From the IMG/VR virus record IMGVR_UViG_3300005613_000018, positions 35,610 through 99,609 of that record: 64,000 nt of DNA. One strand, given 5' to 3'. Position 1 is the first letter of the stretch; each line of letters begins with the position of its first letter. This DNA comes from a virus. The position numbers were made by a program, and so were the translations under genes. The notes under the pieces were generated by a model. That model was not told the origin of the DNA. It did not search any database and saw only the letters and a program-made list of their open reading frames with translations. This document shows positions 1 through 64,000 of this stretch, one piece after another.

Positions 1-65
1 CGTTTATGACATTTGATGGTGGTAATTCTCTTTACGGTGTTGTCGGAGGTCAGAACTTCTCATGA
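1..65 (+). CDS. 3' end of a gene cut by the window start (probable tail-fibre/virion gene)
   Basis: Only the last 20 codons are present, read in the frame beginning at base 3 and ending at TGA 63-65; the visible tail ends in GVVGGQNFS. The stop overlaps the ATG of the next gene (ATGA), so the two are translationally coupled. Nothing in this short tail identifies the product; the neighbours are tail-fibre-type genes, so a virion function is an inference from position only. Confidence 0.6.
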   Translation, partial: FMTFDGGNSLYGVVGGQNFS

Positions 66-1714
66 GTCCTATTTCAATAAACATTTTCAGAAAAATTAAA
101 ACTCAACTAGAGTTAGATCCACCGGAATTATCATTTTCATCACAACCAACATCACAGTCAAATGATCCTGGTGAAAGTGTAACGTTTACAGGAACTGCAA
201 TAGCTGATGGTGATGGAACAATTTCATATCAATGGTATGAAAATGGAACCGCATTAAGTGATGGTGGAAGAATATCAGGTTCTTCCACTAATTCATTAAC
301 AATCACTAACTTACAAAGCCCTAGTGATAGTGATAGATCATTTTTTCTTAGAGCAACTTATACACCTGGAGCAACTTCAGGTAATGCTACAAATAGTCCT
401 ATAGATTCAAATACAGTTTCACTAACTGTTTGGCCATCACTTTCTATCACAACACAACCAACAGATCAAACAACGACTGTAGATACGACCGTTACATTTT
501 CAGCGGCTGCTTCAATTTCCGACAGTTCTTATGGCCCCATCAATTATCTTTGGACAAGAGATGGAACTACGATTCAAACTAGTACTAGTAATAGTGTTAC
601 CATCACTCCAACAACAGATGGTACATTTGATATTCAAGTAACTGCCTATGTTGACACTGACGATGGTAGAAAACAAGTAGTATCCAATACTGCAACATTA
701 ACTGCTTTAGCTATTAAAAGAAACATATTAGTTATTGAGGCTATAAAATCAGGTACTGGAGGAGATACCATAAGAACTGAAGTTGATTTTGACCCAGAGG
801 GAACTGAATACACTATTGACGGAAGTACACAGGGTTTTCCGTATGGTATTATTCAATTTTATGCAAAAGAAAAAGATCTTACTGTAGATTTAACTATGAG
901 AGGTGCTGCTGGAGTTGTAACTGGAGATCCTGTAAATCGACGAAGGACAGCAGGAAGAGGTGGTGTTTCTACAATTAGATTTACTATGGAAAAAGATGTA
1001 GAATATACACTTCTAGGAATAAGTCCAGCTTCGGCATTATTTCTTTATAGAGGATCAGTTTTACTTGCAGTTGTCGGTCAAGGTGGCAATAAAAGTGATT
1101 TTGAAAGTGAAATAGCTGGAGATGGTGGTGGAGTGAATGTAGCAGGGGGAGAGGGAAAATCTGGTTTTTATCCCGGTACATCTACAACGAATGAAAGAGC
1201 ATCTGGTGGTTCCTTAATTCCAATTGGAGAACTTACACTAAATGGTATCTGGAGTCCTATTCCCGATCAGCCAACATTGCAACCTGGTGATAGTTATCCG
1301 GAGAGAGAACTTGGAATACCAGGTCGAACAATCTCATGTACCAAAGGAACCTATTGGTTGAATCAAGGAATATCACCTTGTTCAAATAATAGTTCATCAA
1401 AAATTAAATATAGAAGCACCAGTGGTCGTGAAGAACCAAAAAGTTCTCCATTAATAAGAGGATTTAAACCAGGTTATACGATTACTAGTACTGCTGGTGA
1501 TCCAATAGTTATTCGGAATGGTAGAACCTTCATATCAAGAGGTTCTGCTGGTGGAAACGGAGCTACAGGAGGATCGGGGTCAATAAAAGGAGTTGGTGGT
1601 GGAGGAGGAAGTGGTTACTCAAATGGTGAAGTTGAAATTATACAAACACGACGAGGTGGAAATAATTCTTTAAAATCTTCAGTGACTTTTACAATATTAG
1701 AAGAAAATAAATAA
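62..1714 (+). CDS. Ig-like and glycine-rich virion protein (probable tail fibre/adhesin)
   Basis: 550 residues. Two immunoglobulin-like beta domains can be seen: residues about 22-123, with the SYQWYENG strand typical of Ig-like repeats, and about 126-215, with NYLWTRDG. After these comes a less familiar segment (218-330) and a glycine-rich C-terminal part (340-535) with GDGGG, GGNGATGGSG and GGGGGSG runs like those of phage distal-fibre adhesins. Ig-like domains on phage virions are known to bind weakly to surface carbohydrates. The start overlaps the preceding stop, and a collagen-like fibre gene follows 53 bp later. I infer a virion surface or host-recognition protein; the exact role is unknown. 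Confidence 0.7.
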   Translation: MSPISINIFRKIKTQLELDPPELSFSSQPTSQSNDPGESVTFTGTAIADGDGTISYQWYENGTALSDGGRISGSSTNSLTITNLQSPSDSDRSFFLRATYTPGATSGNATNSPIDSNTVSLTVWPSLSITTQPTDQTTTVDTTVTFSAAASISDSSYGPINYLWTRDGTTIQTSTSNSVTITPTTDGTFDIQVTAYVDTDDGRKQVVSNTATLTALAIKRNILVIEAIKSGTGGDTIRTEVDFDPEGTEYTIDGSTQGFPYGIIQFYAKEKDLTVDLTMRGAAGVVTGDPVNRRRTAGRGGVSTIRFTMEKDVEYTLLGISPASALFLYRGSVLLAVVGQGGNKSDFESEIAGDGGGVNVAGGEGKSGFYPGTSTTNERASGGSLIPIGELTLNGIWSPIPDQPTLQPGDSYPERELGIPGRTISCTKGTYWLNQGISPCSNNSSSKIKYRSTSGREEPKSSPLIRGFKPGYTITSTAGDPIVIRNGRTFISRGSAGGNGATGGSGSIKGVGGGGGSGYSNGEVEIIQTRRGGNNSLKSSVTFTILEENK

Positions 1715-1718
1715 TAAC

Positions 1719-1726
1719 TCTAAATA
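1719..1726 (+). promoter_or_regulatory. Possible late promoter (TCTAAATA)
   Basis: TCTAAATA lies 41 bp upstream of the collagen-like fibre gene. It resembles the T4 late -10 box TATAAATA with a C for A at position 2. AACTCTAA is repeated at 1716 and 1736, and an AGGAG ribosome-binding site lies at 1748. The match is imperfect. Confidence 0.35.
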
Positions 1727-1767
1727 AGAGGGTATAACTCTAAGGTGAGGAGTGCTCCCTTTCTACT

Positions 1768-4700
1768 ATGTCGATTAATAAGAAGTTTGTTGTTAAGTAC
1801 GGAATTGATGTAGCTGATGAACTTTTAATTGCATCTACAGATCTTGGAGGAGTTGGAATTGGTTCAACTCTTCCGAAAGCAAATTTAGATGTCGCTAACA
1901 ATATGAGAGGTGTAGATGGTCTCTATACCGGTATTTTGACTGCCAATAATGATTTTCATGTTGGTTCTGGTGGAACTGTCTTAACTGTTGACAGTGGAAC
2001 TTCAAATGCTGGATTCGGGATAACAAATTCTGAGTATAAATTATCTGTAGTTTCATCAGGTAACACAGCTCTTTATGTTGATGGATCTTTTGAAGTTACC
2101 GAAAATGTAAAAATTGTTGGACTAACTACATTTTCCAGTGGTATAATAGTAGTAAGTGGTGTTTCTACATTAGGTGTAACAACTGTTACTGATTTAACGT
2201 CACAACAACTTATTGTCTCTGGTGTTTCTACATTAGGTGTAACAACTCTCACCGACTTAACATCACAACAACTTATTGTAAGTGGTGTTTCTACATTTAC
2301 AGGAAATATTGACGCTGATGGTGATTTAGATGTAGATGGGCATACGGAACTTGATGACTTAAATGTTTCTGGAGTATCTACATATTCTGGATTAGTTGAT
2401 ATGGATGGTGGTGGAAGATCCACAACATTCAAAGTAGAAGATTTAACAGATAATCGTGTTGTGATATCTGGAACTGGTGGTGAACTTGAGGATGACGCTA
2501 ACTTTACCTTTGATGGTAATCAATTAACACTTGGTGCTAGATTAAATGTTTCTGGTGTAACCACTACTGGTGGTTTACTTGATATCAATGCTGGTGGTCA
2601 GGCAAACACATTTAAGGTTGAAGATCTCACAGATAATCGTGTAGTAATTGCTGGAACTGGTGGTGAACTTGAGGATGACGCTAACTTTACCTTTGATGGT
2701 AATCAATTAACACTTGGTGCTAGATTAAATGTTTCTGGTGTATCTACTTTTGCCTCCAATTTAGATGTTGATGGTCATACAGAACTAGATGATGTAAACG
2801 TTTCGGGTGTTTTAACCTCATCTGCAATTAAAGTAGGCTCAGCAGTTACTATTAACTCCTCAGGTCTAGATGTTCTCGGAATTGTAACAGCGATTGGTTT
2901 TATTGGTGATGGTTCTGGATTAACTGGTGTTGCTAATACTGATGTTATCACCTCGGACTTTATTCTGACTGGAATTCTAACTGCTAGAGATAACTTATAT
3001 GTTGGTAATCCAGTTAGTCCAGGTATTGGAATTACTCTTAATAGTAATGGTAGTGCTGTTTACAGTGGATCTATTACAGCATCTTCATTTTCCGGAGATG
3101 GTTCTAATTTAACTGGTGTAACTGCTGGATATTGGGAAAAAACAGACGTTGGTATTAACACAATATCAAGTGTTGGCATTGGAATTACAAGTCCATCAAG
3201 AAATTTAGATATTAATGGTGATATTAGAGTTCGTGGAGCTTTTTATGACACTAATAATAGTGTAGGTACTGCTGGTTCTGTCATAGCTTCTACTGGTTCA
3301 GGTTGGGAATGGGTAGTTGCTGGTTCTGGTCCTACTGGCCCTCAAGGAACCACAGGTCCAACAGGTCCAACAGGTCCTACTGGCTCAACAGGTCCAACAG
3401 GTCCTACTGGTGCTCAAGGAACCACAGGAACTGCAGGATCTACCGGTCCTCAAGGAACTACAGGAACAACAGGAAATACAGGTCCTACTGGTGCTCAAGG
3501 AACCACAGGAACTGCAGGATCTACCGGTCCTCAAGGAACCACAGGATCAACAGGTCCAACAGGTAGCACTGGCCCCACAGGTCCTCAAGGAACCACAGGA
3601 TCAACAGGTCCAACAGGTAGCACTGGCCCCACAGGTCCCACAGGTCCTACTGGTCCTCAAGGAACACAAGGTAGACAAGGAACCACAGGATCGACAGGTC
3701 CAACAGGTAGCACTGGTCCCACAGGTCCCACAGGTCCTACTGGTCCTCAAGGAACACAAGGTAGGCAAGGTAGACAAGGGACAACAGGATCAACAGGTCC
3801 AACAGGTAGCACTGGTCCCACAGGTCCCACAGGTCCTACTGGTCCTCAAGGAACACAAGGTAGGCAAGGTAGGCAAGGAACTACAGGTCCTACAGGTCCT
3901 ACAGGATCAACAGGTGGCACTGGTCCTCAAGGAACACAAGGTAGACAAGGGACAACAGGATCAACAGGTCCTGCCGGGCCCTCCAATGTTGTTAATGTGT
4001 CAACAACAACAGACACTACTACATATCCAGTGCTTGTTGGTTCTTCTACAGCTGGTAATAAAACACCATTAATTGATAGTGGTTTTGAATTCAATACTTC
4101 AACTCCAATGTTGGAGGTGAAATCTACTAGCTCCTCTGGTGGTGTGGTTGCTGGTACTTATGGATCTGGTAGATATTCACATATGTCCGCAGGTTTGCTC
4201 AATTTCTATACAGATGCTTCCTCTTATACATTTTTACAAGGAAGATCTACTGGTGGGGCAATTCGACTCTCCCTTTCATTTGATTCCAGTAAGTCGTATA
4301 TAAACAGTGCTAGTACTAACTTATTGCAATTCCAGCCATCAGGTGGCACCACACTTAACACAGGTAATTTTATTCCAACAGTTGATAATTCCTACTCACT
4401 TGGAGGTTCTGGCAACCGATGGACTGCGGTATATGCTGTAAATGGAACAATTCAAACTTCAGATCAAAGACAAAAAACAAATATCACTTCTTCCAATCTT
4501 GGTTTAGACTTTATCACTAGACTCAACCCTGTTTCATATAGATGGATTGAAGGTGGTAAAGTAGTTCAGCGTGAAGAAGATGGAGAGGTATCTAAAGATG
4601 AAAATGGAGAAATCATCACAACTTCAGTTGCGGGTGTAAGAACTCATTATGGTTTAATCTCACAAGAAGTAAAATCAACTCTTGATGAATTAAATGTTAG

Positions 4701-4860
4701 TGACTTTGCTGGTTGGGTTCTTTCAGATACAAGTGATTCTAATTCTGAACAAGGTCTTCGTTATACTGAGTTTATTTCACCAATGATTAAGGCAATTCAA
4801 GAACAACAAACAACCATCGAATCACTTACATCAAGAATCGAAGCACTTGAAGGTTCTTAA
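1768..4860 (+). CDS. Collagen-like tail fibre with C-terminal S74 chaperone domain
   Basis: 1030 residues. The N-terminal half is built of beta repeats of the type [11 protein letters not shown] and [12 protein letters not shown], found in many cyanophage fibres; a 61-residue unit is duplicated in tandem. Residues about 520-735 are collagen-like Gly-X-Y triplets ([20 protein letters not shown]), expected to form a trimeric shaft. The C-terminus has the peptidase S74 signature beginning [11 protein letters not shown] near residue 897, then a GLISQEV segment and a terminal coiled coil ([13 protein letters not shown]). S74 domains are intramolecular chaperones that trimerise the fibre and then cleave themselves off. 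An AGGAG site precedes the ATG. A strong terminator follows, so this gene closes the upstream fibre module. Confidence 0.88.
2471..2745 (+). repeat. Tandem in-frame duplication of 183 bp (61 codons)
   Basis: The stretch starting GAACTGGTGGTGAACTTGAG at 2471 recurs at 2654, exactly 183 bp later, with about 90 bp nearly identical. The encoded unit runs from [12 protein letters not shown] to LNVSGV. This is a repeat-unit duplication in the fibre's N-terminal region. Confidence 0.85.
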
Positions 4861-4884
4861 ACCACTTCATAAACCGTCTACAAG

Positions 4885-4914
4885 AACCCTCACAGTCTTC
4901 TGTGGGGGTTTTAT
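4885..4914 (+). terminator. Rho-independent terminator after the fibre gene
   Basis: AACCCTCACAG (4885-4895) pairs with CTGTGGGGGTT (4900-4910) around a TCTT loop, with one G-U pair, and is followed by more T residues. It lies 24 bp past the fibre stop codon. The 5' arm (4883-4895) can alternatively pair perfectly with CTGTGAGGGTTCT at 4958-4970. Confidence 0.8.
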
Positions 4915-4980
4915 AGTATCTGAGTTCTATCATTCTCTGAGAGGTCTCTATGGTCGTCTGTGAGGGTTCTAATCATTCTC

Positions 4981-5009
4981 TTGACAAGTATCATTATCAT
5001 GAGTAGAAT
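4981..5009 (+). promoter_or_regulatory. Sigma70-like (early) promoter
   Basis: TTGACA (4981-4986), a 17-bp spacer, then TAGAAT (5004-5009). It lies directly behind the fibre terminator and upstream of the small-gene operon at 5091. The same TTGACA-N17-TAGAAT arrangement recurs at 20948 and 21973, so it is probably the phage's early promoter read by the host polymerase. Confidence 0.75.
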
Positions 5010-5047
5010 ACCTTTGTTAGGGATGATAAGAATGGCTTTGCGTTATT

Positions 5048-5080
5048 GTTAGTAACCTTTAAAGTTCTCCTGTAATGTAT
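5048..5080 (+). promoter_or_regulatory. 37-bp promoter-like repeat, copy 1
   Basis: Diverged copy of the family: GTTAGTAACC, TTTAAAGTTC, then TGTAATGTAT. It lies 10 bp before the ATG at 5091 and downstream of a separate sigma70-like promoter, so it would also sit in that transcript's leader. Confidence 0.6.
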
Positions 5081-5090
5081 CCAACTGACT

Positions 5091-5285
5091 ATGAAACCTA
5101 AATTCATTTGTGTTCAACCAAAATCAAGTAAAGCAAAGAACAGATTTGCAAACTTGATGTATAATCTACATTCATGTAGAATTGAACAGGAAGATGGTGA
5201 TAAGATTTTTCTTTCATCTATCACTGGCAAATACCACTTCTGGATGAACAAAATCAACGATGAAAACTGGACGGTAATCAAATGA
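5091..5285 (+). CDS. Small conserved-type cyanophage protein, unknown function
   Basis: 64 residues, basic N-terminus with two aromatic-rich segments (KYHFWMNKINDENW). No catalytic motif is seen. It is the first gene of an operon of short, mostly overlapping genes running to 8232; its stop overlaps the next start (ATGA). Transcription probably comes from the TTGACA-N17-TAGAAT promoter at 4981 and/or the repeat element at 5048. There is no Shine-Dalgarno sequence before the ATG. Confidence 0.7.
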   Translation: MKPKFICVQPKSSKAKNRFANLMYNLHSCRIEQEDGDKIFLSSITGKYHFWMNKINDENWTVIK

Positions 5286-5650
5286 CCATTTCATACAACA
5301 AAACTTGGGAAGTAATGAATGGTTTGGAAGAATCATTCAATCGAATCTCAACTCTAGAGTTTATGATTGAACAACTGGGAGAAGCAGTTGATAACGAAGA
5401 TCAACGATCAGTGATTAATTTGACTCGTGCTCTTCAAAGTTTCATGCCTGTTTATGTTAATCAGTATGAAAAAGCATCACAGCGAGCATGGAATAACACT
5501 GTTGGTGAAGTTCGTAAACTAGATAATCCTTATCATAGTTACGAAACTGACAAATCTACATCTAGTCTAGAAGATGTGGACATTGATTATAATGAACTTC
5601 AAAAGTTTTTTGAAGATGACATCACCGAACAAACTTCCGAAAGAGAATGA
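5282..5650 (+). CDS. Hypothetical helical protein
   Basis: 122 residues, predominantly helical and acidic towards the C-terminus (DVDIDYNELQKFFEDD). No family recognised. It is coupled at both ends by 4-bp ATGA overlaps, with the gene at 5091 upstream and the 49-residue ORF at 5647 downstream, which supports it as a real operon member. Confidence 0.65.
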   Translation: MTISYNKTWEVMNGLEESFNRISTLEFMIEQLGEAVDNEDQRSVINLTRALQSFMPVYVNQYEKASQRAWNNTVGEVRKLDNPYHSYETDKSTSSLEDVDIDYNELQKFFEDDITEQTSERE

Positions 5651-5796
5651 TTAATCATCGTATTTTCGAACACATTGAGCCTCAAGATGTTGAGGCTTTT
5701 CTTCAAGATTGTTCCAGTGAAGCCAATAAACTTGGAATCAATCTCGAACATTACATTGAAGAATATGTAATTCTTGAGGAAATTAATTATGACTAA
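5647..5796 (+). CDS. Hypothetical 49-residue protein
   Basis: ATG at 5647 overlaps the previous stop (ATGA); stop TAA is at 5794-5796. The product starts MINHRIFEHIEPQDV, is acidic and helical, and has no recognised motif. Support comes from the overlap pattern shared along this operon and from the next gene starting inside it. Confidence 0.6.
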   Translation: MINHRIFEHIEPQDVEAFLQDCSSEANKLGINLEHYIEEYVILEEINYD

Positions 5797-5959
5797 AGTT
5801 CAAGATCTTATTATTGCACTGAATCAAATTGAAAACTTGGTATCACTTCTCGATGAAAATCCAGAGAAAACATTTATGTTCAATCAGCTGATTCCTGTGA
5901 AGTATGAACTTCAGAAACAAATTCAAAGTCTGACAAAAAAAGAAGTTGACATTGATTAA
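5789..5959 (+). CDS. Hypothetical 56-residue helical protein
   Basis: I start at ATG 5789 (MTKVQDLIIAL) rather than the TTG at 5774 because the ATG overlaps the previous stop, as elsewhere in the operon. The sequence has heptad-like leucines (LIIALNQIENLVSLL), suggesting a short coiled coil. Function unknown. Confidence 0.6.
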   Translation: MTKVQDLIIALNQIENLVSLLDENPEKTFMFNQLIPVKYELQKQIQSLTKKEVDID

Positions 5960-5996
5960 TTTTTAAGTTATAGTTTGATTGTAATTTACTTTACTG

Positions 5997-6230
5997 ATGA
6001 AATACTTCTTTGTTGTTGACCATTTTGTTCCGTTTCCAACTTCCGAATACGGTGGAATTTGGAATGTAATTGCTGAAAATGAGGAAGAATGTTTTGACTT
6101 AATTTCTCATGAAGATGATGCATTTCATTTTGAGTATTATGGTAAATTAAGGGAAAATATTAGAAAATCCTCTAAATATTCCTTAGTTGATGAACTAGAG
6201 TCAAAAGTTGTAACCTCATTCCTTACCTAA
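5997..6230 (+). CDS. Hypothetical 77-residue protein
   Basis: Begins MKYFFVVDHFVPFPTSEYGG. The N-terminal beta strand followed by the acidic segment ENEEECFDLI resembles small phage proteins with an alpha/beta fold, but I cannot name a family. It follows a 37-bp gap in the operon, and the next gene starts one base after its stop. Confidence 0.6.
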   Translation: MKYFFVVDHFVPFPTSEYGGIWNVIAENEEECFDLISHEDDAFHFEYYGKLRENIRKSSKYSLVDELESKVVTSFLT

Positions 6231-6231
6231 T

Positions 6232-6393
6232 ATGGAAAGTACAAGAGCAATATCCATCATTCAACAACTCAACACTCACATTGCAGAATTAGAGAAAAAA
6301 ATTGTCTCTCAAAAAGAAGAGATTTTGGGACTTGAAAATCTTATTAAATTACTTCGAGCAGACATGCCAGACAATAGGGAATTTGATGAATGA
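6232..6393 (+). CDS. Hypothetical 53-residue coiled-coil protein
   Basis: ATG 6232, TGA 6391-6393; the stop overlaps the next ATG (6390). The product is one long amphipathic helix (IAELEKKIVSQKEEILGLE), very likely a coiled coil. Too short to name; support comes from coupling to both neighbours. Confidence 0.6.
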   Translation: MESTRAISIIQQLNTHIAELEKKIVSQKEEILGLENLIKLLRADMPDNREFDE

Positions 6394-6572
6394 GTGAAAA
6401 AGAAAAACTTGCACTCGGTCTTATGATTGAGAGTGTTTTGAAACCTGATACAAAACTTCGAAGTTGTGCATTCAATCAAGGATGTTATGATGAGTTGATG
6501 GAGTGGAGGAAGAAAATTCTAAATCTACTCTATCAATACGAAGTTCATGAAAATTCTTTTGATATTCGATGA
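6390..6572 (+). CDS. Hypothetical 60-residue protein
   Basis: Helical, two cysteines (SCAFNQGCYDELMEW). Coupled by ATGA overlaps to the genes on either side. The segment around YDELMEWRKK is reminiscent of YDELMGLRRA in the product of the gene at 9500, hinting at a common small helical family. No function can be assigned. Confidence 0.6.
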   Translation: MSEKEKLALGLMIESVLKPDTKLRSCAFNQGCYDELMEWRKKILNLLYQYEVHENSFDIR

Positions 6573-6850
6573 AATTTCCTTTCAAAGCTCCTCTAAACCA
6601 TGAATATTGGACAGATGATTATTCTCAAACTGTCACAAGAATATGGATAAAAAATAAATCGATGGAGTTTACTTATGGTGATGAGAAACATCCAAGTTCT
6701 GTTTGGGGGTTTTGGGATAAAAAGAAAAAAGTTTTTCTGTCACCGATTAATCATAAAAAACCTGGTAAAGTTGTAAATATTGAAAATTGCACTCCATATT
6801 CTGCAATGCAACTTAATCTAAATCCACTGATGTCAGCTTTTAACTCATGA
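6569..6850 (+). CDS. Hypothetical 93-residue protein
   Basis: Rich in aromatic residues and lysine (VWGFWDKKKKVFLSPINH), probably beta-rich. No recognised motif. Coupled by 4-bp overlaps with its neighbours in the small-gene operon. Confidence 0.6.
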   Translation: MKFPFKAPLNHEYWTDDYSQTVTRIWIKNKSMEFTYGDEKHPSSVWGFWDKKKKVFLSPINHKKPGKVVNIENCTPYSAMQLNLNPLMSAFNS

Positions 6851-7086
6851 CAAAATACGAGCCAGAAGTAAATGATTACGTTCAGTGGAGAAATCATCAA
6901 GGATGGGTTTATTTCAAGGATGAGGAACATATTACCATTGAAATTGGTGTCAAAGAAAAACCACATTGTGAATATGTAAAAAATAGTTTACATTGTAAAG
7001 ACCATATTTTGATTGTTTGTCAAAATTGGTATTGGCATGAACTTAAATATGTAAAATCAAGAAAATCAATTTATGAGGAACAATGA
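6847..7086 (+). CDS. Hypothetical SH3-like small protein
   Basis: 79 residues. The N-terminal part (VNDYVQWRNHQGWVYFKDEEHITIEI) alternates strands and turns as small SH3-like barrels do; two cysteines and several histidines follow (HCEYVKNSLHCKDH), which could bind a metal. Family assignment is tentative. Overlaps its neighbours by 4 bp at both ends. Confidence 0.6.
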   Translation: MTKYEPEVNDYVQWRNHQGWVYFKDEEHITIEIGVKEKPHCEYVKNSLHCKDHILIVCQNWYWHELKYVKSRKSIYEEQ

Positions 7087-7307
7087 AATCATCCGATATA
7101 GAGTTGTCAACAACATATAGACAATTTGCTTTTGAGAGAATTTCAAGAGAGATTGAAAGTTGTAATGATATTGTAATTCTGAAGGAAGCCCTTCGTTCTT
7201 ACGTTAAATTGTTTTTCAAACAACAAGAGACAATATCAAACATTGATGATTTTGAAATAAACATCGGTGGTGATATTCCTCCAGAATTTGATGACCCTTT
7301 AATGTGA
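7083..7307 (+). CDS. Hypothetical 74-residue acidic protein
   Basis: Helical N-terminal two thirds and an acidic, glycine-containing tail ending GDIPPEFDDPLM. No motif recognised. Its stop lies six bases before the ATG I prefer for the metalloprotease-like gene, so the two are probably translated together. Confidence 0.6.
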   Translation: MKSSDIELSTTYRQFAFERISREIESCNDIVILKEALRSYVKLFFKQQETISNIDDFEINIGGDIPPEFDDPLM

Positions 7308-7312
7308 GAGAA

Positions 7313-8011
7313 ATGAAAAAAACTTTATTTGGAATTGGTATTTTATTGGCATCTTTATCGATGCCAACAATTAGTAGTGCAAATAATCAAAATGATTTTC
7401 AACAGAACCCACTTGAATATCCTAATGATTACTATTCTATGCATTCGTTGGGTTGTTTACTTCTCCAAGAATGTAAAGGTGGTATTACAAAAGTTACCTC
7501 ACAGTCGGATCTGGAAAACTATTATGATTATACCATTAATGTTGGGGAAGAACTTAATCAGATGTTTAAGTCTTTCGACAAGTTAGGAATCGAAGTTTAT
7601 ATTGCACCTGAGGAATATTTCCCTGTTGGGCATCGTGGTGTTTACCATACGGTTTCAAATAATTTTTATTTGAATGAAAGATATATGTCTAAACCTCATG
7701 TTTTGATGTCTGTAATTAGACATGAAGGTTGGCATGCTGCTCAAGATTGTATGGCTGGAAGTTTAGACAATACTTTTATTGCAGTCATTAAAAATGACAA
7801 TGAAATTCCTCAGTTATGGAAAGACATTGCAAAAGATACTTATCCTTTAAATGCACTTCCTTGGGAACAAGAAGCGATGTGGGCAGGTAAAGTGGAAAAT
7901 ATGACTGCAAATGCCCTGAAAGCATGTGAAACTGGTGCTATGTGGACGATTTATCCTCCCACACCATTAACTAAAAAGTTTTTAATCGACAAGGGTTATA
8001 TTCAGGAGTAA
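7313..8011 (+). CDS. Exported HExxH metallopeptidase-like protein
   Basis: 232 residues from ATG 7313; a GTG at 7304 would add three residues. I prefer the ATG because it begins a clear signal peptide: MKKT, a hydrophobic core (LFGIGILLASL) and a probable cleavage after ISSA-N. The mature part has HEGWH at 137-141, the HExxH zinc motif, followed by E185/E187 (WEQEAMW) as possible third ligands. Four cysteines (48, 54, 146, 205) could form disulfides in the periplasm. I infer a zinc-dependent peptidase or a protein using that fold; substrate unknown. It is unusual cargo in an operon of tiny cytoplasmic-type proteins. Confidence 0.65.
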   Translation: MKKTLFGIGILLASLSMPTISSANNQNDFQQNPLEYPNDYYSMHSLGCLLLQECKGGITKVTSQSDLENYYDYTINVGEELNQMFKSFDKLGIEVYIAPEEYFPVGHRGVYHTVSNNFYLNERYMSKPHVLMSVIRHEGWHAAQDCMAGSLDNTFIAVIKNDNEIPQLWKDIAKDTYPLNALPWEQEAMWAGKVENMTANALKACETGAMWTIYPPTPLTKKFLIDKGYIQE

Positions 8012-8232
8012 TGTGGAGAATTTGGTGTTACGCCTTAGGTAAGAAAGAGGGTAGAGATGATAAAGATGCAGATAAGATTGCATTTGTCAGAACCATAATT
8101 ATGGTTCAGTTAGTAATCACTAACATGTTCATCATTTCTGGTAACATAAAGAACTTATGGTTTGATAATTCACCTAGATGTATTATACATAGTCGAAATG
8201 TGACACTTTCTGAAGTGTCCACGACCCCTTGA
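8011..8232 (+). CDS. Small membrane protein (MWRIWC family of cyanophages)
   Basis: 73 residues; the start shares one base with the preceding stop. The N-terminus MWRIWCYALGKKEGRDDKDADK followed by a hydrophobic helix (about residues 27-46) matches a short protein I know from many cyanomyoviruses, where it usually ends soon after the membrane helix. Here the frame continues about 25 residues (NSPRCIIHSRNVTLSEVSTTP) through a hairpin and up to the next promoter, so the tail may be an extension rather than part of the family. Function unknown; probably an inner-membrane protein. Confidence 0.65.
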   Translation: MWRIWCYALGKKEGRDDKDADKIAFVRTIIMVQLVITNMFIISGNIKNLWFDNSPRCIIHSRNVTLSEVSTTP

Positions 8233-8233
8233 C
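8202..8233 (+). promoter_or_regulatory. Twin 32-bp upstream element, copy 1 (dyad plus -35)
   Basis: GACACTT (8202-8208) and AAGTGTC (8213-8219) form a perfect 7-bp inverted repeat; the element ends at the TTGAC of the -35 box. The same 32 bp recur at 11367-11398 with 28 identities, also joined to a TATATT -10. It could be an operator or a terminator hairpin without a T run. Confidence 0.6.
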
Positions 8234-8257
8234 TTCTAGGTCATTATCAAATATATT
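8229..8257 (+). promoter_or_regulatory. Sigma70-like promoter
   Basis: TTGACT (8229-8234), 17-bp spacer, TATATT (8252-8257). A start near 8264 would give a short leader before the small gene at 8285, which has an AGGAG ribosome-binding site at 8272. Confidence 0.7.
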
Positions 8258-8284
8258 ATCAAAGTAGTCACCAGGAGTTCAACA

Positions 8285-8455
8285 ATGTCCTTCACTTACA
8301 TTCCACAAAAGTCAAAGTATCGGGTTACTCTTGAAATTGATGCAATGGATGATTTCAACCCTCATCAAATTGATTGGGAAAAAATTCTTGACCTTCAAGG
8401 TTCTGAAAAAGTTGAATCTTATGTGGAGGATCTGAGCACTCCTGATTTCTGGTAA
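8285..8455 (+). CDS. Hypothetical 56-residue protein
   Basis: ATG 8285, TAA 8453-8455, preceded by AGGAG eight bases upstream. The product begins MSFTYIPQKSKYRVTLEI and is acidic. First gene behind the promoter at 8229. No family recognised; the promoter and ribosome-binding site make it convincing as a gene. Confidence 0.65.
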   Translation: MSFTYIPQKSKYRVTLEIDAMDDFNPHQIDWEKILDLQGSEKVESYVEDLSTPDFW

Positions 8456-8461
8456 TTTACT

Positions 8462-8620
8462 ATGAACACTGTCACTATTCAAAATCCTATGTTTGATGAA
8501 ATTAAGGATCTTCCTGGTGAGATCTTCGACATTGACGAATCTGTTTTTGATGACATTGTAAGTGAAGTCATTACAGATGACTGGTCAAATGTGATTGAAG
8601 TTGATTTCAATCAAGATTGA
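8462..8620 (+). CDS. Hypothetical 52-residue acidic protein
   Basis: ATG 8462, TGA 8618-8620. Very acidic (ELPGEIFDIDESVFDDIV-type composition), possibly a nucleic-acid mimic or inhibitor by charge alone, but that is speculation. It follows the gene at 8285 by 6 bp. A TTG start for the next frame overlaps its stop. Confidence 0.6.
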   Translation: MNTVTIQNPMFDEIKDLPGEIFDIDESVFDDIVSEVITDDWSNVIEVDFNQD

Positions 8621-8629
8621 TAAAAACAA

Positions 8630-8665
8630 GAGGAGAACTAAATAGATCTAGGTTTAGTTCTCCTC
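8630..8665 (+). promoter_or_regulatory. 13-bp perfect hairpin over a CTAAATA late-type box, just before the 8668 start
   Basis: GAGGAGAACTAAA (8630-8642) is the exact reverse complement of TTTAGTTCTCCTC (8653-8665), with a 10-base loop. The 3' arm ends two bases before ATG 8668. CTAAATA (8638-8644) resembles a late -10 box and would start transcripts near the 3' arm. Read-through RNA would fold and could hide the start; a late transcript would lack the 5' arm. Confidence 0.6.
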
Positions 8666-8667
8666 CA

Positions 8668-9297
8668 ATGAAAACTTTTTCACAATTTATGATCGAAGCA
8701 AATTATGATCCCGAAATTCAGGGTCGTAGTCAAATTCGTAAATCTGGAGAAGGTGGAAGATTATATCCATCAAAGAAAAAAACTAAACCCGAAATCCGCA
8801 GAATGAAAGCGGTTGGTGGCGGGAAAATGGAACCGGTAGGATATAAAGATAGAAAAGATATTGGTCAACAAAAACCAAAAAGTCAAACTCAACAACAACC
8901 TCAACAAGAAAGAGGTAGTAAAGAAGTCAAACAAACATACGCAGATAAAATAAAAGCTGAAAGAAGAGCTGCAGCAAAAGCAAGAGCAGCAGCTAAGAAA
9001 TCTGGTGGTGAAGTTCAGAAATCTACAACATCTTCAAGGGGAACTGAAAAACAAGCTACAAAACTCCTGAGTACAAAGAAACCTGAGAAGAAAGTATCAC
9101 CTAACTATAAACCCCAAAAAGCGTCAGGATATACACGTCAGGAACGCATGAAGATTACTCGTGCTGGTGAAAGAGAACTCTCCAAAGAGTTCAAGAGACA
9201 AGAGTTAGGTAAAGTTGAGAAAGAAACTGGTAAAAAAGCAACTGGTAAGTTGAAGACTATTGCTCTCGCTCGTGCACATCAAAGAATGAGTACATGA
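8668..9297 (+). CDS. Basic, repeat-poor virion-type protein of cyanophages (MKTF family)
   Basis: 209 residues from ATG 8668. An in-frame TTG at 8617 overlaps the previous stop and would add 17 residues encoded across the hairpin. I prefer the ATG because MKTFSQFMIEA is a start I associate with many cyanophage head or structural proteins. The sequence is extremely Lys/Arg/Gln/Ala-rich (KAERRAAAKARAAAKK) and probably disordered. The segment GRSQIRKSGEGGR followed by RRMKAVGGGK is a recurring cyanophage signature of unknown function. Such composition fits a DNA-associated or scaffold protein, but this is inference. Confidence 0.6.
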   Translation: MKTFSQFMIEANYDPEIQGRSQIRKSGEGGRLYPSKKKTKPEIRRMKAVGGGKMEPVGYKDRKDIGQQKPKSQTQQQPQQERGSKEVKQTYADKIKAERRAAAKARAAAKKSGGEVQKSTTSSRGTEKQATKLLSTKKPEKKVSPNYKPQKASGYTRQERMKITRAGERELSKEFKRQELGKVEKETGKKATGKLKTIALARAHQRMST

Positions 9298-9452
9298 TTT
9301 TTAATGTTAAAGGTAGATGGACTGACTTTCGTGGAAGAAGTCATAATTTTACTATGCAATCGGATAGTGCAGATAGAGATTTGATTCGACAATTAGTTGA
9401 ATCAAGATACCCTGCAGAAAAAGTTTATATCAATAACGTAAGTCAGAATTAA
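9294..9452 (+). CDS. Hypothetical 52-residue protein
   Basis: ATG 9294 overlaps the preceding stop (ATGA), TAA 9450-9452. The product begins MIFNVKGRWTDFRGRSH and contains a short helix (DRDLIRQLVESRY); it looks like a small alpha/beta protein. The stop TAA is part of the conserved TAAAGTTAG boundary of promoter-repeat copy 2. Confidence 0.6.
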   Translation: MIFNVKGRWTDFRGRSHNFTMQSDSADRDLIRQLVESRYPAEKVYINNVSQN

Positions 9453-9453
9453 A

Positions 9454-9490
9454 GTTAGTAACCTCCAAAGTTCTACTGTATTGTAACCAC
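9454..9490 (+). promoter_or_regulatory. 37-bp promoter-like repeat, copy 2
   Basis: GTTAGTAACCTC, CAAAGTTC, then TGTATTGTAACCAC. The upstream gene's stop is inside the conserved TAAAG leader of the element, and the next ATG is at 9500, nine bases past it. No Shine-Dalgarno sequence. Confidence 0.75.
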
Positions 9491-9499
9491 CACTAAATC

Positions 9500-9700
9500 A
9501 TGAACAATTCTTCTCAAATCCTTCGTGAACTTCAAGATCTCAAGAAAACTCACAAAGTTCAGGGATTTCGTTACACGAATGAACAACAGGAACGTTATGA
9601 TGAACTGATGGGTCTTCGTCGGGCTTTCATTCAATACTGGAATGAAAATGGTATGGTCTGGGTTGGTCCTTCTAACGCTGGGAGTAATTTTGAAGAGTGA
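9500..9700 (+). CDS. Hypothetical 66-residue protein
   Basis: Helical (ILRELQDLKKTHKVQGFRY), ending with WVGPSNAGSNFEE. Contains YDELMGLRRAF, similar to YDELMEWRKK in the gene at 6390. Driven by promoter-repeat copy 2. Function unknown. Confidence 0.65.
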   Translation: MNNSSQILRELQDLKKTHKVQGFRYTNEQQERYDELMGLRRAFIQYWNENGMVWVGPSNAGSNFEE

Positions 9701-9725
9701 TTGAAAACCTTATCTGAATAAAATT

Positions 9726-10031
9726 ATGAAATTTAACACTAAAAAGTGTGACGTTTTCCAAGACGGAGAACATCTGTTTGAATTCAATCATCAAAGAATT
9801 AAATATCTTTCGAAAGATATTTTGAAAAGTTATCAAAAACAACTTGATAAACTTGCAAAAAGATACAAAAAATGTAACAGTAGTTCAAAATTTGAAAGAG
9901 CTGAAGACATGGCATCATTGTATTATGAATGGAACGCAACCACTGATGGAAGTACCATTTACATCGTACAATCAAAAGATGATCCAAATACTTTCACCTA
10001 TGTTGAAACTGGAGATGAACTTTACGTCTGA
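9726..10031 (+). CDS. Hypothetical 101-residue protein
   Basis: Mixed alpha/beta protein with a lysine-rich central helix (KSYQKQLDKLAKRYKK) and beta-rich C-terminus. No family recognised. It lies 25 bp after the 66-residue gene, probably in the same transcript, and is the last gene before the strong promoter at 10035. Confidence 0.6.
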   Translation: MKFNTKKCDVFQDGEHLFEFNHQRIKYLSKDILKSYQKQLDKLAKRYKKCNSSSKFERAEDMASLYYEWNATTDGSTIYIVQSKDDPNTFTYVETGDELYV

Positions 10032-10034
10032 CAC

Positions 10035-10062
10035 TTGACACCTCTAGATGAGGTGTTATAAT
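10035..10062 (+). promoter_or_regulatory. Consensus sigma70 promoter with a dyad in its spacer
   Basis: TTGACA (10035-10040), 16-bp spacer, TATAAT (10057-10062): both boxes match consensus. ACACCTC (10038-10044) and GAGGTGT (10050-10056) form a perfect inverted repeat covering the spacer, the usual place for a repressor operator. It begins four bases after the stop of the preceding gene and leads to the DUF262-like gene at 10159. Confidence 0.8.
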
Positions 10063-10158
10063 AACAATGTCGAAATAACATTACTTTTTCGATCCGTCTC
10101 TGATCTAACATTACCTGATCAAAAGAGATAAAAACACACATTATTTTGAGGTATCCTC

Positions 10159-11364
10159 ATGTCTAACAAAAAGAATTTTCTGAAGGTTTTCCCTGTCAAG
10201 AAGTCACCAAAGGTGAAAACTATTCGTAACGTAATCTCCGATTATTGTGGAGTGATTGAAGAATCTGAAGGATTTGGATTGGTTGATCCTGCTGGAAGAC
10301 CGAAGTATATTGCTCCAGAAAACTGTCAGCGCCCTGAATCCTGGAATGATGAAGATCGTAAGTATTGCTTTGAGTCTATCCTGATGGACCAACTAGAAGG
10401 TAATCTTATCTTTATCAATTTGAAGGTTGCTATCTCTAAACTAAAAGATCTTGCTCCTGAAGATCCTGCCCTTGAAGAACTTGAAAAATATGTACGTCAA
10501 AAATATGGATATATTGTCCTGGATGGAAATAATCGAATCTCTTTCCTGACTAATCTTATCACGAACCAGTATAAACTCCCTCGTGGATCTTTTCCCTATG
10601 TTTGTGATGGCAAAGTAAAAACTCTTACCATTGCAAGTAATACATACTTCTCTAACTTGAAAGAAGATGTTCAAGAACTGATCCTTGAACGTGAATTAGT
10701 TATCAGTGAATATACTCAGATCAATGGTCAGAGTATGAGTAATGTTTTCCTTGCTGCTAATGCAGGTTGTCCTCTTAATCATCAAGAACGTCGCAATGCT
10801 CGGTATAATTCTTGGGCATCATGGATTCGCAGTATTCGTCACAACAACAACGATCTGTGTATCAAAGCAGAAGGAATTAACCACAATAAGCGTCTGAAGG
10901 GTGATGAGTTTCTAACTCGAACAATTAATCTTGCTCTTCGTCTCAAATTTATCGAAGAGAGTGAAAATGTTCCTACCGTGACACAACACACCATGAACCA
11001 AATGTATAGGGGAGACTTCGTAACTGATGAACAAAAAGAATCCTTTGAGGCTAACTTCAACCTCTTGGATAATTGGATGGATCGTCTCAGTAAACAAGAA
11101 AGAATCACTGATAAGATGCTTACAGCATCCACGATGCAAAATCTTTATTGGATGATGACAAATGGATTGACTGAGTATGAAGATGTTGTTAATGTTGTTC
11201 AAATGCTCCATAAAGCAAAAACCATGTCCAAATATGTTAATGAAGATGGTAACAACTTTGCATGGGCATGTGGAGGCACCGGTTCTAAACACAATCAGAT
11301 GCGACTGAAAGTTTTCTCCGATATTTTTGATAAACTAGGGTCAAAATCAAAGATTTCCTCCTAA
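10159..11364 (+). CDS. DUF262/ParB-like (GmrSD N-terminal-type) protein
   Basis: 401 residues. The N-terminal half resembles the DUF262 domain, a ParB-related nucleotide-binding fold found in GmrSD, SspE and many phage proteins: DGNNR at 122-126 corresponds to the DG(x)QR motif, and NAGCPLNHQERRNA at 201-214 to the N(S/T)G.PLN.QE.RNA motif. The C-terminal half is helical and I cannot assign it; no HNH motif is seen, so this is not a full GmrSD nuclease. It has its own consensus promoter with operator-like dyad (10035), about a 90-base leader and GAGG before the ATG. It is followed by a terminator and a helicase gene, suggesting a joint nucleic-acid or counter-defence role, which is inference. 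Confidence 0.7.
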   Translation: MSNKKNFLKVFPVKKSPKVKTIRNVISDYCGVIEESEGFGLVDPAGRPKYIAPENCQRPESWNDEDRKYCFESILMDQLEGNLIFINLKVAISKLKDLAPEDPALEELEKYVRQKYGYIVLDGNNRISFLTNLITNQYKLPRGSFPYVCDGKVKTLTIASNTYFSNLKEDVQELILERELVISEYTQINGQSMSNVFLAANAGCPLNHQERRNARYNSWASWIRSIRHNNNDLCIKAEGINHNKRLKGDEFLTRTINLALRLKFIEESENVPTVTQHTMNQMYRGDFVTDEQKESFEANFNLLDNWMDRLSKQERITDKMLTASTMQNLYWMMTNGLTEYEDVVNVVQMLHKAKTMSKYVNEDGNNFAWACGGTGSKHNQMRLKVFSDIFDKLGSKSKISS

Positions 11365-11366
11365 TA

Positions 11367-11398
11367 GACACTTTCTAAACTGTCCACCACTCCTTGAC
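11367..11398 (+). promoter_or_regulatory. Twin 32-bp upstream element, copy 2
   Basis: 28 of 32 bases match the element at 8202-8233. The dyad is imperfect here (GACA, TTT, AAA, TGTC with one mismatch), and the element again ends in the -35 TTGAC. It overlaps the terminator stem. Confidence 0.6.
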
Positions 11399-11412
11399 GG
11401 GGGTGGTTTTTT
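11384..11412 (+). terminator. Terminator after the DUF262-like gene
   Basis: CCACC (11384-11388) pairs with GGTGG (11402-11406), with further inner pairing, followed by six T residues (11407-11412). The T run lies inside the spacer of the helicase promoter, so termination and initiation signals overlap. Confidence 0.7.
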
Positions 11413-11422
11413 CATGTATATT
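11394..11422 (+). promoter_or_regulatory. Sigma70-like promoter of the helicase gene
   Basis: TTGACG (11394-11399), 17-bp spacer, TATATT (11417-11422). A start near 11429 gives a leader of about 15 bases before ATG 11444. Confidence 0.65.
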
Positions 11423-11443
11423 GATTTTATTGATTGATTTTTG

Positions 11444-12625
11444 ATGACTGTTTCTCTTCGTCCTCACCAAAAAGAAGCTCTTGAAGCCTTGATGAGTAAT
11501 GATAAAGGACAGTGTATCTTTCCAACTGGTGGCGGTAAGACACTGGTCGGAATTATGGATGCAAAGAAACGATTTGAGTCTGATACTCCTCGGACTATTG
11601 TTGTTGTTGCTCCTCGTATTCTGTTGGCAGAACAATTGTCTTCAGAGTATCTGGAACATATTACTAATGCAAATGTTCTTCACGTTCACAGTGGAGAGAC
11701 TAAACATTTCAAGACAACAAAGTCTGACCGTATCAAATTGTTTGTTGATATGTGTCACTCTGTGAGTGAACATGTGATTATCTTCACCACTTACAATTCC
11801 CTCCATCGTGTTCAGGAGTCTGGAATTGATGTAGATACGATTTACTTTGACGAGGCACATAACAGTGTCAAACGTAACTTTTTTGGGCCCACTGAGTATT
11901 TCTCTGGTCATGCAGATCGTTGTTTCTTCTTTACAGCAACTCGTAAGACTTCCGTCACTATCAACAAACCAGGAATGAATGATCGTGATGTTTATGGTGA
12001 TGTGATTTCTCGTGTTTCTGCACCTACACTTGTTGAGGGTGGTTACATTCTTCCTCCTAAAGTGAAAGTGATTGACATGGAAAAACATTCCACTAAAGCT
12101 ATCACTCCTGATATTGACAATGATAACATTTTGACCACGATTGATGATATTGGAATCAAAAAGATTCTGGTATGTGTGAAGACCTCTAAACAACTCATCA
12201 ATCTGTTTCAAACTGACTTTGCAGATGAGTTGACTCAACGGGGTTATTCTTACCTTTATATCACATCTAAGACTGGTGCAGTTATTGATGGTCAGAAAGT
12301 CAATCGTGAGGTGTTTTTCAACACTCTGAACACTTGGGGTAAAGATCCCAACAAGAAGTTTGTTGTTCTTCATCGTTCAATTCTGTCCGAAGGTATCAAC
12401 GTGTCAGAACTTGAGGCTGTTATCTTCCTTCGTAACATGGATGTAATCGAAATGACCCAAACTATTGGACGTGTTATCAGAAAGGGTACTGAGTCCAAAA
12501 CATTTGGATTTTGTATTGTTCCGAGTTACTCTAAAGTCGGAGTTTCCACCGAAAAGTCACTTCAAAGGTGTGTGGACATTGTGTTTGAAAAAGGTGAAAT
12601 GTTGGATTCTGTGGTTCGTAAATGA
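11444..12625 (+). CDS. Superfamily 2 DNA/RNA helicase
   Basis: 393 residues from ATG 11444 (a TTG just before would add one residue). Motifs in order: Q-like LRPHQ at 5-9, Walker A PTGGGKT at 27-33, motif Ia VVVAPRILLAEQL, Walker B DEAH at 136-139, motif III TAT at 164-166, a C-terminal RecA-like domain with SEGINV, and motif VI QTIGRVIRKG near residue 352. This is the type III-restriction/UvsW-like group of ATP-dependent helicases common in cyanophages. No nuclease domain is visible. It probably unwinds or remodels DNA intermediates. The stop overlaps the next start (ATGA). Confidence 0.85.
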   Translation: MTVSLRPHQKEALEALMSNDKGQCIFPTGGGKTLVGIMDAKKRFESDTPRTIVVVAPRILLAEQLSSEYLEHITNANVLHVHSGETKHFKTTKSDRIKLFVDMCHSVSEHVIIFTTYNSLHRVQESGIDVDTIYFDEAHNSVKRNFFGPTEYFSGHADRCFFFTATRKTSVTINKPGMNDRDVYGDVISRVSAPTLVEGGYILPPKVKVIDMEKHSTKAITPDIDNDNILTTIDDIGIKKILVCVKTSKQLINLFQTDFADELTQRGYSYLYITSKTGAVIDGQKVNREVFFNTLNTWGKDPNKKFVVLHRSILSEGINVSELEAVIFLRNMDVIEMTQTIGRVIRKGTESKTFGFCIVPSYSKVGVSTEKSLQRCVDIVFEKGEMLDSVVRK

Positions 12626-12834
12626 CCTTCAATAATTCTCACATTCTTGATCCTAATCCAGGAGTGATTGGGTTTGTTGTTGACAATGGAAAGTATGCAG
12701 CAATTCCTATTGTTGGGAATGACAAAAAACTTATGGTCATTTACAATGACTGTAAAAGTATGAAGGTATGTAGAAACAAACAATCTGCAATAAACTTCAT
12801 CGAGAAGGAGAGAAAACGAAAGAATAAAAGTTAG
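12622..12834 (+). CDS. Hypothetical 70-residue protein
   Basis: Beta-rich N-terminal part (GVIGFVVDNGKYAAIPIVG) and a basic tail (FIEKERKRKNKS). Coupled to the helicase by an ATGA overlap. Its TAG stop (12832-12834) is the TAG inside GTTAG of promoter-repeat copy 3, so the repeat itself ends the gene. Function unknown. Confidence 0.65.
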   Translation: MTFNNSHILDPNPGVIGFVVDNGKYAAIPIVGNDKKLMVIYNDCKSMKVCRNKQSAINFIEKERKRKNKS

Positions 12835-12866
12835 TAACCTCTAAAGTTCTTCTATAGTGTAACCAC
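12830..12866 (+). promoter_or_regulatory. 37-bp promoter-like repeat, copy 3
   Basis: GTTAGTAACCTC, TAAAGTTC, then TATAGTGTAACCAC; close to the family consensus. The upstream gene's stop is inside it, and ATG 12879 is 13 bases past it. Confidence 0.75.
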
Positions 12867-12878
12867 TTCTTTTTTATC

Positions 12879-13067
12879 ATGGCTCGTTACAAAGTAAATG
12901 TTGACAACATTCCTGGACATGGTGCAGGTTCTCGGAATGTAATTGTTGAAGCCGATTGTACTCAAGAGGCAAAAAACATCGCAGAAAACATCACTGGAGG
13001 AACAGCATATAATTGTTTCCTTCAACGTGAATCTGGTCGTGGTCTTTTTGGTCTTCTTTTTGGTTGA
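12879..13067 (+). CDS. Hypothetical 62-residue protein
   Basis: Begins MARYKVNVDNIPGHGAGSRNV, with EADCTQEAKNIAENITGG in the middle; the pattern (beta strand, helix with EAKNIA) resembles small phage proteins with a single alpha/beta repeat. Driven by promoter-repeat copy 3. Function unknown. Confidence 0.65.
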   Translation: MARYKVNVDNIPGHGAGSRNVIVEADCTQEAKNIAENITGGTAYNCFLQRESGRGLFGLLFG

Positions 13068-13070
13068 TTC

Positions 13071-13238
13071 ATGATTCAAAACAAATCACAAATTATCAAA
13101 GTTGTTCGTGAAGTTTCTAAATCACACAAATTCACAAGAGAAGAAAAGTTCACGATTTTTGTAAATGTCTGTGACAACATGTTAGAATCAGGTAAGATCA
13201 CACAAAAACAACATCACTCCTGGACAAATGTGTTCTGA
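13071..13238 (+). CDS. Hypothetical 55-residue basic protein
   Basis: ATG 13071, TGA 13236-13238, four bases after the previous stop. Helical and basic (IIKVVREVSKSHKFTREEKF), a size and charge that would suit a nucleic-acid-binding peptide, but no motif is recognised. Promoter-repeat copy 4 begins five bases after its stop. Confidence 0.55.
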   Translation: MIQNKSQIIKVVREVSKSHKFTREEKFTIFVNVCDNMLESGKITQKQHHSWTNVF

Positions 13239-13243
13239 TTAAA

Positions 13244-13280
13244 GTTAGTAACCTCTAAAGTTCCCCTTTACTGTAACCAC
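13244..13280 (+). promoter_or_regulatory. 37-bp promoter-like repeat, copy 4
   Basis: GTTAGTAACCTC, TAAAGTTC, then TTTACTGTAACCAC. Leads to the nucleotidyltransferase-like gene at 13292, 11 bases downstream. Confidence 0.75.
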
Positions 13281-13291
13281 TGATTTCAAAT

Positions 13292-14176
13292 ATGCCACTC
13301 ACTCACATCGAACATCCTGAAGATACCATCCTCACGGGTGATATGACCGCCATTAATGTTCTTTATGGTCGTGGAAATGTTTCTGTGAAGGTTGATGGAG
13401 CTCCTGCAATTGTGTGGGGAATTGATCCTAACAATGACAAGTTCTTTGTTGCAACCAAGAGTGCATTTAACAAGAAAAAGATAAAGCGTTGTTACAGTAT
13501 TGAAGACATTTACACACTTTATGATGAGAAAACTCATGGTAGTTTGATTAAAGTTCTGGTTGCATGTTACAAACATCTTCCTGTAACAATCGGTGTCTTT
13601 CAGGGTGATTTTATTGGTTTCGGTGGTAGTGATACTTACACTCCAAACACTTTGACATACAATTTCCCTGAAGTTGTGTCTGAGGATATTATCATCGCTC
13701 CTCACACTTACTATCTTGGTGATGACTTTCCTACAATGGAAGCTTATCCTATAGAGGGTGAACTTATCAGCACTGATTCTTGTAAATTCGTTCAACCAAT
13801 TGTTGATAGAGTTTTTGGTAATAGTCGAGCTCCAAAGATTAACACCGACATGATTGACTTCCTAAGTGAGAAGGAATCAAAACAGGCAAAGATGTCAATC
13901 AACGCCATCATTCGTTCTGGTCAGGAACTTGATGAAGAGACCTTAATTGACATTGTTGGTTCTCCAATGTTGGCAAATCTTTACATGTTTGTGTTAGAGA
14001 TGAAGTATGATTTGATGGAAACTTTCATCATTTACGATTCTCCAGATTGTTATCTCAATGGTGAAAAGATTATGGGTGAAGGTTTCGTAATGACTTCTGA
14101 AGATGGTAACACAATTAAACTTGTTGATCGTCCTCAGTTTGCATACGCTAACATGACTCAAGGTCGTTTCAATTAA
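13292..14176 (+). CDS. Nucleotidyltransferase/ligase-like protein (KxDG family)
   Basis: 294 residues. KVDG at 33-36 fits motif I (KxDG) of the DNA/RNA ligase and capping-enzyme superfamily, where the lysine takes AMP or GMP. FQGDF at 103-107 fits the position of motif III/IIIa, EGFV at 263-266 matches motif IV (EG-V), and the lysine in IKLVD (K276) matches motif V. The order and spacing are plausible for a divergent adenylation domain; an OB-fold domain is not evident. Similar proteins occur in other cyanophages as uncharacterised families. Likely reaction: nucleotidyl transfer to a nucleic acid or other ligand, unproven. It is much longer than its neighbours and is driven by repeat copy 4; its stop TAA lies in copy 5. 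Confidence 0.6.
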   Translation: MPLTHIEHPEDTILTGDMTAINVLYGRGNVSVKVDGAPAIVWGIDPNNDKFFVATKSAFNKKKIKRCYSIEDIYTLYDEKTHGSLIKVLVACYKHLPVTIGVFQGDFIGFGGSDTYTPNTLTYNFPEVVSEDIIIAPHTYYLGDDFPTMEAYPIEGELISTDSCKFVQPIVDRVFGNSRAPKINTDMIDFLSEKESKQAKMSINAIIRSGQELDEETLIDIVGSPMLANLYMFVLEMKYDLMETFIIYDSPDCYLNGEKIMGEGFVMTSEDGNTIKLVDRPQFAYANMTQGRFN

Positions 14177-14177
14177 A

Positions 14178-14214
14178 GTTAGTAACCTCCAAAGTTCCAC
14201 TGTATTGTAACCAC
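14178..14214 (+). promoter_or_regulatory. 37-bp promoter-like repeat, copy 5
   Basis: GTTAGTAACCTC, CAAAGTTC, then TGTATTGTAACCAC. Copies 2, 5 and 6 share the TGTATT variant. The upstream stop TAA is at 14174-14176. Confidence 0.75.
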
Positions 14215-14225
14215 GTTTTTTGATT

Positions 14226-14663
14226 ATGAGCACTCGTTCACGAATTGGTATTGAACTTGCTGACAAATCTATTCTCAGCATCTATCAACATTGGGATGGT
14301 TATCCTGAGTGGACTGGTCGCATTTTGAACACACATTACACCAATAAAGAGAAAGTTTCTGAACTGATTGATGGTGGTGATTGTTCATCTATCTGGACAA
14401 AAGATCGTTGGACTGGTAAACAACTTGCCCCATATGTGATTGAACAGAAAGAATCAAAGGAATATGGCCCACAACATTACTCTGGACGTGGTGAGGATTG
14501 TCCTCCTCGTCTTGATAATAATGTGAAAGAGTTTCTCTCTGATGGTGAAGAATACTCTTACATTTTCCGTGATGGTGAATGGATCTGTTACAACATGCAC
14601 CAGTTTGATGAGAGAAAATCTCCTGAAGTTGTTGAGATTCCAAATGGGGCACTTGCCTGTTGA
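14226..14663 (+). CDS. Conserved phage protein, unknown function
   Basis: 145 residues from ATG 14226; I reject the TTG at 14220 because MSTRSRIGIEL is the natural start. SRIGIELADKSILSIYQHWDGYPEWTG is a recognisable phage-protein pattern whose function I do not know. A C-terminal acidic segment contains FRDGEWICYNMHQF. Single gene between repeat copies 5 and 6. Confidence 0.65.
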   Translation: MSTRSRIGIELADKSILSIYQHWDGYPEWTGRILNTHYTNKEKVSELIDGGDCSSIWTKDRWTGKQLAPYVIEQKESKEYGPQHYSGRGEDCPPRLDNNVKEFLSDGEEYSYIFRDGEWICYNMHQFDERKSPEVVEIPNGALAC

Positions 14664-14667
14664 TAAA

Positions 14668-14703
14668 GTTAGTAACCTCCAAAGTTCCACTGTATTGTAA
14701 CCA
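14668..14703 (+). promoter_or_regulatory. 37-bp promoter-like repeat, copy 6
   Basis: GTTAGTAACCTC, CAAAGTTC, TGTATTGTAACCA; seven bases before ATG 14711. Confidence 0.75.
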
Positions 14704-14710
14704 TTGAACT

Positions 14711-15049
14711 ATGATGATCACTCAAACCAAACCCGAATTTCTGACTGAAGCACTGATTGAAGTTTTGAACAACGATCAGAAAGTCAACGCTATCGAATCT
14801 TCACGAAATACTTATACCAACTTTGAGTATGAAGTGGGTCGAAAGTATATCAAAGTTTGGTCTTATTTGATCTCTGATGGTGAACGTCTTCGTGGCCGTT
14901 CTTGTTACATGTTCGTTGATAAGAACACTGGTGAAGTGTTCAAACCAGCGTCATACAAAGCACCAGCTAAAGGTGTGAGGTATCTTATCACTCAACTGGC
15001 AGATAATCCTCACATTTGTGATCCTTACGGTTCTTTTCTTTATCTCTGA
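14711..15049 (+). CDS. Conserved-type hypothetical protein
   Basis: 112 residues; two consecutive ATGs (14711, 14714). Contains FEYEVGRKYIKVWSY and SCYMFVDKNTGEVFKPASYKAPAKGVR, a beta-hairpin pattern I recall from many phage genomes as a protein of unknown function. The stop shares a base with the ATG of a 25-residue hydrophobic ORF. Driven by repeat copy 6. Confidence 0.7.
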   Translation: MMITQTKPEFLTEALIEVLNNDQKVNAIESSRNTYTNFEYEVGRKYIKVWSYLISDGERLRGRSCYMFVDKNTGEVFKPASYKAPAKGVRYLITQLADNPHICDPYGSFLYL

Positions 15050-15126
15050 TGTTTATGTTTCGAGCATTGTATTACTTTTTTCTGGGAACATTCTTTATGA
15101 TTATCATTCGAGTTTTCTCGAATTAA
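15049..15126 (+). CDS. 25-residue single-pass membrane peptide
   Basis: ATG 15049 overlaps the preceding stop (TGATG), and TAA 15124-15126 falls exactly at the conserved boundary of repeat copy 7. The product is almost entirely one hydrophobic helix (LYYFFLGTFFMIIIRVF) with a basic residue at either end. Its exact fit between a coupled start and the promoter boundary argues for a real gene, but size makes this uncertain. Confidence 0.5.
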   Translation: MFMFRALYYFFLGTFFMIIIRVFSN

Positions 15127-15127
15127 A

Positions 15128-15167
15128 GTTAGTTACCTCGAAAGTTCCCTTATAGTGTAGGAACCAC
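15128..15167 (+). promoter_or_regulatory. 37-bp promoter-like repeat, copy 7
   Basis: GTTAGTTACCTC, GAAAGTTC, TATAGTGTAGGAACCAC; this copy has a three-base insertion before ACCAC. ATG 15181 follows. Confidence 0.75.
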
Positions 15168-15180
15168 ACTCTTAAAAACA

Positions 15181-15447
15181 ATGTCTGATTACATGGTCAA
15201 GATGGGTTCGAAACCTGAAACTTACGAAGATCATTGTCATGATACAATGAGTAAAATGTTGTCGGTAATTCGTTACCTTATGAAGGGTGAGAATGATCGT
15301 GCAAAGTATTGGTTTGAAGAGTTTGTTCTTCCTGGACTTGAAGAAGTGTATAAAGGTCAAGATCCTAAGTATGGTGTAAGTTCCTTCTCTATGTTATATC
15401 GTGAAGGTAACTTTGACTGGGATCTAATCTGTTCCTCTCCTCTCTGA
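15181..15447 (+). CDS. Hypothetical 88-residue protein
   Basis: Helical, acidic and histidine-containing near the N-terminus (ETYEDHCHDTMSKML). KGENDRAKYWFEEFVLPGLEE is the most distinctive stretch. No family assigned. Single-gene cassette between repeat copies 7 and 8. Confidence 0.65.
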   Translation: MSDYMVKMGSKPETYEDHCHDTMSKMLSVIRYLMKGENDRAKYWFEEFVLPGLEEVYKGQDPKYGVSSFSMLYREGNFDWDLICSSPL

Positions 15448-15453
15448 ATTAAA

Positions 15454-15490
15454 GTTAGTAACCTCTAAAGTTCCCCTATAGTATGAACAA
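15454..15490 (+). promoter_or_regulatory. 37-bp promoter-like repeat, copy 8 (contains the next start codon)
   Basis: GTTAGTAACCTC, TAAAGTTC, then TATAGTATGAACAAC. ATG 15483 follows directly on TATAGT, so a start six or seven bases past a -10 here would lie inside the coding sequence. Confidence 0.7.
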
Positions 15491-15644
15491 CAACTATCTC
15501 ACTGATTACATCGAATCCAAAGGTTACACTGTAAGAGAGTGTTACCGTCCAGCTAAAAAGGAAGTTCCTGACAACATGAAAGATCGTTATTCTTCCTATG
15601 AAGAGTATCAAGAAGCACTGTACGATTTCCTCAACGGTCAATGA
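15483..15644 (+). CDS. Hypothetical 53-residue protein
   Basis: ATG 15483, TGA 15642-15644. Begins MNNNYLTDYIESKGY; tyrosine-rich and acidic. The ATG sits inside the repeat element and no alternative in-frame start lies nearby, so it may be translated from read-through mRNA. The stop overlaps the next ATG. Confidence 0.6.
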   Translation: MNNNYLTDYIESKGYTVRECYRPAKKEVPDNMKDRYSSYEEYQEALYDFLNGQ

Positions 15645-15832
15645 AAACAACAACAGCAACTTATCAGATTGAAGTGACAACTGATGAAGGATATTTGGCA
15701 TTCATCAAAGTCATGCCCACACGTCCAAAAACACATAAGGGCATTCAATCACAGAACAATAAGTTATCAAAATGGGTAGAAAAAAAATATCCTAACTTTA
15801 CTTCTTACGACATTTCTCTTCTCGAATTATGA
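15641..15832 (+). CDS. Hypothetical 63-residue protein
   Basis: Beta-rich start (YQIEVTTDEGYLAFIKVMP) then a basic helix (NKLSKWVEKKYPNF). Coupled to both neighbours by 4-bp overlaps. Function unknown. Confidence 0.6.
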   Translation: MKTTTATYQIEVTTDEGYLAFIKVMPTRPKTHKGIQSQNNKLSKWVEKKYPNFTSYDISLLEL

Positions 15833-16029
15833 ATTCAATCTCAGAAAAGTTTATCGAAGATCGTCTTGTTTATCTGATTGAAAGACTGAATAGTGCAGTG
15901 AAAGTTTGTCATGAAGCAGTCGAGATTGAAGATCAAGGTTATCCTTACGCAACAGGATATAGTCGGTCAGCAATGCAATCAGTATCAGAAGAACTTCAAA
16001 ACATTGTGAAGGAGATTCAACAGAATTAA
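15829..16029 (+). CDS. Hypothetical 66-residue helical protein
   Basis: All-helical (FIEDRLVYLIERLNSAVKV). ATGA overlap with the previous gene; its TAA stop is in the conserved boundary of repeat copy 9. No family recognised. Confidence 0.6.
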   Translation: MNSISEKFIEDRLVYLIERLNSAVKVCHEAVEIEDQGYPYATGYSRSAMQSVSEELQNIVKEIQQN

Positions 16030-16030
16030 A

Positions 16031-16067
16031 GTTAGTAACCTCCAAAGTTCTCCTATAGTGTAACCAC
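16031..16067 (+). promoter_or_regulatory. 37-bp promoter-like repeat, copy 9
   Basis: GTTAGTAACCTC, CAAAGTTC, TATAGTGTAACCAC. It is followed by a CACTACGTGACCCACT leader segment also found after copies 12 and 13. Confidence 0.75.
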
Positions 16068-16087
16068 TACGTGACCCACTGATTCCC

Positions 16088-16258
16088 ATGACTGAAATGA
16101 CCTACTATGTGATGTTTCAATCTGAAGAACTGGAAATTCCTGAATACATTGGGCCTTTCTATTCTGAAGAGGACGCATCAGATTACGCTGATTACAACAA
16201 TCAAGGATTAGCTAACAATGGTGTTCCTGGATGGAAATCATCTTATGGAGTTGTCTAG
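16088..16258 (+). CDS. Hypothetical 56-residue protein
   Basis: ATG 16088, TAG 16256-16258. MTEMTYYVMFQSEELEI then YIGPFYSEEDASDYADYNN: a strand followed by a helix with the EDASDYA pattern seen in small phage alpha/beta proteins. Single-gene cassette between copies 9 and 10. Confidence 0.6.
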   Translation: MTEMTYYVMFQSEELEIPEYIGPFYSEEDASDYADYNNQGLANNGVPGWKSSYGVV

Positions 16259-16266
16259 GAATTAAA

Positions 16267-16303
16267 GTTAGTTACCTCGAAAGTTCCCCTATAGTATGAA
16301 CAA
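16267..16303 (+). promoter_or_regulatory. 37-bp promoter-like repeat, copy 10 (contains the next start codon)
   Basis: GTTAGTTACCTC, GAAAGTTC, TATAGTATGAACAAC; ATG 16296 abuts TATAGT as in copies 8 and 11. Confidence 0.7.
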
Positions 16304-16538
16304 CACTCAAATGACTCTCACAGAACGAAACGAAAGGCTTTACGAACTTCGTCAGAAACTTAACAAGGCTCGTGCAGAAGTTGCATGGATTGAACAAGAA
16401 ATTTGGTTGGTAAAAGATCAATACGATCGTCAAGGTCGTGACATTTATCAAGAAATGTTTGGTGAAAAGAACACTTTATGGGATCATCTTGATCGTATGA
16501 GTGACACTCCCATGGCTGAAGCAATTTACGGAGGTTGA
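16296..16538 (+). CDS. Hypothetical 80-residue coiled-coil protein
   Basis: A long helix (RLYELRQKLNKARAEVAWIEQEIWLVK) indicates a coiled coil. An in-frame ATG at 16311 (MTLTERNERL) would place the start outside the repeat element and is a reasonable alternative. Followed three bases later by a gene with a good ribosome-binding site. Function unknown. Confidence 0.6.
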   Translation: MNNTQMTLTERNERLYELRQKLNKARAEVAWIEQEIWLVKDQYDRQGRDIYQEMFGEKNTLWDHLDRMSDTPMAEAIYGG

Positions 16539-16541
16539 ATC

Positions 16542-16742
16542 ATGACTCTTCACGAACAACAACTCGATCAACTCAAACTCAATTACGCCGAGATGATTGT
16601 TGATGGTATGGATATGAATACTCTCATCACTTTTGCAGTTGAGAGTATTGAACAGAACATGAAAGATTGGGATGAAGAGGATGTTAAGTCTGAAATCTTA
16701 GATCTTTATGGTGAAGAAACATGGGAAAGTCTTCAGGAATAA
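16542..16742 (+). CDS. Hypothetical 66-residue protein
   Basis: One of few genes here with a clear Shine-Dalgarno (GGAGG, nine bases before the ATG). Acidic and helical, ending DLYGEETWESLQE. Its TAA stop is in the boundary of repeat copy 11. No family recognised. Confidence 0.65.
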   Translation: MTLHEQQLDQLKLNYAEMIVDGMDMNTLITFAVESIEQNMKDWDEEDVKSEILDLYGEETWESLQE

Positions 16743-16743
16743 A

Positions 16744-16780
16744 GTTAGTTACCTCTAAAGTTCCCTTATAGTATGAACAA
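16744..16780 (+). promoter_or_regulatory. 37-bp promoter-like repeat, copy 11 (contains the next start codon)
   Basis: GTTAGTTACCTC, TAAAGTTC, TATAGTATGAACAAC; ATG 16773 abuts TATAGT. Confidence 0.7.
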
Positions 16781-16967
16781 CATTCAAACGACCATGAAGA
16801 ACACTATCGAACCTAAGTTTCTTATCTACGGTGAATTCATTCGTCCGAATGGTCATCAGAAATATGACATCTTGGGTTACATCGCTTCAACAAGAGAGGA
16901 GGCAATTCTCAACTGTCGTCGTAACAATCCTCACTTCCACATTATCACTGTACGGGAAGAATCCTGA
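16773..16967 (+). CDS. Hypothetical 64-residue protein
   Basis: KFLIYGEFIRPNGHQKYDILGYIASTREEAILNCRRNNP has the strand-helix pattern of small phage proteins of unknown function. An in-frame ATG at 16794 would start outside the repeat. Single-gene cassette between copies 11 and 12. Confidence 0.6.
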   Translation: MNNIQTTMKNTIEPKFLIYGEFIRPNGHQKYDILGYIASTREEAILNCRRNNPHFHIITVREES

Positions 16968-16975
16968 CTATTATT

Positions 16976-17012
16976 GTTAGTTACCTCGAAAGTTCTTCTA
17001 TAGTGTAACCAC
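16976..17012 (+). promoter_or_regulatory. 37-bp promoter-like repeat, copy 12
   Basis: GTTAGTTACCTC, GAAAGTTC, TATAGTGTAACCAC. Preceded by TTATT as in copy 1 rather than TTAAA. The leader carries CACTACGTG twice before ATG 17047. Confidence 0.75.
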
Positions 17013-17046
17013 TACGTGGCACACTACGTGACCCACTAATTTCATC

Positions 17047-17394
17047 ATGAGAAAGATCGAATCTCAAATGTGTCAGGCAATTCAGTCAAGTCAGAACTGG
17101 CAATCAGCTAACACTTGTGTCACATTTGACGAGAAAACTTCCACCTCTTCTGTTTATCTTCATGGTAATCTGATCGCTACTGTGACAGATAATGATATGA
17201 CGATTTATGATGGTGGCTATCAATCAAACACCACAAAATCACGATTAAACGCATTATGTAATGAATTTTGTATTTCTGGTGAAGGAGTTTTTCAAAAGAA
17301 TTTCAATTGGTATGTAAGAAAGTTTGTCGGATGTATCAATGGAGAGAATATCTTTCAGACTGAAGAATTCACTGATGGTTACATCTTCACCTGA
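17047..17394 (+). CDS. Hypothetical 115-residue protein
   Basis: Beta-rich, with SVYLHGNLIATVTDNDMTIYDGGY followed by a helix (SRLNALCNEFC). This resembles a repeated strand-turn-strand fold of phage proteins of unknown function. Single-gene cassette between repeat copies 12 and 13. Confidence 0.65.
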   Translation: MRKIESQMCQAIQSSQNWQSANTCVTFDEKTSTSSVYLHGNLIATVTDNDMTIYDGGYQSNTTKSRLNALCNEFCISGEGVFQKNFNWYVRKFVGCINGENIFQTEEFTDGYIFT

Positions 17395-17402
17395 CTATTA
17401 AA

Positions 17403-17439
17403 GTTAGTTACCTCCAAACTTCCCCCATTACATAACCAC
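17403..17439 (+). promoter_or_regulatory. 37-bp promoter-like repeat, copy 13 (diverged)
   Basis: GTTAGTTACCTC, CAAACTTC, then CATTACATAACCAC; the -10 region differs most from consensus while both flanks are kept. Leader CACTACGTGACCCACTACG leads to ATG 17466. Confidence 0.65.
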
Positions 17440-17465
17440 TACGTGACCCACTACGTTCAATCATT

Positions 17466-17798
17466 ATGTTCACAACTGAAATGACCTTTGAAGTTATGAA
17501 TCCTGAATTTGCTGGATGTTATCTGGCTGTGTGTGATGGTGATATTTCTACCACTAAGTTCTTTGACACTAAGAATGAAATGTTTGGTTGGATTCTTGAT
17601 ATGTTAGAGAATAAAGGTTATGATGAAGTTCAAACTACTGTTATGGGTAAAAATGGTGAAGTAGAAGAAAAACTTCTCTGTAAAAAAGTGACCTATCTTC
17701 GTGATGAAGATTGTTATAAAGGTGGAAAATATGAACCTGAGATTGGTACTGATATTCGAGCAATTTACCATTATGAAGATAAGTTCTCTTGGGTCTGA
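17466..17798 (+). CDS. Hypothetical 110-residue protein
   Basis: Acidic alpha/beta protein with no recognised motif (EVMNPEFAGCYLAVCDGD at the start). Followed by a short non-coding stretch carrying a hairpin terminator and the homing endonuclease control region. Confidence 0.65.
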   Translation: MFTTEMTFEVMNPEFAGCYLAVCDGDISTTKFFDTKNEMFGWILDMLENKGYDEVQTTVMGKNGEVEEKLLCKKVTYLRDEDCYKGGKYEPEIGTDIRAIYHYEDKFSWV

Positions 17799-17867
17799 TT
17801 TATCTCTTTTAATGTAACTCAAACTATCTAAATAACATTGCTTGTGTGTAGTTACCGAGCAGACTTG

Positions 17868-17887
17868 GGAGGCTTTGGGCCTCCTTT
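17868..17887 (+). terminator. Short terminator hairpin before the homing endonuclease
   Basis: GGAGGC (17868-17873) and GCCTCC (17879-17884) pair perfectly around a five-base loop and are followed by TTT. It would reduce read-through from the small-gene array into the endonuclease gene. Confidence 0.65.
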
Positions 17888-17891
17888 GTCG

Positions 17892-17899
17892 TATAAATA
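17892..17899 (+). promoter_or_regulatory. Late promoter (TATAAATA) of the GIY-YIG gene
   Basis: Perfect T4-type late -10 box. Initiation about six bases downstream falls at the start of the 3' arm of the inverted repeat, 20 bases from ATG 17920. Confidence 0.8.
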
Positions 17900-17919
17900 A
17901 GTATAACTACACACACGGC

Positions 17920-18537
17920 ATGAATAACTTTTACACTTACGCTTTTTTGCGTGAGGATGGTTCTCCTTACTACATTGGCAAAGGTAGTGGATGTAGAGCT
18001 ACAAAAAAGAGATATGTGGGTGCAAAACGACCCAAAGATAAGAGCAGGATTATTATACTCAAAAACAACTTATCAGAGGAAGACGCATTTAAGCATGAAA
18101 TTTATATGATCAACATATATGGTCGTAAGAACAATCATACGGGCATTCTTCATAACTTCACAGACGGAGGTGAGGGATGTAGTGGTATGAAACACACCGA
18201 AGAGTTCAAGAGAATTAGAAGTGAAAAATATACAGGAAAAAAGAGACAACCTCACACAGAGGAGACTAAACAAAAGTTGAGGATTTCTCGCTCCAATCAA
18301 ACTGACCCCCGATTAGGTACAACACACACAGAGGAGACAAAGAAGAGACTGAGTGAACTTAAATGCAAATATGTGTATGAGTTGACATCACCTAAAGGGC
18401 GGAAATATGTTGCCAATAGTTCTAATTTATTCTGTAAAGAATACCCTGACTTAGAGTTAAATCCCGTTTGTATTCGTCGTGCCTCAACATCATCAAACAT
18501 GTATAAGGGTTGGTATATCATAAGACGAGAGAGATAG
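17920..18537 (+). CDS. GIY-YIG homing endonuclease with NUMOD3 motifs
   Basis: 205 residues from ATG 17920; an upstream in-frame ATG at 17842 is rejected because it lies before the late promoter and would encode the hairpin. The N-terminus FYTYAFLREDGSPYYIGKGSG is the GIY-YIG nuclease core (the YTY and YYIGKG elements). Two NUMOD3-type repeats follow (GMKHTEEFKRIRSEK; GTTHTEETKKRLSELK), then a C-terminal DNA-binding part ending NMYKGWYIIRR. It is probably a free-standing, Seg-like mobile endonuclease that cuts related phage genomes lacking it. Expression should be late (own TATAAATA) and blocked early by the 12-bp hairpin. Its stop abuts repeat copy 14. Confidence 0.88.
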   Translation: MNNFYTYAFLREDGSPYYIGKGSGCRATKKRYVGAKRPKDKSRIIILKNNLSEEDAFKHEIYMINIYGRKNNHTGILHNFTDGGEGCSGMKHTEEFKRIRSEKYTGKKRQPHTEETKQKLRISRSNQTDPRLGTTHTEETKKRLSELKCKYVYELTSPKGRKYVANSSNLFCKEYPDLELNPVCIRRASTSSNMYKGWYIIRRER

Positions 18538-18538
18538 A

Positions 18539-18575
18539 GTTAGTAACCTCTAAAGTTCTTCTATAGTGTAATCAG
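18539..18575 (+). promoter_or_regulatory. 37-bp promoter-like repeat, copy 14
   Basis: GTTAGTAACCTC, TAAAGTTC, TATAGTGTAATCAG. It begins one base after the endonuclease stop, which suggests the endonuclease gene was inserted immediately upstream of an existing cassette promoter. Confidence 0.75.
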
Positions 18576-18585
18576 TTATGCACTC

Positions 18586-18852
18586 ATGATTGAATCTAAC
18601 CTCTCCAAAATCAAACCTTGCTTAAGAACAACTGGCCAAGTAACTGGCAATTGGGGAAGACCAAAAGTTAGGACTCATGGTAACACTGACTTAGGATTTA
18701 CCACTAAAGAGAACATTACTATGACAACACAAGATGATTATTTGAAGAGAATGTATCAGGCTTTTGATAGAACTGATGACCCTAAAATGAAGAAATTCAT
18801 TTATAATGAGATCCGAAAGATTATGGTTCAAAGAGGATTGTGGAATGACTGA
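18586..18852 (+). CDS. Hypothetical 88-residue protein
   Basis: ATG 18586 with repeat copy 14 just upstream; another in-frame ATG at 18721 (MTTQDDYLKRMYQAFDR) begins the better-defined helical part. No family recognised. Its stop is one base from the stop of the convergent minus-strand endonuclease. Confidence 0.6.
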   Translation: MIESNLSKIKPCLRTTGQVTGNWGRPKVRTHGNTDLGFTTKENITMTTQDDYLKRMYQAFDRTDDPKMKKFIYNEIRKIMVQRGLWND

Positions 18853-18853
18853 T

Positions 18854-19675
18854 TTAAGGTAAAAGAGAGGAAGGTTTTCTTCCTCTTCTTCCACATTTTG
18901 TTCCTTGTAATCTTGCAGCTTTTTTGGCTGTTTCTGAATTAAATCCACATTTTGATGGTGTCCAATTTGATGGAACTTCATTTCTCCACAGATACCAACC
19001 TTTACAACTATGTTTGTTATCATCTGGTGAATTTATAGAAAGGTGGATATTACCATTTGATGTCCTTTGACCTGATATAAACTCAGCACAATCAGCCTGA
19101 GTTGGCCATTCACCACGTTCACCATTTTTATGTAATCCGTATATTTTACCTCTTCTATTCACTCTTGATTTTTTATCAACTAAGTTCTCATTTTTCCAAC
19201 TCCATCTATATCCACCAGCTTGAAATGTAGTTCCTTTAATGCACGCAGTAATTGATGATTTCATCACACCTAATTCTTTTGATGCTATTCCTCTACTATC
19301 ATAATCACGAATATGTTCTCCCTCTAATGTATAACAACTGATAGGTTTAATGTTACTATTAGAGAGGTTATAAAGGTCTCTTAATACACCACTACCACCT
19401 AATGTTGAGTTGTATCCATTGTGATAACTATCTAACTTTTCTATCCAGTATTTCTCTCTCTCACTTACAACATCTTCATTACAGGTTTCTATTACATAGA
19501 AGGTAAAATTATCAACTCCTTCCTCACATATTGCATTACAGATGTCCATATTATTATAAGGTGATGTAGCGTTGTAGATGTGTTCTTTCCACCTAATATG
19601 AGGGTCTTTCTTTCTCGTTAGACCGACATATTTCCTATTGGTTTCTTTATGCTGAATGACATAGATTGAAGCCAT
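18854..19675 (-). CDS. GIY-YIG homing endonuclease (minus strand)
   Basis: 273 residues and the only convincing minus-strand gene in the window. The N-terminus ASIYVIQHKETNRKYVGLT is a GIY-YIG core (IYVI then KYVGLT), with the conserved REKYWIEKLDSYHNGYN helix and turn. Two NUMOD1/IENR-like DNA-binding repeats follow, around CYTLEGEHIRDYDSRGIASKEL (about residues 118-165) and YGLHKNGERGEWPTQADCAEF. Likely a free-standing mobile endonuclease. It has a TATAAATA late promoter on the minus strand at 19697-19704, enclosed by an inverted repeat. The 3' ends of this gene and the plus-strand gene nearly touch. Confidence 0.88.
   Translation of the reverse strand: MASIYVIQHKETNRKYVGLTRKKDPHIRWKEHIYNATSPYNNMDICNAICEEGVDNFTFYVIETCNEDVVSEREKYWIEKLDSYHNGYNSTLGGSGVLRDLYNLSNSNIKPISCYTLEGEHIRDYDSRGIASKELGVMKSSITACIKGTTFQAGGYRWSWKNENLVDKKSRVNRRGKIYGLHKNGERGEWPTQADCAEFISGQRTSNGNIHLSINSPDDNKHSCKGWYLWRNEVPSNWTPSKCGFNSETAKKAARLQGTKCGRRGRKPSSLLP
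18866..18886. terminator. Hairpin between convergent genes (possible bidirectional terminator)
   Basis: AGAGGAAG (18866-18873) and CTTCCTCT (18879-18886) pair perfectly. It lies inside the last codons of the minus-strand endonuclease, 14 bases past the plus-strand stop. There is no good T run on the plus strand. Confidence 0.4.
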
Positions 19676-19682
19676 TGGATAA

Positions 19683-19740
19683 TACTCAATTAGATTTATT
19701 TATATAGGGTAAGTGTTAAAAATAGACCCCTAATTGATTA
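19683..19740 (-). promoter_or_regulatory. Inverted repeat enclosing the late promoter of the minus-strand endonuclease
   Basis: On the minus strand TAATCAATTAG (19740-19730) can pair with CTAATTGAGTA (19693-19683), 10 of 11 positions. TATAAATA lies between the arms. The 3' arm is 7 bases before the ATG, and late transcripts would begin at about that arm and lack the 5' arm. This is the same design as at 17843, with an unrelated sequence. Confidence 0.65.
19697..19704 (-). promoter_or_regulatory. Late promoter (TATAAATA) of the minus-strand GIY-YIG gene
   Basis: The plus strand reads TATTTATA at 19697-19704, i.e. TATAAATA on the minus strand, 21 bases upstream of the start codon at 19675. Confidence 0.75.
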
Positions 19741-20253
19741 AAGAAAGGTAAAGTTCTATTTTATACATTGTGGAAAAACCTGTGGAAAACTATGTTAATG
19801 AAGGAGTTAATCTTCTCTTTTATCTTATAAACCTCTGAGTTAATGTTCTCTTTTATCTTATAAACCTTCGAGTTAATGTTCTGGAAACTCTTATAAACCT
19901 TCGAGGCCTTGTGATCTAAGATGTTCTAACATAAGGAGAACGATTTGTCAACCCCCAGACTCTGAAATCCTCACAATCCCCCCTCTCAAAGTGTCATAAA
20001 GACACACAGATTTCTTATGATTCTAAGCACTAAAAAAACCAATTAAGGGTGAGTTTTTTATAACTCCTTGGCAACCCTTTGATATTCAGTTGTCTGCTAT
20101 TTGTCGATCCTTGAGTGTTAACCAGTTTATGTGGAGTTTGTGTCTGACCATTGACCCCGTAGGATGGTTCAGTGTTATAAACTCAACGACCAGTTATTGA
20201 ACACAGTGGAACAAATAACTCAACTATTTATAACAAACTCATTTTGAATTAAA
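19741..20253. other. Gene-free stretch with tandem repeats
   Basis: No credible ORF with a start and supporting context is seen in about 510 bp beyond the endonuclease control region. It contains the 33-bp tandem repeats (19804-19902), several TTATAAAC motifs, a C-rich tract near 19950-19985 and short hairpins. It separates the minus-strand endonuclease from the last promoter-repeat cassette. It could be a replication or recombination site; nothing seen proves this. Confidence 0.5.
19804..19902 (+). repeat. Three tandem 33-bp repeats
   Basis: Units start at 19804, 19837 and 19870 with the sequence GAGTTAATSTTCT at the front and CTTATAAACCTYC at the end. Units 1 and 2 differ at three or so positions; unit 3 is changed in the middle. 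The period is exactly 33 bp. No spacers, so not CRISPR. Confidence 0.85.
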
Positions 20254-20290
20254 GTTAGTAACCTCCAAAGTTCCCTTATAGTGTAGGACA
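20254..20290 (+). promoter_or_regulatory. 37-bp promoter-like repeat, copy 15
   Basis: GTTAGTAACCTC, CAAAGTTC, TATAGTGTAGGACAT. It keeps the GAATTAAAG lead-in although no gene ends there, so that lead-in is part of the element rather than a by-product of upstream stop codons. Confidence 0.75.
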
Positions 20291-20301
20291 TCAATCACCA
20301 A

Positions 20302-20556
20302 ATGACAACCACTTTCCAAACCAATCTTACCGACACCAGCTACAACGGTTGGACGAATTATGAGACTTGGAATGTAGCCCTTTGGATCAACAATGACGAG
20401 GGTTTGTATCACTTGGCTCAGGAAGCAGGTAGTTATGAAGATTTCGTAGATTACCTGGAAGCATGTTCTTTCAACAAATTATCTACGAAAGATGGTGTTA
20501 ACTACCGTGATCCTAAAGTTAACACTCTCGAACTGAATGAAGACCTCTTTGATTGA
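20302..20556 (+). CDS. Conserved phage protein (NGWTNYETWN family)
   Basis: 84 residues. YNGWTNYETWNVALWINND is a motif I recognise from many phage and some bacterial small proteins of unknown function. The rest is acidic and helical. Last gene of the promoter-repeat array, behind copy 15. Confidence 0.75.
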   Translation: MTTTFQTNLTDTSYNGWTNYETWNVALWINNDEGLYHLAQEAGSYEDFVDYLEACSFNKLSTKDGVNYRDPKVNTLELNEDLFD

Positions 20557-20600
20557 CACTTACTCTCAAGACAGTTAATCACACTTTTTCTCCTTATTTC

Positions 20601-20717
20601 ATGACTTCCTATCAACAACTCCTACAGTCCATTGATGAGATTCAGGCAAGTGGCAAGAAAGTAACAGTGAAGGTTCTTCCTTCAGCTACACGTCGGAAAC
20701 GTAAATCGATGATCTGA
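20601..20717 (+). CDS. 38-residue basic peptide
   Basis: ATG 20601, TGA 20715-20717. Begins MTSYQQLLQSIDEIQ and ends with a very basic tail (TRRKRKSMI). Too short for family assignment; position 44 bp after the previous gene and on the same strand supports it only moderately. Confidence 0.45.
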   Translation: MTSYQQLLQSIDEIQASGKKVTVKVLPSATRRKRKSMI

Positions 20718-20788
20718 TCACACTTACATCTTGACCTGATGATGTCATTAAACTCATCAACAGTTCCATACACTTTTCTCTTTTGATT

Positions 20789-20923
20789 ATGTCCAAGTCC
20801 ATCATGATCTCTCTGCTTCGTAAGGGTCACACTGGTAACGAAATCCTTGAGATTCTTGAAGCTATTGTCTCTGAAGATATGAGTCAGGTGAATGAGCCTA
20901 CTCTGGAGGAATTGGAGTTCTGA
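20789..20923 (+). CDS. 44-residue conserved-type cyanophage peptide
   Basis: ATG 20789, TGA 20921-20923. LLRKGHTGNEILEILEAI resembles a short protein I have seen in several cyanophages. Acidic C-terminus (VNEPTLEELEF). Function unknown. Confidence 0.6.
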   Translation: MSKSIMISLLRKGHTGNEILEILEAIVSEDMSQVNEPTLEELEF

Positions 20924-20947
20924 TATACACATAAGGGGGGACAGTAG

Positions 20948-20976
20948 TTGACACTCTTCTCCCCTTATAGTAGAAT
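20948..20976 (+). promoter_or_regulatory. Sigma70-like (early) promoter with flanking dyad
   Basis: TTGACA (20948-20953), 17-bp spacer, TAGAAT (20971-20976). TAAGGGG (20932-20938) and CCCCTTA (20961-20967) form an inverted repeat around the -35 box. The next gene starts at 21320, so the leader would be unusually long (about 340 bases). Confidence 0.7.
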
Positions 20977-21005
20977 GACAGTATAATCGAATCGACAGGC
21001 TTATG

Positions 21006-21024
21006 GGGGTTTGTGTGTAACCCC
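21006..21024 (+). other. Perfect 6-bp hairpin GGGGTT/AACCCC
   Basis: Stem 21006-21011 and 21019-21024 with loop TGTGTGT. No T run follows, so it is not a standard terminator; it could be a structured leader element for the transcript from 20948. Confidence 0.45.
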
Positions 21025-21319
21025 GTGGATCGTGTAACGTGATATAAGTATAAGGGTTTAAGGTATAATGGCCTGTAGGGGTTCTGAGTGGGGTCTGAAA
21101 GGGTTATAATATATGACCCCCCCGAATAAAAATCGCTAACTTCCCTAACCTACAGAGGTGACAAAAACCGCGCGTTATTTTCCGCTCAATAAAAAATTCC
21201 CCCAGGATTTTTTGAACCTCTCAGACCTTTTTCATAAAAAATTTCCCCCGGCAAAATCCCCCTTTCAGAGAATATGTGAGTCATATATAAAGTGAAATTC
21301 ATTCAAAAAATTTTTAGAA

Positions 21320-21952
21320 ATGATTAAGTATCGAATGTATGAAAGAGAATTGACAGGAGGTGGTGTCTGGCAAGATCATGATTGTGTTGATAATTTTGAA
21401 GAATATAATATAAATTTGGACAAGTATGGTCTTGGTAGAACATCGAGTAATGAGACATCACCTCATAATTATATTCATGTATTTGCTACTCATGAATATG
21501 TAAAGACATTAGAACAACATGTATTAGATTTTTTCGATATATCTGTCAACTTTCCTGTCACGTTCTTCACAAGAAAGGTTCCATTTACCTCAGATTTTAG
21601 ATGTGGATTTAGTTTTGATACTTATGAGACATTTAATTCAACATATTATGATCAGGCTATAATGACACGTAACATGTTAAATGGATTATATGAGAGTATA
21701 AACTTATCAGGGGATTTTACAAGTACTGGTGACTTTATTGATGATTCAATTCATATTGAAATCAATCCCATACAAACTCAGGAAACTTACAACAGAATTA
21801 AACAAATAATTACTGATACATATGGAGTCAGTAATTTTGTATATCCTGACAGTGTGTTTGCCAATGGACTTCCAGTTTACTTCCATTTCAAGATAAAATA
21901 TGGAACAGATGGATTAGTCATTAAATTTTATAATTTAGATAAGAATGTATAA
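21320..21952 (+). CDS. Hypothetical 210-residue protein
   Basis: Aromatic-rich alpha/beta protein beginning MIKYRMYERELTGGGVWQDHD. Histidine and aspartate positions do not form a catalytic pattern I recognise. No signal peptide or membrane helix. It stands alone between a long gene-free region and the TTGACA-N17-TAGAAT promoter at 21973. Function unknown. Confidence 0.6.
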   Translation: MIKYRMYERELTGGGVWQDHDCVDNFEEYNINLDKYGLGRTSSNETSPHNYIHVFATHEYVKTLEQHVLDFFDISVNFPVTFFTRKVPFTSDFRCGFSFDTYETFNSTYYDQAIMTRNMLNGLYESINLSGDFTSTGDFIDDSIHIEINPIQTQETYNRIKQIITDTYGVSNFVYPDSVFANGLPVYFHFKIKYGTDGLVIKFYNLDKNV

Positions 21953-21972
21953 GTTTCTCAGAGAAATGGTTC

Positions 21973-22001
21973 TTGACAGGAGAGATAAATCTAAGTAGAA
22001 T
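21973..22001 (+). promoter_or_regulatory. Sigma70-like (early) promoter
   Basis: TTGACA (21973-21978), 17-bp spacer, TAGAAT (21996-22001), same form as at 4981 and 20948. It leads to the DUF4338-like gene at 22031 with a leader of about 22 bases containing AGAGG. Confidence 0.75.
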
Positions 22002-22030
22002 GAAGTGATGATTGGAGTGTTTATCAGAGG

Positions 22031-23155
22031 ATGATTTTATCACCAGATGATGCAAGATATGTTGCAAAGAAATTTAAAGAATATTATCTCAAATTTGAAA
22101 GTATTTCTGATTATCAATTAGAATGTCTGAAGTATCGAAACTTTGAGAATTCATTGTTTAGTGATAATGATTATGTCTTTGATAATTTTGACATGAGCCC
22201 TGAAGATATGAACTTCAAGATTCATAGTATTGATACAATGGAACAGGGAAAAGAAAAGTATCATTTACTTTTCAGTAATCTTCTTGAGCTCACTGGAAGT
22301 AATCAGATTGAGAGAAGTATTCCAGGAAGAAAGTTAAGGTGGTTAATTGAAGAAACGAATACAGGAAAGTATGTCGGAATGATCCGAATGGGTTCACCGA
22401 CCACTTATTCAAAACCACGTAATGATCTATTAGGTGAAGTTGTAGATCTGAAGAACTTAAATCATAGAATGGTGATGGGATTTAATATTGTTCCGACACA
22501 ACCATTTGGGTACAATTATCTCGGTGGCAAGTTGCTCTCGTTACTCTGTTGTTCACATGAGATGAAGAGACAGTTTGATGAAAAGTATCAGACTGATCTA
22601 GCCTTCTTTGAGACCACATCTCTCTATGGAAGTAGTAAATCATCATCACAGTATGATGGGTTAAAACCTTATATCAAATACATTGGTCTCAGTGTAAGTG
22701 ATTTAGTACCCTTAATTCAGGGCGAACTCTATGATGAGTTATGTGATTATTTCAAAGTTCGAAATCATAACAAACATCTTGTCCCATTGACTGCATCATC
22801 TCGTAAGAGAAAGATGCAAACTAAATGGGTATCTGAAGTGAAAAAGAGTCTCAAGGAGTTTCCTGATGAAAAGGAAGACTTTATGAAAACAATTGATTAT
22901 GCAAAAAATCTGACAGAACGAAAGAGAACTTTTAGTTGTAATTATGGATTTATGAATTCAAAAGAAGTTATTATAGGTAAGGAAGATAAACTGATTCCAA
23001 ATCCTGAAAACTATCATAAGTTTGAATTGAATAATCTCATTGAGTATTGGCGTAAAAAGGCCACAAAACGATATGAGAAACTGAAAAAAGAAGGTCGATT
23101 GAGAACTGAAATTGAGACATGGACATCTCAAAAATCAATTGATATGATCCGTTAA
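22031..23155 (+). CDS. DUF4338/DruA-like protein
   Basis: 374 residues. The middle (about 93-235) follows the pattern of DUF4338, the domain of DruA in the Druantia defence system and of related proteins in phages and mobile elements: GRKLRWLIEE, YVGMIRMGSP, LGEVVDL, NHRMVMGFNIVPTQPFGYN, then LLCCSHEMKRQFDEKY and FFETTSLYGSSKSSSQYDGL. The C-terminal third is lysine-rich and helical, suggesting nucleic-acid contact. DruA itself is reported to act on DNA during anti-phage defence; a phage copy might be counter-defence or a mobile-element remnant. Own early-type promoter at 21973. The identification is by motif pattern only. Confidence 0.6.
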   Translation: MILSPDDARYVAKKFKEYYLKFESISDYQLECLKYRNFENSLFSDNDYVFDNFDMSPEDMNFKIHSIDTMEQGKEKYHLLFSNLLELTGSNQIERSIPGRKLRWLIEETNTGKYVGMIRMGSPTTYSKPRNDLLGEVVDLKNLNHRMVMGFNIVPTQPFGYNYLGGKLLSLLCCSHEMKRQFDEKYQTDLAFFETTSLYGSSKSSSQYDGLKPYIKYIGLSVSDLVPLIQGELYDELCDYFKVRNHNKHLVPLTASSRKRKMQTKWVSEVKKSLKEFPDEKEDFMKTIDYAKNLTERKRTFSCNYGFMNSKEVIIGKEDKLIPNPENYHKFELNNLIEYWRKKATKRYEKLKKEGRLRTEIETWTSQKSIDMIR

Positions 23156-23191
23156 TGAAAACTATATAATCAAGAGTCTTAAGAAAATTAT

Positions 23192-23353
23192 ATGAAAGAA
23201 TTAAGATATCATATCTATGTGAACAATAAATGTGTATCACATAATCTCGATGAAGAGAGTTTCATAGGTCTTTTTGAATATTACAATCATGTATCAAATC
23301 ATGTAACGTATGAAGTTGTGGAAGTTTCACAATATCAAGAGGCAAGTTACTAG
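23192..23353 (+). CDS. Hypothetical 53-residue protein
   Basis: ATG 23192, TAG 23351-23353. MKELRYHIYVNNKCVSHNLDEESFIGLFEYY looks like a small strand-helix protein, a pattern found in many cyanophage small proteins. The stop overlaps the -35 of the promoter for the next gene. Confidence 0.55.
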   Translation: MKELRYHIYVNNKCVSHNLDEESFIGLFEYYNHVSNHVTYEVVEVSQYQEASY

Positions 23354-23379
23354 ACAAAGACTAAATATCCAAGTATAAT
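23351..23379 (+). promoter_or_regulatory. Sigma70-like promoter of the glycosyltransferase gene
   Basis: TAGACA (23351-23356), 17-bp spacer, TATAAT (23374-23379). The spacer contains CTAAATA, which resembles a late box, so the gene might be read both early and late. Confidence 0.6.
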
Positions 23380-23407
23380 GAAATTTGAAATGGAGTGACT
23401 CTAATTC

Positions 23408-24217
23408 ATGGCTAAAGGATTTACCGTAAAAGCATCAGCACCAAAGAAACAAGAAAAAACTGAACTTTGGGATTATGATGCAATCAAACAACGAATGAAA
23501 GGAAAGGCAATTGTATTCTGTCTTCCTGGACGTGGTGTATCATATATGTTTTTGAAGAATTTTGTACAACTTTGTTTTGATCTTGTACAAAATGGAATGA
23601 GTATTCAAATTAGCCAAGATTATTCTTCTATGGTTAATTTTGCTCGTTGTAAAGTTCTTGGAGCGAATGTTCTTCGAGGACCTGATCAAATTCCTTGGGA
23701 TGGTAAGCTTCATTATGATTACCAACTTTGGATTGATAGTGATATCATCTTTGATAGTAATAAGTTTTGGCAGTTATGTGATCTTGCACTTCCAGCTGAA
23801 GCAATTGATGAAGATGGTAATGAAATTGAAGGAGCTGATAATCCAATCAGTGCTGGATGGTATAGTACAGAAGATGGACGTACCACATCCGTTGCACATT
23901 GGTTGGATGAAGATGACTTCCGTAACAATGGTGGAGTCATGAATCATGAAATGGTTGATGGTATTACCAAACGTAAGAAACCCTTTATGGTAGACTATAC
24001 TGGTTTCGGTTGGGTTATGATTCGTAACGGTGTCTTTGAGAATGAGAAGATGAAGTATCCTTGGTTTGCTCCCAAGATGCAAGTCTTTGAATCTGGAGCT
24101 GTTCAAGATATGTGTGGTGAAGATGTTTCATTCTGTCTCGATGCAATTGAGGCTGGTTATGAAATCTGGTGTGATCCACGTATTCGTGTAGGACATGAAA
24201 AGACAAGGATTATCTAA
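23408..24217 (+). CDS. GT-A-type glycosyltransferase-like protein
   Basis: 269 residues. After a short N-terminal extension comes a Rossmann-like strand (KAIVFCLPGRGVSYMFLKNF), then NFARCKVLGANVL and WIDSDIIF, where DSD at 110-112 is the metal-binding DxD of GT-A transferases. CGEDVSFCLDAIEAGYEIW (GED at 237-239) matches the C-terminal acid motif, and a terminal histidine (GHEKT) may complete the metal site. Common in cyanophages next to the baseplate genes. It may glycosylate a virion protein or host surface sugar; acceptor unknown. GGAG lies about 13 bases before the ATG. Confidence 0.72.
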   Translation: MAKGFTVKASAPKKQEKTELWDYDAIKQRMKGKAIVFCLPGRGVSYMFLKNFVQLCFDLVQNGMSIQISQDYSSMVNFARCKVLGANVLRGPDQIPWDGKLHYDYQLWIDSDIIFDSNKFWQLCDLALPAEAIDEDGNEIEGADNPISAGWYSTEDGRTTSVAHWLDEDDFRNNGGVMNHEMVDGITKRKKPFMVDYTGFGWVMIRNGVFENEKMKYPWFAPKMQVFESGAVQDMCGEDVSFCLDAIEAGYEIWCDPRIRVGHEKTRII

Positions 24218-24333
24218 TGTTCGGTAAAAGAAAAAAATCAAAAGTGAATTGGAGTTCGGGAGACAAAAGAAAAAGAAAAGGAGGATCTCGAACCTCTTCT
24301 CAAAAATCAACTTCTAGAAAACGTCGAAAGTAA
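24217..24333 (+). CDS. 38-residue very basic peptide
   Basis: ATG 24217 shares a base with the preceding stop (TAATG); TAA 24331-24333. Nearly half Lys/Arg with Ser (KRKKSKVNWSSGDKRKRKGG). Coupled to the glycosyltransferase gene. Composition suggests nucleic-acid binding or packaging, but no family is known to me. Confidence 0.55.
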   Translation: MFGKRKKSKVNWSSGDKRKRKGGSRTSSQKSTSRKRRK

Positions 24334-24341
24334 AATTAATT

Positions 24342-24488
24342 ATGGCAAAATTCAAAAAATCTCTGATGGGTTCGGCATTCATTGAACCTCAACCAAAGAA
24401 AACTCGTCAAGGATCTGGCAAACATACAAAGTGTGCAGCATCTAGTCGAAATGGAAAACCAAAGCGTTATAGGGGTCAAGGACGATAA
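24342..24488 (+). CDS. 48-residue basic protein conserved in cyanophages
   Basis: ATG 24342, TAA 24486-24488. FIEPQPKKTRQGSGKHTK and RNGKPKRYRGQGR form a strongly basic small protein I recognise as recurring in cyanomyoviruses near gp25. It resembles small ribosomal-type basic proteins in composition. Function unknown. A terminator follows. Confidence 0.65.
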   Translation: MAKFKKSLMGSAFIEPQPKKTRQGSGKHTKCAASSRNGKPKRYRGQGR

Positions 24489-24498
24489 GTTATATTTC

Positions 24499-24523
24499 AA
24501 CCAGGTTTTTAACCTGGTTTTTT
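24499..24523 (+). terminator. Strong Rho-independent terminator
   Basis: AACCAGGTT (24499-24507) and AACCTGGTT (24511-24519) pair perfectly around TTT and are followed by a T run. It closes the glycosyltransferase transcription unit ahead of the baseplate genes. Confidence 0.85.
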
Positions 24524-24571
24524 ATTGCCAGACCTTATACATAAAGCATAGTGATTATCATTAGGAGACTT

Positions 24572-24733
24572 ATGGAAAAAGAATTTCTTAGGGAGATTAG
24601 TAATGATGATCGAACACCAAAAAGAAAAAAATCTCAACTTGATGAAGATGGGTTTTTTTTGTCAGACGATTGTTCTAGTCCTGATCATAAGTGTACTTGT
24701 AATTCTAAACAAGTAGTCATAACTGAATTTTAG
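24572..24733 (+). CDS. Hypothetical 53-residue protein
   Basis: ATG 24572 is chosen over GTG 24551 because AGGAG lies six bases upstream. Contains SDDCSSPDHKCTCNSK: three cysteines and a histidine close together, possibly a small metal site. Lies between a terminator and the gp25 late promoter. Function unknown. Confidence 0.6.
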   Translation: MEKEFLREISNDDRTPKRKKSQLDEDGFFLSDDCSSPDHKCTCNSKQVVITEF

Positions 24734-24736
24734 TCT

Positions 24737-24744
24737 AATAAATA
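24737..24744 (+). promoter_or_regulatory. Late promoter of the gp25-gp6-gp7 unit (AATAAATA)
   Basis: AATAAATA fits the NATAAATA late box and lies 24 bases before the gp25 start. Confidence 0.6.
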
Positions 24745-24768
24745 AATCAGGTTTGTTGCAACTAGTCA

Positions 24769-25170
24769 GTGCCTCTTGAACGTGTCAGTAAAGGTTTTAA
24801 AGACATCAGTGCTACTTTTCAGATCAGTCCAATCAACTCTGATCTGATTTCACTGAAGAACGCTAACGCCATCGCAAGATCAGTTCGTAATCTTGTATTT
24901 ACACAACCCGGTGATAAACCTTTCCAACCCACAGTTGGTTCAAGAGTATCTGAATTATTATTTGAGAATTTTGATAAATTAACTGCCACTTCAATTCGAA
25001 GTGAAATTGAAAATACAATCAATGAGTATGAACCTCGGGTCAAATTGAATGAAGTCATAGTAGAACCAGACTTCGATAGTTATGAGTTTAATGTGACTAT
25101 AAAATATTTCATTGTAGGTATTGATGTACCAGTTCAACAACTCACATTCATCTTGGAACCCACTAGGTAA
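24769..25170 (+). CDS. 25: Baseplate wedge subunit gp25
   Basis: 133 residues (T4 gp25 is 132). It starts at GTG 24769, giving MPLERVSKGFKDISATFQ, the usual cyanophage gp25 start. The GPW/gp25 fold is recognisable: NANAIARSVRNLVFTQPGDKPFQP, VGSRVSELLFEN and the C-terminal strands around VEPDFDSYEFNVTIKYF. In T4 it sits where the wedge meets the sheath and helps trigger contraction. gp6 begins on the base after its stop, so the two are co-translated. Confidence 0.93.
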   Translation: MPLERVSKGFKDISATFQISPINSDLISLKNANAIARSVRNLVFTQPGDKPFQPTVGSRVSELLFENFDKLTATSIRSEIENTINEYEPRVKLNEVIVEPDFDSYEFNVTIKYFIVGIDVPVQQLTFILEPTR

Positions 25171-27261
25171 ATGCCTTTAGTTAATTTTAGCAATCTAGAC
25201 TTTGATCAGATTAGAGACTCTATCAAGAGTTATCTTCGATCAAATTCCAATTTTACAGATTATGACTTTGAGGGATCTAATCTTTCAACGATTATCGATA
25301 CTCTTGCATATAATACTTACATAACCTCATACAACGCCAACATGGTGACGAATGAGGTGTTTATTGATAGTGCGACTTTAAGGGAAAATGTAGTTTCCCT
25401 AGCTCGTAATATAGGATATCTTCCAAGATCAAGAAAATCAGCTGTAGCAAATATATCTTTTAGTGTTGATGCATCAAATACAACAGCTGTCACCGTCACA
25501 TTAAAAGCTGGAACGGCATTTATTTCAAGTCGTGCTTTTGGTAATGAAAGTTATATATTCTCAATTCCTGATGATATTACAGTTCCTGTAGACTCCACTG
25601 GAACTGCCAACTTCACCAACATTGATATTTACGAAGGAACATATATTAAAAACACTTACACTGTAAATTCAAGAACTCCAAATCAAAAATTCATTATACC
25701 AAATAGTGGATGTGATACTTCTCTGATTAGAGTTATTGTAAAAACTTCTCAAAGTGCTATAGATGTTGGAACTTCGGAAAAGTTTTTACAATATGATAAT
25801 CTTTATGAAATTGGGCCAAATTCACCGATTTACTTTTTAGAAGAAATTGATAGTGAAAGATATGAGTTGTTATTTGGTGATGGTATATTTGGAAAGAAAC
25901 TAGAAGAACCAAATTTTGTTGAAGTCAGTTATATCGTTTCTAATGGTGAGAATGCAAACAATATATCCAATTTCACATTTTCAGGAACACTTAGAGATAA
26001 TAGTGGAAACTCTATTACATCGGGAGTTTCATTAATTGCTACAAATTATCAGTCATTTGGTGGCAAGTCTATTGAAAGTGTCGAATCGATTAAAAAATAC
26101 GCTCCTAGAATTTACGCTTCTCAAAATAGAGCAGTTACTTCTTCCGACTATGAAGCATTGATTCCTAAAATTTATCCAGAATCTGAATCCGTATCTGCCT
26201 TTGGTGGGGAAGAACTCACACCACCTTCATATGGGAAAGTCTTTATCAGTATTAAACCATATAATGGTGTATATCTATCTTCAACCATAAAAAGTAATAT
26301 ACTCTCAGAACTCAGAAAATATACTGTAGCTGGAATTATCCCAGAAATTATTGATCTGAAATACCTTTACATAGAATCAAATTCTAATGTTTATTATAAT
26401 ACAAATCTCGCACCATCTTCATCATATGTAAAAGACACTATTGTCCAAAACATCACAAATTACTCCAACTCGTCGGATCTTAATAAGTTTGGAGCTAGAT
26501 TTAAGTACAGTAAATATCTCAACATCATTGATAATAGTAATGAATCAATTACATCTAATATTACAACTGTCAACATAAGAAGAGATATGGCAGCTTTTTT
26601 AAATCAGTTTGCTGAATATGAGATTTGTTTTGGTAATAGATTTCATATCAAAAATCATGGACATTCCTCTACTTACGATGGTAATGTTATTGGATATAAT
26701 ATCAAATCATCTGGATTTACCGTGAGTGGAATTTCTGGAACAGTTTATCTTGGTGATGTTCCAAACAGTGATTTGGAAACTGGAACTATTTTCTTATTTA
26801 AATTGAATTCACCTACAGAACCAGTAGTTATAAAAAAAGGTATTGGTACAATTGATTATATTAAAGGGGAAATTAAACTTAACCCTATAAAAATACTATC
26901 GACAAAAGTTAACAAAGATATTCCACTAGTTGAGATATCTGCAACTCCATATTCAAATGATGTTATTGGTTTACAAGATTTATATCTACAACTCGATCTA
27001 AGTTCTGTTTCGGTTACTATGGTTCCAGATCAAATTGCATCTGGAGATGATATTTCGGGTACAAATTATAAAGTAAGTTCTAGTTATTCTAATGGTAGTT
27101 TAGTTCGTGGAACACCAGTATTCACTTCTCCGACATCTACCTCTTCAACGACCTCTTTAACGTCCACTTCTTCAGTATATACTACTACCAGTACTTCAAC
27201 TTCTCCTTCTACAAGTATGGTAAATAGTAGTAATAATGGTTCAACAACCTCCACTTATTAA
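25171..27261 (+). CDS. 6: Baseplate wedge subunit gp6
   Basis: 696 residues (T4 gp6 is 660). The N-terminus LVNFSNLDFDQIRDSIKSYLRSNSNFTDYDFEGSNLSTIIDTLAYNT is the classical gp6/baseplate-J-like start, and YAPRIYASQNRAVTSSDYEALI in the middle is the conserved J-like core. gp6 forms the iris ring that drives baseplate expansion. The last 50 or so residues are almost only Ser and Thr (STSSTTSLTSTSSV, TTSTSTSPSTS), a low-complexity tail absent from T4 gp6. Immediately follows gp25 and precedes gp7 by 12 bp, as in other T4-like phages. Confidence 0.93.
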   Translation: MPLVNFSNLDFDQIRDSIKSYLRSNSNFTDYDFEGSNLSTIIDTLAYNTYITSYNANMVTNEVFIDSATLRENVVSLARNIGYLPRSRKSAVANISFSVDASNTTAVTVTLKAGTAFISSRAFGNESYIFSIPDDITVPVDSTGTANFTNIDIYEGTYIKNTYTVNSRTPNQKFIIPNSGCDTSLIRVIVKTSQSAIDVGTSEKFLQYDNLYEIGPNSPIYFLEEIDSERYELLFGDGIFGKKLEEPNFVEVSYIVSNGENANNISNFTFSGTLRDNSGNSITSGVSLIATNYQSFGGKSIESVESIKKYAPRIYASQNRAVTSSDYEALIPKIYPESESVSAFGGEELTPPSYGKVFISIKPYNGVYLSSTIKSNILSELRKYTVAGIIPEIIDLKYLYIESNSNVYYNTNLAPSSSYVKDTIVQNITNYSNSSDLNKFGARFKYSKYLNIIDNSNESITSNITTVNIRRDMAAFLNQFAEYEICFGNRFHIKNHGHSSTYDGNVIGYNIKSSGFTVSGISGTVYLGDVPNSDLETGTIFLFKLNSPTEPVVIKKGIGTIDYIKGEIKLNPIKILSTKVNKDIPLVEISATPYSNDVIGLQDLYLQLDLSSVSVTMVPDQIASGDDISGTNYKVSSSYSNGSLVRGTPVFTSPTSTSSTTSLTSTSSVYTTTSTSTSPSTSMVNSSNNGSTTSTY

Positions 27262-27273
27262 GATATATTAGAA

Positions 27274-30200
27274 ATGGCAGTAGATAGAGTAAAGTTCCAA
27301 AATATTGTCGCTAGTCAACTTCCAAGATATGTACGAGAAGATTTTCCTCTTCTCGTAGATTTTCTTGAGCAGTACTATCTCTCTCAAGAAGTTCAAAGTG
27401 GAACTCTTGATTTAATTCAAAATATTGATCAATATGTAAAAGTTGAAGAACTTACAAATCTTAAGAACTCTACAGTTCTTGGTGCCGATCTTTCCATCAC
27501 AGGAACAACCATTACATGTTCTTTAGATGATAACTTTACTGAAGGATTTGTAGACACTAATGGATTGATTAAAATTGATGATGAAATAATTTTTTATGAA
27601 ACTAAAACTGATACTACATTTGAAGGTTGTGTAAGAGGTTTTAGTGGAGTAACCTCTTATCAAAAATCGAATACACCAGATGAGTTAGTTTTTAGTAATT
27701 CTTCAATTACATCTCATAAATCAGGTGCTATAATTTATAATTTGAACGTTATTTTTCTACAGGAATTTCTTAAAAAACTGAAAAATCAGATCACACCAGG
27801 ATTTCAGGATAGATCTTTAGCCTCTAATTTAAATCAGAAGAATTTTATCTATAATGTTGACAGTTTTTACAAAACTAAGGGAACTGATAGATCCTTTAAA
27901 ATTCTTTTTGGTGCTTTGTATGGAGAGGATGTAGAAGTCATACACCCAAGTGAATATCTTTTTAGGCCATCAGATGCAGACTATCGAGTTACTCAAGATT
28001 TTGTTGTGAAGGCAGTTCGAGGAAATCCACTCGAACTTAAGAACTTAACTCTATATCAAAATACTACAGGAGCTAGAGGATCTGTATCCGATGTAGAAAA
28101 AATTAATTATAGTGAAGGAGATTACTATAAAATAAGTGTTGACTATGGATATCAAAGAGATATTGATGTTGATGGAACAATTTACAGTCAATTTTCTCCA
28201 AATCCAGTTACAAAAATATTGAATGATGTAAGTATAAATTCTACTACTATTGATGTAGACTCGACCTCATCATTCCCAGAGGCCGGTTCTCTTGCAGTTA
28301 AGGACATTGATAATAATGATCTACTCTTATCATATAGTGGAAAAAATATTACTCAATTTTTAAATGTTACTGGTGTAAGAAATAGGATCAGTTCGAAAAG
28401 TGATATCGAATTGAATGATTATTCTTACGCTTTTGTTGGATTTGATAGAAGTAGAGAAATTAGAGTGAGAATTACATCGACTCTAAAGGATCTACAATTA
28501 TCAAAATCTCACTCTTATAAAAAAGGTGATCTTATTAGTGTAAAGAATTTTGGATATACTAAAACTAATGAAAAGTTAAAAAATTGGAATTATAATGTCA
28601 AATCAAAATTTGATGTTAAGAGTGTTAATCAAATTGATTTGAGTGAGGAAAAATATTCTATCAAAACATATAATGATATTGAATTGAAACCAGGATACAA
28701 TTTTTTAATTCAAAATTCTACTAAAACTGTATCAACTATTGGGTATGTGTTGAGTGTTAATTCTTCAAATTCTTTTATTGCTAAAATTTCTGCAAATTTA
28801 AATTTAAATGATACTTATACAATAGAAAATCAAATATTGAAGGGCAATTCTACCGAATATCCTATACTGAAACAATATTTTGCCAATGTTCAAAATACAT
28901 ATGTGAATTCTTCTGATAATATTTTAGTATCTAGTAATTCCATTCCTAATTATTACAATATAATTACTAATCCATATGATAAAAAAATTAAATTTAGTGG
29001 AACTTTTACTTCCACACAAACTTTAAATTTATTGAATCATGGTTTTTATACTGGTGATGTTGTTTACTATCAACCATCTATTATTGAAACTGTATCAACT
29101 GATGTTGATGGTATACAGACTATAACCGAATCTATAAATGGATTTGAAGATGTTGATGAGGGTGTATATTATGTCGGTAGAGTAGATAGTAATAATTTTA
29201 AACTTGCTAGAAGTAAGGGCAATTTATTTGTAAATAAATTTATAACTTTAAACGGTACTGTTAAGGATAATGAAATTATATATTATAATTTCTTTAATAA
29301 AAATGTTCTGCCACAATCAATTTATAGAGAAATAACTAATCCTTCAAATATTGAAACTACTTATGAAACTGAGCCAGGATATACTGGAATTTTAATCAAC
29401 GGTGTTGAAATTTTAAATTATAAATCCTCTGACGTAGTGTACTATGGTGAAATTGAAGAAATTGTGATTTCTTCACCTGGAAGTGGATATGATGTAATTA
29501 ATCCACCTAGTTTGATCATTAGTGATGAAGTTGGAACTGGAGCTACTGGTAAGTGTTCAGTATCTGGAAAATTAGAAAGAATTGAAATAATTGATCCAGG
29601 ATTTGATTATGTCAATACTCCCATTGTGAAGATAAATGGTGGTAATGGAAGAGATGCTGCTGCAGAAGTTAATTTAATTTCTTTAGATAATGAGGTTATT
29701 TTTAACTCGGAGTCCACTTCTTCGGATGTAAATCTGACAAATGATACGATTGGATTTTCAACATTCCATAAATTCAGAGATTATGAAAAAATTGTTTATC
29801 TAACAAATTCACAAACATCTGTTGGTGGTATTTCAACAGGATCTTTTTATTATGTTGGTATTGTAAATGATAAAACTATAAAACTTTACAAAAATCAAAG
29901 TGACTCAATTTCTGGAATTAATACAATATCTTTAACATCTTATGGAACTGGCACACAAATAATCAAATCATCCGAAAAGAAACAAGTAGTATCTGATATT
30001 TTAGTTACAAATTCTGGATATGGTTATGAAAACAAAGAAAGAATTATACCAACATCTGGTATTAGTACATCATTGAATCAGATTTTAATATCTAATCACG
30101 GATATTCATCTAAAGACATTGTTAGATATACTGCTGGATCATCACCTATTTCAGGAATATCTGAAAATAAAAATTATTATGTTGTGAAAGTTGACGATGA

Positions 30201-33200
30201 TAAATTCTCATTGACAGAAATTGGTACAGGATCAACCGCTGCTGATTATTATTATAACAATAATATCTTTAAAAATTTAACTTCTGATGGTAATGGTTCA
30301 TTTAACTACGAACCAATAACGGTAACTGTTGATGGTATAATTGGTGTATCGACTTCTTCAGGTCAAGATTTTTCTTGTAAGGTTCAACCAATTTTCAGAG
30401 GTTCTTTAGATTCGATAAGTTTAGAAAGTGGTGGAAGTAAATATGGTTCCTCTGAAGTTATCAATTTCAATAGACAACCAAGTATTTCATTTTTTAGTGG
30501 AGAAAATGCACAATTAGTTCCAATCATAAAGAATGGCCAGATAACAAAAGTTGAAGTTACTAACTCCGGAAGGGGATATAATTCACCACCAAATCTTACT
30601 ATAGTAAGTGGAACTGGTAAGAATGCTGTATTGACTCCAGTTATATCAAATGGTGAAATAACTGAGGTGAAAGTTATTAAAGGTGGTGCTGGATATGTGA
30701 GAGATAAAACTTCTATCATTATAACTCCTGCAGGATCAGGTGCAAAATCTGATGTTGGTATCAAAATTTGGACAGTCAATTTATTTGAGAGAAATTTTGA
30801 TAACATTAGAGATGACGATGGATTTATTTCTGGGAATATAAGTGATGAGAGTCTTCAATATTCACACTTATATGCTCCAAGACCTTTAAGGAAAAGTACT
30901 TATTCGATATCTGGAAATGATGAGGATAATACCGTTTATGGTACTCCTGATTTGATTTTTGATGGGACTGAAATTGATAGTAGATACCATTCCCCAATTA
31001 TAGGTTGGGCATATGATGGAAATCCAATTTATGGCCCATATGGTTTCTCAAATAAGGATGGTACTGGATCAATTCGTAGAATGAAATCTGGATATGTAAA
31101 TCAATCAATGAAATTGGATAGACCTAATTTTAGTTCGGGATTTTTTATTGAAGATTTTAGATATGTTGGAAATGGTGATCTAGATGAAAACAATGGAAGA
31201 TATTGTGTAACCCCAGATTATCCAAATGGTGTCTATGCATATTTTTCAACTATAAATCAAAATGTGGATAGTGATGGCCCATTCGTTGATCACAGAAGAC
31301 CAGTTTTTCCATATTTAATTGGTAATACCTACAAATCGATTCCAAATAATTTCAATTTCAGAAGTATATCTAATCAAACTGATTATAATTTACAAACTAA
31401 TACTTGGTTAAGATATATTATACCATATCACATAAGGAGGAGTAATAGTAGATATGATTATATCTTTGATTCAGATTCAATCAAAAAACAAACAATTGAA
31501 GTAACTTCATCACTTAGAGGTGAAGTTCAAAGTGTAGGAATAATTACTGGTGGAGACAACTACAAAATTGGAGATGAGGTTGTTTTCAATAATGAAAACA
31601 CTGGTGGATTTGATGCAACAGCTAAAGTTTCTAGAATCAGTGGTAAGGAAATTGATACGATAAGTCTTAATACTGAGACTAATAGTAATGTTGAATTTTT
31701 ACCAATATCAAATCTATTCACAGGTTTTACTACAACTCCTCACAATTTATTATCCAATGATGTAGTTCAAATTGTTGGTCTTTCTAGTTATTACAAAGGA
31801 TTTGATGGTTCTTATGTTGTAGGAATCAATACATCTACATGGACTTTAACATCAGGAATTCAATCAGCAACATCTACTGGAATAGTTACTTACATCAATG
31901 TATCTGGATCTTTTGATTATCCAATTGTGAGAGAAAATGATATTCTTGGAATTGGTACAGAAAAAGTAAAAGTATTGAATATTGATAGGTTAAATTCAAG
32001 ATTCCGTGTATTGAGAGAACAGGAATCTACAGTTGGATCTGCACACACTAGATCTACAAAAATTTACGAAGATAGTTCAAAATTTACTGTAAATGTAGGT
32101 TCAATAAAAACTACTAGAATCTTTAAGGTCAATAGAGAACTCTATTTTGATCCTTCAGAATCTGTTGGAATTGGAACAGCACTTGGAACAGGTATTGGTA
32201 ATACGATTACATTTTCCAATCCAGGTGCTGGAATTACACAAGTTTTTGTATCTCCACAAAGAATTTATTATCCAAAGCATGGATTAAAACTAAATGATCC
32301 AATTACTTATTCTTCAAACGGTGGAACTTCCATTCAAGTTTGGAATGGTACTGATTCGTATAAAGATCTCACGGATTATCCAAATCTGTTTGCTGCTAAC
32401 ATTACCGATAACCATATTGGTATAAGTTCCAATAAAATTGGAATAGGTACTACAGGATCTTATATTGGTTTGGGGACAGATAGTGCACTTCTTTATTTTA
32501 CAAGTGTTGGAACTGGAAATACACATAGTTTTAAAACAAATCTCAATAATGTTCTAAGTGGTAAAGTTGATAAAAATGTTGTTACTGTATCCACAGCATC
32601 ATCACATTCTTTGACTGTAAGAGATAAAATTAATATCAATGTGAAACCAAAAGATGTTATCACTGTTCAAGTGAAGTATGATGATTATAATAGAAGAATA
32701 GTATTTGATCCAAAATCATTCACCTCTGGTGATGTTAACATTACAAAAAATACTATTCAATTTTCTTCTGGAGACTTCAAGACTGGAGATAGAGTGATAC
32801 ATATTTCCTCATCACCATCTGGAGGTTTGATTAATGAGGAAATGTATTATGTAATTACTTACGATCAAACAGAAATTAGATTGGTTAGAAATCATAGTGA
32901 TTTGACATCTCAATCACCAAATTTTGTCAATATCACTACTGCTGGAAGTGGAACACTTTCAAGAATTAATCCAAGTGTAAATGTAAGTAAAAACAATACT
33001 TTAAAGTTTGATTTATCAGACTCTTCTTTAGCATTTACTAATAATTCTAATTTATATTCAGCATTTAATCTGAATTTGTATAGTGATAAAAATTTCTTAA
33101 ACGAATTTCTTTCTTTACCAGAAACCTCTTCATTTGAGGTGAAGAGAAATGGTAGACCAGGTATAGATTCTAATGCAAACCTAACTTTATTTGTAAGTGA

Positions 33201-36200
33201 TTTTGTTCCATCTATTTTATATTACAAATTCAATCAATTGAATCTTGACATTTTACCAGATTTTAAAAAATCTGTTATTGATAACACTGTTAATGGAAGT
33301 AATCAAATCAATCTCATCGAATCACCATATAATGGATCATATTCAATTACTAGTGTCGGGTCAACAACATTTACTTATAATATAACTTCATCACCCAAAG
33401 TTACCACATATAATTCTTCAAATTCTTCATCATCTTATAATACAAATTCTTCATCGGCTCTAGGATCTGTAGAAAAAGTAGATGTTTTAAATGGTGGAAG
33501 TTCTTATGAAACTTTACCAGGAATAACAACAGTATCAAGTACCAATGGAACTGGTGTAATTTTAGAAGCTTTCAGTGAAAACATTGGAAAAATCACTGGG
33601 TATAAGTTTAATGAAATCGGATTCAATTATCCTACAGATAATACGATAAGATTAACTGCCAATTTACCAGAAATTTTAAATATAGATCCATTCTCCTCTT
33701 TTGAAAGTATTGGTATTACTTCTGGTGGTCGAAACTATCTGGTGGCTCCAAAATTAGTAGTTCTTGATGGATTTACAAATGAAGTTGTTAAAGATATTGA
33801 TATATTTTACAATTTAGGAGATACTGAGGTAACAATTTTGCAGAATACTTTTGGAATTTACAACATAAATCCAAGAATCATTCCAACAAATAACAGTAAT
33901 GGTGTAGGAATTTCTTCAATAATATACACATCTTCAACTAAAAATGTCCGTGTTTATTTGAATGAACTCTTTGGTGCTTCTGATACTTTCCCATTTGCAA
34001 TTGGATCAAAAGTTTTAGTTGAGGGGGTGAGTGTTGGTTCTGGTTCTACTGGAAAAGGTTATAATTCTCAAAAATATAATTATCAACTCTTTAGTCTTAC
34101 TGGAGTCAACACATCTCTTGGTGGATCTGGTGCATATGTAGATTACAGTCTTGAAGGATTTATTAGTAGTGGTGAAACTCCAGGATCTATGGATTTAATA
34201 AATTCTTATGGTAGAATAATTCCAGAAGACCAGTTCCCTATATTTAATCCTACCCTTAAAACAAATCAATTGTTGGTCGGTGAGACAGTGGTATCTGGGT
34301 CAAAAGTTGGGATTGTACAAAGATGGAATTCTACAGCTGAATACTTATTTGTTTCTTCCTCCGATGAATTTTTAGATGGTGAAATAATTCAAGGATTAAC
34401 ATCCAAGTCAAAAGCTGCAATTAAAAAACAAATTGAATTTGACGCAGAAATCATTGTTGGTTCTGGCACTACATTCATTAACGGTTGGGAACAAATTTAC
34501 GGATTCTTAAATAATAATTTACAAAAAATACCAAATAATGAATACTATCAAAAATTCTCATATTCTCTCAAATCAAGAATACCCTATGACACTTGGAATG
34601 ATCCAGTAAGTTCACTTGATCATACAGCTGGATTTGAGAAGTTCTCCGATCTTCAAGTAATAAGTATTCGAGATGATAGTCGTCCATCAGTTACCTTACC
34701 AGAAGATAGTAATTTAGAACTAACTGTTGATATTGTTGGTGAAGCTGATCTCAATTGTGTTTATGATTTTGACAATGTTACTGAGACAGTTATAAACAAT
34801 GATGGTACTTTAATATCTAAAGAAATAAATTTCAATAATAAATTCTTAGTAGATTTTTATGAGTCTATAGGAAATAGGGTTCTTTATATTGATGACATTA
34901 GTTATCTATTTAATAGTAACATTAGACCAACACAATTCACTTCAGTTTCAAAATTCCCACTATCATATAGATATAATAAAATAATTACTTTTGCAAAAGA
35001 TACTGTTTATAGCGACGAAAGACAAGCCTCGATCGTTTCTTTGATACAAAAAGCTAATACTGCTTATCTACAAGAATATGCAACTATTGATACAGTAACG
35101 GAATTAGGATCTTTTGATTATCTTGTTCCAACTGATAATCCTAATGGAGAATGGAATTTAACATTCTATCCAATTAAATCAGAATACAATAACTATGATT
35201 TATCTACAGTTTCATTCAGTAGTATAGATGGTATTGTTGGTGTCGGAAGTACGGATATTGGAGACATTGTTCATATAAGTTCTTCTCAGACAAATGTTGC
35301 TGTAGCTACGACCACTACAATCGTATCAATTTCTTCAACTTATAGATCTGCAAAAATACTTGTAGATCTGGAAGATACTTCTCAAGAACATTATGGAACA
35401 GAACTGAGTATTATTCATGATGGAACTAATGTCTATGAACTGGAGTATGGATCTATTGTTACAAATGGAACTTCTGGATTTGGAACTTTCTATTCTTATA
35501 TTGATGGTGGAAATATTAAGATAGACTTTACACCAAGTGTTGGTGTCGCATTGACAGCAAATGCATCAATTGTTTCAATATCCGACAACTCTACTGGTAT
35601 TGGAAGTATTCGTTTAAGTGTTGCTGATTTAATAACAAATTATAAATCTATTCCTTCTTCTGGTTCACCATCAGCTGTAGGCATAGCTTCTTATGATCAA
35701 AGATTCTACAATACATCATATAATATTATAACCGTCGAAGACACTACTAATAGTCAGTATGAAACATTCGAGGTTCTTGTTTTAAATTCATCCAATATTC
35801 AAACTTTTGTTGAATATGGAAATGTTCAATCTGGTGGATCAATTGGAACTATAGGTATAAGTTCCACTGGCAATTACATTAGTATTGATTTCACTCCCAA
35901 TCCAAGTACGGCAGTTCAAGTCAGAACATTTGAAATTCCAATACAAATTTTTGACGATAATACTAGACCTGAAGAAATTGATTTAAATAATGAATCAATT
36001 ATTTGCAATGACGGAAGATATACAGGATCTCTTCTTGATCTAAAAACAACATTTGACATTACACATAAAGGAATTGATGTTTTTGAAAGGGAAATTGATG
36101 GGTCAAGTACAGAATTTGTTGATTTAGTTGATAATCAAATAATTATTACTGAACATTTCTTTGTTACTGGAGAAAAAATTGATTATCAAGCTGTTGTTAA

Positions 36201-39200
36201 TGGATTGAACCCTAATGCTAGCCCAATTTCAATAGCCTCCACAAATGTACCAGGTGTTGGAGTTACGGATAAACTGCCATCAACAGTTTATGTTGTGAAG
36301 GATTCTGATGTAAGAATAAGACTTGCAGGTTCGGCTGAAGATGCATTAGCATCTGACCCAGTAACATTTGATTTTACTTCAGTTGGAGTTGGTACTGTTC
36401 ATAGACTCACTTCTACTAATCAAAATTCTAAAGTTTTGATTGCGGTTGATAATATGATTCAATCACCTATTGTTTCTTCTGGAGTCACAGCCCTCCTAAA
36501 TGAGAATATTGTTTTTGATACCAGATTTGAAATATCTGGTGTTACTTCGATTAGTTCTAGTGATCTTCTTCAAATTGATGATGAAATTGTCTATGTTACA
36601 GATGTTGGTATTGGTGGTGAAAATAATGTTGACGTAAGAAGAGCATGGATGGGTACAGTTATTGCAAGCCATAATACAAATTCATTAGTTACCAAAATTA
36701 TTGGAAATTATAATATTACCAGAAACACATTGAATTTTTCACAAGCTCCATATGGTCAGGTTCCATTGAGTACTTCATTTCTTGGACCTGAAGAAGTTGA
36801 TTGGACAGGTATAACTACTAATTCAACTTTCCAAGGAAGAACCTTCTTAAGATCTGGTATTGAAAATAGTTCAGAACACACTTATTCTGATAATTATATT
36901 TTTGATGATATATCTGAAGAATTCACTGGTGTTCAAAGTTCTTTTACATTAAAATCTAATGAATCCAATGTATCAGGAATATCTACTTGGAATTCAATTA
37001 TACTAGTTAATGGTATATTCCAACAACCTAGGAGAATTTCTGATTTTTCACAAAGTGGTGATTATGATCTTCAGGAGGGAAGTGGAATCACAACTATAAC
37101 ATTTACTGGATCTAATAGTGTTCCAGAAGGATATGATCCAAATAGAACTAGTCTTCCATTGGGTGGTTCAATTATCTCTCTCGCTTCCACTGAAGGATTT
37201 GGATATCAACCTTTAGTTGCAGCTGGAGGAACAGCTGTTGTTTCGACTTCCGGAACTATTTCCTCAATTAGTATTGGAAATAGTGGATCTGGTTACAGAG
37301 TAGGAGTTCAAACAATAGTCAATGTTGGAGTTCAAACATATAGTTCAGGAACTCCTAATATAGAATTTATTGGAACTGCATCAATTAGTGGGGGAAACAT
37401 TGTTAGTGTTGCGATTACTAATCCTGGAAGTGGATATACATCAACCAATCCACCATTGGTTGTTTTCGATGAACCACTAAGATATGAAGACATTCCACTT
37501 CAATATAGTTCTGTTTCTGCAGTTGGATCGGGACTAAGTGCAACTGTCAATATAACAGTTGGTCAGGGTTCTAGTATAATTAACTTTACTCTTCAAGATA
37601 CTGGATATGGATTTGGAAATGGTGAAATATTAACTGTTCCTATTGGTGGGACAACAGGAATTCCTACAGATACTAGTAAAACATTTAGTGAGTTTCGATT
37701 AACAATCGATAGAATATATAATGATAGTTTCAATGGTTGGAGTATTGGTGTTCTTGATGTTCTAGATAACATCGATCAATTTTTTGATGGGACAAGAAAA
37801 TCATTTAGACTGAGAAAGAATGGTGAACTGTTCGCAATCTCATCATCCAAAGGTTCGAATATTGATGTTGAACAAACTTTATTGATTTTCATAAATGATA
37901 TCCTTCAAGAACCATCTCTTTCTTATAGTATGAAAGGAAGTAGTATTATAGAATTTGATGAACCACCAACTCAAGGTGATACTTCTAAGATTTTATTTTA
38001 TAAAGGAAGTGGTGATGATGTTGATGTTATTTTTAGAGATATTTTACCTACTGTTAAAGTTGGTGACTCTTTAAATATCAATAATGATCCAAACAAAGGT
38101 CAAAGTTCTGGTTTAGATCAAGATGATAGAATTGTAACTGATATACTAACTGTAGATAGTGTTAATACAAATCCTTATCTTGGCCCAGGAATAACCACAG
38201 ATGCAACTTTATCGAGACCAGTCACTTGGTGTAAACAAACAACGGATAAAGTGATTGATGGCATAAAGATTGGAAAGGATAGAGAAAATTATGAACCTTT
38301 AATATACCCATCCTCTTTTATCATCCAATCTGTCGGTGTCGGATCTACATTAGTTTATGTAGATAGTGTTAGACCGTTATTCAATTCACAAAATGAAGCT
38401 TTGGTAAAGGCTTTTCAAGATAAGATAGACATCACTTCACAAGATGTTACTGTTGGAGCTTCAGCTACTGTTACTGTTTCCTCAGCTGGAACAATCACTT
38501 CAGTAAATATTGTAAATGCTGGTTCTGGATATACAGATGCACCATCAGTTACTATTGGAAATCCAATTGGTCTTGGAACTGAATCTAGAGCTACTGTAAC
38601 TTCTACAATTTCTGTTGGAGGAACTGTTACTGGATTTACCATTACAAGTCCAGGAACCGGATATACTTCCACTAATTTACCACCAGTATTGATTTCAGAA
38701 CAAAATACAGTTAGAGTAGGAGAAGTTGGTGTTTCTTCTTATCAAGGTGACTATGGAACTTTAGTAGGATTTGGTTTGACTACACAAAGTTCTCAAAATA
38801 AACTCATAGTTGATTTTTATATTCCTACCGATTCTTTTATGAGAGATGATGACTATGTTGGCACCGGAATTACAATAAGTGGAATTTCTACCGGAGATTA
38901 CTTTACCTTATTTAACACGAATGTAGCTATTACTACAACAGGAACTGTTATATCTGAATCGATAGATGGAACTGTTATTGGAGTAACTACGACATTCCTT
39001 GATAATGTATATCAGGTTTCTAGTGTTTATACAGAACAGAGTGAAGTCATCGGTGTTGGTACTACAGCTATAAGAAGAGTATTTGCAAATATAGTTGGTT
39101 ACTCGACAGTATCATTTGACAGTCTTTCAGAATCTTTTGATTCTACTAGTTTCACTTTTGATAGTAATGTTTTTGATGTTTTAGGTGGTGGAATTTCTTC

Positions 39201-39360
39201 TGATAGAAACTTTGGAGACTTTAGTTGGGGTAAGATTGTACTAACCACACCACTGAAAAGGAATTCATTCAATTTCTATGGTAATAATGGATATAGTGGA
39301 ATATCTACATCGGCTGTTGTTTCAAGATCTAACCCTTTAAAATTTAAAAACTATATTTAA
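27274..39360 (+). CDS. 7: Giant baseplate wedge initiator gp7-like protein with YHYH domain
   Basis: 4028 residues against 1032 in T4. The N-terminus VDRVKFQNIVASQLPRYVREDFPLLVDFLEQYY and its place between gp6 and gp8/gp9-type genes identify it as the cyanophage gp7. Near residues 1240-1330 is a YHYH-type segment (GWAYDGNPIYGPYGF ... YPNGVYAYFSTI), a domain of cyanobacterial and marine proteins. Numerous beta modules carry the GxGY signature (GSGYDVINPP, GRGYNSPPNLTI, GSGYTDAPSVTIG), clustered near 735, 1100-1140, 3350-3410 and 3745-3800. gp7 nucleates the wedge in T4; the added domains probably decorate the baseplate. No internal stop is seen over 12.1 kb. Confidence 0.85.
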   Translation: MAVDRVKFQNIVASQLPRYVREDFPLLVDFLEQYYLSQEVQSGTLDLIQNIDQYVKVEELTNLKNSTVLGADLSITGTTITCSLDDNFTEGFVDTNGLIKIDDEIIFYETKTDTTFEGCVRGFSGVTSYQKSNTPDELVFSNSSITSHKSGAIIYNLNVIFLQEFLKKLKNQITPGFQDRSLASNLNQKNFIYNVDSFYKTKGTDRSFKILFGALYGEDVEVIHPSEYLFRPSDADYRVTQDFVVKAVRGNPLELKNLTLYQNTTGARGSVSDVEKINYSEGDYYKISVDYGYQRDIDVDGTIYSQFSPNPVTKILNDVSINSTTIDVDSTSSFPEAGSLAVKDIDNNDLLLSYSGKNITQFLNVTGVRNRISSKSDIELNDYSYAFVGFDRSREIRVRITSTLKDLQLSKSHSYKKGDLISVKNFGYTKTNEKLKNWNYNVKSKFDVKSVNQIDLSEEKYSIKTYNDIELKPGYNFLIQNSTKTVSTIGYVLSVNSSNSFIAKISANLNLNDTYTIENQILKGNSTEYPILKQYFANVQNTYVNSSDNILVSSNSIPNYYNIITNPYDKKIKFSGTFTSTQTLNLLNHGFYTGDVVYYQPSIIETVSTDVDGIQTITESINGFEDVDEGVYYVGRVDSNNFKLARSKGNLFVNKFITLNGTVKDNEIIYYNFFNKNVLPQSIYREITNPSNIETTYETEPGYTGILINGVEILNYKSSDVVYYGEIEEIVISSPGSGYDVINPPSLIISDEVGTGATGKCSVSGKLERIEIIDPGFDYVNTPIVKINGGNGRDAAAEVNLISLDNEVIFNSESTSSDVNLTNDTIGFSTFHKFRDYEKIVYLTNSQTSVGGISTGSFYYVGIVNDKTIKLYKNQSDSISGINTISLTSYGTGTQIIKSSEKKQVVSDILVTNSGYGYENKERIIPTSGISTSLNQILISNHGYSSKDIVRYTAGSSPISGISENKNYYVVKVDDDKFSLTEIGTGSTAADYYYNNNIFKNLTSDGNGSFNYEPITVTVDGIIGVSTSSGQDFSCKVQPIFRGSLDSISLESGGSKYGSSEVINFNRQPSISFFSGENAQLVPIIKNGQITKVEVTNSGRGYNSPPNLTIVSGTGKNAVLTPVISNGEITEVKVIKGGAGYVRDKTSIIITPAGSGAKSDVGIKIWTVNLFERNFDNIRDDDGFISGNISDESLQYSHLYAPRPLRKSTYSISGNDEDNTVYGTPDLIFDGTEIDSRYHSPIIGWAYDGNPIYGPYGFSNKDGTGSIRRMKSGYVNQSMKLDRPNFSSGFFIEDFRYVGNGDLDENNGRYCVTPDYPNGVYAYFSTINQNVDSDGPFVDHRRPVFPYLIGNTYKSIPNNFNFRSISNQTDYNLQTNTWLRYIIPYHIRRSNSRYDYIFDSDSIKKQTIEVTSSLRGEVQSVGIITGGDNYKIGDEVVFNNENTGGFDATAKVSRISGKEIDTISLNTETNSNVEFLPISNLFTGFTTTPHNLLSNDVVQIVGLSSYYKGFDGSYVVGINTSTWTLTSGIQSATSTGIVTYINVSGSFDYPIVRENDILGIGTEKVKVLNIDRLNSRFRVLREQESTVGSAHTRSTKIYEDSSKFTVNVGSIKTTRIFKVNRELYFDPSESVGIGTALGTGIGNTITFSNPGAGITQVFVSPQRIYYPKHGLKLNDPITYSSNGGTSIQVWNGTDSYKDLTDYPNLFAANITDNHIGISSNKIGIGTTGSYIGLGTDSALLYFTSVGTGNTHSFKTNLNNVLSGKVDKNVVTVSTASSHSLTVRDKININVKPKDVITVQVKYDDYNRRIVFDPKSFTSGDVNITKNTIQFSSGDFKTGDRVIHISSSPSGGLINEEMYYVITYDQTEIRLVRNHSDLTSQSPNFVNITTAGSGTLSRINPSVNVSKNNTLKFDLSDSSLAFTNNSNLYSAFNLNLYSDKNFLNEFLSLPETSSFEVKRNGRPGIDSNANLTLFVSDFVPSILYYKFNQLNLDILPDFKKSVIDNTVNGSNQINLIESPYNGSYSITSVGSTTFTYNITSSPKVTTYNSSNSSSSYNTNSSSALGSVEKVDVLNGGSSYETLPGITTVSSTNGTGVILEAFSENIGKITGYKFNEIGFNYPTDNTIRLTANLPEILNIDPFSSFESIGITSGGRNYLVAPKLVVLDGFTNEVVKDIDIFYNLGDTEVTILQNTFGIYNINPRIIPTNNSNGVGISSIIYTSSTKNVRVYLNELFGASDTFPFAIGSKVLVEGVSVGSGSTGKGYNSQKYNYQLFSLTGVNTSLGGSGAYVDYSLEGFISSGETPGSMDLINSYGRIIPEDQFPIFNPTLKTNQLLVGETVVSGSKVGIVQRWNSTAEYLFVSSSDEFLDGEIIQGLTSKSKAAIKKQIEFDAEIIVGSGTTFINGWEQIYGFLNNNLQKIPNNEYYQKFSYSLKSRIPYDTWNDPVSSLDHTAGFEKFSDLQVISIRDDSRPSVTLPEDSNLELTVDIVGEADLNCVYDFDNVTETVINNDGTLISKEINFNNKFLVDFYESIGNRVLYIDDISYLFNSNIRPTQFTSVSKFPLSYRYNKIITFAKDTVYSDERQASIVSLIQKANTAYLQEYATIDTVTELGSFDYLVPTDNPNGEWNLTFYPIKSEYNNYDLSTVSFSSIDGIVGVGSTDIGDIVHISSSQTNVAVATTTTIVSISSTYRSAKILVDLEDTSQEHYGTELSIIHDGTNVYELEYGSIVTNGTSGFGTFYSYIDGGNIKIDFTPSVGVALTANASIVSISDNSTGIGSIRLSVADLITNYKSIPSSGSPSAVGIASYDQRFYNTSYNIITVEDTTNSQYETFEVLVLNSSNIQTFVEYGNVQSGGSIGTIGISSTGNYISIDFTPNPSTAVQVRTFEIPIQIFDDNTRPEEIDLNNESIICNDGRYTGSLLDLKTTFDITHKGIDVFEREIDGSSTEFVDLVDNQIIITEHFFVTGEKIDYQAVVNGLNPNASPISIASTNVPGVGVTDKLPSTVYVVKDSDVRIRLAGSAEDALASDPVTFDFTSVGVGTVHRLTSTNQNSKVLIAVDNMIQSPIVSSGVTALLNENIVFDTRFEISGVTSISSSDLLQIDDEIVYVTDVGIGGENNVDVRRAWMGTVIASHNTNSLVTKIIGNYNITRNTLNFSQAPYGQVPLSTSFLGPEEVDWTGITTNSTFQGRTFLRSGIENSSEHTYSDNYIFDDISEEFTGVQSSFTLKSNESNVSGISTWNSIILVNGIFQQPRRISDFSQSGDYDLQEGSGITTITFTGSNSVPEGYDPNRTSLPLGGSIISLASTEGFGYQPLVAAGGTAVVSTSGTISSISIGNSGSGYRVGVQTIVNVGVQTYSSGTPNIEFIGTASISGGNIVSVAITNPGSGYTSTNPPLVVFDEPLRYEDIPLQYSSVSAVGSGLSATVNITVGQGSSIINFTLQDTGYGFGNGEILTVPIGGTTGIPTDTSKTFSEFRLTIDRIYNDSFNGWSIGVLDVLDNIDQFFDGTRKSFRLRKNGELFAISSSKGSNIDVEQTLLIFINDILQEPSLSYSMKGSSIIEFDEPPTQGDTSKILFYKGSGDDVDVIFRDILPTVKVGDSLNINNDPNKGQSSGLDQDDRIVTDILTVDSVNTNPYLGPGITTDATLSRPVTWCKQTTDKVIDGIKIGKDRENYEPLIYPSSFIIQSVGVGSTLVYVDSVRPLFNSQNEALVKAFQDKIDITSQDVTVGASATVTVSSAGTITSVNIVNAGSGYTDAPSVTIGNPIGLGTESRATVTSTISVGGTVTGFTITSPGTGYTSTNLPPVLISEQNTVRVGEVGVSSYQGDYGTLVGFGLTTQSSQNKLIVDFYIPTDSFMRDDDYVGTGITISGISTGDYFTLFNTNVAITTTGTVISESIDGTVIGVTTTFLDNVYQVSSVYTEQSEVIGVGTTAIRRVFANIVGYSTVSFDSLSESFDSTSFTFDSNVFDVLGGGISSDRNFGDFSWGKIVLTTPLKRNSFNFYGNNGYSGISTSAVVSRSNPLKFKNYI

Positions 39361-39363
39361 TAT

Positions 39364-39371
39364 TATAAATA
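39364..39371 (+). promoter_or_regulatory. Late promoter (TATAAATA)
   Basis: Perfect late box four bases after the gp7 stop and 19 bases before the gp9/gp10-type gene. Confidence 0.8.
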
Positions 39372-39390
39372 ATCAAAAAGAATAAAAATA

Positions 39391-40248
39391 ATGTCAAAAT
39401 TAGGAATTAGTACGGGAACAACTCCTAATGATGGAACCGGAGACACTTTACTTCAAGGTGCAGTAAAGGTAAATTCAAATTTTGATGAAGTTTATACTTT
39501 TTTGGGTGACGGATCTTCATTAACAACAATTGATAATAATAAGTTAACAAATTCTACAGTTTCTTATGGTGGTGTTCAATTATCTTTAGGTACTGCAGAT
39601 GCAACACCAGCATTTGATTTAAGTGATGCTACCAATTACCCATATTCAAGCCTTACTGGTATCACTACTGAAATTGTAGGAGATACCTCACCACGACTTG
39701 GTGGTAATTTAAATCTTAATAGTAATGATATTACTGGAACTGGTAATGTAAACATTACTGGATCTGTCACCGCAACATCATTTAGTGGGAGTGGATCCAA
39801 TATTACTGGTATTTCTACTCTCAACATCACTAATTATGGTGTTGGATTTGGTAATACAAATACACTACAAAGTAGAACAATAGTTTCTGGTTCAACAACA
39901 TCTATTGCAAACAATGGAATTGGAAATACTGACATTACTGGATTTAAGTCCTATTCACTAATGAAGGTTGGTTTATCTACAGAAGGGTGGTTAAGAATAT
40001 ATACTGATAGTGTATCAAGAGATACTGATGTTTCCAGAAGTGTTGGAGAAGATCCTTTACCTGGAAGTGGAGTGATTGCTGAAGTTGTAACAACAGGAAT
40101 CTCGACAACACAAATTATTTCACCTTTTGTAACTGGTGGTAATTTGGATGAACCAGAAACTACAACAATCTATGTATCAATTAAGAATCTTTCAGGTTCT
40201 ACTCAAGCAATTACAGCAAATCTCACAATTCTTCAACTGGAGGCATAA
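39391..40248 (+). CDS. Baseplate gp9/gp10-type protein (tail-fibre connector family)
   Basis: 285 residues (T4 gp9 is 288). The N-terminus GISTGTTPNDGTGDTLLQGAVKVNSNFDEVYTFLGDG matches the shared baseplate-binding segment at the start of T4 gp9 and gp10 (DDGTGD...GG.K.N.NFDE.Y..LGDG). The middle carries TATSFSGSGSNITGI, the same beta motif as the fibre at 1768; the C-terminal half is beta-rich. In T4, gp9 joins the long fibre to the baseplate, so this may do so here. Own late promoter upstream; the next gene starts eight bases later. Confidence 0.72.
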   Translation: MSKLGISTGTTPNDGTGDTLLQGAVKVNSNFDEVYTFLGDGSSLTTIDNNKLTNSTVSYGGVQLSLGTADATPAFDLSDATNYPYSSLTGITTEIVGDTSPRLGGNLNLNSNDITGTGNVNITGSVTATSFSGSGSNITGISTLNITNYGVGFGNTNTLQSRTIVSGSTTSIANNGIGNTDITGFKSYSLMKVGLSTEGWLRIYTDSVSRDTDVSRSVGEDPLPGSGVIAEVVTTGISTTQIISPFVTGGNLDEPETTTIYVSIKNLSGSTQAITANLTILQLEA

Positions 40249-40255
40249 GTAAAAA

Positions 40256-41794
40256 ATGGCTATTACAACGACTACAATTGCAAAGGCAGCAGGTTGGGCA
40301 AGAACTGATGTTATTGATCAACTAGAACAAGCATTCACTTGGTTGGAACTACACGGAACTGAAATCTCAGGGTTAGTTACGAGTATTAGTGATTATAGTG
40401 GAGGTGGAACTGTTGGTTCTGCTGGCACTGATTATTTTGATGTTCCTGTTACAACAACATCTGGTATTGGAACTGGTGCAACTTTTGAGGTTTATAGAAA
40501 TGGTGGGACCGTAAATACAATTTATGTAAATCGTCCTGGATATGGTTATACTGATGGTGAATATGTGACTCTATCTGCAGAAGATATTGGTGGTTCTGCT
40601 AATGGTGCTGTTGCAATTGGTATTACAGTAGCAGTTGATGGTGGTGCAACTCCTGTTGGTTATGGATCAACTAATCAATTCTTTGATAAGAACTTTTCTC
40701 CTGCGGTTGATTCAACTCGGCCTTGGGGTGTATTAAAACAAGATTTTGATACAAATAAAAGATTTGGAGTGACTTACAGAGGTTTTAAACCTTATGATGA
40801 TTATAGGATGAGTTTTACTGCAGGATCTTCATTTTTTCCATTTGATACAACTAACACTTCAGATAAAGGTGGAAGATATAGAGATTCATTCAGAGGAACT
40901 AAACATTTAGACATTTCAGTATTCTCTGATTCTACTAATAATTCGTTAGATTATAATATAGATGATAGTTCACAAATTTCTGCAGTATATGGGGGTTTTC
41001 AATATGCAACAATTAACTCTCCAACAACTCATGATTTAAAATTAAATGTCTATCGTTCATCTATTGATCCTTCCTTTGCAGTTCTTTCTTTTAATCAACC
41101 ATCTGTCAGTGGCGTTATAAATGACAGTACATTTAGTACTTTTATCATTCACAATTTTACTTCAGATCTTTGGGATTTGGATGAAGTATTTTCTGCGGGA
41201 ATGACTTTTATTGATGTGGATCCATCATTAAATCAATCTGAGGGAAACACTGCAATGATAGGATTTAAAACTATATTAGTTGGAAATAGATATGCACCAA
41301 GTGATAATAGTACCAGTACAAGAACTGCGGAAGCAGGATGGGCACAAATTTATGATGGTTCTTATCAAGACGCGCGTCCAATAAAAACTTATAGTATAAC
41401 TTCATCACAAACAAATTATACAGATTCTGCTAACATCTCTGATGGGTATAATACTATAGATCCATCACACGCAACAATTTATTCAAGAACTGGTGGATTT
41501 AAAGATCGAGGAATAATTGAAAATAATGCTACTGCTTATGGAAACAGATATCCAATCACAACATATCGTTCAGTGATTAAAGGAATTCCAATTAATGGAA
41601 ATCTGATTCCTTGTCCTTATTATATGCCTGATGATTTTGTAGTAATTGATTTACAACTGGATACATCAGGACAAGATATTGTTCAGGGTGATACGATTAC
41701 AATCAGTGGATCTGAAGTTTATACTGTGATTACTGGTTCTTATAATAAGAGTAATGAAACTGCTGGCGTATTCTTCTGTGCGAGGACTGTTTGA
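40256..41794 (+). CDS. Virion structural protein of the baseplate block
   Basis: 512 residues. Starts AITTTTIAKAAGWARTDVIDQLEQAFTWLELHG, then a beta module with the GxGY signature (TVNTIYVNRPGYGYTDGEYVTLS, residues about 85-107), then a large beta-rich domain with FGVTYRGFKPYDDYRM. The position corresponds to gp10 in T4, but I see no convincing gp10 motif; similar proteins are annotated as virion structural in cyanophages. Its stop overlaps the next start. Confidence 0.7.
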   Translation: MAITTTTIAKAAGWARTDVIDQLEQAFTWLELHGTEISGLVTSISDYSGGGTVGSAGTDYFDVPVTTTSGIGTGATFEVYRNGGTVNTIYVNRPGYGYTDGEYVTLSAEDIGGSANGAVAIGITVAVDGGATPVGYGSTNQFFDKNFSPAVDSTRPWGVLKQDFDTNKRFGVTYRGFKPYDDYRMSFTAGSSFFPFDTTNTSDKGGRYRDSFRGTKHLDISVFSDSTNNSLDYNIDDSSQISAVYGGFQYATINSPTTHDLKLNVYRSSIDPSFAVLSFNQPSVSGVINDSTFSTFIIHNFTSDLWDLDEVFSAGMTFIDVDPSLNQSEGNTAMIGFKTILVGNRYAPSDNSTSTRTAEAGWAQIYDGSYQDARPIKTYSITSSQTNYTDSANISDGYNTIDPSHATIYSRTGGFKDRGIIENNATAYGNRYPITTYRSVIKGIPINGNLIPCPYYMPDDFVVIDLQLDTSGQDIVQGDTITISGSEVYTVITGSYNKSNETAGVFFCARTV

Positions 41795-42006
41795 TGACTA
41801 ATTTTACAATTCCAAATTTATCAAGTGCTGTAGTTGGATTTGCAACTACAGCATTTTCTCCAACAGAAACATCATTTACTGTTGAGAATACAGAACCAGG
41901 TGGAAAAAATCGTGATATAACAGTAGAAGAAACTAGAAGAGGATGGTTAGATGGAAGAAGACCAGTAAGTGGGCAAATGTATCCCAGAGGTGTATATAAT
42001 AAATAG
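41794..42006 (+). CDS. Small virion-block protein
   Basis: 70 residues from ATG 41794, overlapping the preceding stop (TGATG). VEETRRGWLDGRRPVSGQMYPRGVYNK at the C-terminus is compact and proline/arginine-rich, a pattern I associate with small cyanophage structural proteins before gp8. Function unknown; probably virion-associated by position. Confidence 0.6.
   Translation: MTNFTIPNLSSAVVGFATTAFSPTETSFTVENTEPGGKNRDITVEETRRGWLDGRRPVSGQMYPRGVYNK
41998..42005 (+). promoter_or_regulatory. Late promoter upstream of gp8 (AATAAATA)
   Basis: AATAAATA overlaps the end of the 70-residue gene and lies 19 bases before gp8, the spacing seen for other late boxes here. Confidence 0.55.
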
Positions 42007-42024
42007 AAAAAAACATTTGTAAAA

Positions 42025-43581
42025 ATGGCAGCTATAATCACTGATCAACTTCGTATATTAAATGCGAAAAATTTTGTTAGTGGGGTTCAATCTACTTCCA
42101 ATTCTTATTATACGTTTATTGGATTACCAAATGCATCTGACTATCAATCGGATTGGGATACGAATCCCCCATCCCCAAAAGATAGTTTAGATCAATCTAA
42201 TGATTATTGGGACACGATGTTAGCCTTAAAAAAGGTCAACTCTAGTGACATTAGTCAGGTTGTCAGAAAAATCACCTGGCAATCTGGAACCACTTATGAT
42301 ATGTGGAGAAATGATATAACAAGAGACAATCCATCTCTACCATCATCATCATTTGACATCTATGATTCTAATTTTTATGTAATGAATAGTGATTATAGAG
42401 TTTACATCTGTCTCTATAATAATGCTTCTCCAGAAAATAATTTTAATGGTGGGCCTTCTCTTGATGAACCAACTTTTACTGATTTAGAACCAAGAGAAGC
42501 TGGTAGTAGTGGTGATGGATACATTTGGAAGTATCTTTATACTATCAAACCAAGTCAAGCTATTAAATTTGACTCTACAAATTATATTCCTGTACCAACT
42601 AATTGGGAAACTAGTTCTGAAAATACTGCGGTAAGAAATAATGCTTCAAGTGGTGGACAACTTAAAGTAGTTACTATCAGAAATCGTGGAGTCGGATTAG
42701 GTTCTCCAAATATAACTTATACCGGTGTTCCAATCAAAGGTGATGGAAGTGGTGCTACGGCTACTATAGTAATCAATAATGATTCCAAAGTAGAATCAAT
42801 TACTATTTCTAAGGGTGGTAGTGGATATACATATGGCACTGTAGATTTGAAATCTGGAAATGTACCAACTGGAACGACTTCACCAGTATTTGACGTAATT
42901 ATCCCACCTCCTGGTGGACATGGTTTTGATATATACCGTGAACTTGGTGCATATAACGTACTGGCATATTCTAGATTTGAGAATGACACTGATAACCCAG
43001 ATTTTATCACTGGTAATCAGTTTGCTAGAGTTGGATTGGTAGAAAATCCACAAGCTTATAATTCTACATCACTCTTAACAACTGATAAAGCAAGTGCTAC
43101 ATATGCACTCAGATTGACAGGAGCTGGTTACAGTTCTGCAACATTTACAGCAGATTCGGAAATTAGACAAACAGTTGGTCTTGGTTCTACATCTGTTGGA
43201 AGAGTCGTTTCATATGATCCTGTTACAGGAGTATTAAAGTATTGGCAGGATAGAACAAATGTTGGATTCAATTCTGATGGGACAAAAAATTCGAGTCCTA
43301 CGTATGGATTTGAAGCTCTTAGATTTACACCATCACCAAGTTCTGGTGGAAGTGTAGTGATTGTTGGTGGAAGTACAAATCTTTCAATTAGTACTTCTTT
43401 TACAGGTATATCTACGGTAATAAATAATAGAACCTACTACTTGGGTCAAAACTTCGTAAGGGGTGTTGCACAACCAGAGTCCAAAAAGTATTCTGGAAAT
43501 ATCATTTATGTTGACAACAGACCTTCTGTAACAAGATCATCTTCTCAAAAAGAAGACGTAAAAATAATTTTACAATTCTAA
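42025..43581 (+). CDS. 8: Baseplate wedge subunit gp8
   Basis: 518 residues against 334 in T4. The N-terminal LRILNAKNFVSGVQSTSNSYYTFIG and GDGYIWKYLYTIKPSQAIKF (about residues 160-180) match the conserved gp8 features (T4 has GDGYVWEYLFEI). Extra length comes from GxGY beta modules (NRGVGLGSPNITYTGVP, SKGGSGYTYGTVDLKSG) in the middle. gp8 is a wedge dimer that contacts gp7 and gp6. It lies after, rather than directly beside, gp7 as it would in T4, with three genes between. Confidence 0.87.
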   Translation: MAAIITDQLRILNAKNFVSGVQSTSNSYYTFIGLPNASDYQSDWDTNPPSPKDSLDQSNDYWDTMLALKKVNSSDISQVVRKITWQSGTTYDMWRNDITRDNPSLPSSSFDIYDSNFYVMNSDYRVYICLYNNASPENNFNGGPSLDEPTFTDLEPREAGSSGDGYIWKYLYTIKPSQAIKFDSTNYIPVPTNWETSSENTAVRNNASSGGQLKVVTIRNRGVGLGSPNITYTGVPIKGDGSGATATIVINNDSKVESITISKGGSGYTYGTVDLKSGNVPTGTTSPVFDVIIPPPGGHGFDIYRELGAYNVLAYSRFENDTDNPDFITGNQFARVGLVENPQAYNSTSLLTTDKASATYALRLTGAGYSSATFTADSEIRQTVGLGSTSVGRVVSYDPVTGVLKYWQDRTNVGFNSDGTKNSSPTYGFEALRFTPSPSSGGSVVIVGGSTNLSISTSFTGISTVINNRTYYLGQNFVRGVAQPESKKYSGNIIYVDNRPSVTRSSSQKEDVKIILQF

Positions 43582-43587
43582 AGAATT

Positions 43588-46500
43588 ATGCCACAGGAAA
43601 CTAATCTCAACGTCGCCCCTTATTTTGACGATTTTGACTCACAAAAAGACTATTATAAGGTTCTGTTTAAACCAGGTTTTCCGGTTCAAGCTAGAGAATT
43701 AACGACACTTCAATCGATTCTTCAAAATCAAGTAGAAAGTGTTGGAGATCACCTTTTCAAAGAAGGTGCTATGGTAATTCCTGGTGGACTTTCTTACCAG
43801 AAAAATTTTTATGCCATTCAAATTGATTCAGACTATCTTGGAATTCCGGTTACATTATATCTAGATCAATTGATTGGTAAAACGATTACTGGTGCAACTT
43901 CAGGTATAACAGCAAGAGTAGTAAAATATATCACCAGTTCTCAATCCGAGAGAGGAAACTGTACATTATACATTGATTATATCGATAGTAGCTCTACAGA
44001 TTTATCTTCCTCAACATTTTTAGATAATGAAGTTCTTTTAACTAACGAAAGTATTAATTACGCTACGACTTTCATTTCTGCTGGTGAAGGTTTTGCTAAA
44101 GCTATTTCACAAGATGCTTCAGCTATTGGATCATCAATGAGTATTAGTGATGGTGTCTACTTCCTGAGAGGATATTTTGTAAATGTTTCTAGTCAAACTT
44201 TAATTTTAGATCAGTATAGTAATAATTCAAGTTATAGAATTGGTTTCAATGTAGTCGAACAAATTATTTCTTCCGATGTTGATGAATCTTTAAATGATAA
44301 TGCAAAAGGATTTAATAATTATACGGCTCCAGGTGCAGATAGATTAAAGATTACTGCAACACTTTCAAAAAAATCATCTGATGATTATAATGATCAAAAT
44401 TTTATCCAATTAGCAGAAGTAAAAAATGGAGTTCTAAGAGATATAGTAACTAATACAGAGTATAATATTATTTCTGAAGAATTTGCTAGAAGAACTTTTG
44501 AGGAATCTGGAAATTATTATGTAAAGGAGTTTGTAACTAAAGTTGTTAATAGTTTAAATAATGGTTTTGGTAATAGAGGTTTATTTAATGAAAATCAATT
44601 AACTCCTTCAGGAAATGTTCCCTCAGATGATATTGGTATCTATAAAATTTCACCTGGAAAAGCTTATGTGAGAGGGTTTGAAGTTGAGACGATATCTCCC
44701 ACTTTAATTGATTTTGAAAAACCAAGAACAACTAAAACTTTAGAAGATCAAGGAATAAATTTTGGTTTTGGGCCATCTTTTGTCGTTAATAGTGTGAATG
44801 GTTGTCCATCAGTAGGAATCAATACATCTTATACTATCAGTATGAGAGATGAGAGAGTCGGAACTGATTATACAGTCACTGCTGGTAAAGAAATTGGTAT
44901 CGCTAGACTTTATGATTTTAATTTAAAATCTGGTTCATATGATTCCACTTATCCAGAATTAAATAAGTGGAATATTTCTTTGTGGGATATTAGTAAGTAT
45001 TCGGATATTACTGTAAACGAATCAGTTTCACTTACAATACCAACATATATTGAGGGTAGAACTAGTGGAGCTACTGGATATTTAAGACATGCTATTGTTG
45101 GAACAGCAATCACAGCATATGATGTTGAGGGAGAATTTATTGAAGGGGAAAGACTCTTATTTAACGGTGTAGAAGATAATTCTAGATCAACTAGAGAAGT
45201 TACTAATTATAAAATATCCGATTTCCAATCAATGCATGGCATTGTTGGATCAGGTCAAACGTTTAGTGCTAATTTCATTCCTTCCACAAGATTGGTATTT
45301 GGAAATGCATCAATTACAGCCGCTAGTAATGGAATTTCTACAGTAACAGCACCAAATGCAGATTTTCTTGGAATCGTAAAAACTGGTAATCTTTTAGGAT
45401 ATCAAAGAGCTTCTTTAGATTATCAATCTTTTGCTAAAGTAGAAAGTGTATCACAAACACAAATCACAATTTCTGGAATAACTACGGTCTCTGGTTTTGT
45501 AGATGGTGCACTACCATCCACTACAATTGAAGTTAATGATCTTTCATTGTTAGGAACCACTTTCCAACAAAAATCTCCAAGTGGAAATACCTCCCCCAAT
45601 AACTCCATTTATAGTTCATTCTCTAAAGAAAATATTTCTAATGTATCTCTGAATGATGCTACGTTAATCATAAGAAGACCTTATGATGTAACTATAACGG
45701 ATGGTTCTACGGCAACTATAACTGCAGGTGAAAATGAAGTTTTCCTTCCATATACTCAGAAAAGATATACATTAATTCTTGATGATGGTACTACAGAAAT
45801 ATTATCAGCATCTAAATTAACATTTGGTTCCGGAAGTACAAATCTCACCGTTAATGGATTATCAGGAAGTGGTTCTGCCCAATTAGTCACTACTATCAGA
45901 AAAGATAAAATATTTGAAAAGGTAAAAGTAAATAACACATCATTATCCACTATTATAAACAAGTCTTCTCAATCAAATTCTGGTGTTGGTGCAACAACAC
46001 TAAATGATGGTCTTACTTATGGTAACTATCCTTTTGGTACTAGGGTTCAGGACTCAAAAATTTCTTTAAATGTTCCCGATGTTGTTAGAGTTTTTGGAGT
46101 ATTTGAATCAAAAACAACTAGTGATCCAGAATCACCAAACATGACAACTTCTTTGATGAGTGGTTCTACATCTACAACCAATGATCTTATAATCTCTGAA
46201 CAAATTGTTGGAAGTACTAGTGGAGCTTTGGCCAAGTATATTTTTAGAAAAAGTGATACTTCTATTAATTTCATATATGAAAATCAAAATACTTTCCAAA
46301 ATGGTGAAGTTGTAACATTTACTTCTTCAGGAGTGACTGCAGTAGTATCTGATTTGAGTATCGGAAGTAAAAATATAACTTCTAGATTCTCTCTGGATCA
46401 GGCTCAAGAAGAAACATTTTATGATTATTCTAGAATTGTTAGGAATGAAGATGTAATATCACCGTCTAAAAAAATTATTGTATACTATCAATCAGCTTCA

Positions 46501-49500
46501 TATGATTCTTCAGATACTGGTGATATTACAACTGTAAATTCATACGATAATTTTGATTACTCAACAGAAATTGGATCAACTAAATCTGGAATTAGATGTT
46601 CGGATATTATTGATGCTAGACTTCGTACATCCGGATTTACTGTATCTGAAAATACTAGATCTCCATTTGAATTTTTTGGAAGATCATTTACTAGTGGTCA
46701 ACACAGTTCTAAAGATATTTTAGCTTCAGATGAATCAATCACAGTAGATTATTCTTATTATCTTCCAAGATATGATAGTATTTTAATCACTAAAAAGGGT
46801 GAGTTTGTAGTCAAACAAGGAATTCCATCAGATATTCCTACTCTTCCTACAATTAGTAGTGGGACAATGGAAATCGCTAATGTATTTCTTCCAGCATATC
46901 TTTACAGTGTTTCAGATGCTCAAGTCTCATTTATCAACCATAAGAGATATCAAATGCAGGATATCTCAAGACTGGAAAGTAGAATTAACAATCTCGAATA
47001 TTATACTTCTCTCAATATTCTAGAACAAAAAACAATCAATCAATTTACTCCTGATGAAAATGGATTAAATCGTTTTAAATCAGGTATAGCTGTTGATAAT
47101 TTCAATACTAGAGATATTCAGGATAATGCAGTTGGTGTTAAAAACGCTATTGATAAATCTAAACATGTATTGAGACCTTCACACTATACTACTGCAATTA
47201 ACTTGAATCTTGCTACGGAAGGAAGTTCGAATGACGATACTAGATTTTCTACAATTATAGGTGATGGCATTAGAAGAACTAATCAGGCAATTTCTCTTGA
47301 TTATTCAGAAGTTTCTTGGTTAAATCAACCATTTGCAACAAGAACTGAATCTGTCACTCCATTTTTAGTTACTTTTTATCAAGGACAATTATCTTTTGAA
47401 CCTACAGTTGACGTTTGGATTGATACTATAACTATTGAGCCAAGAAATATTCAAGGGGGAGTTACTACTACAGACTTATTACCAGTTAATGTCGAAATAA
47501 ACCGCCGGGGTAATAATGAAGATGCTCCAAGAGTTGGTCCACTTCCAGCAGTAATAAATGATGACAGAGAAGCTGCGTGGGGTCGGGGTCGTGAACGTAA
47601 ACCTGAAGAAGGCCGTGGTGGTGGGCCACAACGAGTTGGGAGAAGTACAAGAGAAAGAAGTGAGGCGAATGGAGGTACTTGGAGACAAGGAACTGCAGAA
47701 GAATTTCGGATGTTTGCTGGTGATGCGTCCGCCGATCGCTGGGCCACGATGAATGCTCGGGGTGTTCCAGGATCTTTTATGGTAGAAGTTGGTGGCAATA
47801 ATCAAGTCATAGTAGAACCAGCAACACCCGATCGTACAGTTCAAGTTGGTTTCGAAGAAACAATTACCGAAGGTGAAGTAACAACAGAATCTCTTGGAAA
47901 TAGAATTGTTAGACGTGAAATTATTGCAAACATGAGAACTCGTAATATCGAGTTCACTGCGAAAAGGATGAAACCTTATACAAGAGTCTATTCTTTTTGG
48001 GATGAGGTTGATGTAACAAGATTCTGTGTAAACAAATTAATTGAAATCCAAATGGTTTCCGGCACATTCCAAGTTGGAGAGACCGTTCGTAGTAATACAT
48101 CTACATCGATACAAGTGGTTCCTGGAGCTGGATTTGGTCTTCCACAGATGACGTTCAGAGTAGCTTCAACAAATCATAAATCAGGGCCTTATAATAATCC
48201 AACTGACACATATGTAAATAATCCATATGATAGAAATAATAGTATTCCGGCAAGTTATTCGGAAACATCTTCAATTCTCAATATAGACACATTCAGTTTG
48301 GCTGATGAAGGATTCCCAGAATTCTCAGGTTATCTCGCAAATGGAATGACACTACAGGGTGAGACGAGTGGTGCTATTGCAACGGTATCTAATCTCAGAC
48401 TTGTAACTGATGAAGTTGGTTCCTTAATCGGTTGCTATAGAGTACCTGATTCTAGAAATACATCATTCCCGACTTTCTCTACAGGTAGAAATAAAATGAG
48501 GCTCACTAGTAGCCCAACTAATAGTAAAGTTGAGGGAACATATACAACAGCTGCTGATGAAATTTTCTACTCTCAAGGAGATCTTGACACAACTCAGGAA
48601 GTAACACTTTCCACCAGAAATATTATTAGAGAACAAACTCCGATTTTTGAAACTATTCCTGGTACTCCTGAAGTGGTCGAAGTAGGAGATCCTGGACTTA
48701 CAGGAAGATTCACTGACCCTCTGGCACAATCATTTACTGTCGATGATGAAACTGGAATTTTTGTTTCCTCTTGTGATGTATTCTTTGAGTCAGTTCCAAC
48801 AGATAATATTCCAGTAGCTTTTGATATCAGAGAGATGCAATTGGGAATTCCATCTCAAAAAATTCTAGCATATTCAAGAGTAGTAAAAAATTCTCAAGAA
48901 ATTACAACATCATCAGATGGTAGTGTTGCTACAAAGTTCACATTTGAATCCCCAGTTTATTTGGAACCCGGAAGAGAATATGCAATCGTATTGTTAGCAA
49001 ATTCTCCCGGATATAACGTTTGGATTTCTAGACTTGGTGAAATTGAAGTTTCTACTATCAATCAACCAGAATCCTCTCAAACTCTGGTATCTACTCAACC
49101 ACTTCTTGGATCATTGTTCAAGTCACAAAATGCTTCTACATGGACACCAAGTCAGTACGAAGATCTGAAGTTTGAACTTTTTAGATGTGAATTCGTTTCT
49201 AGTGGAAATGTACAGCTATTCAATCCAGATTTGAATAAAGATATTGAATTTATTGGGAGAGATTCAGTAACTACTGACCCATATACAATCAGAGTTGGTC
49301 TTGGAACAACAGTTGTAAATTCCGATTTGAGTAACTTAGTACCAGGAAATACCGTTACACAAAATCTTACACAGGCTACTGGAGACTTTGTTGGATTTGC
49401 TGGTTCTGCGACATCATCACTGACAGTTACAAATGCTGGTGTTGGTTATACACCTTCTTCTGGAAGTTTTGTATTTAATGATGTTGCACTTACAACGGTT

Positions 49501-51186
49501 ACGGGTAATGGTATTAATGCTACTGCCAATGTAACTGTTAATAATGGAAGTGTTTCTTCTGCAACTATCGTAAATGGTGGTGTTGGTTATAGAGTTGGTG
49601 ATGTTGTAACTCCAACTTCTCTTGGAACATTGACTCTTGGAACTGGTATTAGATTATCAATTTCTGAAATTTATGGAGAAAATGAATTAATCATTACCAA
49701 TGTTCAGGGTGAATTTGGAACACTTGCTAGTAATACATTAACTTATGTGAATAGTAGTGGTATTACAACAACATTAAACTATGAAGCAAGTTTTGGAAAT
49801 GGTATTGTACCTGTTTCACCAATCAGAGTTGATACTGATGGAGTACATCTCAAAATTTTCTGTAGAAATCATGGAATGCATTCCGAAACAAATCTTGTAA
49901 CATTAAGTGATATTACTGGAGATACTGATCCAACACCACTAACGGCACCATATGGAATAACAAACACTTCTTCAATTTCGGTTACTGATTCTTCAGATTT
50001 CACCGAATTTGAAAATGTGAGTGTTGCTTCAACAAATCCAGGTTATGTAAAAATTGGTGGTGAAATTATTTCTTATACCGGAACAGATGGAAATACTTTG
50101 ACTGGAATTACTAGAGGAATTGATAGTACTTTAGTTGGTTCTTACAGTTCTAGTGATTTAGTTTATAAGTATGAATTAAATGGAGTATCTTTGAGAAGAA
50201 TTAATAAAACTCATGAGTTAAATGAAGTTACTATTAGTAATCCAATAACTCTTGATTCTTATCATGTAAAAATTGATATGTCTGAGAATGGAACTGATAG
50301 AACAAGCTCTTCAAGTTTCCCAGAACTCCATTTCAATGAAAAATTTGAAGGTGGTGGGGTAAATGGAAAATCTACATATAATATTCAATTTGAAAAGATT
50401 AGTCCAAATATCAACACAATCACACCAACTGGAACATCAATTGATGCTACTTGTAGAACAGTTAGTGGCACTAGTATTTCGGGTAGTGAAATTTCATTTG
50501 TTGATAAAGGAACAGAACCCATGAGTCTTAGTGATGTTACTAGGTTCGATTCTCCAAGAATTATCGCATCTAAAATTAATGAGACTACCTTCTTGACAGA
50601 GTTTCCACAAAATAGATCATTTACAGCAAACTTCAATTTATCAACTGAGGATTCGAGAATTGCACCAATACTTGATTTGAATAATTCTTCTATAGTATTT
50701 ACGACTAATAGGGTCAATCAAGCAACTACTGATTATATTAATGACTTTGATGTGAAAGGTATAAGAAATGACAAGAATAATTTCTATTATGTAACTAAGA
50801 ACATTACTCTCGGAAATCCAGGAACATCTATAGAACTTTACATAGATGCTTACATACACAATCAAGCTGATGTTAGAGCTTTCTACGCTTTAGATCCAAA
50901 GAATGATATTCTTGATACTATTTTCACTCCATTCCCTGGTTATAATAATATAGAACCTAACGGAGCTGTAACCAATACTAATTTGAATGATGGAACTACT
51001 AATGCTCAAGTCTCGAAAGTGGATAGTTTAATTCCAATTCCAATGAGATCTCATTATAAAGAATATAAGTTTAGTGTAGATCGTCTATCATCATTCAATT
51101 CTTTAAGAATTAAACTGATTGGTACTTCTACTAATCAAGCTTTCCCTCCAATGATCAAAAACTTGAGAGTTATATCTTATGCATAA
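43588..51186 (+). CDS. DUF4815-type giant virion structural protein
   Basis: 2532 residues. The N-terminus NVAPYFDDFDSQKDYYKVLFKPGFPVQARELTTLQSILQNQVE is the start of the DUF4815 family of cyanophage and pelagiphage structural proteins, which occupy the place of gp10/gp11 in T4. The rest is repetitive beta structure, with GxGY modules (NAGVGYTPSSG, NGGVGYRVGDVV) near residues 1950-2010. Residues about 1300-1395 are an Arg/Gly/Glu-rich insert with unusually high GC. Probably part of the baseplate rim or short-fibre attachment. The next gene starts eight bases before its stop. Confidence 0.82.
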   Translation: MPQETNLNVAPYFDDFDSQKDYYKVLFKPGFPVQARELTTLQSILQNQVESVGDHLFKEGAMVIPGGLSYQKNFYAIQIDSDYLGIPVTLYLDQLIGKTITGATSGITARVVKYITSSQSERGNCTLYIDYIDSSSTDLSSSTFLDNEVLLTNESINYATTFISAGEGFAKAISQDASAIGSSMSISDGVYFLRGYFVNVSSQTLILDQYSNNSSYRIGFNVVEQIISSDVDESLNDNAKGFNNYTAPGADRLKITATLSKKSSDDYNDQNFIQLAEVKNGVLRDIVTNTEYNIISEEFARRTFEESGNYYVKEFVTKVVNSLNNGFGNRGLFNENQLTPSGNVPSDDIGIYKISPGKAYVRGFEVETISPTLIDFEKPRTTKTLEDQGINFGFGPSFVVNSVNGCPSVGINTSYTISMRDERVGTDYTVTAGKEIGIARLYDFNLKSGSYDSTYPELNKWNISLWDISKYSDITVNESVSLTIPTYIEGRTSGATGYLRHAIVGTAITAYDVEGEFIEGERLLFNGVEDNSRSTREVTNYKISDFQSMHGIVGSGQTFSANFIPSTRLVFGNASITAASNGISTVTAPNADFLGIVKTGNLLGYQRASLDYQSFAKVESVSQTQITISGITTVSGFVDGALPSTTIEVNDLSLLGTTFQQKSPSGNTSPNNSIYSSFSKENISNVSLNDATLIIRRPYDVTITDGSTATITAGENEVFLPYTQKRYTLILDDGTTEILSASKLTFGSGSTNLTVNGLSGSGSAQLVTTIRKDKIFEKVKVNNTSLSTIINKSSQSNSGVGATTLNDGLTYGNYPFGTRVQDSKISLNVPDVVRVFGVFESKTTSDPESPNMTTSLMSGSTSTTNDLIISEQIVGSTSGALAKYIFRKSDTSINFIYENQNTFQNGEVVTFTSSGVTAVVSDLSIGSKNITSRFSLDQAQEETFYDYSRIVRNEDVISPSKKIIVYYQSASYDSSDTGDITTVNSYDNFDYSTEIGSTKSGIRCSDIIDARLRTSGFTVSENTRSPFEFFGRSFTSGQHSSKDILASDESITVDYSYYLPRYDSILITKKGEFVVKQGIPSDIPTLPTISSGTMEIANVFLPAYLYSVSDAQVSFINHKRYQMQDISRLESRINNLEYYTSLNILEQKTINQFTPDENGLNRFKSGIAVDNFNTRDIQDNAVGVKNAIDKSKHVLRPSHYTTAINLNLATEGSSNDDTRFSTIIGDGIRRTNQAISLDYSEVSWLNQPFATRTESVTPFLVTFYQGQLSFEPTVDVWIDTITIEPRNIQGGVTTTDLLPVNVEINRRGNNEDAPRVGPLPAVINDDREAAWGRGRERKPEEGRGGGPQRVGRSTRERSEANGGTWRQGTAEEFRMFAGDASADRWATMNARGVPGSFMVEVGGNNQVIVEPATPDRTVQVGFEETITEGEVTTESLGNRIVRREIIANMRTRNIEFTAKRMKPYTRVYSFWDEVDVTRFCVNKLIEIQMVSGTFQVGETVRSNTSTSIQVVPGAGFGLPQMTFRVASTNHKSGPYNNPTDTYVNNPYDRNNSIPASYSETSSILNIDTFSLADEGFPEFSGYLANGMTLQGETSGAIATVSNLRLVTDEVGSLIGCYRVPDSRNTSFPTFSTGRNKMRLTSSPTNSKVEGTYTTAADEIFYSQGDLDTTQEVTLSTRNIIREQTPIFETIPGTPEVVEVGDPGLTGRFTDPLAQSFTVDDETGIFVSSCDVFFESVPTDNIPVAFDIREMQLGIPSQKILAYSRVVKNSQEITTSSDGSVATKFTFESPVYLEPGREYAIVLLANSPGYNVWISRLGEIEVSTINQPESSQTLVSTQPLLGSLFKSQNASTWTPSQYEDLKFELFRCEFVSSGNVQLFNPDLNKDIEFIGRDSVTTDPYTIRVGLGTTVVNSDLSNLVPGNTVTQNLTQATGDFVGFAGSATSSLTVTNAGVGYTPSSGSFVFNDVALTTVTGNGINATANVTVNNGSVSSATIVNGGVGYRVGDVVTPTSLGTLTLGTGIRLSISEIYGENELIITNVQGEFGTLASNTLTYVNSSGITTTLNYEASFGNGIVPVSPIRVDTDGVHLKIFCRNHGMHSETNLVTLSDITGDTDPTPLTAPYGITNTSSISVTDSSDFTEFENVSVASTNPGYVKIGGEIISYTGTDGNTLTGITRGIDSTLVGSYSSSDLVYKYELNGVSLRRINKTHELNEVTISNPITLDSYHVKIDMSENGTDRTSSSSFPELHFNEKFEGGGVNGKSTYNIQFEKISPNINTITPTGTSIDATCRTVSGTSISGSEISFVDKGTEPMSLSDVTRFDSPRIIASKINETTFLTEFPQNRSFTANFNLSTEDSRIAPILDLNNSSIVFTTNRVNQATTDYINDFDVKGIRNDKNNFYYVTKNITLGNPGTSIELYIDAYIHNQADVRAFYALDPKNDILDTIFTPFPGYNNIEPNGAVTNTNLNDGTTNAQVSKVDSLIPIPMRSHYKEYKFSVDRLSSFNSLRIKLIGTSTNQAFPPMIKNLRVISYA
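47505..47780 (+). other. GC-rich, Arg/Gly-rich insert inside the DUF4815 protein
   Basis: Across about 275 bp the DNA is roughly half G+C while the flanks are near one third. It encodes GRGRERKPEEGRGGGPQRVG and EFRMFAGDASADRWATMNAR, unlike the Ser/Thr/Asn-rich surroundings. The reading frame is open on both sides. It looks like a recently acquired or rapidly changing loop. Confidence 0.7.
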
Positions 51187-51412
51187 TAAAAGACTTATAC
51201 CGGTAAAGGATAGTAAAGGTCTCTTCAGAGATGAAGAGACTGGAGCTATTCTTAATAAAAATGATATTGAATACTCAACTTATATTGAAAATAGAAAGAA
51301 ACTTCTTTCTGACAAAGAAAGAATTAATAATTTAGAAAATCAATTAACTGATGTTAAGAGTGATATCAAAGACATTAAAGACTTGCTTCTTAAAGCCCTT
51401 AAAGATATCTAA
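51179..51412 (+). CDS. Small coiled-coil protein after DUF4815
   Basis: 77 residues; overlaps the preceding gene by eight bases. An N-terminal segment (KRLIPVKDSKGLFRDEETGAIL) is followed by a clear coiled coil (RINNLENQLTDVKSDIKDIKDLL). A similar small protein commonly sits before gp13 in cyanophages. Virion role inferred from position. Confidence 0.7.
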   Translation: MHNKRLIPVKDSKGLFRDEETGAILNKNDIEYSTYIENRKKLLSDKERINNLENQLTDVKSDIKDIKDLLLKALKDI

Positions 51413-51473
51413 AGCTTTCTCTTTAACCCCAACAAAGGTATTCTACTGGTGATACTACTTCTTGTCAAGTATT

Positions 51474-51481
51474 CATAAATA
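51474..51481 (+). promoter_or_regulatory. Late promoter upstream of gp13 (CATAAATA)
   Basis: CATAAATA fits NATAAATA and lies 22 bases before the gp13 start, in a 91-bp gap. Confidence 0.65.
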
Positions 51482-51503
51482 GATAAAAAAGTAATTATTA
51501 TAA

Positions 51504-52349
51504 ATGGCACAGCCTTCTACACGACAAGAATTAATTGATTATTGTTTAAGGCAGTTAGGAGCTCCTGTTCTTGAAATTAATGTTGCTGATGAACAGATTC
51601 AGGATTTAGTTGATGATGCTGTCCAATACTTTCAAGAAAGGCACTTTGATGGTGTCATTCAGACATATTTGAAATATAAAGTTACACAGGCTGATATTGA
51701 TAGAGGAAAAGCTCGTCCTACTACTGGAACTGGGATAACAACTGAAACATCTACTACAACAATAGTTGGTACTGCTACTACTTTTTCATACTATGAAAAT
51801 AGTAATTATCTTCAAGTTCCTTCAGATATTATAGGAATCAATAAAGTATTTCAGTATGATGATGCTCAATCTGTAAGCTCATCAAATATGTTTAGTTTTA
51901 AATATCAGTTATTTTTGAATGATATTTATTACTGGGGAACTACTGATTTGTTGAGTTATTCTATGGCTATGTCATATCTTGAGACCATGAATTTTCTTCT
52001 CAATACACATAAACAGATTAGATTTAATCAAAGACAAGACAGAATGTATTTGGATGTTGACTGGAGTAACTTAAGAGCTGGTCAATATTTGATTATTGAT
52101 TGTTGGAGATCAATGGATCCAAGTGATTATTCAAGAGTTTGGAATGATTCTTTCTTGAAACCTTATTTGACCGCATTGATTAAAAGACAATGGGGTCAAA
52201 ATTTGATCAAGTTTCAAGGTGTAAAACTTCCAGGTGGTATTGAGTTTAATGGAAGACAACTTTATGATGATGCTCAGTTGGAACTTGATAGAATTAAAGA
52301 AAAAATGAGTAGTACTTATGAAATTCCTCCACTAGACATGATCGGATAA
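51504..52349 (+). CDS. 13: Neck protein gp13
   Basis: 281 residues (T4 309). The start SRQELIDYCLRQLGAPVLEINVADEQIQDLVDDAVQYFQERHFDG is characteristic of gp13, as is DIYYWGTTDLLSYSMAMSYLE in the middle. With gp14 it forms the head-completion neck that joins head and tail. Own late promoter; gp14 starts one base after the stop. Confidence 0.93.
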   Translation: MAQPSTRQELIDYCLRQLGAPVLEINVADEQIQDLVDDAVQYFQERHFDGVIQTYLKYKVTQADIDRGKARPTTGTGITTETSTTTIVGTATTFSYYENSNYLQVPSDIIGINKVFQYDDAQSVSSSNMFSFKYQLFLNDIYYWGTTDLLSYSMAMSYLETMNFLLNTHKQIRFNQRQDRMYLDVDWSNLRAGQYLIIDCWRSMDPSDYSRVWNDSFLKPYLTALIKRQWGQNLIKFQGVKLPGGIEFNGRQLYDDAQLELDRIKEKMSSTYEIPPLDMIG

Positions 52350-52350
52350 T

Positions 52351-53745
52351 ATGTTAAATCCATTTTTTCTCAACGGAAGTAAAACAGAACAAAGCCTCAT
52401 ACAGGATTTAGTCAACGAACAGTTGAAAATGTATGGTGTTGAGATTTTTTATCTTCCTCGTACTTATGTGACTAAAAATACTGTAATAAAAGAAGTTATT
52501 CAGTCAGAGTTTAATGACGCATATCCAATTGAGGCTTATGTTGATAGTTATGAAGGATATGGTGGCCAGGGAACTATTTTATCAAAATTTGGTATTCAGA
52601 ATTTAGATGATCTGACATTAATTATTTCAAGAGAAAGATATGAAAACTATATTGCTCCATTAATTAGAGATCAACCTAATATTGAATTAACTGCAAGACC
52701 AAAAGAAGGTGATTTGATATATTTTCCTCTTGGTGATAGGATATTTGAAATTAAGTATGTAGAACATGAACAACCTTTCTATCAATTAAATAAAAATTAT
52801 GTCTATCAATTGAGATGTGAACTCTTCAGATATGAAGATGAAGTTCTTGATACTGGTATTGATGAAATTGATGACGATATTTCACAGATTGGTTATATTC
52901 AAACTTTAACACTGATAGGATCTGGAGTTACAGCTTCTGCTACAGCTTCCTATTGTGCTTCTGGTTCAGTTAGAAAAATTTATATTACAAATATGGGAGG
53001 TTCTTATACTTCTCAACCAACAATCGGTATTTCTTCAGCACCATCTGGAGGAATTACAGCTGTTGGAATAGCTTCTATTACGACCAACTATGTAAATTGT
53101 AATGGTCAAAACGGTGGTAAAATACAAGCTATTAACCTAATTAATGCTGGTTGTGGATATACTGTTGCTCCTTGGGTCACTATTCAAGGTGGTGGAGGAG
53201 TTGGTGCTGCTGCTACCGCTGGAATAACAACGGGATCTGTTGGAGTTGTAACAGTAACAAGTGGTGGTTCTGGATATACTTCTGCTCCAACTGTCACATT
53301 CAGTTCACCAGGTGGATCTGGAACTGCTGCTCAAGGTATATCAACAATTAGTTCTGCTGGTATTGTTACGGCAATTTATATTACTGATAGTGGAGTTGGT
53401 TATTCTACTGCTCCAACCATTACAATTTCTGGTCCAGTTGGATCTTCAAGTACAATTGGAATTGGTACATTTGCTTTTAATGAAATTGTTACGGGACAAA
53501 CTTCTGGTGTCACGGCTAGAGTGAAAAAATGGACTACATCAACTAAAAAATTAGAAATTTCTATAGTTGATGGTCAGTTTGTCAGTGGCGAACTGATTGT
53601 TGGTCAAGATTCTAGTGCTACATATCTAATCGGAACCGTAGATACTGATGATTTAGTAACACCTTTTGCTGATAATGATACTATAGAAACAGAAGCCGAT
53701 GCGATATTAGATTTCTCTGAAACTAATCCATTTGGAATGCCATAG
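52351..53745 (+). CDS. 14: Neck protein gp14 with inserted GxGY repeat region
   Basis: 464 residues against 256 in T4. The first 190 are typical gp14: LNPFFLNGSKTEQSLIQDLVNEQLKMYGVEIFYLPR, SKFGIQNLDDLTLIISRERY and HEQPFYQLNKNYVYQLRCELFRYEDE. Residues about 190-375 are four or so glycine-rich beta repeats (GGSYTSQPTIGISSAPSGG, GCGYTVAPWVTI, GSGYTSAPTVTFSSPGG, GVGYSTAPTITI), absent from T4. The C-terminal end returns to a gp14-like tail (FADNDTIETEADAILDFSETNPFGMP). Neck assembly is the main role; the repeats would project from the neck. Confidence 0.9.
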   Translation: MLNPFFLNGSKTEQSLIQDLVNEQLKMYGVEIFYLPRTYVTKNTVIKEVIQSEFNDAYPIEAYVDSYEGYGGQGTILSKFGIQNLDDLTLIISRERYENYIAPLIRDQPNIELTARPKEGDLIYFPLGDRIFEIKYVEHEQPFYQLNKNYVYQLRCELFRYEDEVLDTGIDEIDDDISQIGYIQTLTLIGSGVTASATASYCASGSVRKIYITNMGGSYTSQPTIGISSAPSGGITAVGIASITTNYVNCNGQNGGKIQAINLINAGCGYTVAPWVTIQGGGGVGAAATAGITTGSVGVVTVTSGGSGYTSAPTVTFSSPGGSGTAAQGISTISSAGIVTAIYITDSGVGYSTAPTITISGPVGSSSTIGIGTFAFNEIVTGQTSGVTARVKKWTTSTKKLEISIVDGQFVSGELIVGQDSSATYLIGTVDTDDLVTPFADNDTIETEADAILDFSETNPFGMP

Positions 53746-53787
53746 ATTAAAAGTTGTTAAATAGTAATAGACTAATACCGTAAGATA

Positions 53788-54792
53788 ATGTTTGAGTATT
53801 TTTATAACGAGATTTTCAGATCCGTAATTATTGGATTTGGTACTTTGTTTAATGGAATTGAAGTCAAACATAAAAACTCTGACGATGATACGGTAAGTGT
53901 TATCAAAGTTCCTTTGGCTTATGGACCTACTCAGAAGTTTCTTGCAAGAATGGAACAAGAGGCTAATTTAAATAAGCCAACTCAAATGACTTTACCGAGA
54001 ATGTCATTTGAATTTGTAAACTTACAGTATGATCCAACTCGTAAGTCTACTCAAACTCAAACAATTATTAATCAAACACCTGACGGGGATAATATTAAGA
54101 AGAGTTATGTTCCCGTTCCTTATAATATGTCATTTACTTTGTCTATTATGACAAAATTGAATGATGATATGCTTCAAATTATTGAACAGATTTTGCCATA
54201 TTTTCAACCGGCATATAATCTTTCAATTAATTTTCTTGGTGATCTAAAGGAAAAAAGAGACATTCCAATTCAATTGGATTCTATTGATATGACTGATGAT
54301 TATGAGGGTAATTTTGATACTAGAAGATCATTAATTTATACTTTAAACTTTACTGCAAAAACTTATTTGTTCGGTCCTATCAGCGACGTTACGGATCAGA
54401 TCATCAAAAAAGTTACTGTTGGTTATGTGGCTGGAAGTGGTCCAAGAGATCCAAACGCTACAAGAGATCTTACTTATCAGGTCACACCAAGAGCTACAAA
54501 AGATTACAATGGAAGTGTTGTAACACTCTTATCACAAAACTTAAATCTTGTTGATACTGTTTTTGAAGTTGAAGATTCGAGTTCTGTTACATCAAACACT
54601 TACATTTACATTGGTGAAGAAGAAATGTATGTGGAGTCAATTACTGGCAATAAACTTGTAGTCAAGAGGGCTCAAGATAATACGACATTACAGAATCATG
54701 TTCTTGGATCTAAGATTTATAGTATTACTTCTGAAGATAATAACCTAATTCAATTCGGAGATGATTTTGGATTTAATGGTGATATTTTTTGA
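53788..54792 (+). CDS. 15: Tail sheath stabiliser/completion protein gp15
   Basis: 334 residues (T4 272). MFEYFYNEIFRSVIIGFGTLFNGIEV and the middle PYNMSFTLSIMTKLNDDMLQIIEQILPYFQPAYNLSI are diagnostic of gp15, which caps the tail tube and sheath. About 60 extra C-terminal residues form a small domain (VDTVFEVEDSSSVTSNTYIYIGEEEMYVES) resembling modules in the fibre-type proteins. An AGGAG site for gp16 follows. Confidence 0.92.
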   Translation: MFEYFYNEIFRSVIIGFGTLFNGIEVKHKNSDDDTVSVIKVPLAYGPTQKFLARMEQEANLNKPTQMTLPRMSFEFVNLQYDPTRKSTQTQTIINQTPDGDNIKKSYVPVPYNMSFTLSIMTKLNDDMLQIIEQILPYFQPAYNLSINFLGDLKEKRDIPIQLDSIDMTDDYEGNFDTRRSLIYTLNFTAKTYLFGPISDVTDQIIKKVTVGYVAGSGPRDPNATRDLTYQVTPRATKDYNGSVVTLLSQNLNLVDTVFEVEDSSSVTSNTYIYIGEEEMYVESITGNKLVVKRAQDNTTLQNHVLGSKIYSITSEDNNLIQFGDDFGFNGDIF

Positions 54793-54805
54793 TAGGAGAT
54801 GAGTT

Positions 54806-55231
54806 ATGAAAGATAAGTTTGAAAAATTGGATGAAACATTTGATGTTGATGTGACACCCATTGTGCCCGAAAAGAAAAAGATTGAGAGTGAAATAGAAAA
54901 TATTTCTTCTTCTGTTGAAGATATTCGAAAAGATTATGAATATACTAGGGGTAATCTATATTCTCTGATTGAGAAAGGTCAAGAGGCTATTAATGGAATA
55001 CTTGAGTTAGCACAAGAAAGTGAAATGCCTCGTGCTTATGAAGTTGCCGGTCAGTTAATCAAGAGTGTTTCAGACGCTACTGACAAACTGATGGATTTAC
55101 AGAAAAAACTTAAAGATGTTAATAAGGAAGAAGAGACAAAAGGTCCAACCAATGTTACAAATGCACTCTTTGTTGGATCAACTGCAGAACTTCAAAAACT
55201 TTTAAAAAAGAATATAGATATAGAAAACTGA
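54806..55231 (+). CDS. 16: Terminase small subunit gp16
   Basis: 141 residues (T4 164). The acidic N-terminus, the helical middle (EDIRKDYEYTRGNLYSLIEKGQEAINGILELAQESEMPRAYEVAGQLIKSV) and the C-terminal KGPTNVTNALFVGSTAELQKLLK fit the T4-like gp16 family, which regulates the large terminase in packaging. The large subunit gp17 normally follows at once but is not in this window; tail-fibre genes follow instead. Confidence 0.9.
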   Translation: MKDKFEKLDETFDVDVTPIVPEKKKIESEIENISSSVEDIRKDYEYTRGNLYSLIEKGQEAINGILELAQESEMPRAYEVAGQLIKSVSDATDKLMDLQKKLKDVNKEEETKGPTNVTNALFVGSTAELQKLLKKNIDIEN

Positions 55232-55237
55232 TAAATA
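55230..55237 (+). promoter_or_regulatory. Late promoter (GATAAATA)
   Basis: GATAAATA overlaps the gp16 stop codon and lies 22 bases before the gene at 55260. Confidence 0.6.
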
Positions 55238-55259
55238 CATAGAGTAGGATTGGTGTGTT

Positions 55260-55595
55260 ATGTCGGCAGTACCAACGGTAAATATATCGATTGATAGTGG
55301 TACTAACTTTACTGCCACATATACGATTTCGAATTCAGATGGCAGTGTTTTGGATTTGACTGGATATACCGCAACATCGAAGATTAGAAAATATCCAACT
55401 TCAACGACTTCTAGTAGTTTTTCTGTAGGTATAGCTTCAACTACAGGAAAGATTACAATTTCTATGGGAAGTACTTCAACAACTGATTTGACTGAAGGTA
55501 GAAATTATTATGACATTACAATTACATCTCCTTCTAGCACTATTTCAAAAGTTATTCAGGGGATGGCTATAGTAAATCCAACTGTGTCTGAATAG
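55260..55595 (+). CDS. Small virion protein of tail-fibre clusters
   Basis: 111 residues. [38 protein letters not shown] is a beta-sandwich pattern typical of small phage proteins beside tail-fibre genes, probably adaptor-like. It begins the second fibre cluster and the fibre gene starts three bases after its end. Role inferred. Confidence 0.65.
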
Positions 55596-55597
55596 TA

Positions 55598-58500
55598 ATG
55601 TCAGAATATAACGTAAATTACAACGGCGGAGAAACCTATAGAGTTTCTGCTAAGGAAAATACAAATTACGATATTTCTGTTTCATCGGCTGGTGTTCAGG
55701 GTATTCAAGGAATCCAAGGAATTCAAGGTATCCAAGGTGACTTTGGACTTCAGGGTACTGATGGTGCCTTTGTTGCTCAAGGTATTCAAGGAACTCAAGG
55801 TATCCAGGGTCTTCAGGGTATTCAAGGTATTCAAGGTATCCAGGGAACACAAGGTACTCAAGCTTCTCAAGGAACACAAGGTGTTCAGGGTATTCAAGGA
55901 ATTCAAGGTATTGGTGTTCAGGGTACTCAAGGAATTCAAGGTACTCAAGGTATCCAGGGTATTCAGGGTATTCAAGGAATTCAAGGTATTGGTGTTCAAG
56001 GTATCCAGGGAACACAAGGTATCCAAGGAATTCAAGGTACTCAAGGTATCCAGGGTATTCAGGGTATTCAAGGAATTCAAGGTATTGGTGTTCAAGGTAT
56101 CCAGGGAACACAAGGTATCCAGGGAACACAAGGTATCCAAGGAATTCAAGGTATTAGTGTTCAAGGAATTCAAGGTATCCAGGGAACACAAGGTATCCAG
56201 GGAACACAAGGTATCCAAGGAATTCAAGGTATTAGTGTTCAAGGTGTTCAAGGTATTAGTGTTCAAGGAATTCAAGGTACTCAAGGTATTCAGGGTATTC
56301 AGGGCATTCAAGGAATTCAAGGAACACAAGGTACTCAAGGAACACAAGGTATCCAAGGAGTTCAAGGTCCTTTTGGTATCCAAGGTAATAATGGTCTTCA
56401 GGGCCTTCAGGGTATCCAAGGAGTTCAAGGTCCTTTTGGTATCCAAGGTAATAATGGTCTTCAGGGCCTTCAGGGTATCCAAGGAGTTCAAGGTGGTATT
56501 GGATCAACCGGATCTCAAGGTATCCAAGGAATTCAAGGTATCCAGGGTATCCAAGGAGTTCAAGGTGGTATTGGATCAACCGGATCTCAAGGTATCCAAG
56601 GAATTCAAGGTATCCAAGGTATCCAAGGAGTTCAAGGTGGTATTGGATCAATCGGATCTCAAGGTATCCAAGGTATCCAAGGAGTTCAAGGTGGTATTGG
56701 ATCAACCGGATCTCAAGGTATCCAAGGTATCCAAGGAACTCAAGCTTCTCAAGGGACACAAGGTATTCAGGGAATTCAAGGAATTCAGGGAATTCAAGGA
56801 ATTCAAGGTATTCAGGGTATTCAAGGAATTAGTGGAAATACTGGTCCTTCCGGTCCACAAGGAACTTATGGAGATACAGGTAACACTGGCCCTACCGGTC
56901 CTCAAGGAACTACAGGAACTCAAGGAACCTTTGGATCTATAGGTTCTCAAGGAATTCAAGGTAATGTAGGAATAACTGGTGGCACTGGTCCTACCGGTGC
57001 ACAAGGAACTTATGGAAACACTGGTTCTCAAGGAACTGTAGGAGATACAGGTCCTACTGGCCTTCAAGGAACCACAGGAGATACTGGCTCTCAAGGAACC
57101 ACAGGTTCTCAAGGAACCACAGGTTCTCAAGGAACTGTAGGAGATACAGGTGACACTGGTCCCACAGGTTCTCAAGGAACTACAGGAGATACTGGTACTC
57201 AAGGTATTCAGGGAATTCAAGGTATCCAGGGAACACAAGGTATTCAGGGTATTCAAGGTATTAGTGTTCAGGGTATTCAAGGTATTCAAGCTTCTCAAGG
57301 AACACAAGGTGTTCAAGGTATCCAGGGCATTCAAGGAACACAGGGAACAACTGGTGATTTTGGTGGAGCTACTTTTGAATATAATTTTGATAGTGATACT
57401 AATGATAGTGATCCAGGGTCTGGTGATTTAAAACTCAATAATGCAAATCTAACTTTATCCACCGAATTATTCATTGATGATGAAGACAATAATGGAACTG
57501 ATATAACTAATTTCTTACAGACCATTGATGATTCGACATCAACCATTAAAGGTCATTTCAGAATATCTAAAGAAACTGATTCATCCTCATTTGTCCTGTA
57601 TTCAATTACTTCAATTACAGACAATACTGGATATTTTGGAGTAAATTGTTCTTATGTTTCCGGAAGTGTAACTTCTTTTACTAATGGTGAGGAATTAAGA
57701 ATTACATTTGCTAGAACTGGTGATCAGGGTGATACTGGTTCACAAGGAGTTCAAGGAACAAGAGGTCTTCAGGGTCTTCAAGGTATTCAAGGACTTGATG
57801 GTACTCAAGGCATTCAAGGAATACAAGGAATACAAGGTATTCAAGGAATACAGGGTATTTTTGGAACTCAAGGAACTGATGGTGCCTTTGTTGCTCAAGG
57901 AATTCAAGGTATCCAAGGAATTCAAGGTACTCAAGGTACTCAAGGTATTCAGGGTATTCAGGGTATTCAAGGTATTCAGGGTATTCAAGGTATTCAGGGT
58001 ATTCAAGGTATTCAGGGTATTCAAGGTATCCAGGGAACACAAGGTATCCAGGGTATCCAGGGAATACAAGGAATTCAAGGTATCCAAGGAATTCAAGGTA
58101 CTCAGGGTATTCAAGGTATTCAGGGCATTCAAGGTATCCAGGGAACACAAGGTATCCAGGGAACACAAGGTACTCAAGGTATTCAAGGTATTCAGGGTAT
58201 TCAGGGTATTCAGGGTATTCAAGGTATTCAAGGTATCCAGGGTATTCAGGGTATCCAGGGAACACAAGGTATCCAGGGAACACAAGGTACTCAAGGTATC
58301 CAGGGTATTCAGGGTATCCAGGGTATTCAGGGTATTCAAGGTATTCAAGGTATCCAGGGAACACAAGGTATTCAAGGTATCCAGGGAACACAAGGTACTC
58401 AAGGAATTCAAGGAATTCAAGGAATTAGTGTTCAAGGTATCCAAGGAACACAAGGTATTTTTGGAACTCAAGGTACTGATGGTGCTTTCGTGTCACAAGG

Positions 58501-60898
58501 TATTCAGGGTACTCAAGGGATCCAGGGAATTCAAGCTTCTCAAGGAACTACAGGTCCAACAGGTCCAACAGGTTCTCAAGGAACAACAGGTCCAACAGGT
58601 CCCACAGGTCCTCAAGGAACAACAGGAACAACAGGGCCCACAGGTTCTCAAGGAACAACAGGTCCCACAGGTCCCACAGGTCCCACAGGTCCCACAGGTC
58701 CTCAAGGAACAACAGGAACTACAGGTCCAACAGGACCTCAAGGAACACAAGGTAGGCAAGGAACTACAGGATCAACAGGTGGTACAGGTCCAACAGGACC
58801 TCAAGGAACACAAGGTAGGCAAGGAGTACAGGGTCCTGGTGGTTTAACAACGACTGACGCAACTACTCTTGGTGGAATTAGCCCTGGAAGTTTCTTAAGG
58901 TCTGATGCTGCTGATACATCCTCACAGAAAATAGCATTTCAAGCAAATGCAACAAACAACTGGGACACTATTGCAACAGCAACAGGATCTCTGGGTTGTC
59001 TTGAGGTTTATAACTCGGGAGCTGGCAATGATGCCTTTATGACCTTCCACGTTGGTGGTGACTTTGCATGTTATTTTGGTCTAGACGGAGGTATTAACGA
59101 CATTGCAGTTGGTGGTTGGTCTATGGGTGCCAACTCATATAGAGTCTGGCACGCAGGTAATGATGGTTCTGGGTCTGGGCTGGATGCTGACCTCTGGGAT
59201 GGAAATCAATTTAGTTCTTATTTAAACCAAGCAGTATTGACAACTTCTAGTCCAACTTTTACTAATGTATATGTCAATGATTGGTTCAGGAATAATGCTT
59301 CTGGAGAAGGTCTTTACAATCAAGCAACTGCTCAGCATTGGTACTCTGATGATGATGACTATTGGAATATTGCTGGTGGTACAGCAGCAAACGGAATTCG
59401 TTTCCGAGATGAATATGCCGGAACAATTCGTGGATACGTTTATGCAAACAATTCCAATCAAATTGGATTCTTAGATTCTGATGGACAATGGGCAATTAGA
59501 CACACTCGTGATTCAAGAACTGAGTTTCTTATTAATAATACTGAGTATGCTGAGATTAATACTGATTATTTAACTCACACATCAGATATTAGAACACCTA
59601 TTTTCTATGATTCCAATAATACTGGGTTTTACATAGATCCTGCAAGTACCAGTAATTTAAATGCAGTAACTTGCGAAAGCATTACAATGAACAGGGATGG
59701 TAATGCTGGTGACGCTATAGTAATAAATCACGTTGAAAACTCAGATTGGTCATTTTTGTTCTATTCGAGTAGTGTTGGAAATGATAACGCTTCTGGATTC
59801 TGGGTAGGGTCTAATGGTTATCCAGACATGCGATTAAGACGTGAAGATGGTACTATAAGGGCATTAATTTCTTCATGGGAAAGATCATATACGAACTTTG
59901 GATTCACAGATAATACTGATATTAGATCTCCAATCTTCTACGATTCCAATAATACTGGTTATTATGCTGACCCTGCTTCTACTTCAAGATTCAATGGAAT
60001 AACACCAAATATAATAAATTCTGCATTTAGTGGTTCTGATAGTAATCTTGTAAGATCTTCATATCCATATTCATTTGGATTCCAAGAAGATGGTGCTTGG
60101 AGCGGCACTTATCCAGATTTAGTTCTCCAGTATCATACTGGTGTAACAATGGCCGCCAACTCAAATTATAATGGTATATCTTTCTATGATGATTATAACA
60201 ATAGTACTCTAAGATTTAGAATTAATGGTGGATCTGGATATACTTACAAATATAATTGGATGTATACTAATACCACTGGATATCATTCCGATACTAATGC
60301 TTGGCATATTGAACCAAATACAGTAACCTCATACGGTTCTATGAATATTCGTGGAGTCAGAAATGGTTGGTATGGAATTTCTTGGCACGAAGCAGGAAAT
60401 GATCCTCATGTTATGTTTGATGCATCAGGAAATGGTGGATTTTATCATCAAACTGGTGGAAGATGGTCTGCTTATTATTCTTATGGTAATAATTGTCTTG
60501 GTATCACTGGTTCAACTACTTCGGCTTCTTATTCGTTATATGTCAGTGGTGCAATATATGCAACGGGAAACGTGGTTGCTTACTCAGACAGAAGAAAGAA
60601 AACTAACATTGAGACAATTGGAAATGCATTAGATAAAGTATTGAATCTTAGAGGTGTTACTTATAACAAATTAGACACTCATGATAATCCTAATGAGAAA
60701 ACAGAAACTGGTGTAATCGCTCAAGAGGTAGAAGAAGTGTTCCCAGAAGTTGTTACTTATGCGGAAGATAATGATGAGTATGGAGTTTCTTATGGAAACT
60801 TTGCAGGTTTGTTCATTGAAGCATTCAAGGAACAACAAAAGACGATAAATATGTTGAAAGAGGAAGTAGAAAACCTTAAGTTGAAATTAGGAGAATAA
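55598..60898 (+). CDS. Large collagen-like tail fibre with S74 chaperone
   Basis: 1766 residues. After a short N-terminal domain (residues 1-28), collagen triplets run from about 29 to 586 (mostly GIQ and GTQ repeats, later GPTG/GDTG). A globular domain follows (about 587-705; [21 protein letters not shown]), then a second collagen block (706-1085). The C-terminal 680 residues hold fibre domains with repeated [16 protein letters not shown] motifs, and end with an S74 chaperone starting [12 protein letters not shown] near residue 1663, plus [15 protein letters not shown] and a coiled coil. It should trimerise into a long shaft with a receptor-binding tip. The DNA repeats are prone to slippage, so the assembled length could vary between isolates. 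Confidence 0.9.
55685..58850 (+). repeat. Collagen-coding DNA repeats (9-bp unit)
   Basis: Nine-base variations on GGTATTCAA and GGAACACAA repeat almost without interruption in two blocks (about 55685-57350 and 57718-58850). Reading frames on the other strand and in shifted frames are long because of the repeat, not because they are genes. Confidence 0.9.
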
Positions 60899-60899
60899 A

Positions 60900-61322
60900 A
60901 TGGCATTACTAAGAGATTTTGAAATACCAAGTACTGGTTTAGTAGTACCAAATGCATATCATGTAATTGTAAAAGTGAATGTAGAGAAAAGATTGAATGA
61001 CATTCCACCTCCACCAGACCCAAGTAGACCCAATGGATTAACTGCTAACAGTGGACCTGAAGTATACTGGAAATCTGGATATATAGGCAAAATTGCTATT
61101 GAAATTTTTAGCTCCCAAGAAGCAAGGAACGAAGGTAAATCCCCCATTGGCGCAATTGCAGTTAATCCAACTGATGTTCAAATTAATGGAGTTCTTTCAT
61201 CAGATATTAAACAGTTTGACTTAAACTTTTTCATTGATCCGACAAGTCAATTGAGTATTATTGATCAAGCTTATCAGCATCTTATGGGATTAGAATATTA
61301 TAGTGGAGCCATTCAGAATTAG
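60900..61322 (+). CDS. Virion-associated protein of the fibre block
   Basis: 140 residues. LRDFEIPSTGLVVPNAYHVIVKVNVEKR and FNFFIDPTSQLSIIDQAYQHLM-like features give a compact beta/alpha protein that I know from cyanophage tail-fibre regions as a hypothetical protein. It starts one base after the fibre's stop. Could be a fibre-assembly or adaptor protein. Confidence 0.6.
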   Translation: MALLRDFEIPSTGLVVPNAYHVIVKVNVEKRLNDIPPPPDPSRPNGLTANSGPEVYWKSGYIGKIAIEIFSSQEARNEGKSPIGAIAVNPTDVQINGVLSSDIKQFDLNFFIDPTSQLSIIDQAYQHLMGLEYYSGAIQN

Positions 61323-61357
61323 ATCTATATCGAAGCAATTAAAGAATAACAAAACGA

Positions 61358-61365
61358 TATAAATA
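61358..61365 (+). promoter_or_regulatory. Late promoter (TATAAATA)
   Basis: Perfect late box in the gap after the 140-residue gene, 33 bases before ATG 61399. Confidence 0.75.
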
Positions 61366-61398
61366 ATCTCAAACAGATAATTGCTGAATTGAAAAACA

Positions 61399-61602
61399 AT
61401 GATTGATCACGAAAAGCATTTGAAGACCATTCTTGAAACTCAAAAACAACTTTCTGCAGAAATTGGTGAATTGAATAATATTCTTTCTATTAAGAAAGAA
61501 CAATTCACAAAGTATCAAGGTATTGTTGAGTATTTGAGTTCTAATGGTGTAAAACCAGAAGAAAACGAAATTACCGAACTCCCTAACGAACAGGCACAGT
61601 AA
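61399..61602 (+). CDS. Small coiled-coil protein
   Basis: 67 residues; KTILETQKQLSAEIGELNNILSIKKEQFTKY is a heptad-like helix. The stop shares its last base with the next ATG. Transcribed from the late box at 61358. Function unknown. Confidence 0.65.
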   Translation: MIDHEKHLKTILETQKQLSAEIGELNNILSIKKEQFTKYQGIVEYLSSNGVKPEENEITELPNEQAQ

Positions 61603-61943
61603 TGAACTACACTTGGGAAATTACCAGTATCAAAAGAAAAGATACATCCACACTGAATAATATAATTGTTCAGACTTATTGGAGAAAGACTGGAACTGAT
61701 GAGAATGGAAATACTGGAAGTTTTGCCGGTGCAACTCCATTTGATCTTTCAACCGTAGATTCAGACAACTTTGTCGCTTATGAGGATCTGACGGAAGAGA
61801 TGGTTCTTGGTTGGATTCAATCGGTAGTTGTTGGTGGATACGAAGAACATGTCAATGAAAAAATTGCAGAAGAAATTGATCAACAGGTAAATCCAATAAC
61901 TGAAGTTACTGAAGAATTTCCTTGGTCCCCAGTTACAGAGTAA
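61602..61943 (+). CDS. Paralogue A of a small virion-block protein
   Basis: 113 residues. It has the same layout as the gene at 62001: N-terminal strand (YTWEITSIKRKDT / YTFDIASLKKKTV), WxKTG with G-TGSF, then a helical part with W-I-S and V-E-I-E, and PW near the end. I infer tandem duplication. Similar proteins occur in cyanophages near tail fibres; role unknown. Confidence 0.65.
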   Translation: MNYTWEITSIKRKDTSTLNNIIVQTYWRKTGTDENGNTGSFAGATPFDLSTVDSDNFVAYEDLTEEMVLGWIQSVVVGGYEEHVNEKIAEEIDQQVNPITEVTEEFPWSPVTE

Positions 61944-61971
61944 TTGAGATAATCAAAAAGCAACAAGATTG

Positions 61972-61979
61972 TATAAATA
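61972..61979 (+). promoter_or_regulatory. Late promoter (TATAAATA)
   Basis: Perfect late box 21 bases before ATG 62001. Confidence 0.75.
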
Positions 61980-62000
61980 ATTTAAGGAAAAGATTGACCT

Positions 62001-62333
62001 ATGATTGTATATACATTTGATATTGCCTCACTGAAAAAGAAGACTGTGAATGGTGTTGAAAATACAGTCTTCTCAGTGGTTTGGGAAAAAACTGGATATG
62101 ACCCTGATGGGTATACCGGATCCTTCAAGATCTCAACTCAGTTGGATGTGAGTGGTGTTGGTATTGGTACGGGTTATATTGATTATGATAGTCTAACAAA
62201 GCAAGATGTCATAAACTGGATTAAATCTTTAACTAACGAAGAGGATGTGAACGAAGTAATCGCTGAAGGTATTCAAAGATCTCGTGATCGTGAAACAAAA
62301 GTTGAAAGTGGGGATTTTCCTTGGGGGGTGTAA
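62001..62333 (+). CDS. Paralogue B of a small virion-block protein
   Basis: 110 residues; shares with the preceding gene the WEKTGYDPDGYTGSF / WRKTGTDENGNTGSF motif, the VINWIKSL / VLGWIQSV helix, VNEVIAEGI / VNEKIAEEI, and a FPW ending. It has its own late promoter, so the duplicated copies can be expressed separately. Confidence 0.65.
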   Translation: MIVYTFDIASLKKKTVNGVENTVFSVVWEKTGYDPDGYTGSFKISTQLDVSGVGIGTGYIDYDSLTKQDVINWIKSLTNEEDVNEVIAEGIQRSRDRETKVESGDFPWGV

Positions 62334-62343
62334 ATAATTAAAA

Positions 62344-62790
62344 ATGAAAACTTTAGAGGAACTTAAAGAACTTGCAAGTAACTTAGATGGCTACAATAAG
62401 AGAGTTGTTGAATTGGTAATAGATGGGTGGAATCTAGCTACATACAGGAGAGAAGAAAATAATGAATATGGTTGTATGGTCTACGTTTCAGACTCAAATT
62501 ACAACACAAGTTCATTAGAGGACCAAAAATCTTTTTTCTACTCTAATGGATTTACCGTTATTCAAAATATATACGTCCCAAATTGGACAGATGAGGAAAA
62601 ACTTTTCAGTATTAGTAAAAAAGTTACATCGATGTATGATATCGATAAAAATAATACTGAATTTCTAGAAATGATTAAAATTGTTAGAGGTCCTAAAATT
62701 GTTTTAATTTCTGGAAAAGAAATCGTACAACTTTCAGATAGAGATATATTTTTATATATTGAAGGAAAAGTAGACATCGAGGTAGAGTAA
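62344..62790 (+). CDS. Hypothetical 148-residue protein
   Basis: Alpha/beta protein beginning TLEELKELASNLDGYNKRVVEL, with VSDSNYNTSSLEDQKSFFYSNGF in the middle. No recognised family. TGTAAATA at 62329 may be a weak late box. The stop shares a base with the start of the glycine-rich gene. Confidence 0.55.
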   Translation: MKTLEELKELASNLDGYNKRVVELVIDGWNLATYRREENNEYGCMVYVSDSNYNTSSLEDQKSFFYSNGFTVIQNIYVPNWTDEEKLFSISKKVTSMYDIDKNNTEFLEMIKIVRGPKIVLISGKEIVQLSDRDIFLYIEGKVDIEVE

Positions 62791-64000
62791 TGACATTACC
62801 AACAGGTACAATCACCATGAACCAGGTGAATGTTGAACTTGGAAATCCTGGAACTAGTCAAATTAGTTTAAATGATACTGCCGTCAGAAATCTCGCCTCA
62901 ATACCATCAGGCACCATTAGCATGGATGACCTTAGAGGTAAAAGTTCATTTGGTGTAGTTGGTGGAACACCGTATAGTGTAGGTGAAAACGAATATAATG
63001 TCTTTACCAGTTCCGGACCACTAACAATATCTGGTGGTCCTTTGACACTTGAATATTTGATGATTGGTGGTGGAGGTGGTGCAGGTGCTGCACGAGGAGG
63101 TTCAGGTACTGCTCCTTATAACCCTAGTACTGGCCGTGGAAGTTTACCACAATGGTGTGGTGGTGGTGGTGGTGCAGGTGCATATCGTCGTGGTATTATA
63201 GAAGTTCCTGGAAATATGTCTACAACGGTGACAGTTGGTGCTGGTGGAGGCTCTGGTTCAACAACACCGACAACTGCCACAAATGGTGGGGAAGGTGGTA
63301 ATAGTTCTTTTACAGCACCACCAGATATTGGAGGTTTTACTGTATATGCTGGTGGAGGTGGAGGAGGAGCTAGTGTAACGATACCAGGAGCAAGTGAGTA
63401 CGGTAATGCATATACACCTAGACCACAATACCCCACAGCACCTGCTAGACCCAGATCCAAGGGTTCAGGTGGTGGAGCTTGTGGACCTCCTGGTCAGTCT
63501 CCTTACCCATATCCAGCAAATCCAGAAAATTACTCGACTGCAAGCGCCTCAGTTCAACAAGAGGCTCTTGAAAACGGTCTTTCAGGTGGAAATTATTATG
63601 GTAACGCGTTACCAGGTGGTTTGGCAGGTGGTGGTGGAGCACTTATAAGAGGCCATGAAACTTATAGGCTCCCTGGCCCTCCGAGTACTCCTGTCTTTAC
63701 TACCGGTGCACCAAATGAATGTGGTGGAGGTGGAATTGCAATTCCTGCTATATTCGCTGATGATATTGGTCCTGTTGTTGGTGAACCTCAAGCGTATCAG
63801 ACATTTGTTTATAATGGAGCTCCAGCTGGGGAGGCTATACGAACAAGTGTGATTGGCGGAGGTGGTGGTGGAGGATATCCTGGGTTTGCTGTAAATGAAT
63901 ATGGCCCACCAGTCAGGAGAAGAGTCTTCCCAGAACCTTGCTCGATTGGTGGAGTAGATAATGCCGCAAGCCCCGCCACAATTCCTACTGGAGGTGGATG
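62790..64000 (+). CDS. Glycine-rich tail adhesin, cut by the window end
   Basis: ATG 62790 overlaps the preceding stop (TAATG); the frame is open to the last base (403 codons). The N-terminus TGTITMNQVNVELGNPGTSQISLNDTAVRNLA is a phage fibre-attachment segment I have met in T4-like tail proteins. It is followed by LEYLMIGGGGGAG and many glycine-rich runs alternating with variable hydrophobic and proline-rich loops. Glycine-rich distal-tip adhesins such as T4-like gp38 use poly-glycine helices to display variable loops for receptor binding. I infer host recognition. The 3' part is missing. Confidence 0.7.
   Translation, partial: MTLPTGTITMNQVNVELGNPGTSQISLNDTAVRNLASIPSGTISMDDLRGKSSFGVVGGTPYSVGENEYNVFTSSGPLTISGGPLTLEYLMIGGGGGAGAARGGSGTAPYNPSTGRGSLPQWCGGGGGAGAYRRGIIEVPGNMSTTVTVGAGGGSGSTTPTTATNGGEGGNSSFTAPPDIGGFTVYAGGGGGGASVTIPGASEYGNAYTPRPQYPTAPARPRSKGSGGGACGPPGQSPYPYPANPENYSTASASVQQEALENGLSGGNYYGNALPGGLAGGGGALIRGHETYRLPGPPSTPVFTTGAPNECGGGGIAIPAIFADDIGPVVGEPQAYQTFVYNGAPAGEAIRTSVIGGGGGGGYPGFAVNEYGPPVRRRVFPEPCSIGGVDNAASPATIPTGGG

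Follow-up and report, generated by a model that had tools for sequence, protein, structure and literature searches.

Two parts of the arrangement described here are already known, namely, a late promoter within a hairpin and antisense control of a mobile nuclease. I-TevI, I-TevII, I-TevIII, and segB of phage T4, as well as mobE of Aeh1, have a late promoter inside an inhibitory hairpin (PMC2988022). Antisense control is represented by the transposon IS10, where repression rises with copy number (PMC5006887), and an antisense RNA is also found in the cyanophage S-PM2, whose CfrI RNA of ~225 nt spans psbA and a homing endonuclease gene (HEG) on the opposite strand (PMC2984593). In IS10, the complementarity is automatic, because RNA-OUT is made from the opposite DNA strand. 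The c4 antisense RNA of phages P1 and P7 lies on the same strand as the following gene and upstream of it, is complementary to the start region of that gene, and is processed out of a shared transcript.

The window analyzed here covers 64,000 nucleotides of a virus record of 99.6 kb, whose source is a T4-like cyanophage; a neighbouring gene matches the Pfam family “Kyanoviridae Gp96” (2e-51). Positions 17920 to 18537 (plus strand) encode a 205-aa protein with matches to NUMOD3 in Pfam (E = 3.4e-6) and to homing endonuclease families in PHROG (E = 2.1e-15). The invariant motif YTYA...PYY.GKG is the GIY-YIG catalytic motif, and the AlphaFold2 model (mean pLDDT, 80.5) finds its best PDB matches in I-HmuI (probability 1.00) and the GIY-YIG domain of UvrC (probability 0.96). 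With this catalytic motif and its DNA-binding modules, the predicted product is, by sequence and model, a free-standing GIY-YIG/NUMOD3 homing endonuclease; the sequence-only reading from which this analysis started had named it a homing endonuclease.

The region ahead of this gene comprises, in this order, promoter 1, a hairpin (P1) at the predicted +1 with the 5' arm as its loop, a terminator, promoter 2 (TATAAATA), the 3' arm, and the ATG. Promoter 1 (TCTAAATA, 17827 to 17834, plus strand) is of the late type: its core CTAAATA (17828 to 17834) is followed, after the 5-nt spacer acatt, by a purine, which is the same spacing as at promoter 2 (17892 to 17899, plus strand; 5-nt spacer, then G/A). 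In T4 late promoters, the octamer occupies about −13 to −6 and the +1 is a purine 5 nt beyond it; both +1 positions were assigned from this spacing. They fall at G17840 for promoter 1, immediately ahead of the 5' arm, and at A17905 for promoter 2, one base inside the 3' arm. The 5' arm (TGTGTGTAGTTA, 17843 to 17854) is the putative antisense segment and lies in the 5' strand and loop of P1 (17840 to 17860). Its exact 12-bp reverse complement, the 3' arm (TAACTACACACA, 17904 to 17915), would form the extreme 5' end of the late mRNA. The G+C terminator-like hairpin (GGGAGGC..GCCTCC plus TTT, ~17867 to 17887) has a short T run, and most relatives have a longer one (TTTTCTT). Positions 17840 to 17891 would constitute a small antisense RNA gene, whose RNA, folded alone, forms the P1 and terminator hairpins at −25.6 kcal/mol. 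The perfect inverted repeat, the late-promoter sequence and terminator hairpin within it, and the start codon at 17920 behind the 3' arm had all been pointed out in the sequence-only reading, and all are present.

Perfect inverted repeats of ≥12 bp with loops of ≤60 occur at four places in the window, against a mean of 0.67 start positions (maximum, 3) in first-order Markov copies of it, so that the 12-bp repeat alone is only modestly unusual; the real significance of the module comes from the recurrence of its architecture. The other three such repeats, all with short loops, lie at 8630 to 8665, overlapping ACTAAATA at 8637, and at 25734 to 25793 and 46452 to 46530. The window also encodes a second GIY-YIG homing endonuclease (273 aa, 18854 to 19675, minus strand), with TATAAATA at 19697 to 19704, flanked by a weak complementarity of 8 bp (TCAATTAG / CTAATTGA); promoter 1 was not seen at this gene, which was left out of the module counts. 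On the same strand, ~500 bp without obvious genes (19700 to 20230) contain AAGGTTTATAAGA-like repeat units and a further TATAAATA at 20225. An intergenic block with the sequence GTTAGTTACC..., in places followed by TATAGTGTAA..., is repeated between small genes at 15128, 16267, 16744, 16976, and 17403 (plus strand) and resembles an early promoter or regulatory unit that recurs; the 5' arm likewise contains AGTTACC, at 17850.

The 80 IMG/VR homologues of the window HEG yielded 66 distinct upstream regions, 67 with the window itself. The window layout (class 1) is found in 54 of these and a second layout (class 2) in 9, with neither in the remaining 4. A search pattern consisting of the two promoters and the P1 stem, with nothing specified about the arms or the downstream gene, matched at least 120 viral stretches. 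Among the matches listed are 105 modules, nearly all with a complementary 3' arm in the same register and most of them standing before a nuclease-like ORF; 96 of the 97 that are testable among these listed matches pair at ≤ −14 kcal/mol (mean, −22.2). The same pattern had 16 matches in 11.3 million bacterial and archaeal contigs (257 Gb), and of the 15 testable ones 2 pair at this threshold (mean duplex energy, −11.5 kcal/mol). Over 37 whole records, “TAAATA N52-80 TATAAATA” gave ~80 matches, nearly all of them modules, versus 5 for the reversed pattern. Seven such modules, including one of class 2, are carried by S-SRM01, a cultured freshwater phage. No Rfam 15 covariance model matched at the module, in the window or in its relatives. 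By sequence, the module appears to be a widespread gene pair, undescribed before within Rfam and the open-access literature searched; the new part would be the tandem same-strand pair with two late promoters as a mobile cassette common to unrelated nucleases, which was not found in either.

Sites of the form N[A/C]TAAATA are believable late promoters here: the late promoter reported for S-PM2 is NATAAATA (PMC2984593), and such sites precede structural genes of the window, namely, those for a baseplate wedge protein, a head-tail adaptor, and tail fibres; one of these genes has a tandem AATAAATA/TCTAAATA. With promoter 1 taken as N[A/C]TAAATA plus 5 nt, the small-RNA +1 is G or A in 172 of 176 distinct modules; promoter 2 is TATAAATA in 170 of the 176, and the mRNA +1 is a purine in 171. 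On the small-RNA side, the arm helix in these modules usually starts between +3 and +8, and on the mRNA side at −1/+1 (the latter in 144/176). Among the 53 assessable class 1 upstream regions of the homologues, 52 have promoter 1. That it is merely the stop codon of the upstream gene was ruled out for the window, where it lies ~30 nt beyond that stop; in S-SRM01, its G and A are supplied by the upstream TGA.

The framework of class 2 is GGGCAGCAAC-loop-GTTGCGTAAGTCCC; its internal loop contains a UAAG that never varies, and the loop it presents is complementary to the leader between TATAAATA and the ATG. The 36 distinct class 2 loci (e.g., L098, L099, and L306, the last at 77576 to 77618 of S-SRM01) were found without use of loop or leader. 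They usually start 4 to 17 nt past the stop of the upstream gene, which often encodes a conserved ~400-aa protein. These loci show no consistent promoter of their own, and the framework had no Rfam match in the loci scanned. Class 2 supports the importance of pairing and fits either cis action or an RNA derived from the 3' end of the upstream gene.

The pairing itself has been maintained by evolution. The arms covary over 139 distinct pairs, in which the sequence is free and the complementarity is kept. Covariation was counted in fixed-register classes, because arm lengths vary and whole-module MAFFT alignment misplaced the arms. In the largest such class (68 distinct arm pairs), 93.7% of positions are paired, compared with 57.9% (maximum, 63.5%) in leader swaps; double changes number 269 versus 79 (maximum, 107), and the middle positions use all four Watson-Crick pairs. 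In a set of 59 modules (that of the window and 58 from 19 genomes), the cognate RNA/leader duplex has −21.3 ± 2.3 kcal/mol versus −11.1 for non-cognate combinations, the register being picked per module with equal freedom for the non-cognate controls. The complementarity is specific, by sequence, to the start region of the presumed target. The P1 stem, with C-G to T-A exchanges on both sides, is present in 154 of 169 small RNAs (91%), versus 63% in the swap control and 35% in shuffles. In the 59 modules, the small RNAs fold as P1 and terminator hairpins, P1 starting at +1 or +2.

Longer transcripts are predicted to fold differently. The read-through RNA of the window (17835 to 17950) folds at −36.2 kcal/mol versus −23.4 ± 3.5 for shuffles (z = −3.7), in an extended stem in which GC at 17840 and 17841 and CAU at 17836 to 17838 are also paired at or around the AUG. 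In all 59 modules, when the RNA contains the 5' arm, ≥8 nucleotides of the leader are paired with this arm in the minimum-energy fold, and an RNA that begins at promoter 2 has almost no predicted structure (mean, −3.9 kcal/mol).

The genes behind the module include several GIY-YIG types, HNH-like nucleases, and TnpB. In S-SRM01, the module precedes QPX48031, an HNH/endonuclease VII-like protein annotated as HNH. A complete TnpB (OrfB_IS605 plus Cas12f1-like TNB domains) follows the module twice in one 243-kb record (G010) from a large phage, each copy (L324 and L326) behind a class 1 module. The HEGs QPX48079 of S-SRM01, QGT54673 of B23, and XYM58128 of Sf-CH5 are annotated as “translation initiation factor 2,” which is likely a misannotation. 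Identical arms accompany different proteins, and one nuclease type is found with many different arms.

Occupied and empty sites in relatives show what moves. One S-SRM01 cassette separates gp32 from the DUF1825 gene. P-SSM2 and S-SKS1 lack this cassette, and there the DUF1825 stop lies within the −35 box of gp32, TTGACA. The S-SRM01 insert begins directly after the DUF1825 TGA with TAAATAATTGT-ACCTG..., and the HEG end, ...CTTGA, rebuilds the interrupted −35 box (L348, 1454 to 2220). In S-B68, a cassette between the DNA polymerase gene and uvsX follows the polymerase TGA without a gap, and its last bases are the TGA of the HEG; S-H34 provides the empty site. In both comparisons, the insert has promoter 1 at its left end, so that the promoter, the small RNA, and the nuclease would constitute a single unit. 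At the edge of promoter 1, the letter(s) can be supplied by the recipient; this may be why the first bases of this promoter are variable, unlike the fixed promoter 2. The empty site of the window's own insertion was not found, as its flanking genes had no usable relatives in the phage collection.

The best explanation of this anatomy, with its recurrence, covariation, promoter spacing, association with different nucleases, and co-mobility, is in our view a trans-acting antisense RNA against the late nuclease mRNA with a cis-acting backup, to which we assign a probability of about 0.6. The module would be a mobile two-gene cassette of a small antisense RNA and a selfish nuclease. Promoter 1 (17827) would give a ~50-nt RNA that starts at 17840 and ends at the terminator; the hairpin formed by this RNA would hold the 5' arm in the loop and the 5' strand. 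Promoter 2 (17892) would give the nuclease mRNA, which, because it would start at 17905, would begin with the complement of that loop, ~15 nt ahead of the AUG. The small RNA would pair with the first ~12 to 15 nt of this mRNA, through the loop first and then by strand invasion of the P1 stem, and deny ribosomes access to the start, limiting nuclease output. Its dose would rise with the copy number of the phage genome and so hold the output down. In transcripts that come from upstream or pass the terminator, the same arms would fold in cis, so that early read-through RNA would stay untranslated, which is the I-TevI logic. We infer from these signals that both RNAs exist, that they pair in trans, and that the pairing represses translation.

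A purely cis-acting device of the I-TevI type, as envisaged in the sequence-only reading, is a possible but unlikely alternative. Here, the arms would hide the start codon in read-through (early) RNA, the promoter between them would make the translatable mRNA, and promoter 1 and the terminator would be accessories providing upstream insulation. Every module fits such inhibition, since all 59 read-through folds sequester the leader and the late leaders are open; the upstream segment pairs with the HEG start region, and RNA from promoter 2, with its +1 assigned to 17905, would lack the 5' arm. There are precedents in I-TevI, segB, mobE, and gene e (PMC2988022, PMC3014915), and class 2 has the arms and TATAAATA with no consistent promoter 1. 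The lack of a clear promoter in class 2, the absence of arm diversification within genomes, and the short T run in the window count against action in trans. The arms show no orthogonality within genomes: cross-pairs at ≤ −14 kcal/mol make up 16.5% within versus 17.6% between genomes, and one genome carries two modules with interchangeable pairing. There is thus no sign of selection against cross-talk in trans; having found no difference, we consider this comparison uninformative on trans versus cis. However, promoter 1, with its exact spacing, is conserved and would place the 5' arm in a late RNA, cis inhibition is largely redundant if a terminator stands between the arms, and the local P1 hairpin at the +1 competes with the long-range pairing and yet is conserved and covarying. 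A cis-only device needs neither promoter 1 nor P1 nor the terminator, and the conservation of all three argues for a discrete RNA product, for which the sequence signals (its own promoter and terminator) are present. The I-TevI reading is therefore partly right and incomplete: the predicted cis folding and the open late leaders bear it out, and it missed promoter 1 and the hairpin that makes the 5' arm part of an RNA predicted to begin exactly at this promoter. It had also expected no late 5' end upstream of 17854, and promoter 1 predicts one at ~17840. Nor is the module peculiar to I-TevI-like enzymes, since HNH-like nucleases and TnpB also use it.

Control at the level of transcription, in which P1 and arm pairing would switch the promoter 1 RNA between termination and antitermination and read-through would set nuclease expression, is very improbable. 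P1, terminator, and arms are adjacent, and the 5' strand of P1 can pair with either its 3' strand or the 3' arm, but the 3' arm lies downstream of the terminator and would be made too late to stop termination, the alternative helices share no part of the terminator hairpin, and promoter 2 bypasses the terminator. Finally, I-TevI does bind an operator that overlaps its own late promoter (PMC2988022), but arms serving here as an inverted-repeat operator or nuclease recognition site were rejected as the least probable case, because arm sequences vary freely and independently of the protein, with pairing kept, and the same arms accompany unrelated nucleases, so that the conserved feature, as the sequences have it, is the pairing and not a protein-binding site.

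The trans-acting reading can be extended to a new family of phage antisense RNAs associated with selfish nucleases, a proposal for which we see roughly even odds. This would be a plug-in brake common to GIY-YIG, HNH-like, and TnpB nucleases in T4-like cyanophages, acting in trans and by gene dose, with its own lock and key in each cassette, and restraining the nuclease as genomes multiply. Metagenomic cassettes with the module number well over one hundred, and cultured phages carry it too, with seven copies in S-SRM01. If the proposal is correct, T4-like phages have a trans-acting antisense RNA that can be tested functionally against a defined target, two known restraints on selfish DNA (the I-TevI hairpin and IS10-type antisense RNA) are joined, and a single RNA module is exchangeable among unrelated nucleases, TnpB included. 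The many diverged loop/leader pairs are also material for RNA design.

Among the known systems, c4 of P1 and P7 differs from the module, whose RNA has its own predicted promoter and terminator and a homing nuclease as its target. The CfrI RNA of S-PM2 is likewise an antisense RNA beside an HEG in a T4-like cyanophage (PMC2984593), whereas the predicted module RNA is ~50 nt long, comes from the same strand upstream of its target, which sets it apart from cis-encoded (opposite-strand) antisense RNAs, and pairs only with the 5' end of the mRNA. RNA-OUT and RNA-IN of IS10/Tn10 offer a parallel in that a short RNA of a mobile element is complementary to the translation start of the nuclease mRNA (PMC5006887); in the module, unlike IS10, the two RNAs are in tandem on the same strand, and two separate arms are kept complementary by covariation. 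In the T4 HEGs, Aeh1 mobE, gene e, and soc, as in the module, complementary arms flank a late promoter ahead of the start codon, and the late mRNA is free and the read-through RNA folded (PMC2988022, PMC3014915), in the module by prediction. Unlike the T4 HEGs, the module has a second late-type promoter reading into the 5' arm, a hairpin anchored at the predicted start, a terminator, and arms that begin near both predicted +1 sites, and it serves several nuclease families as one interchangeable cassette.
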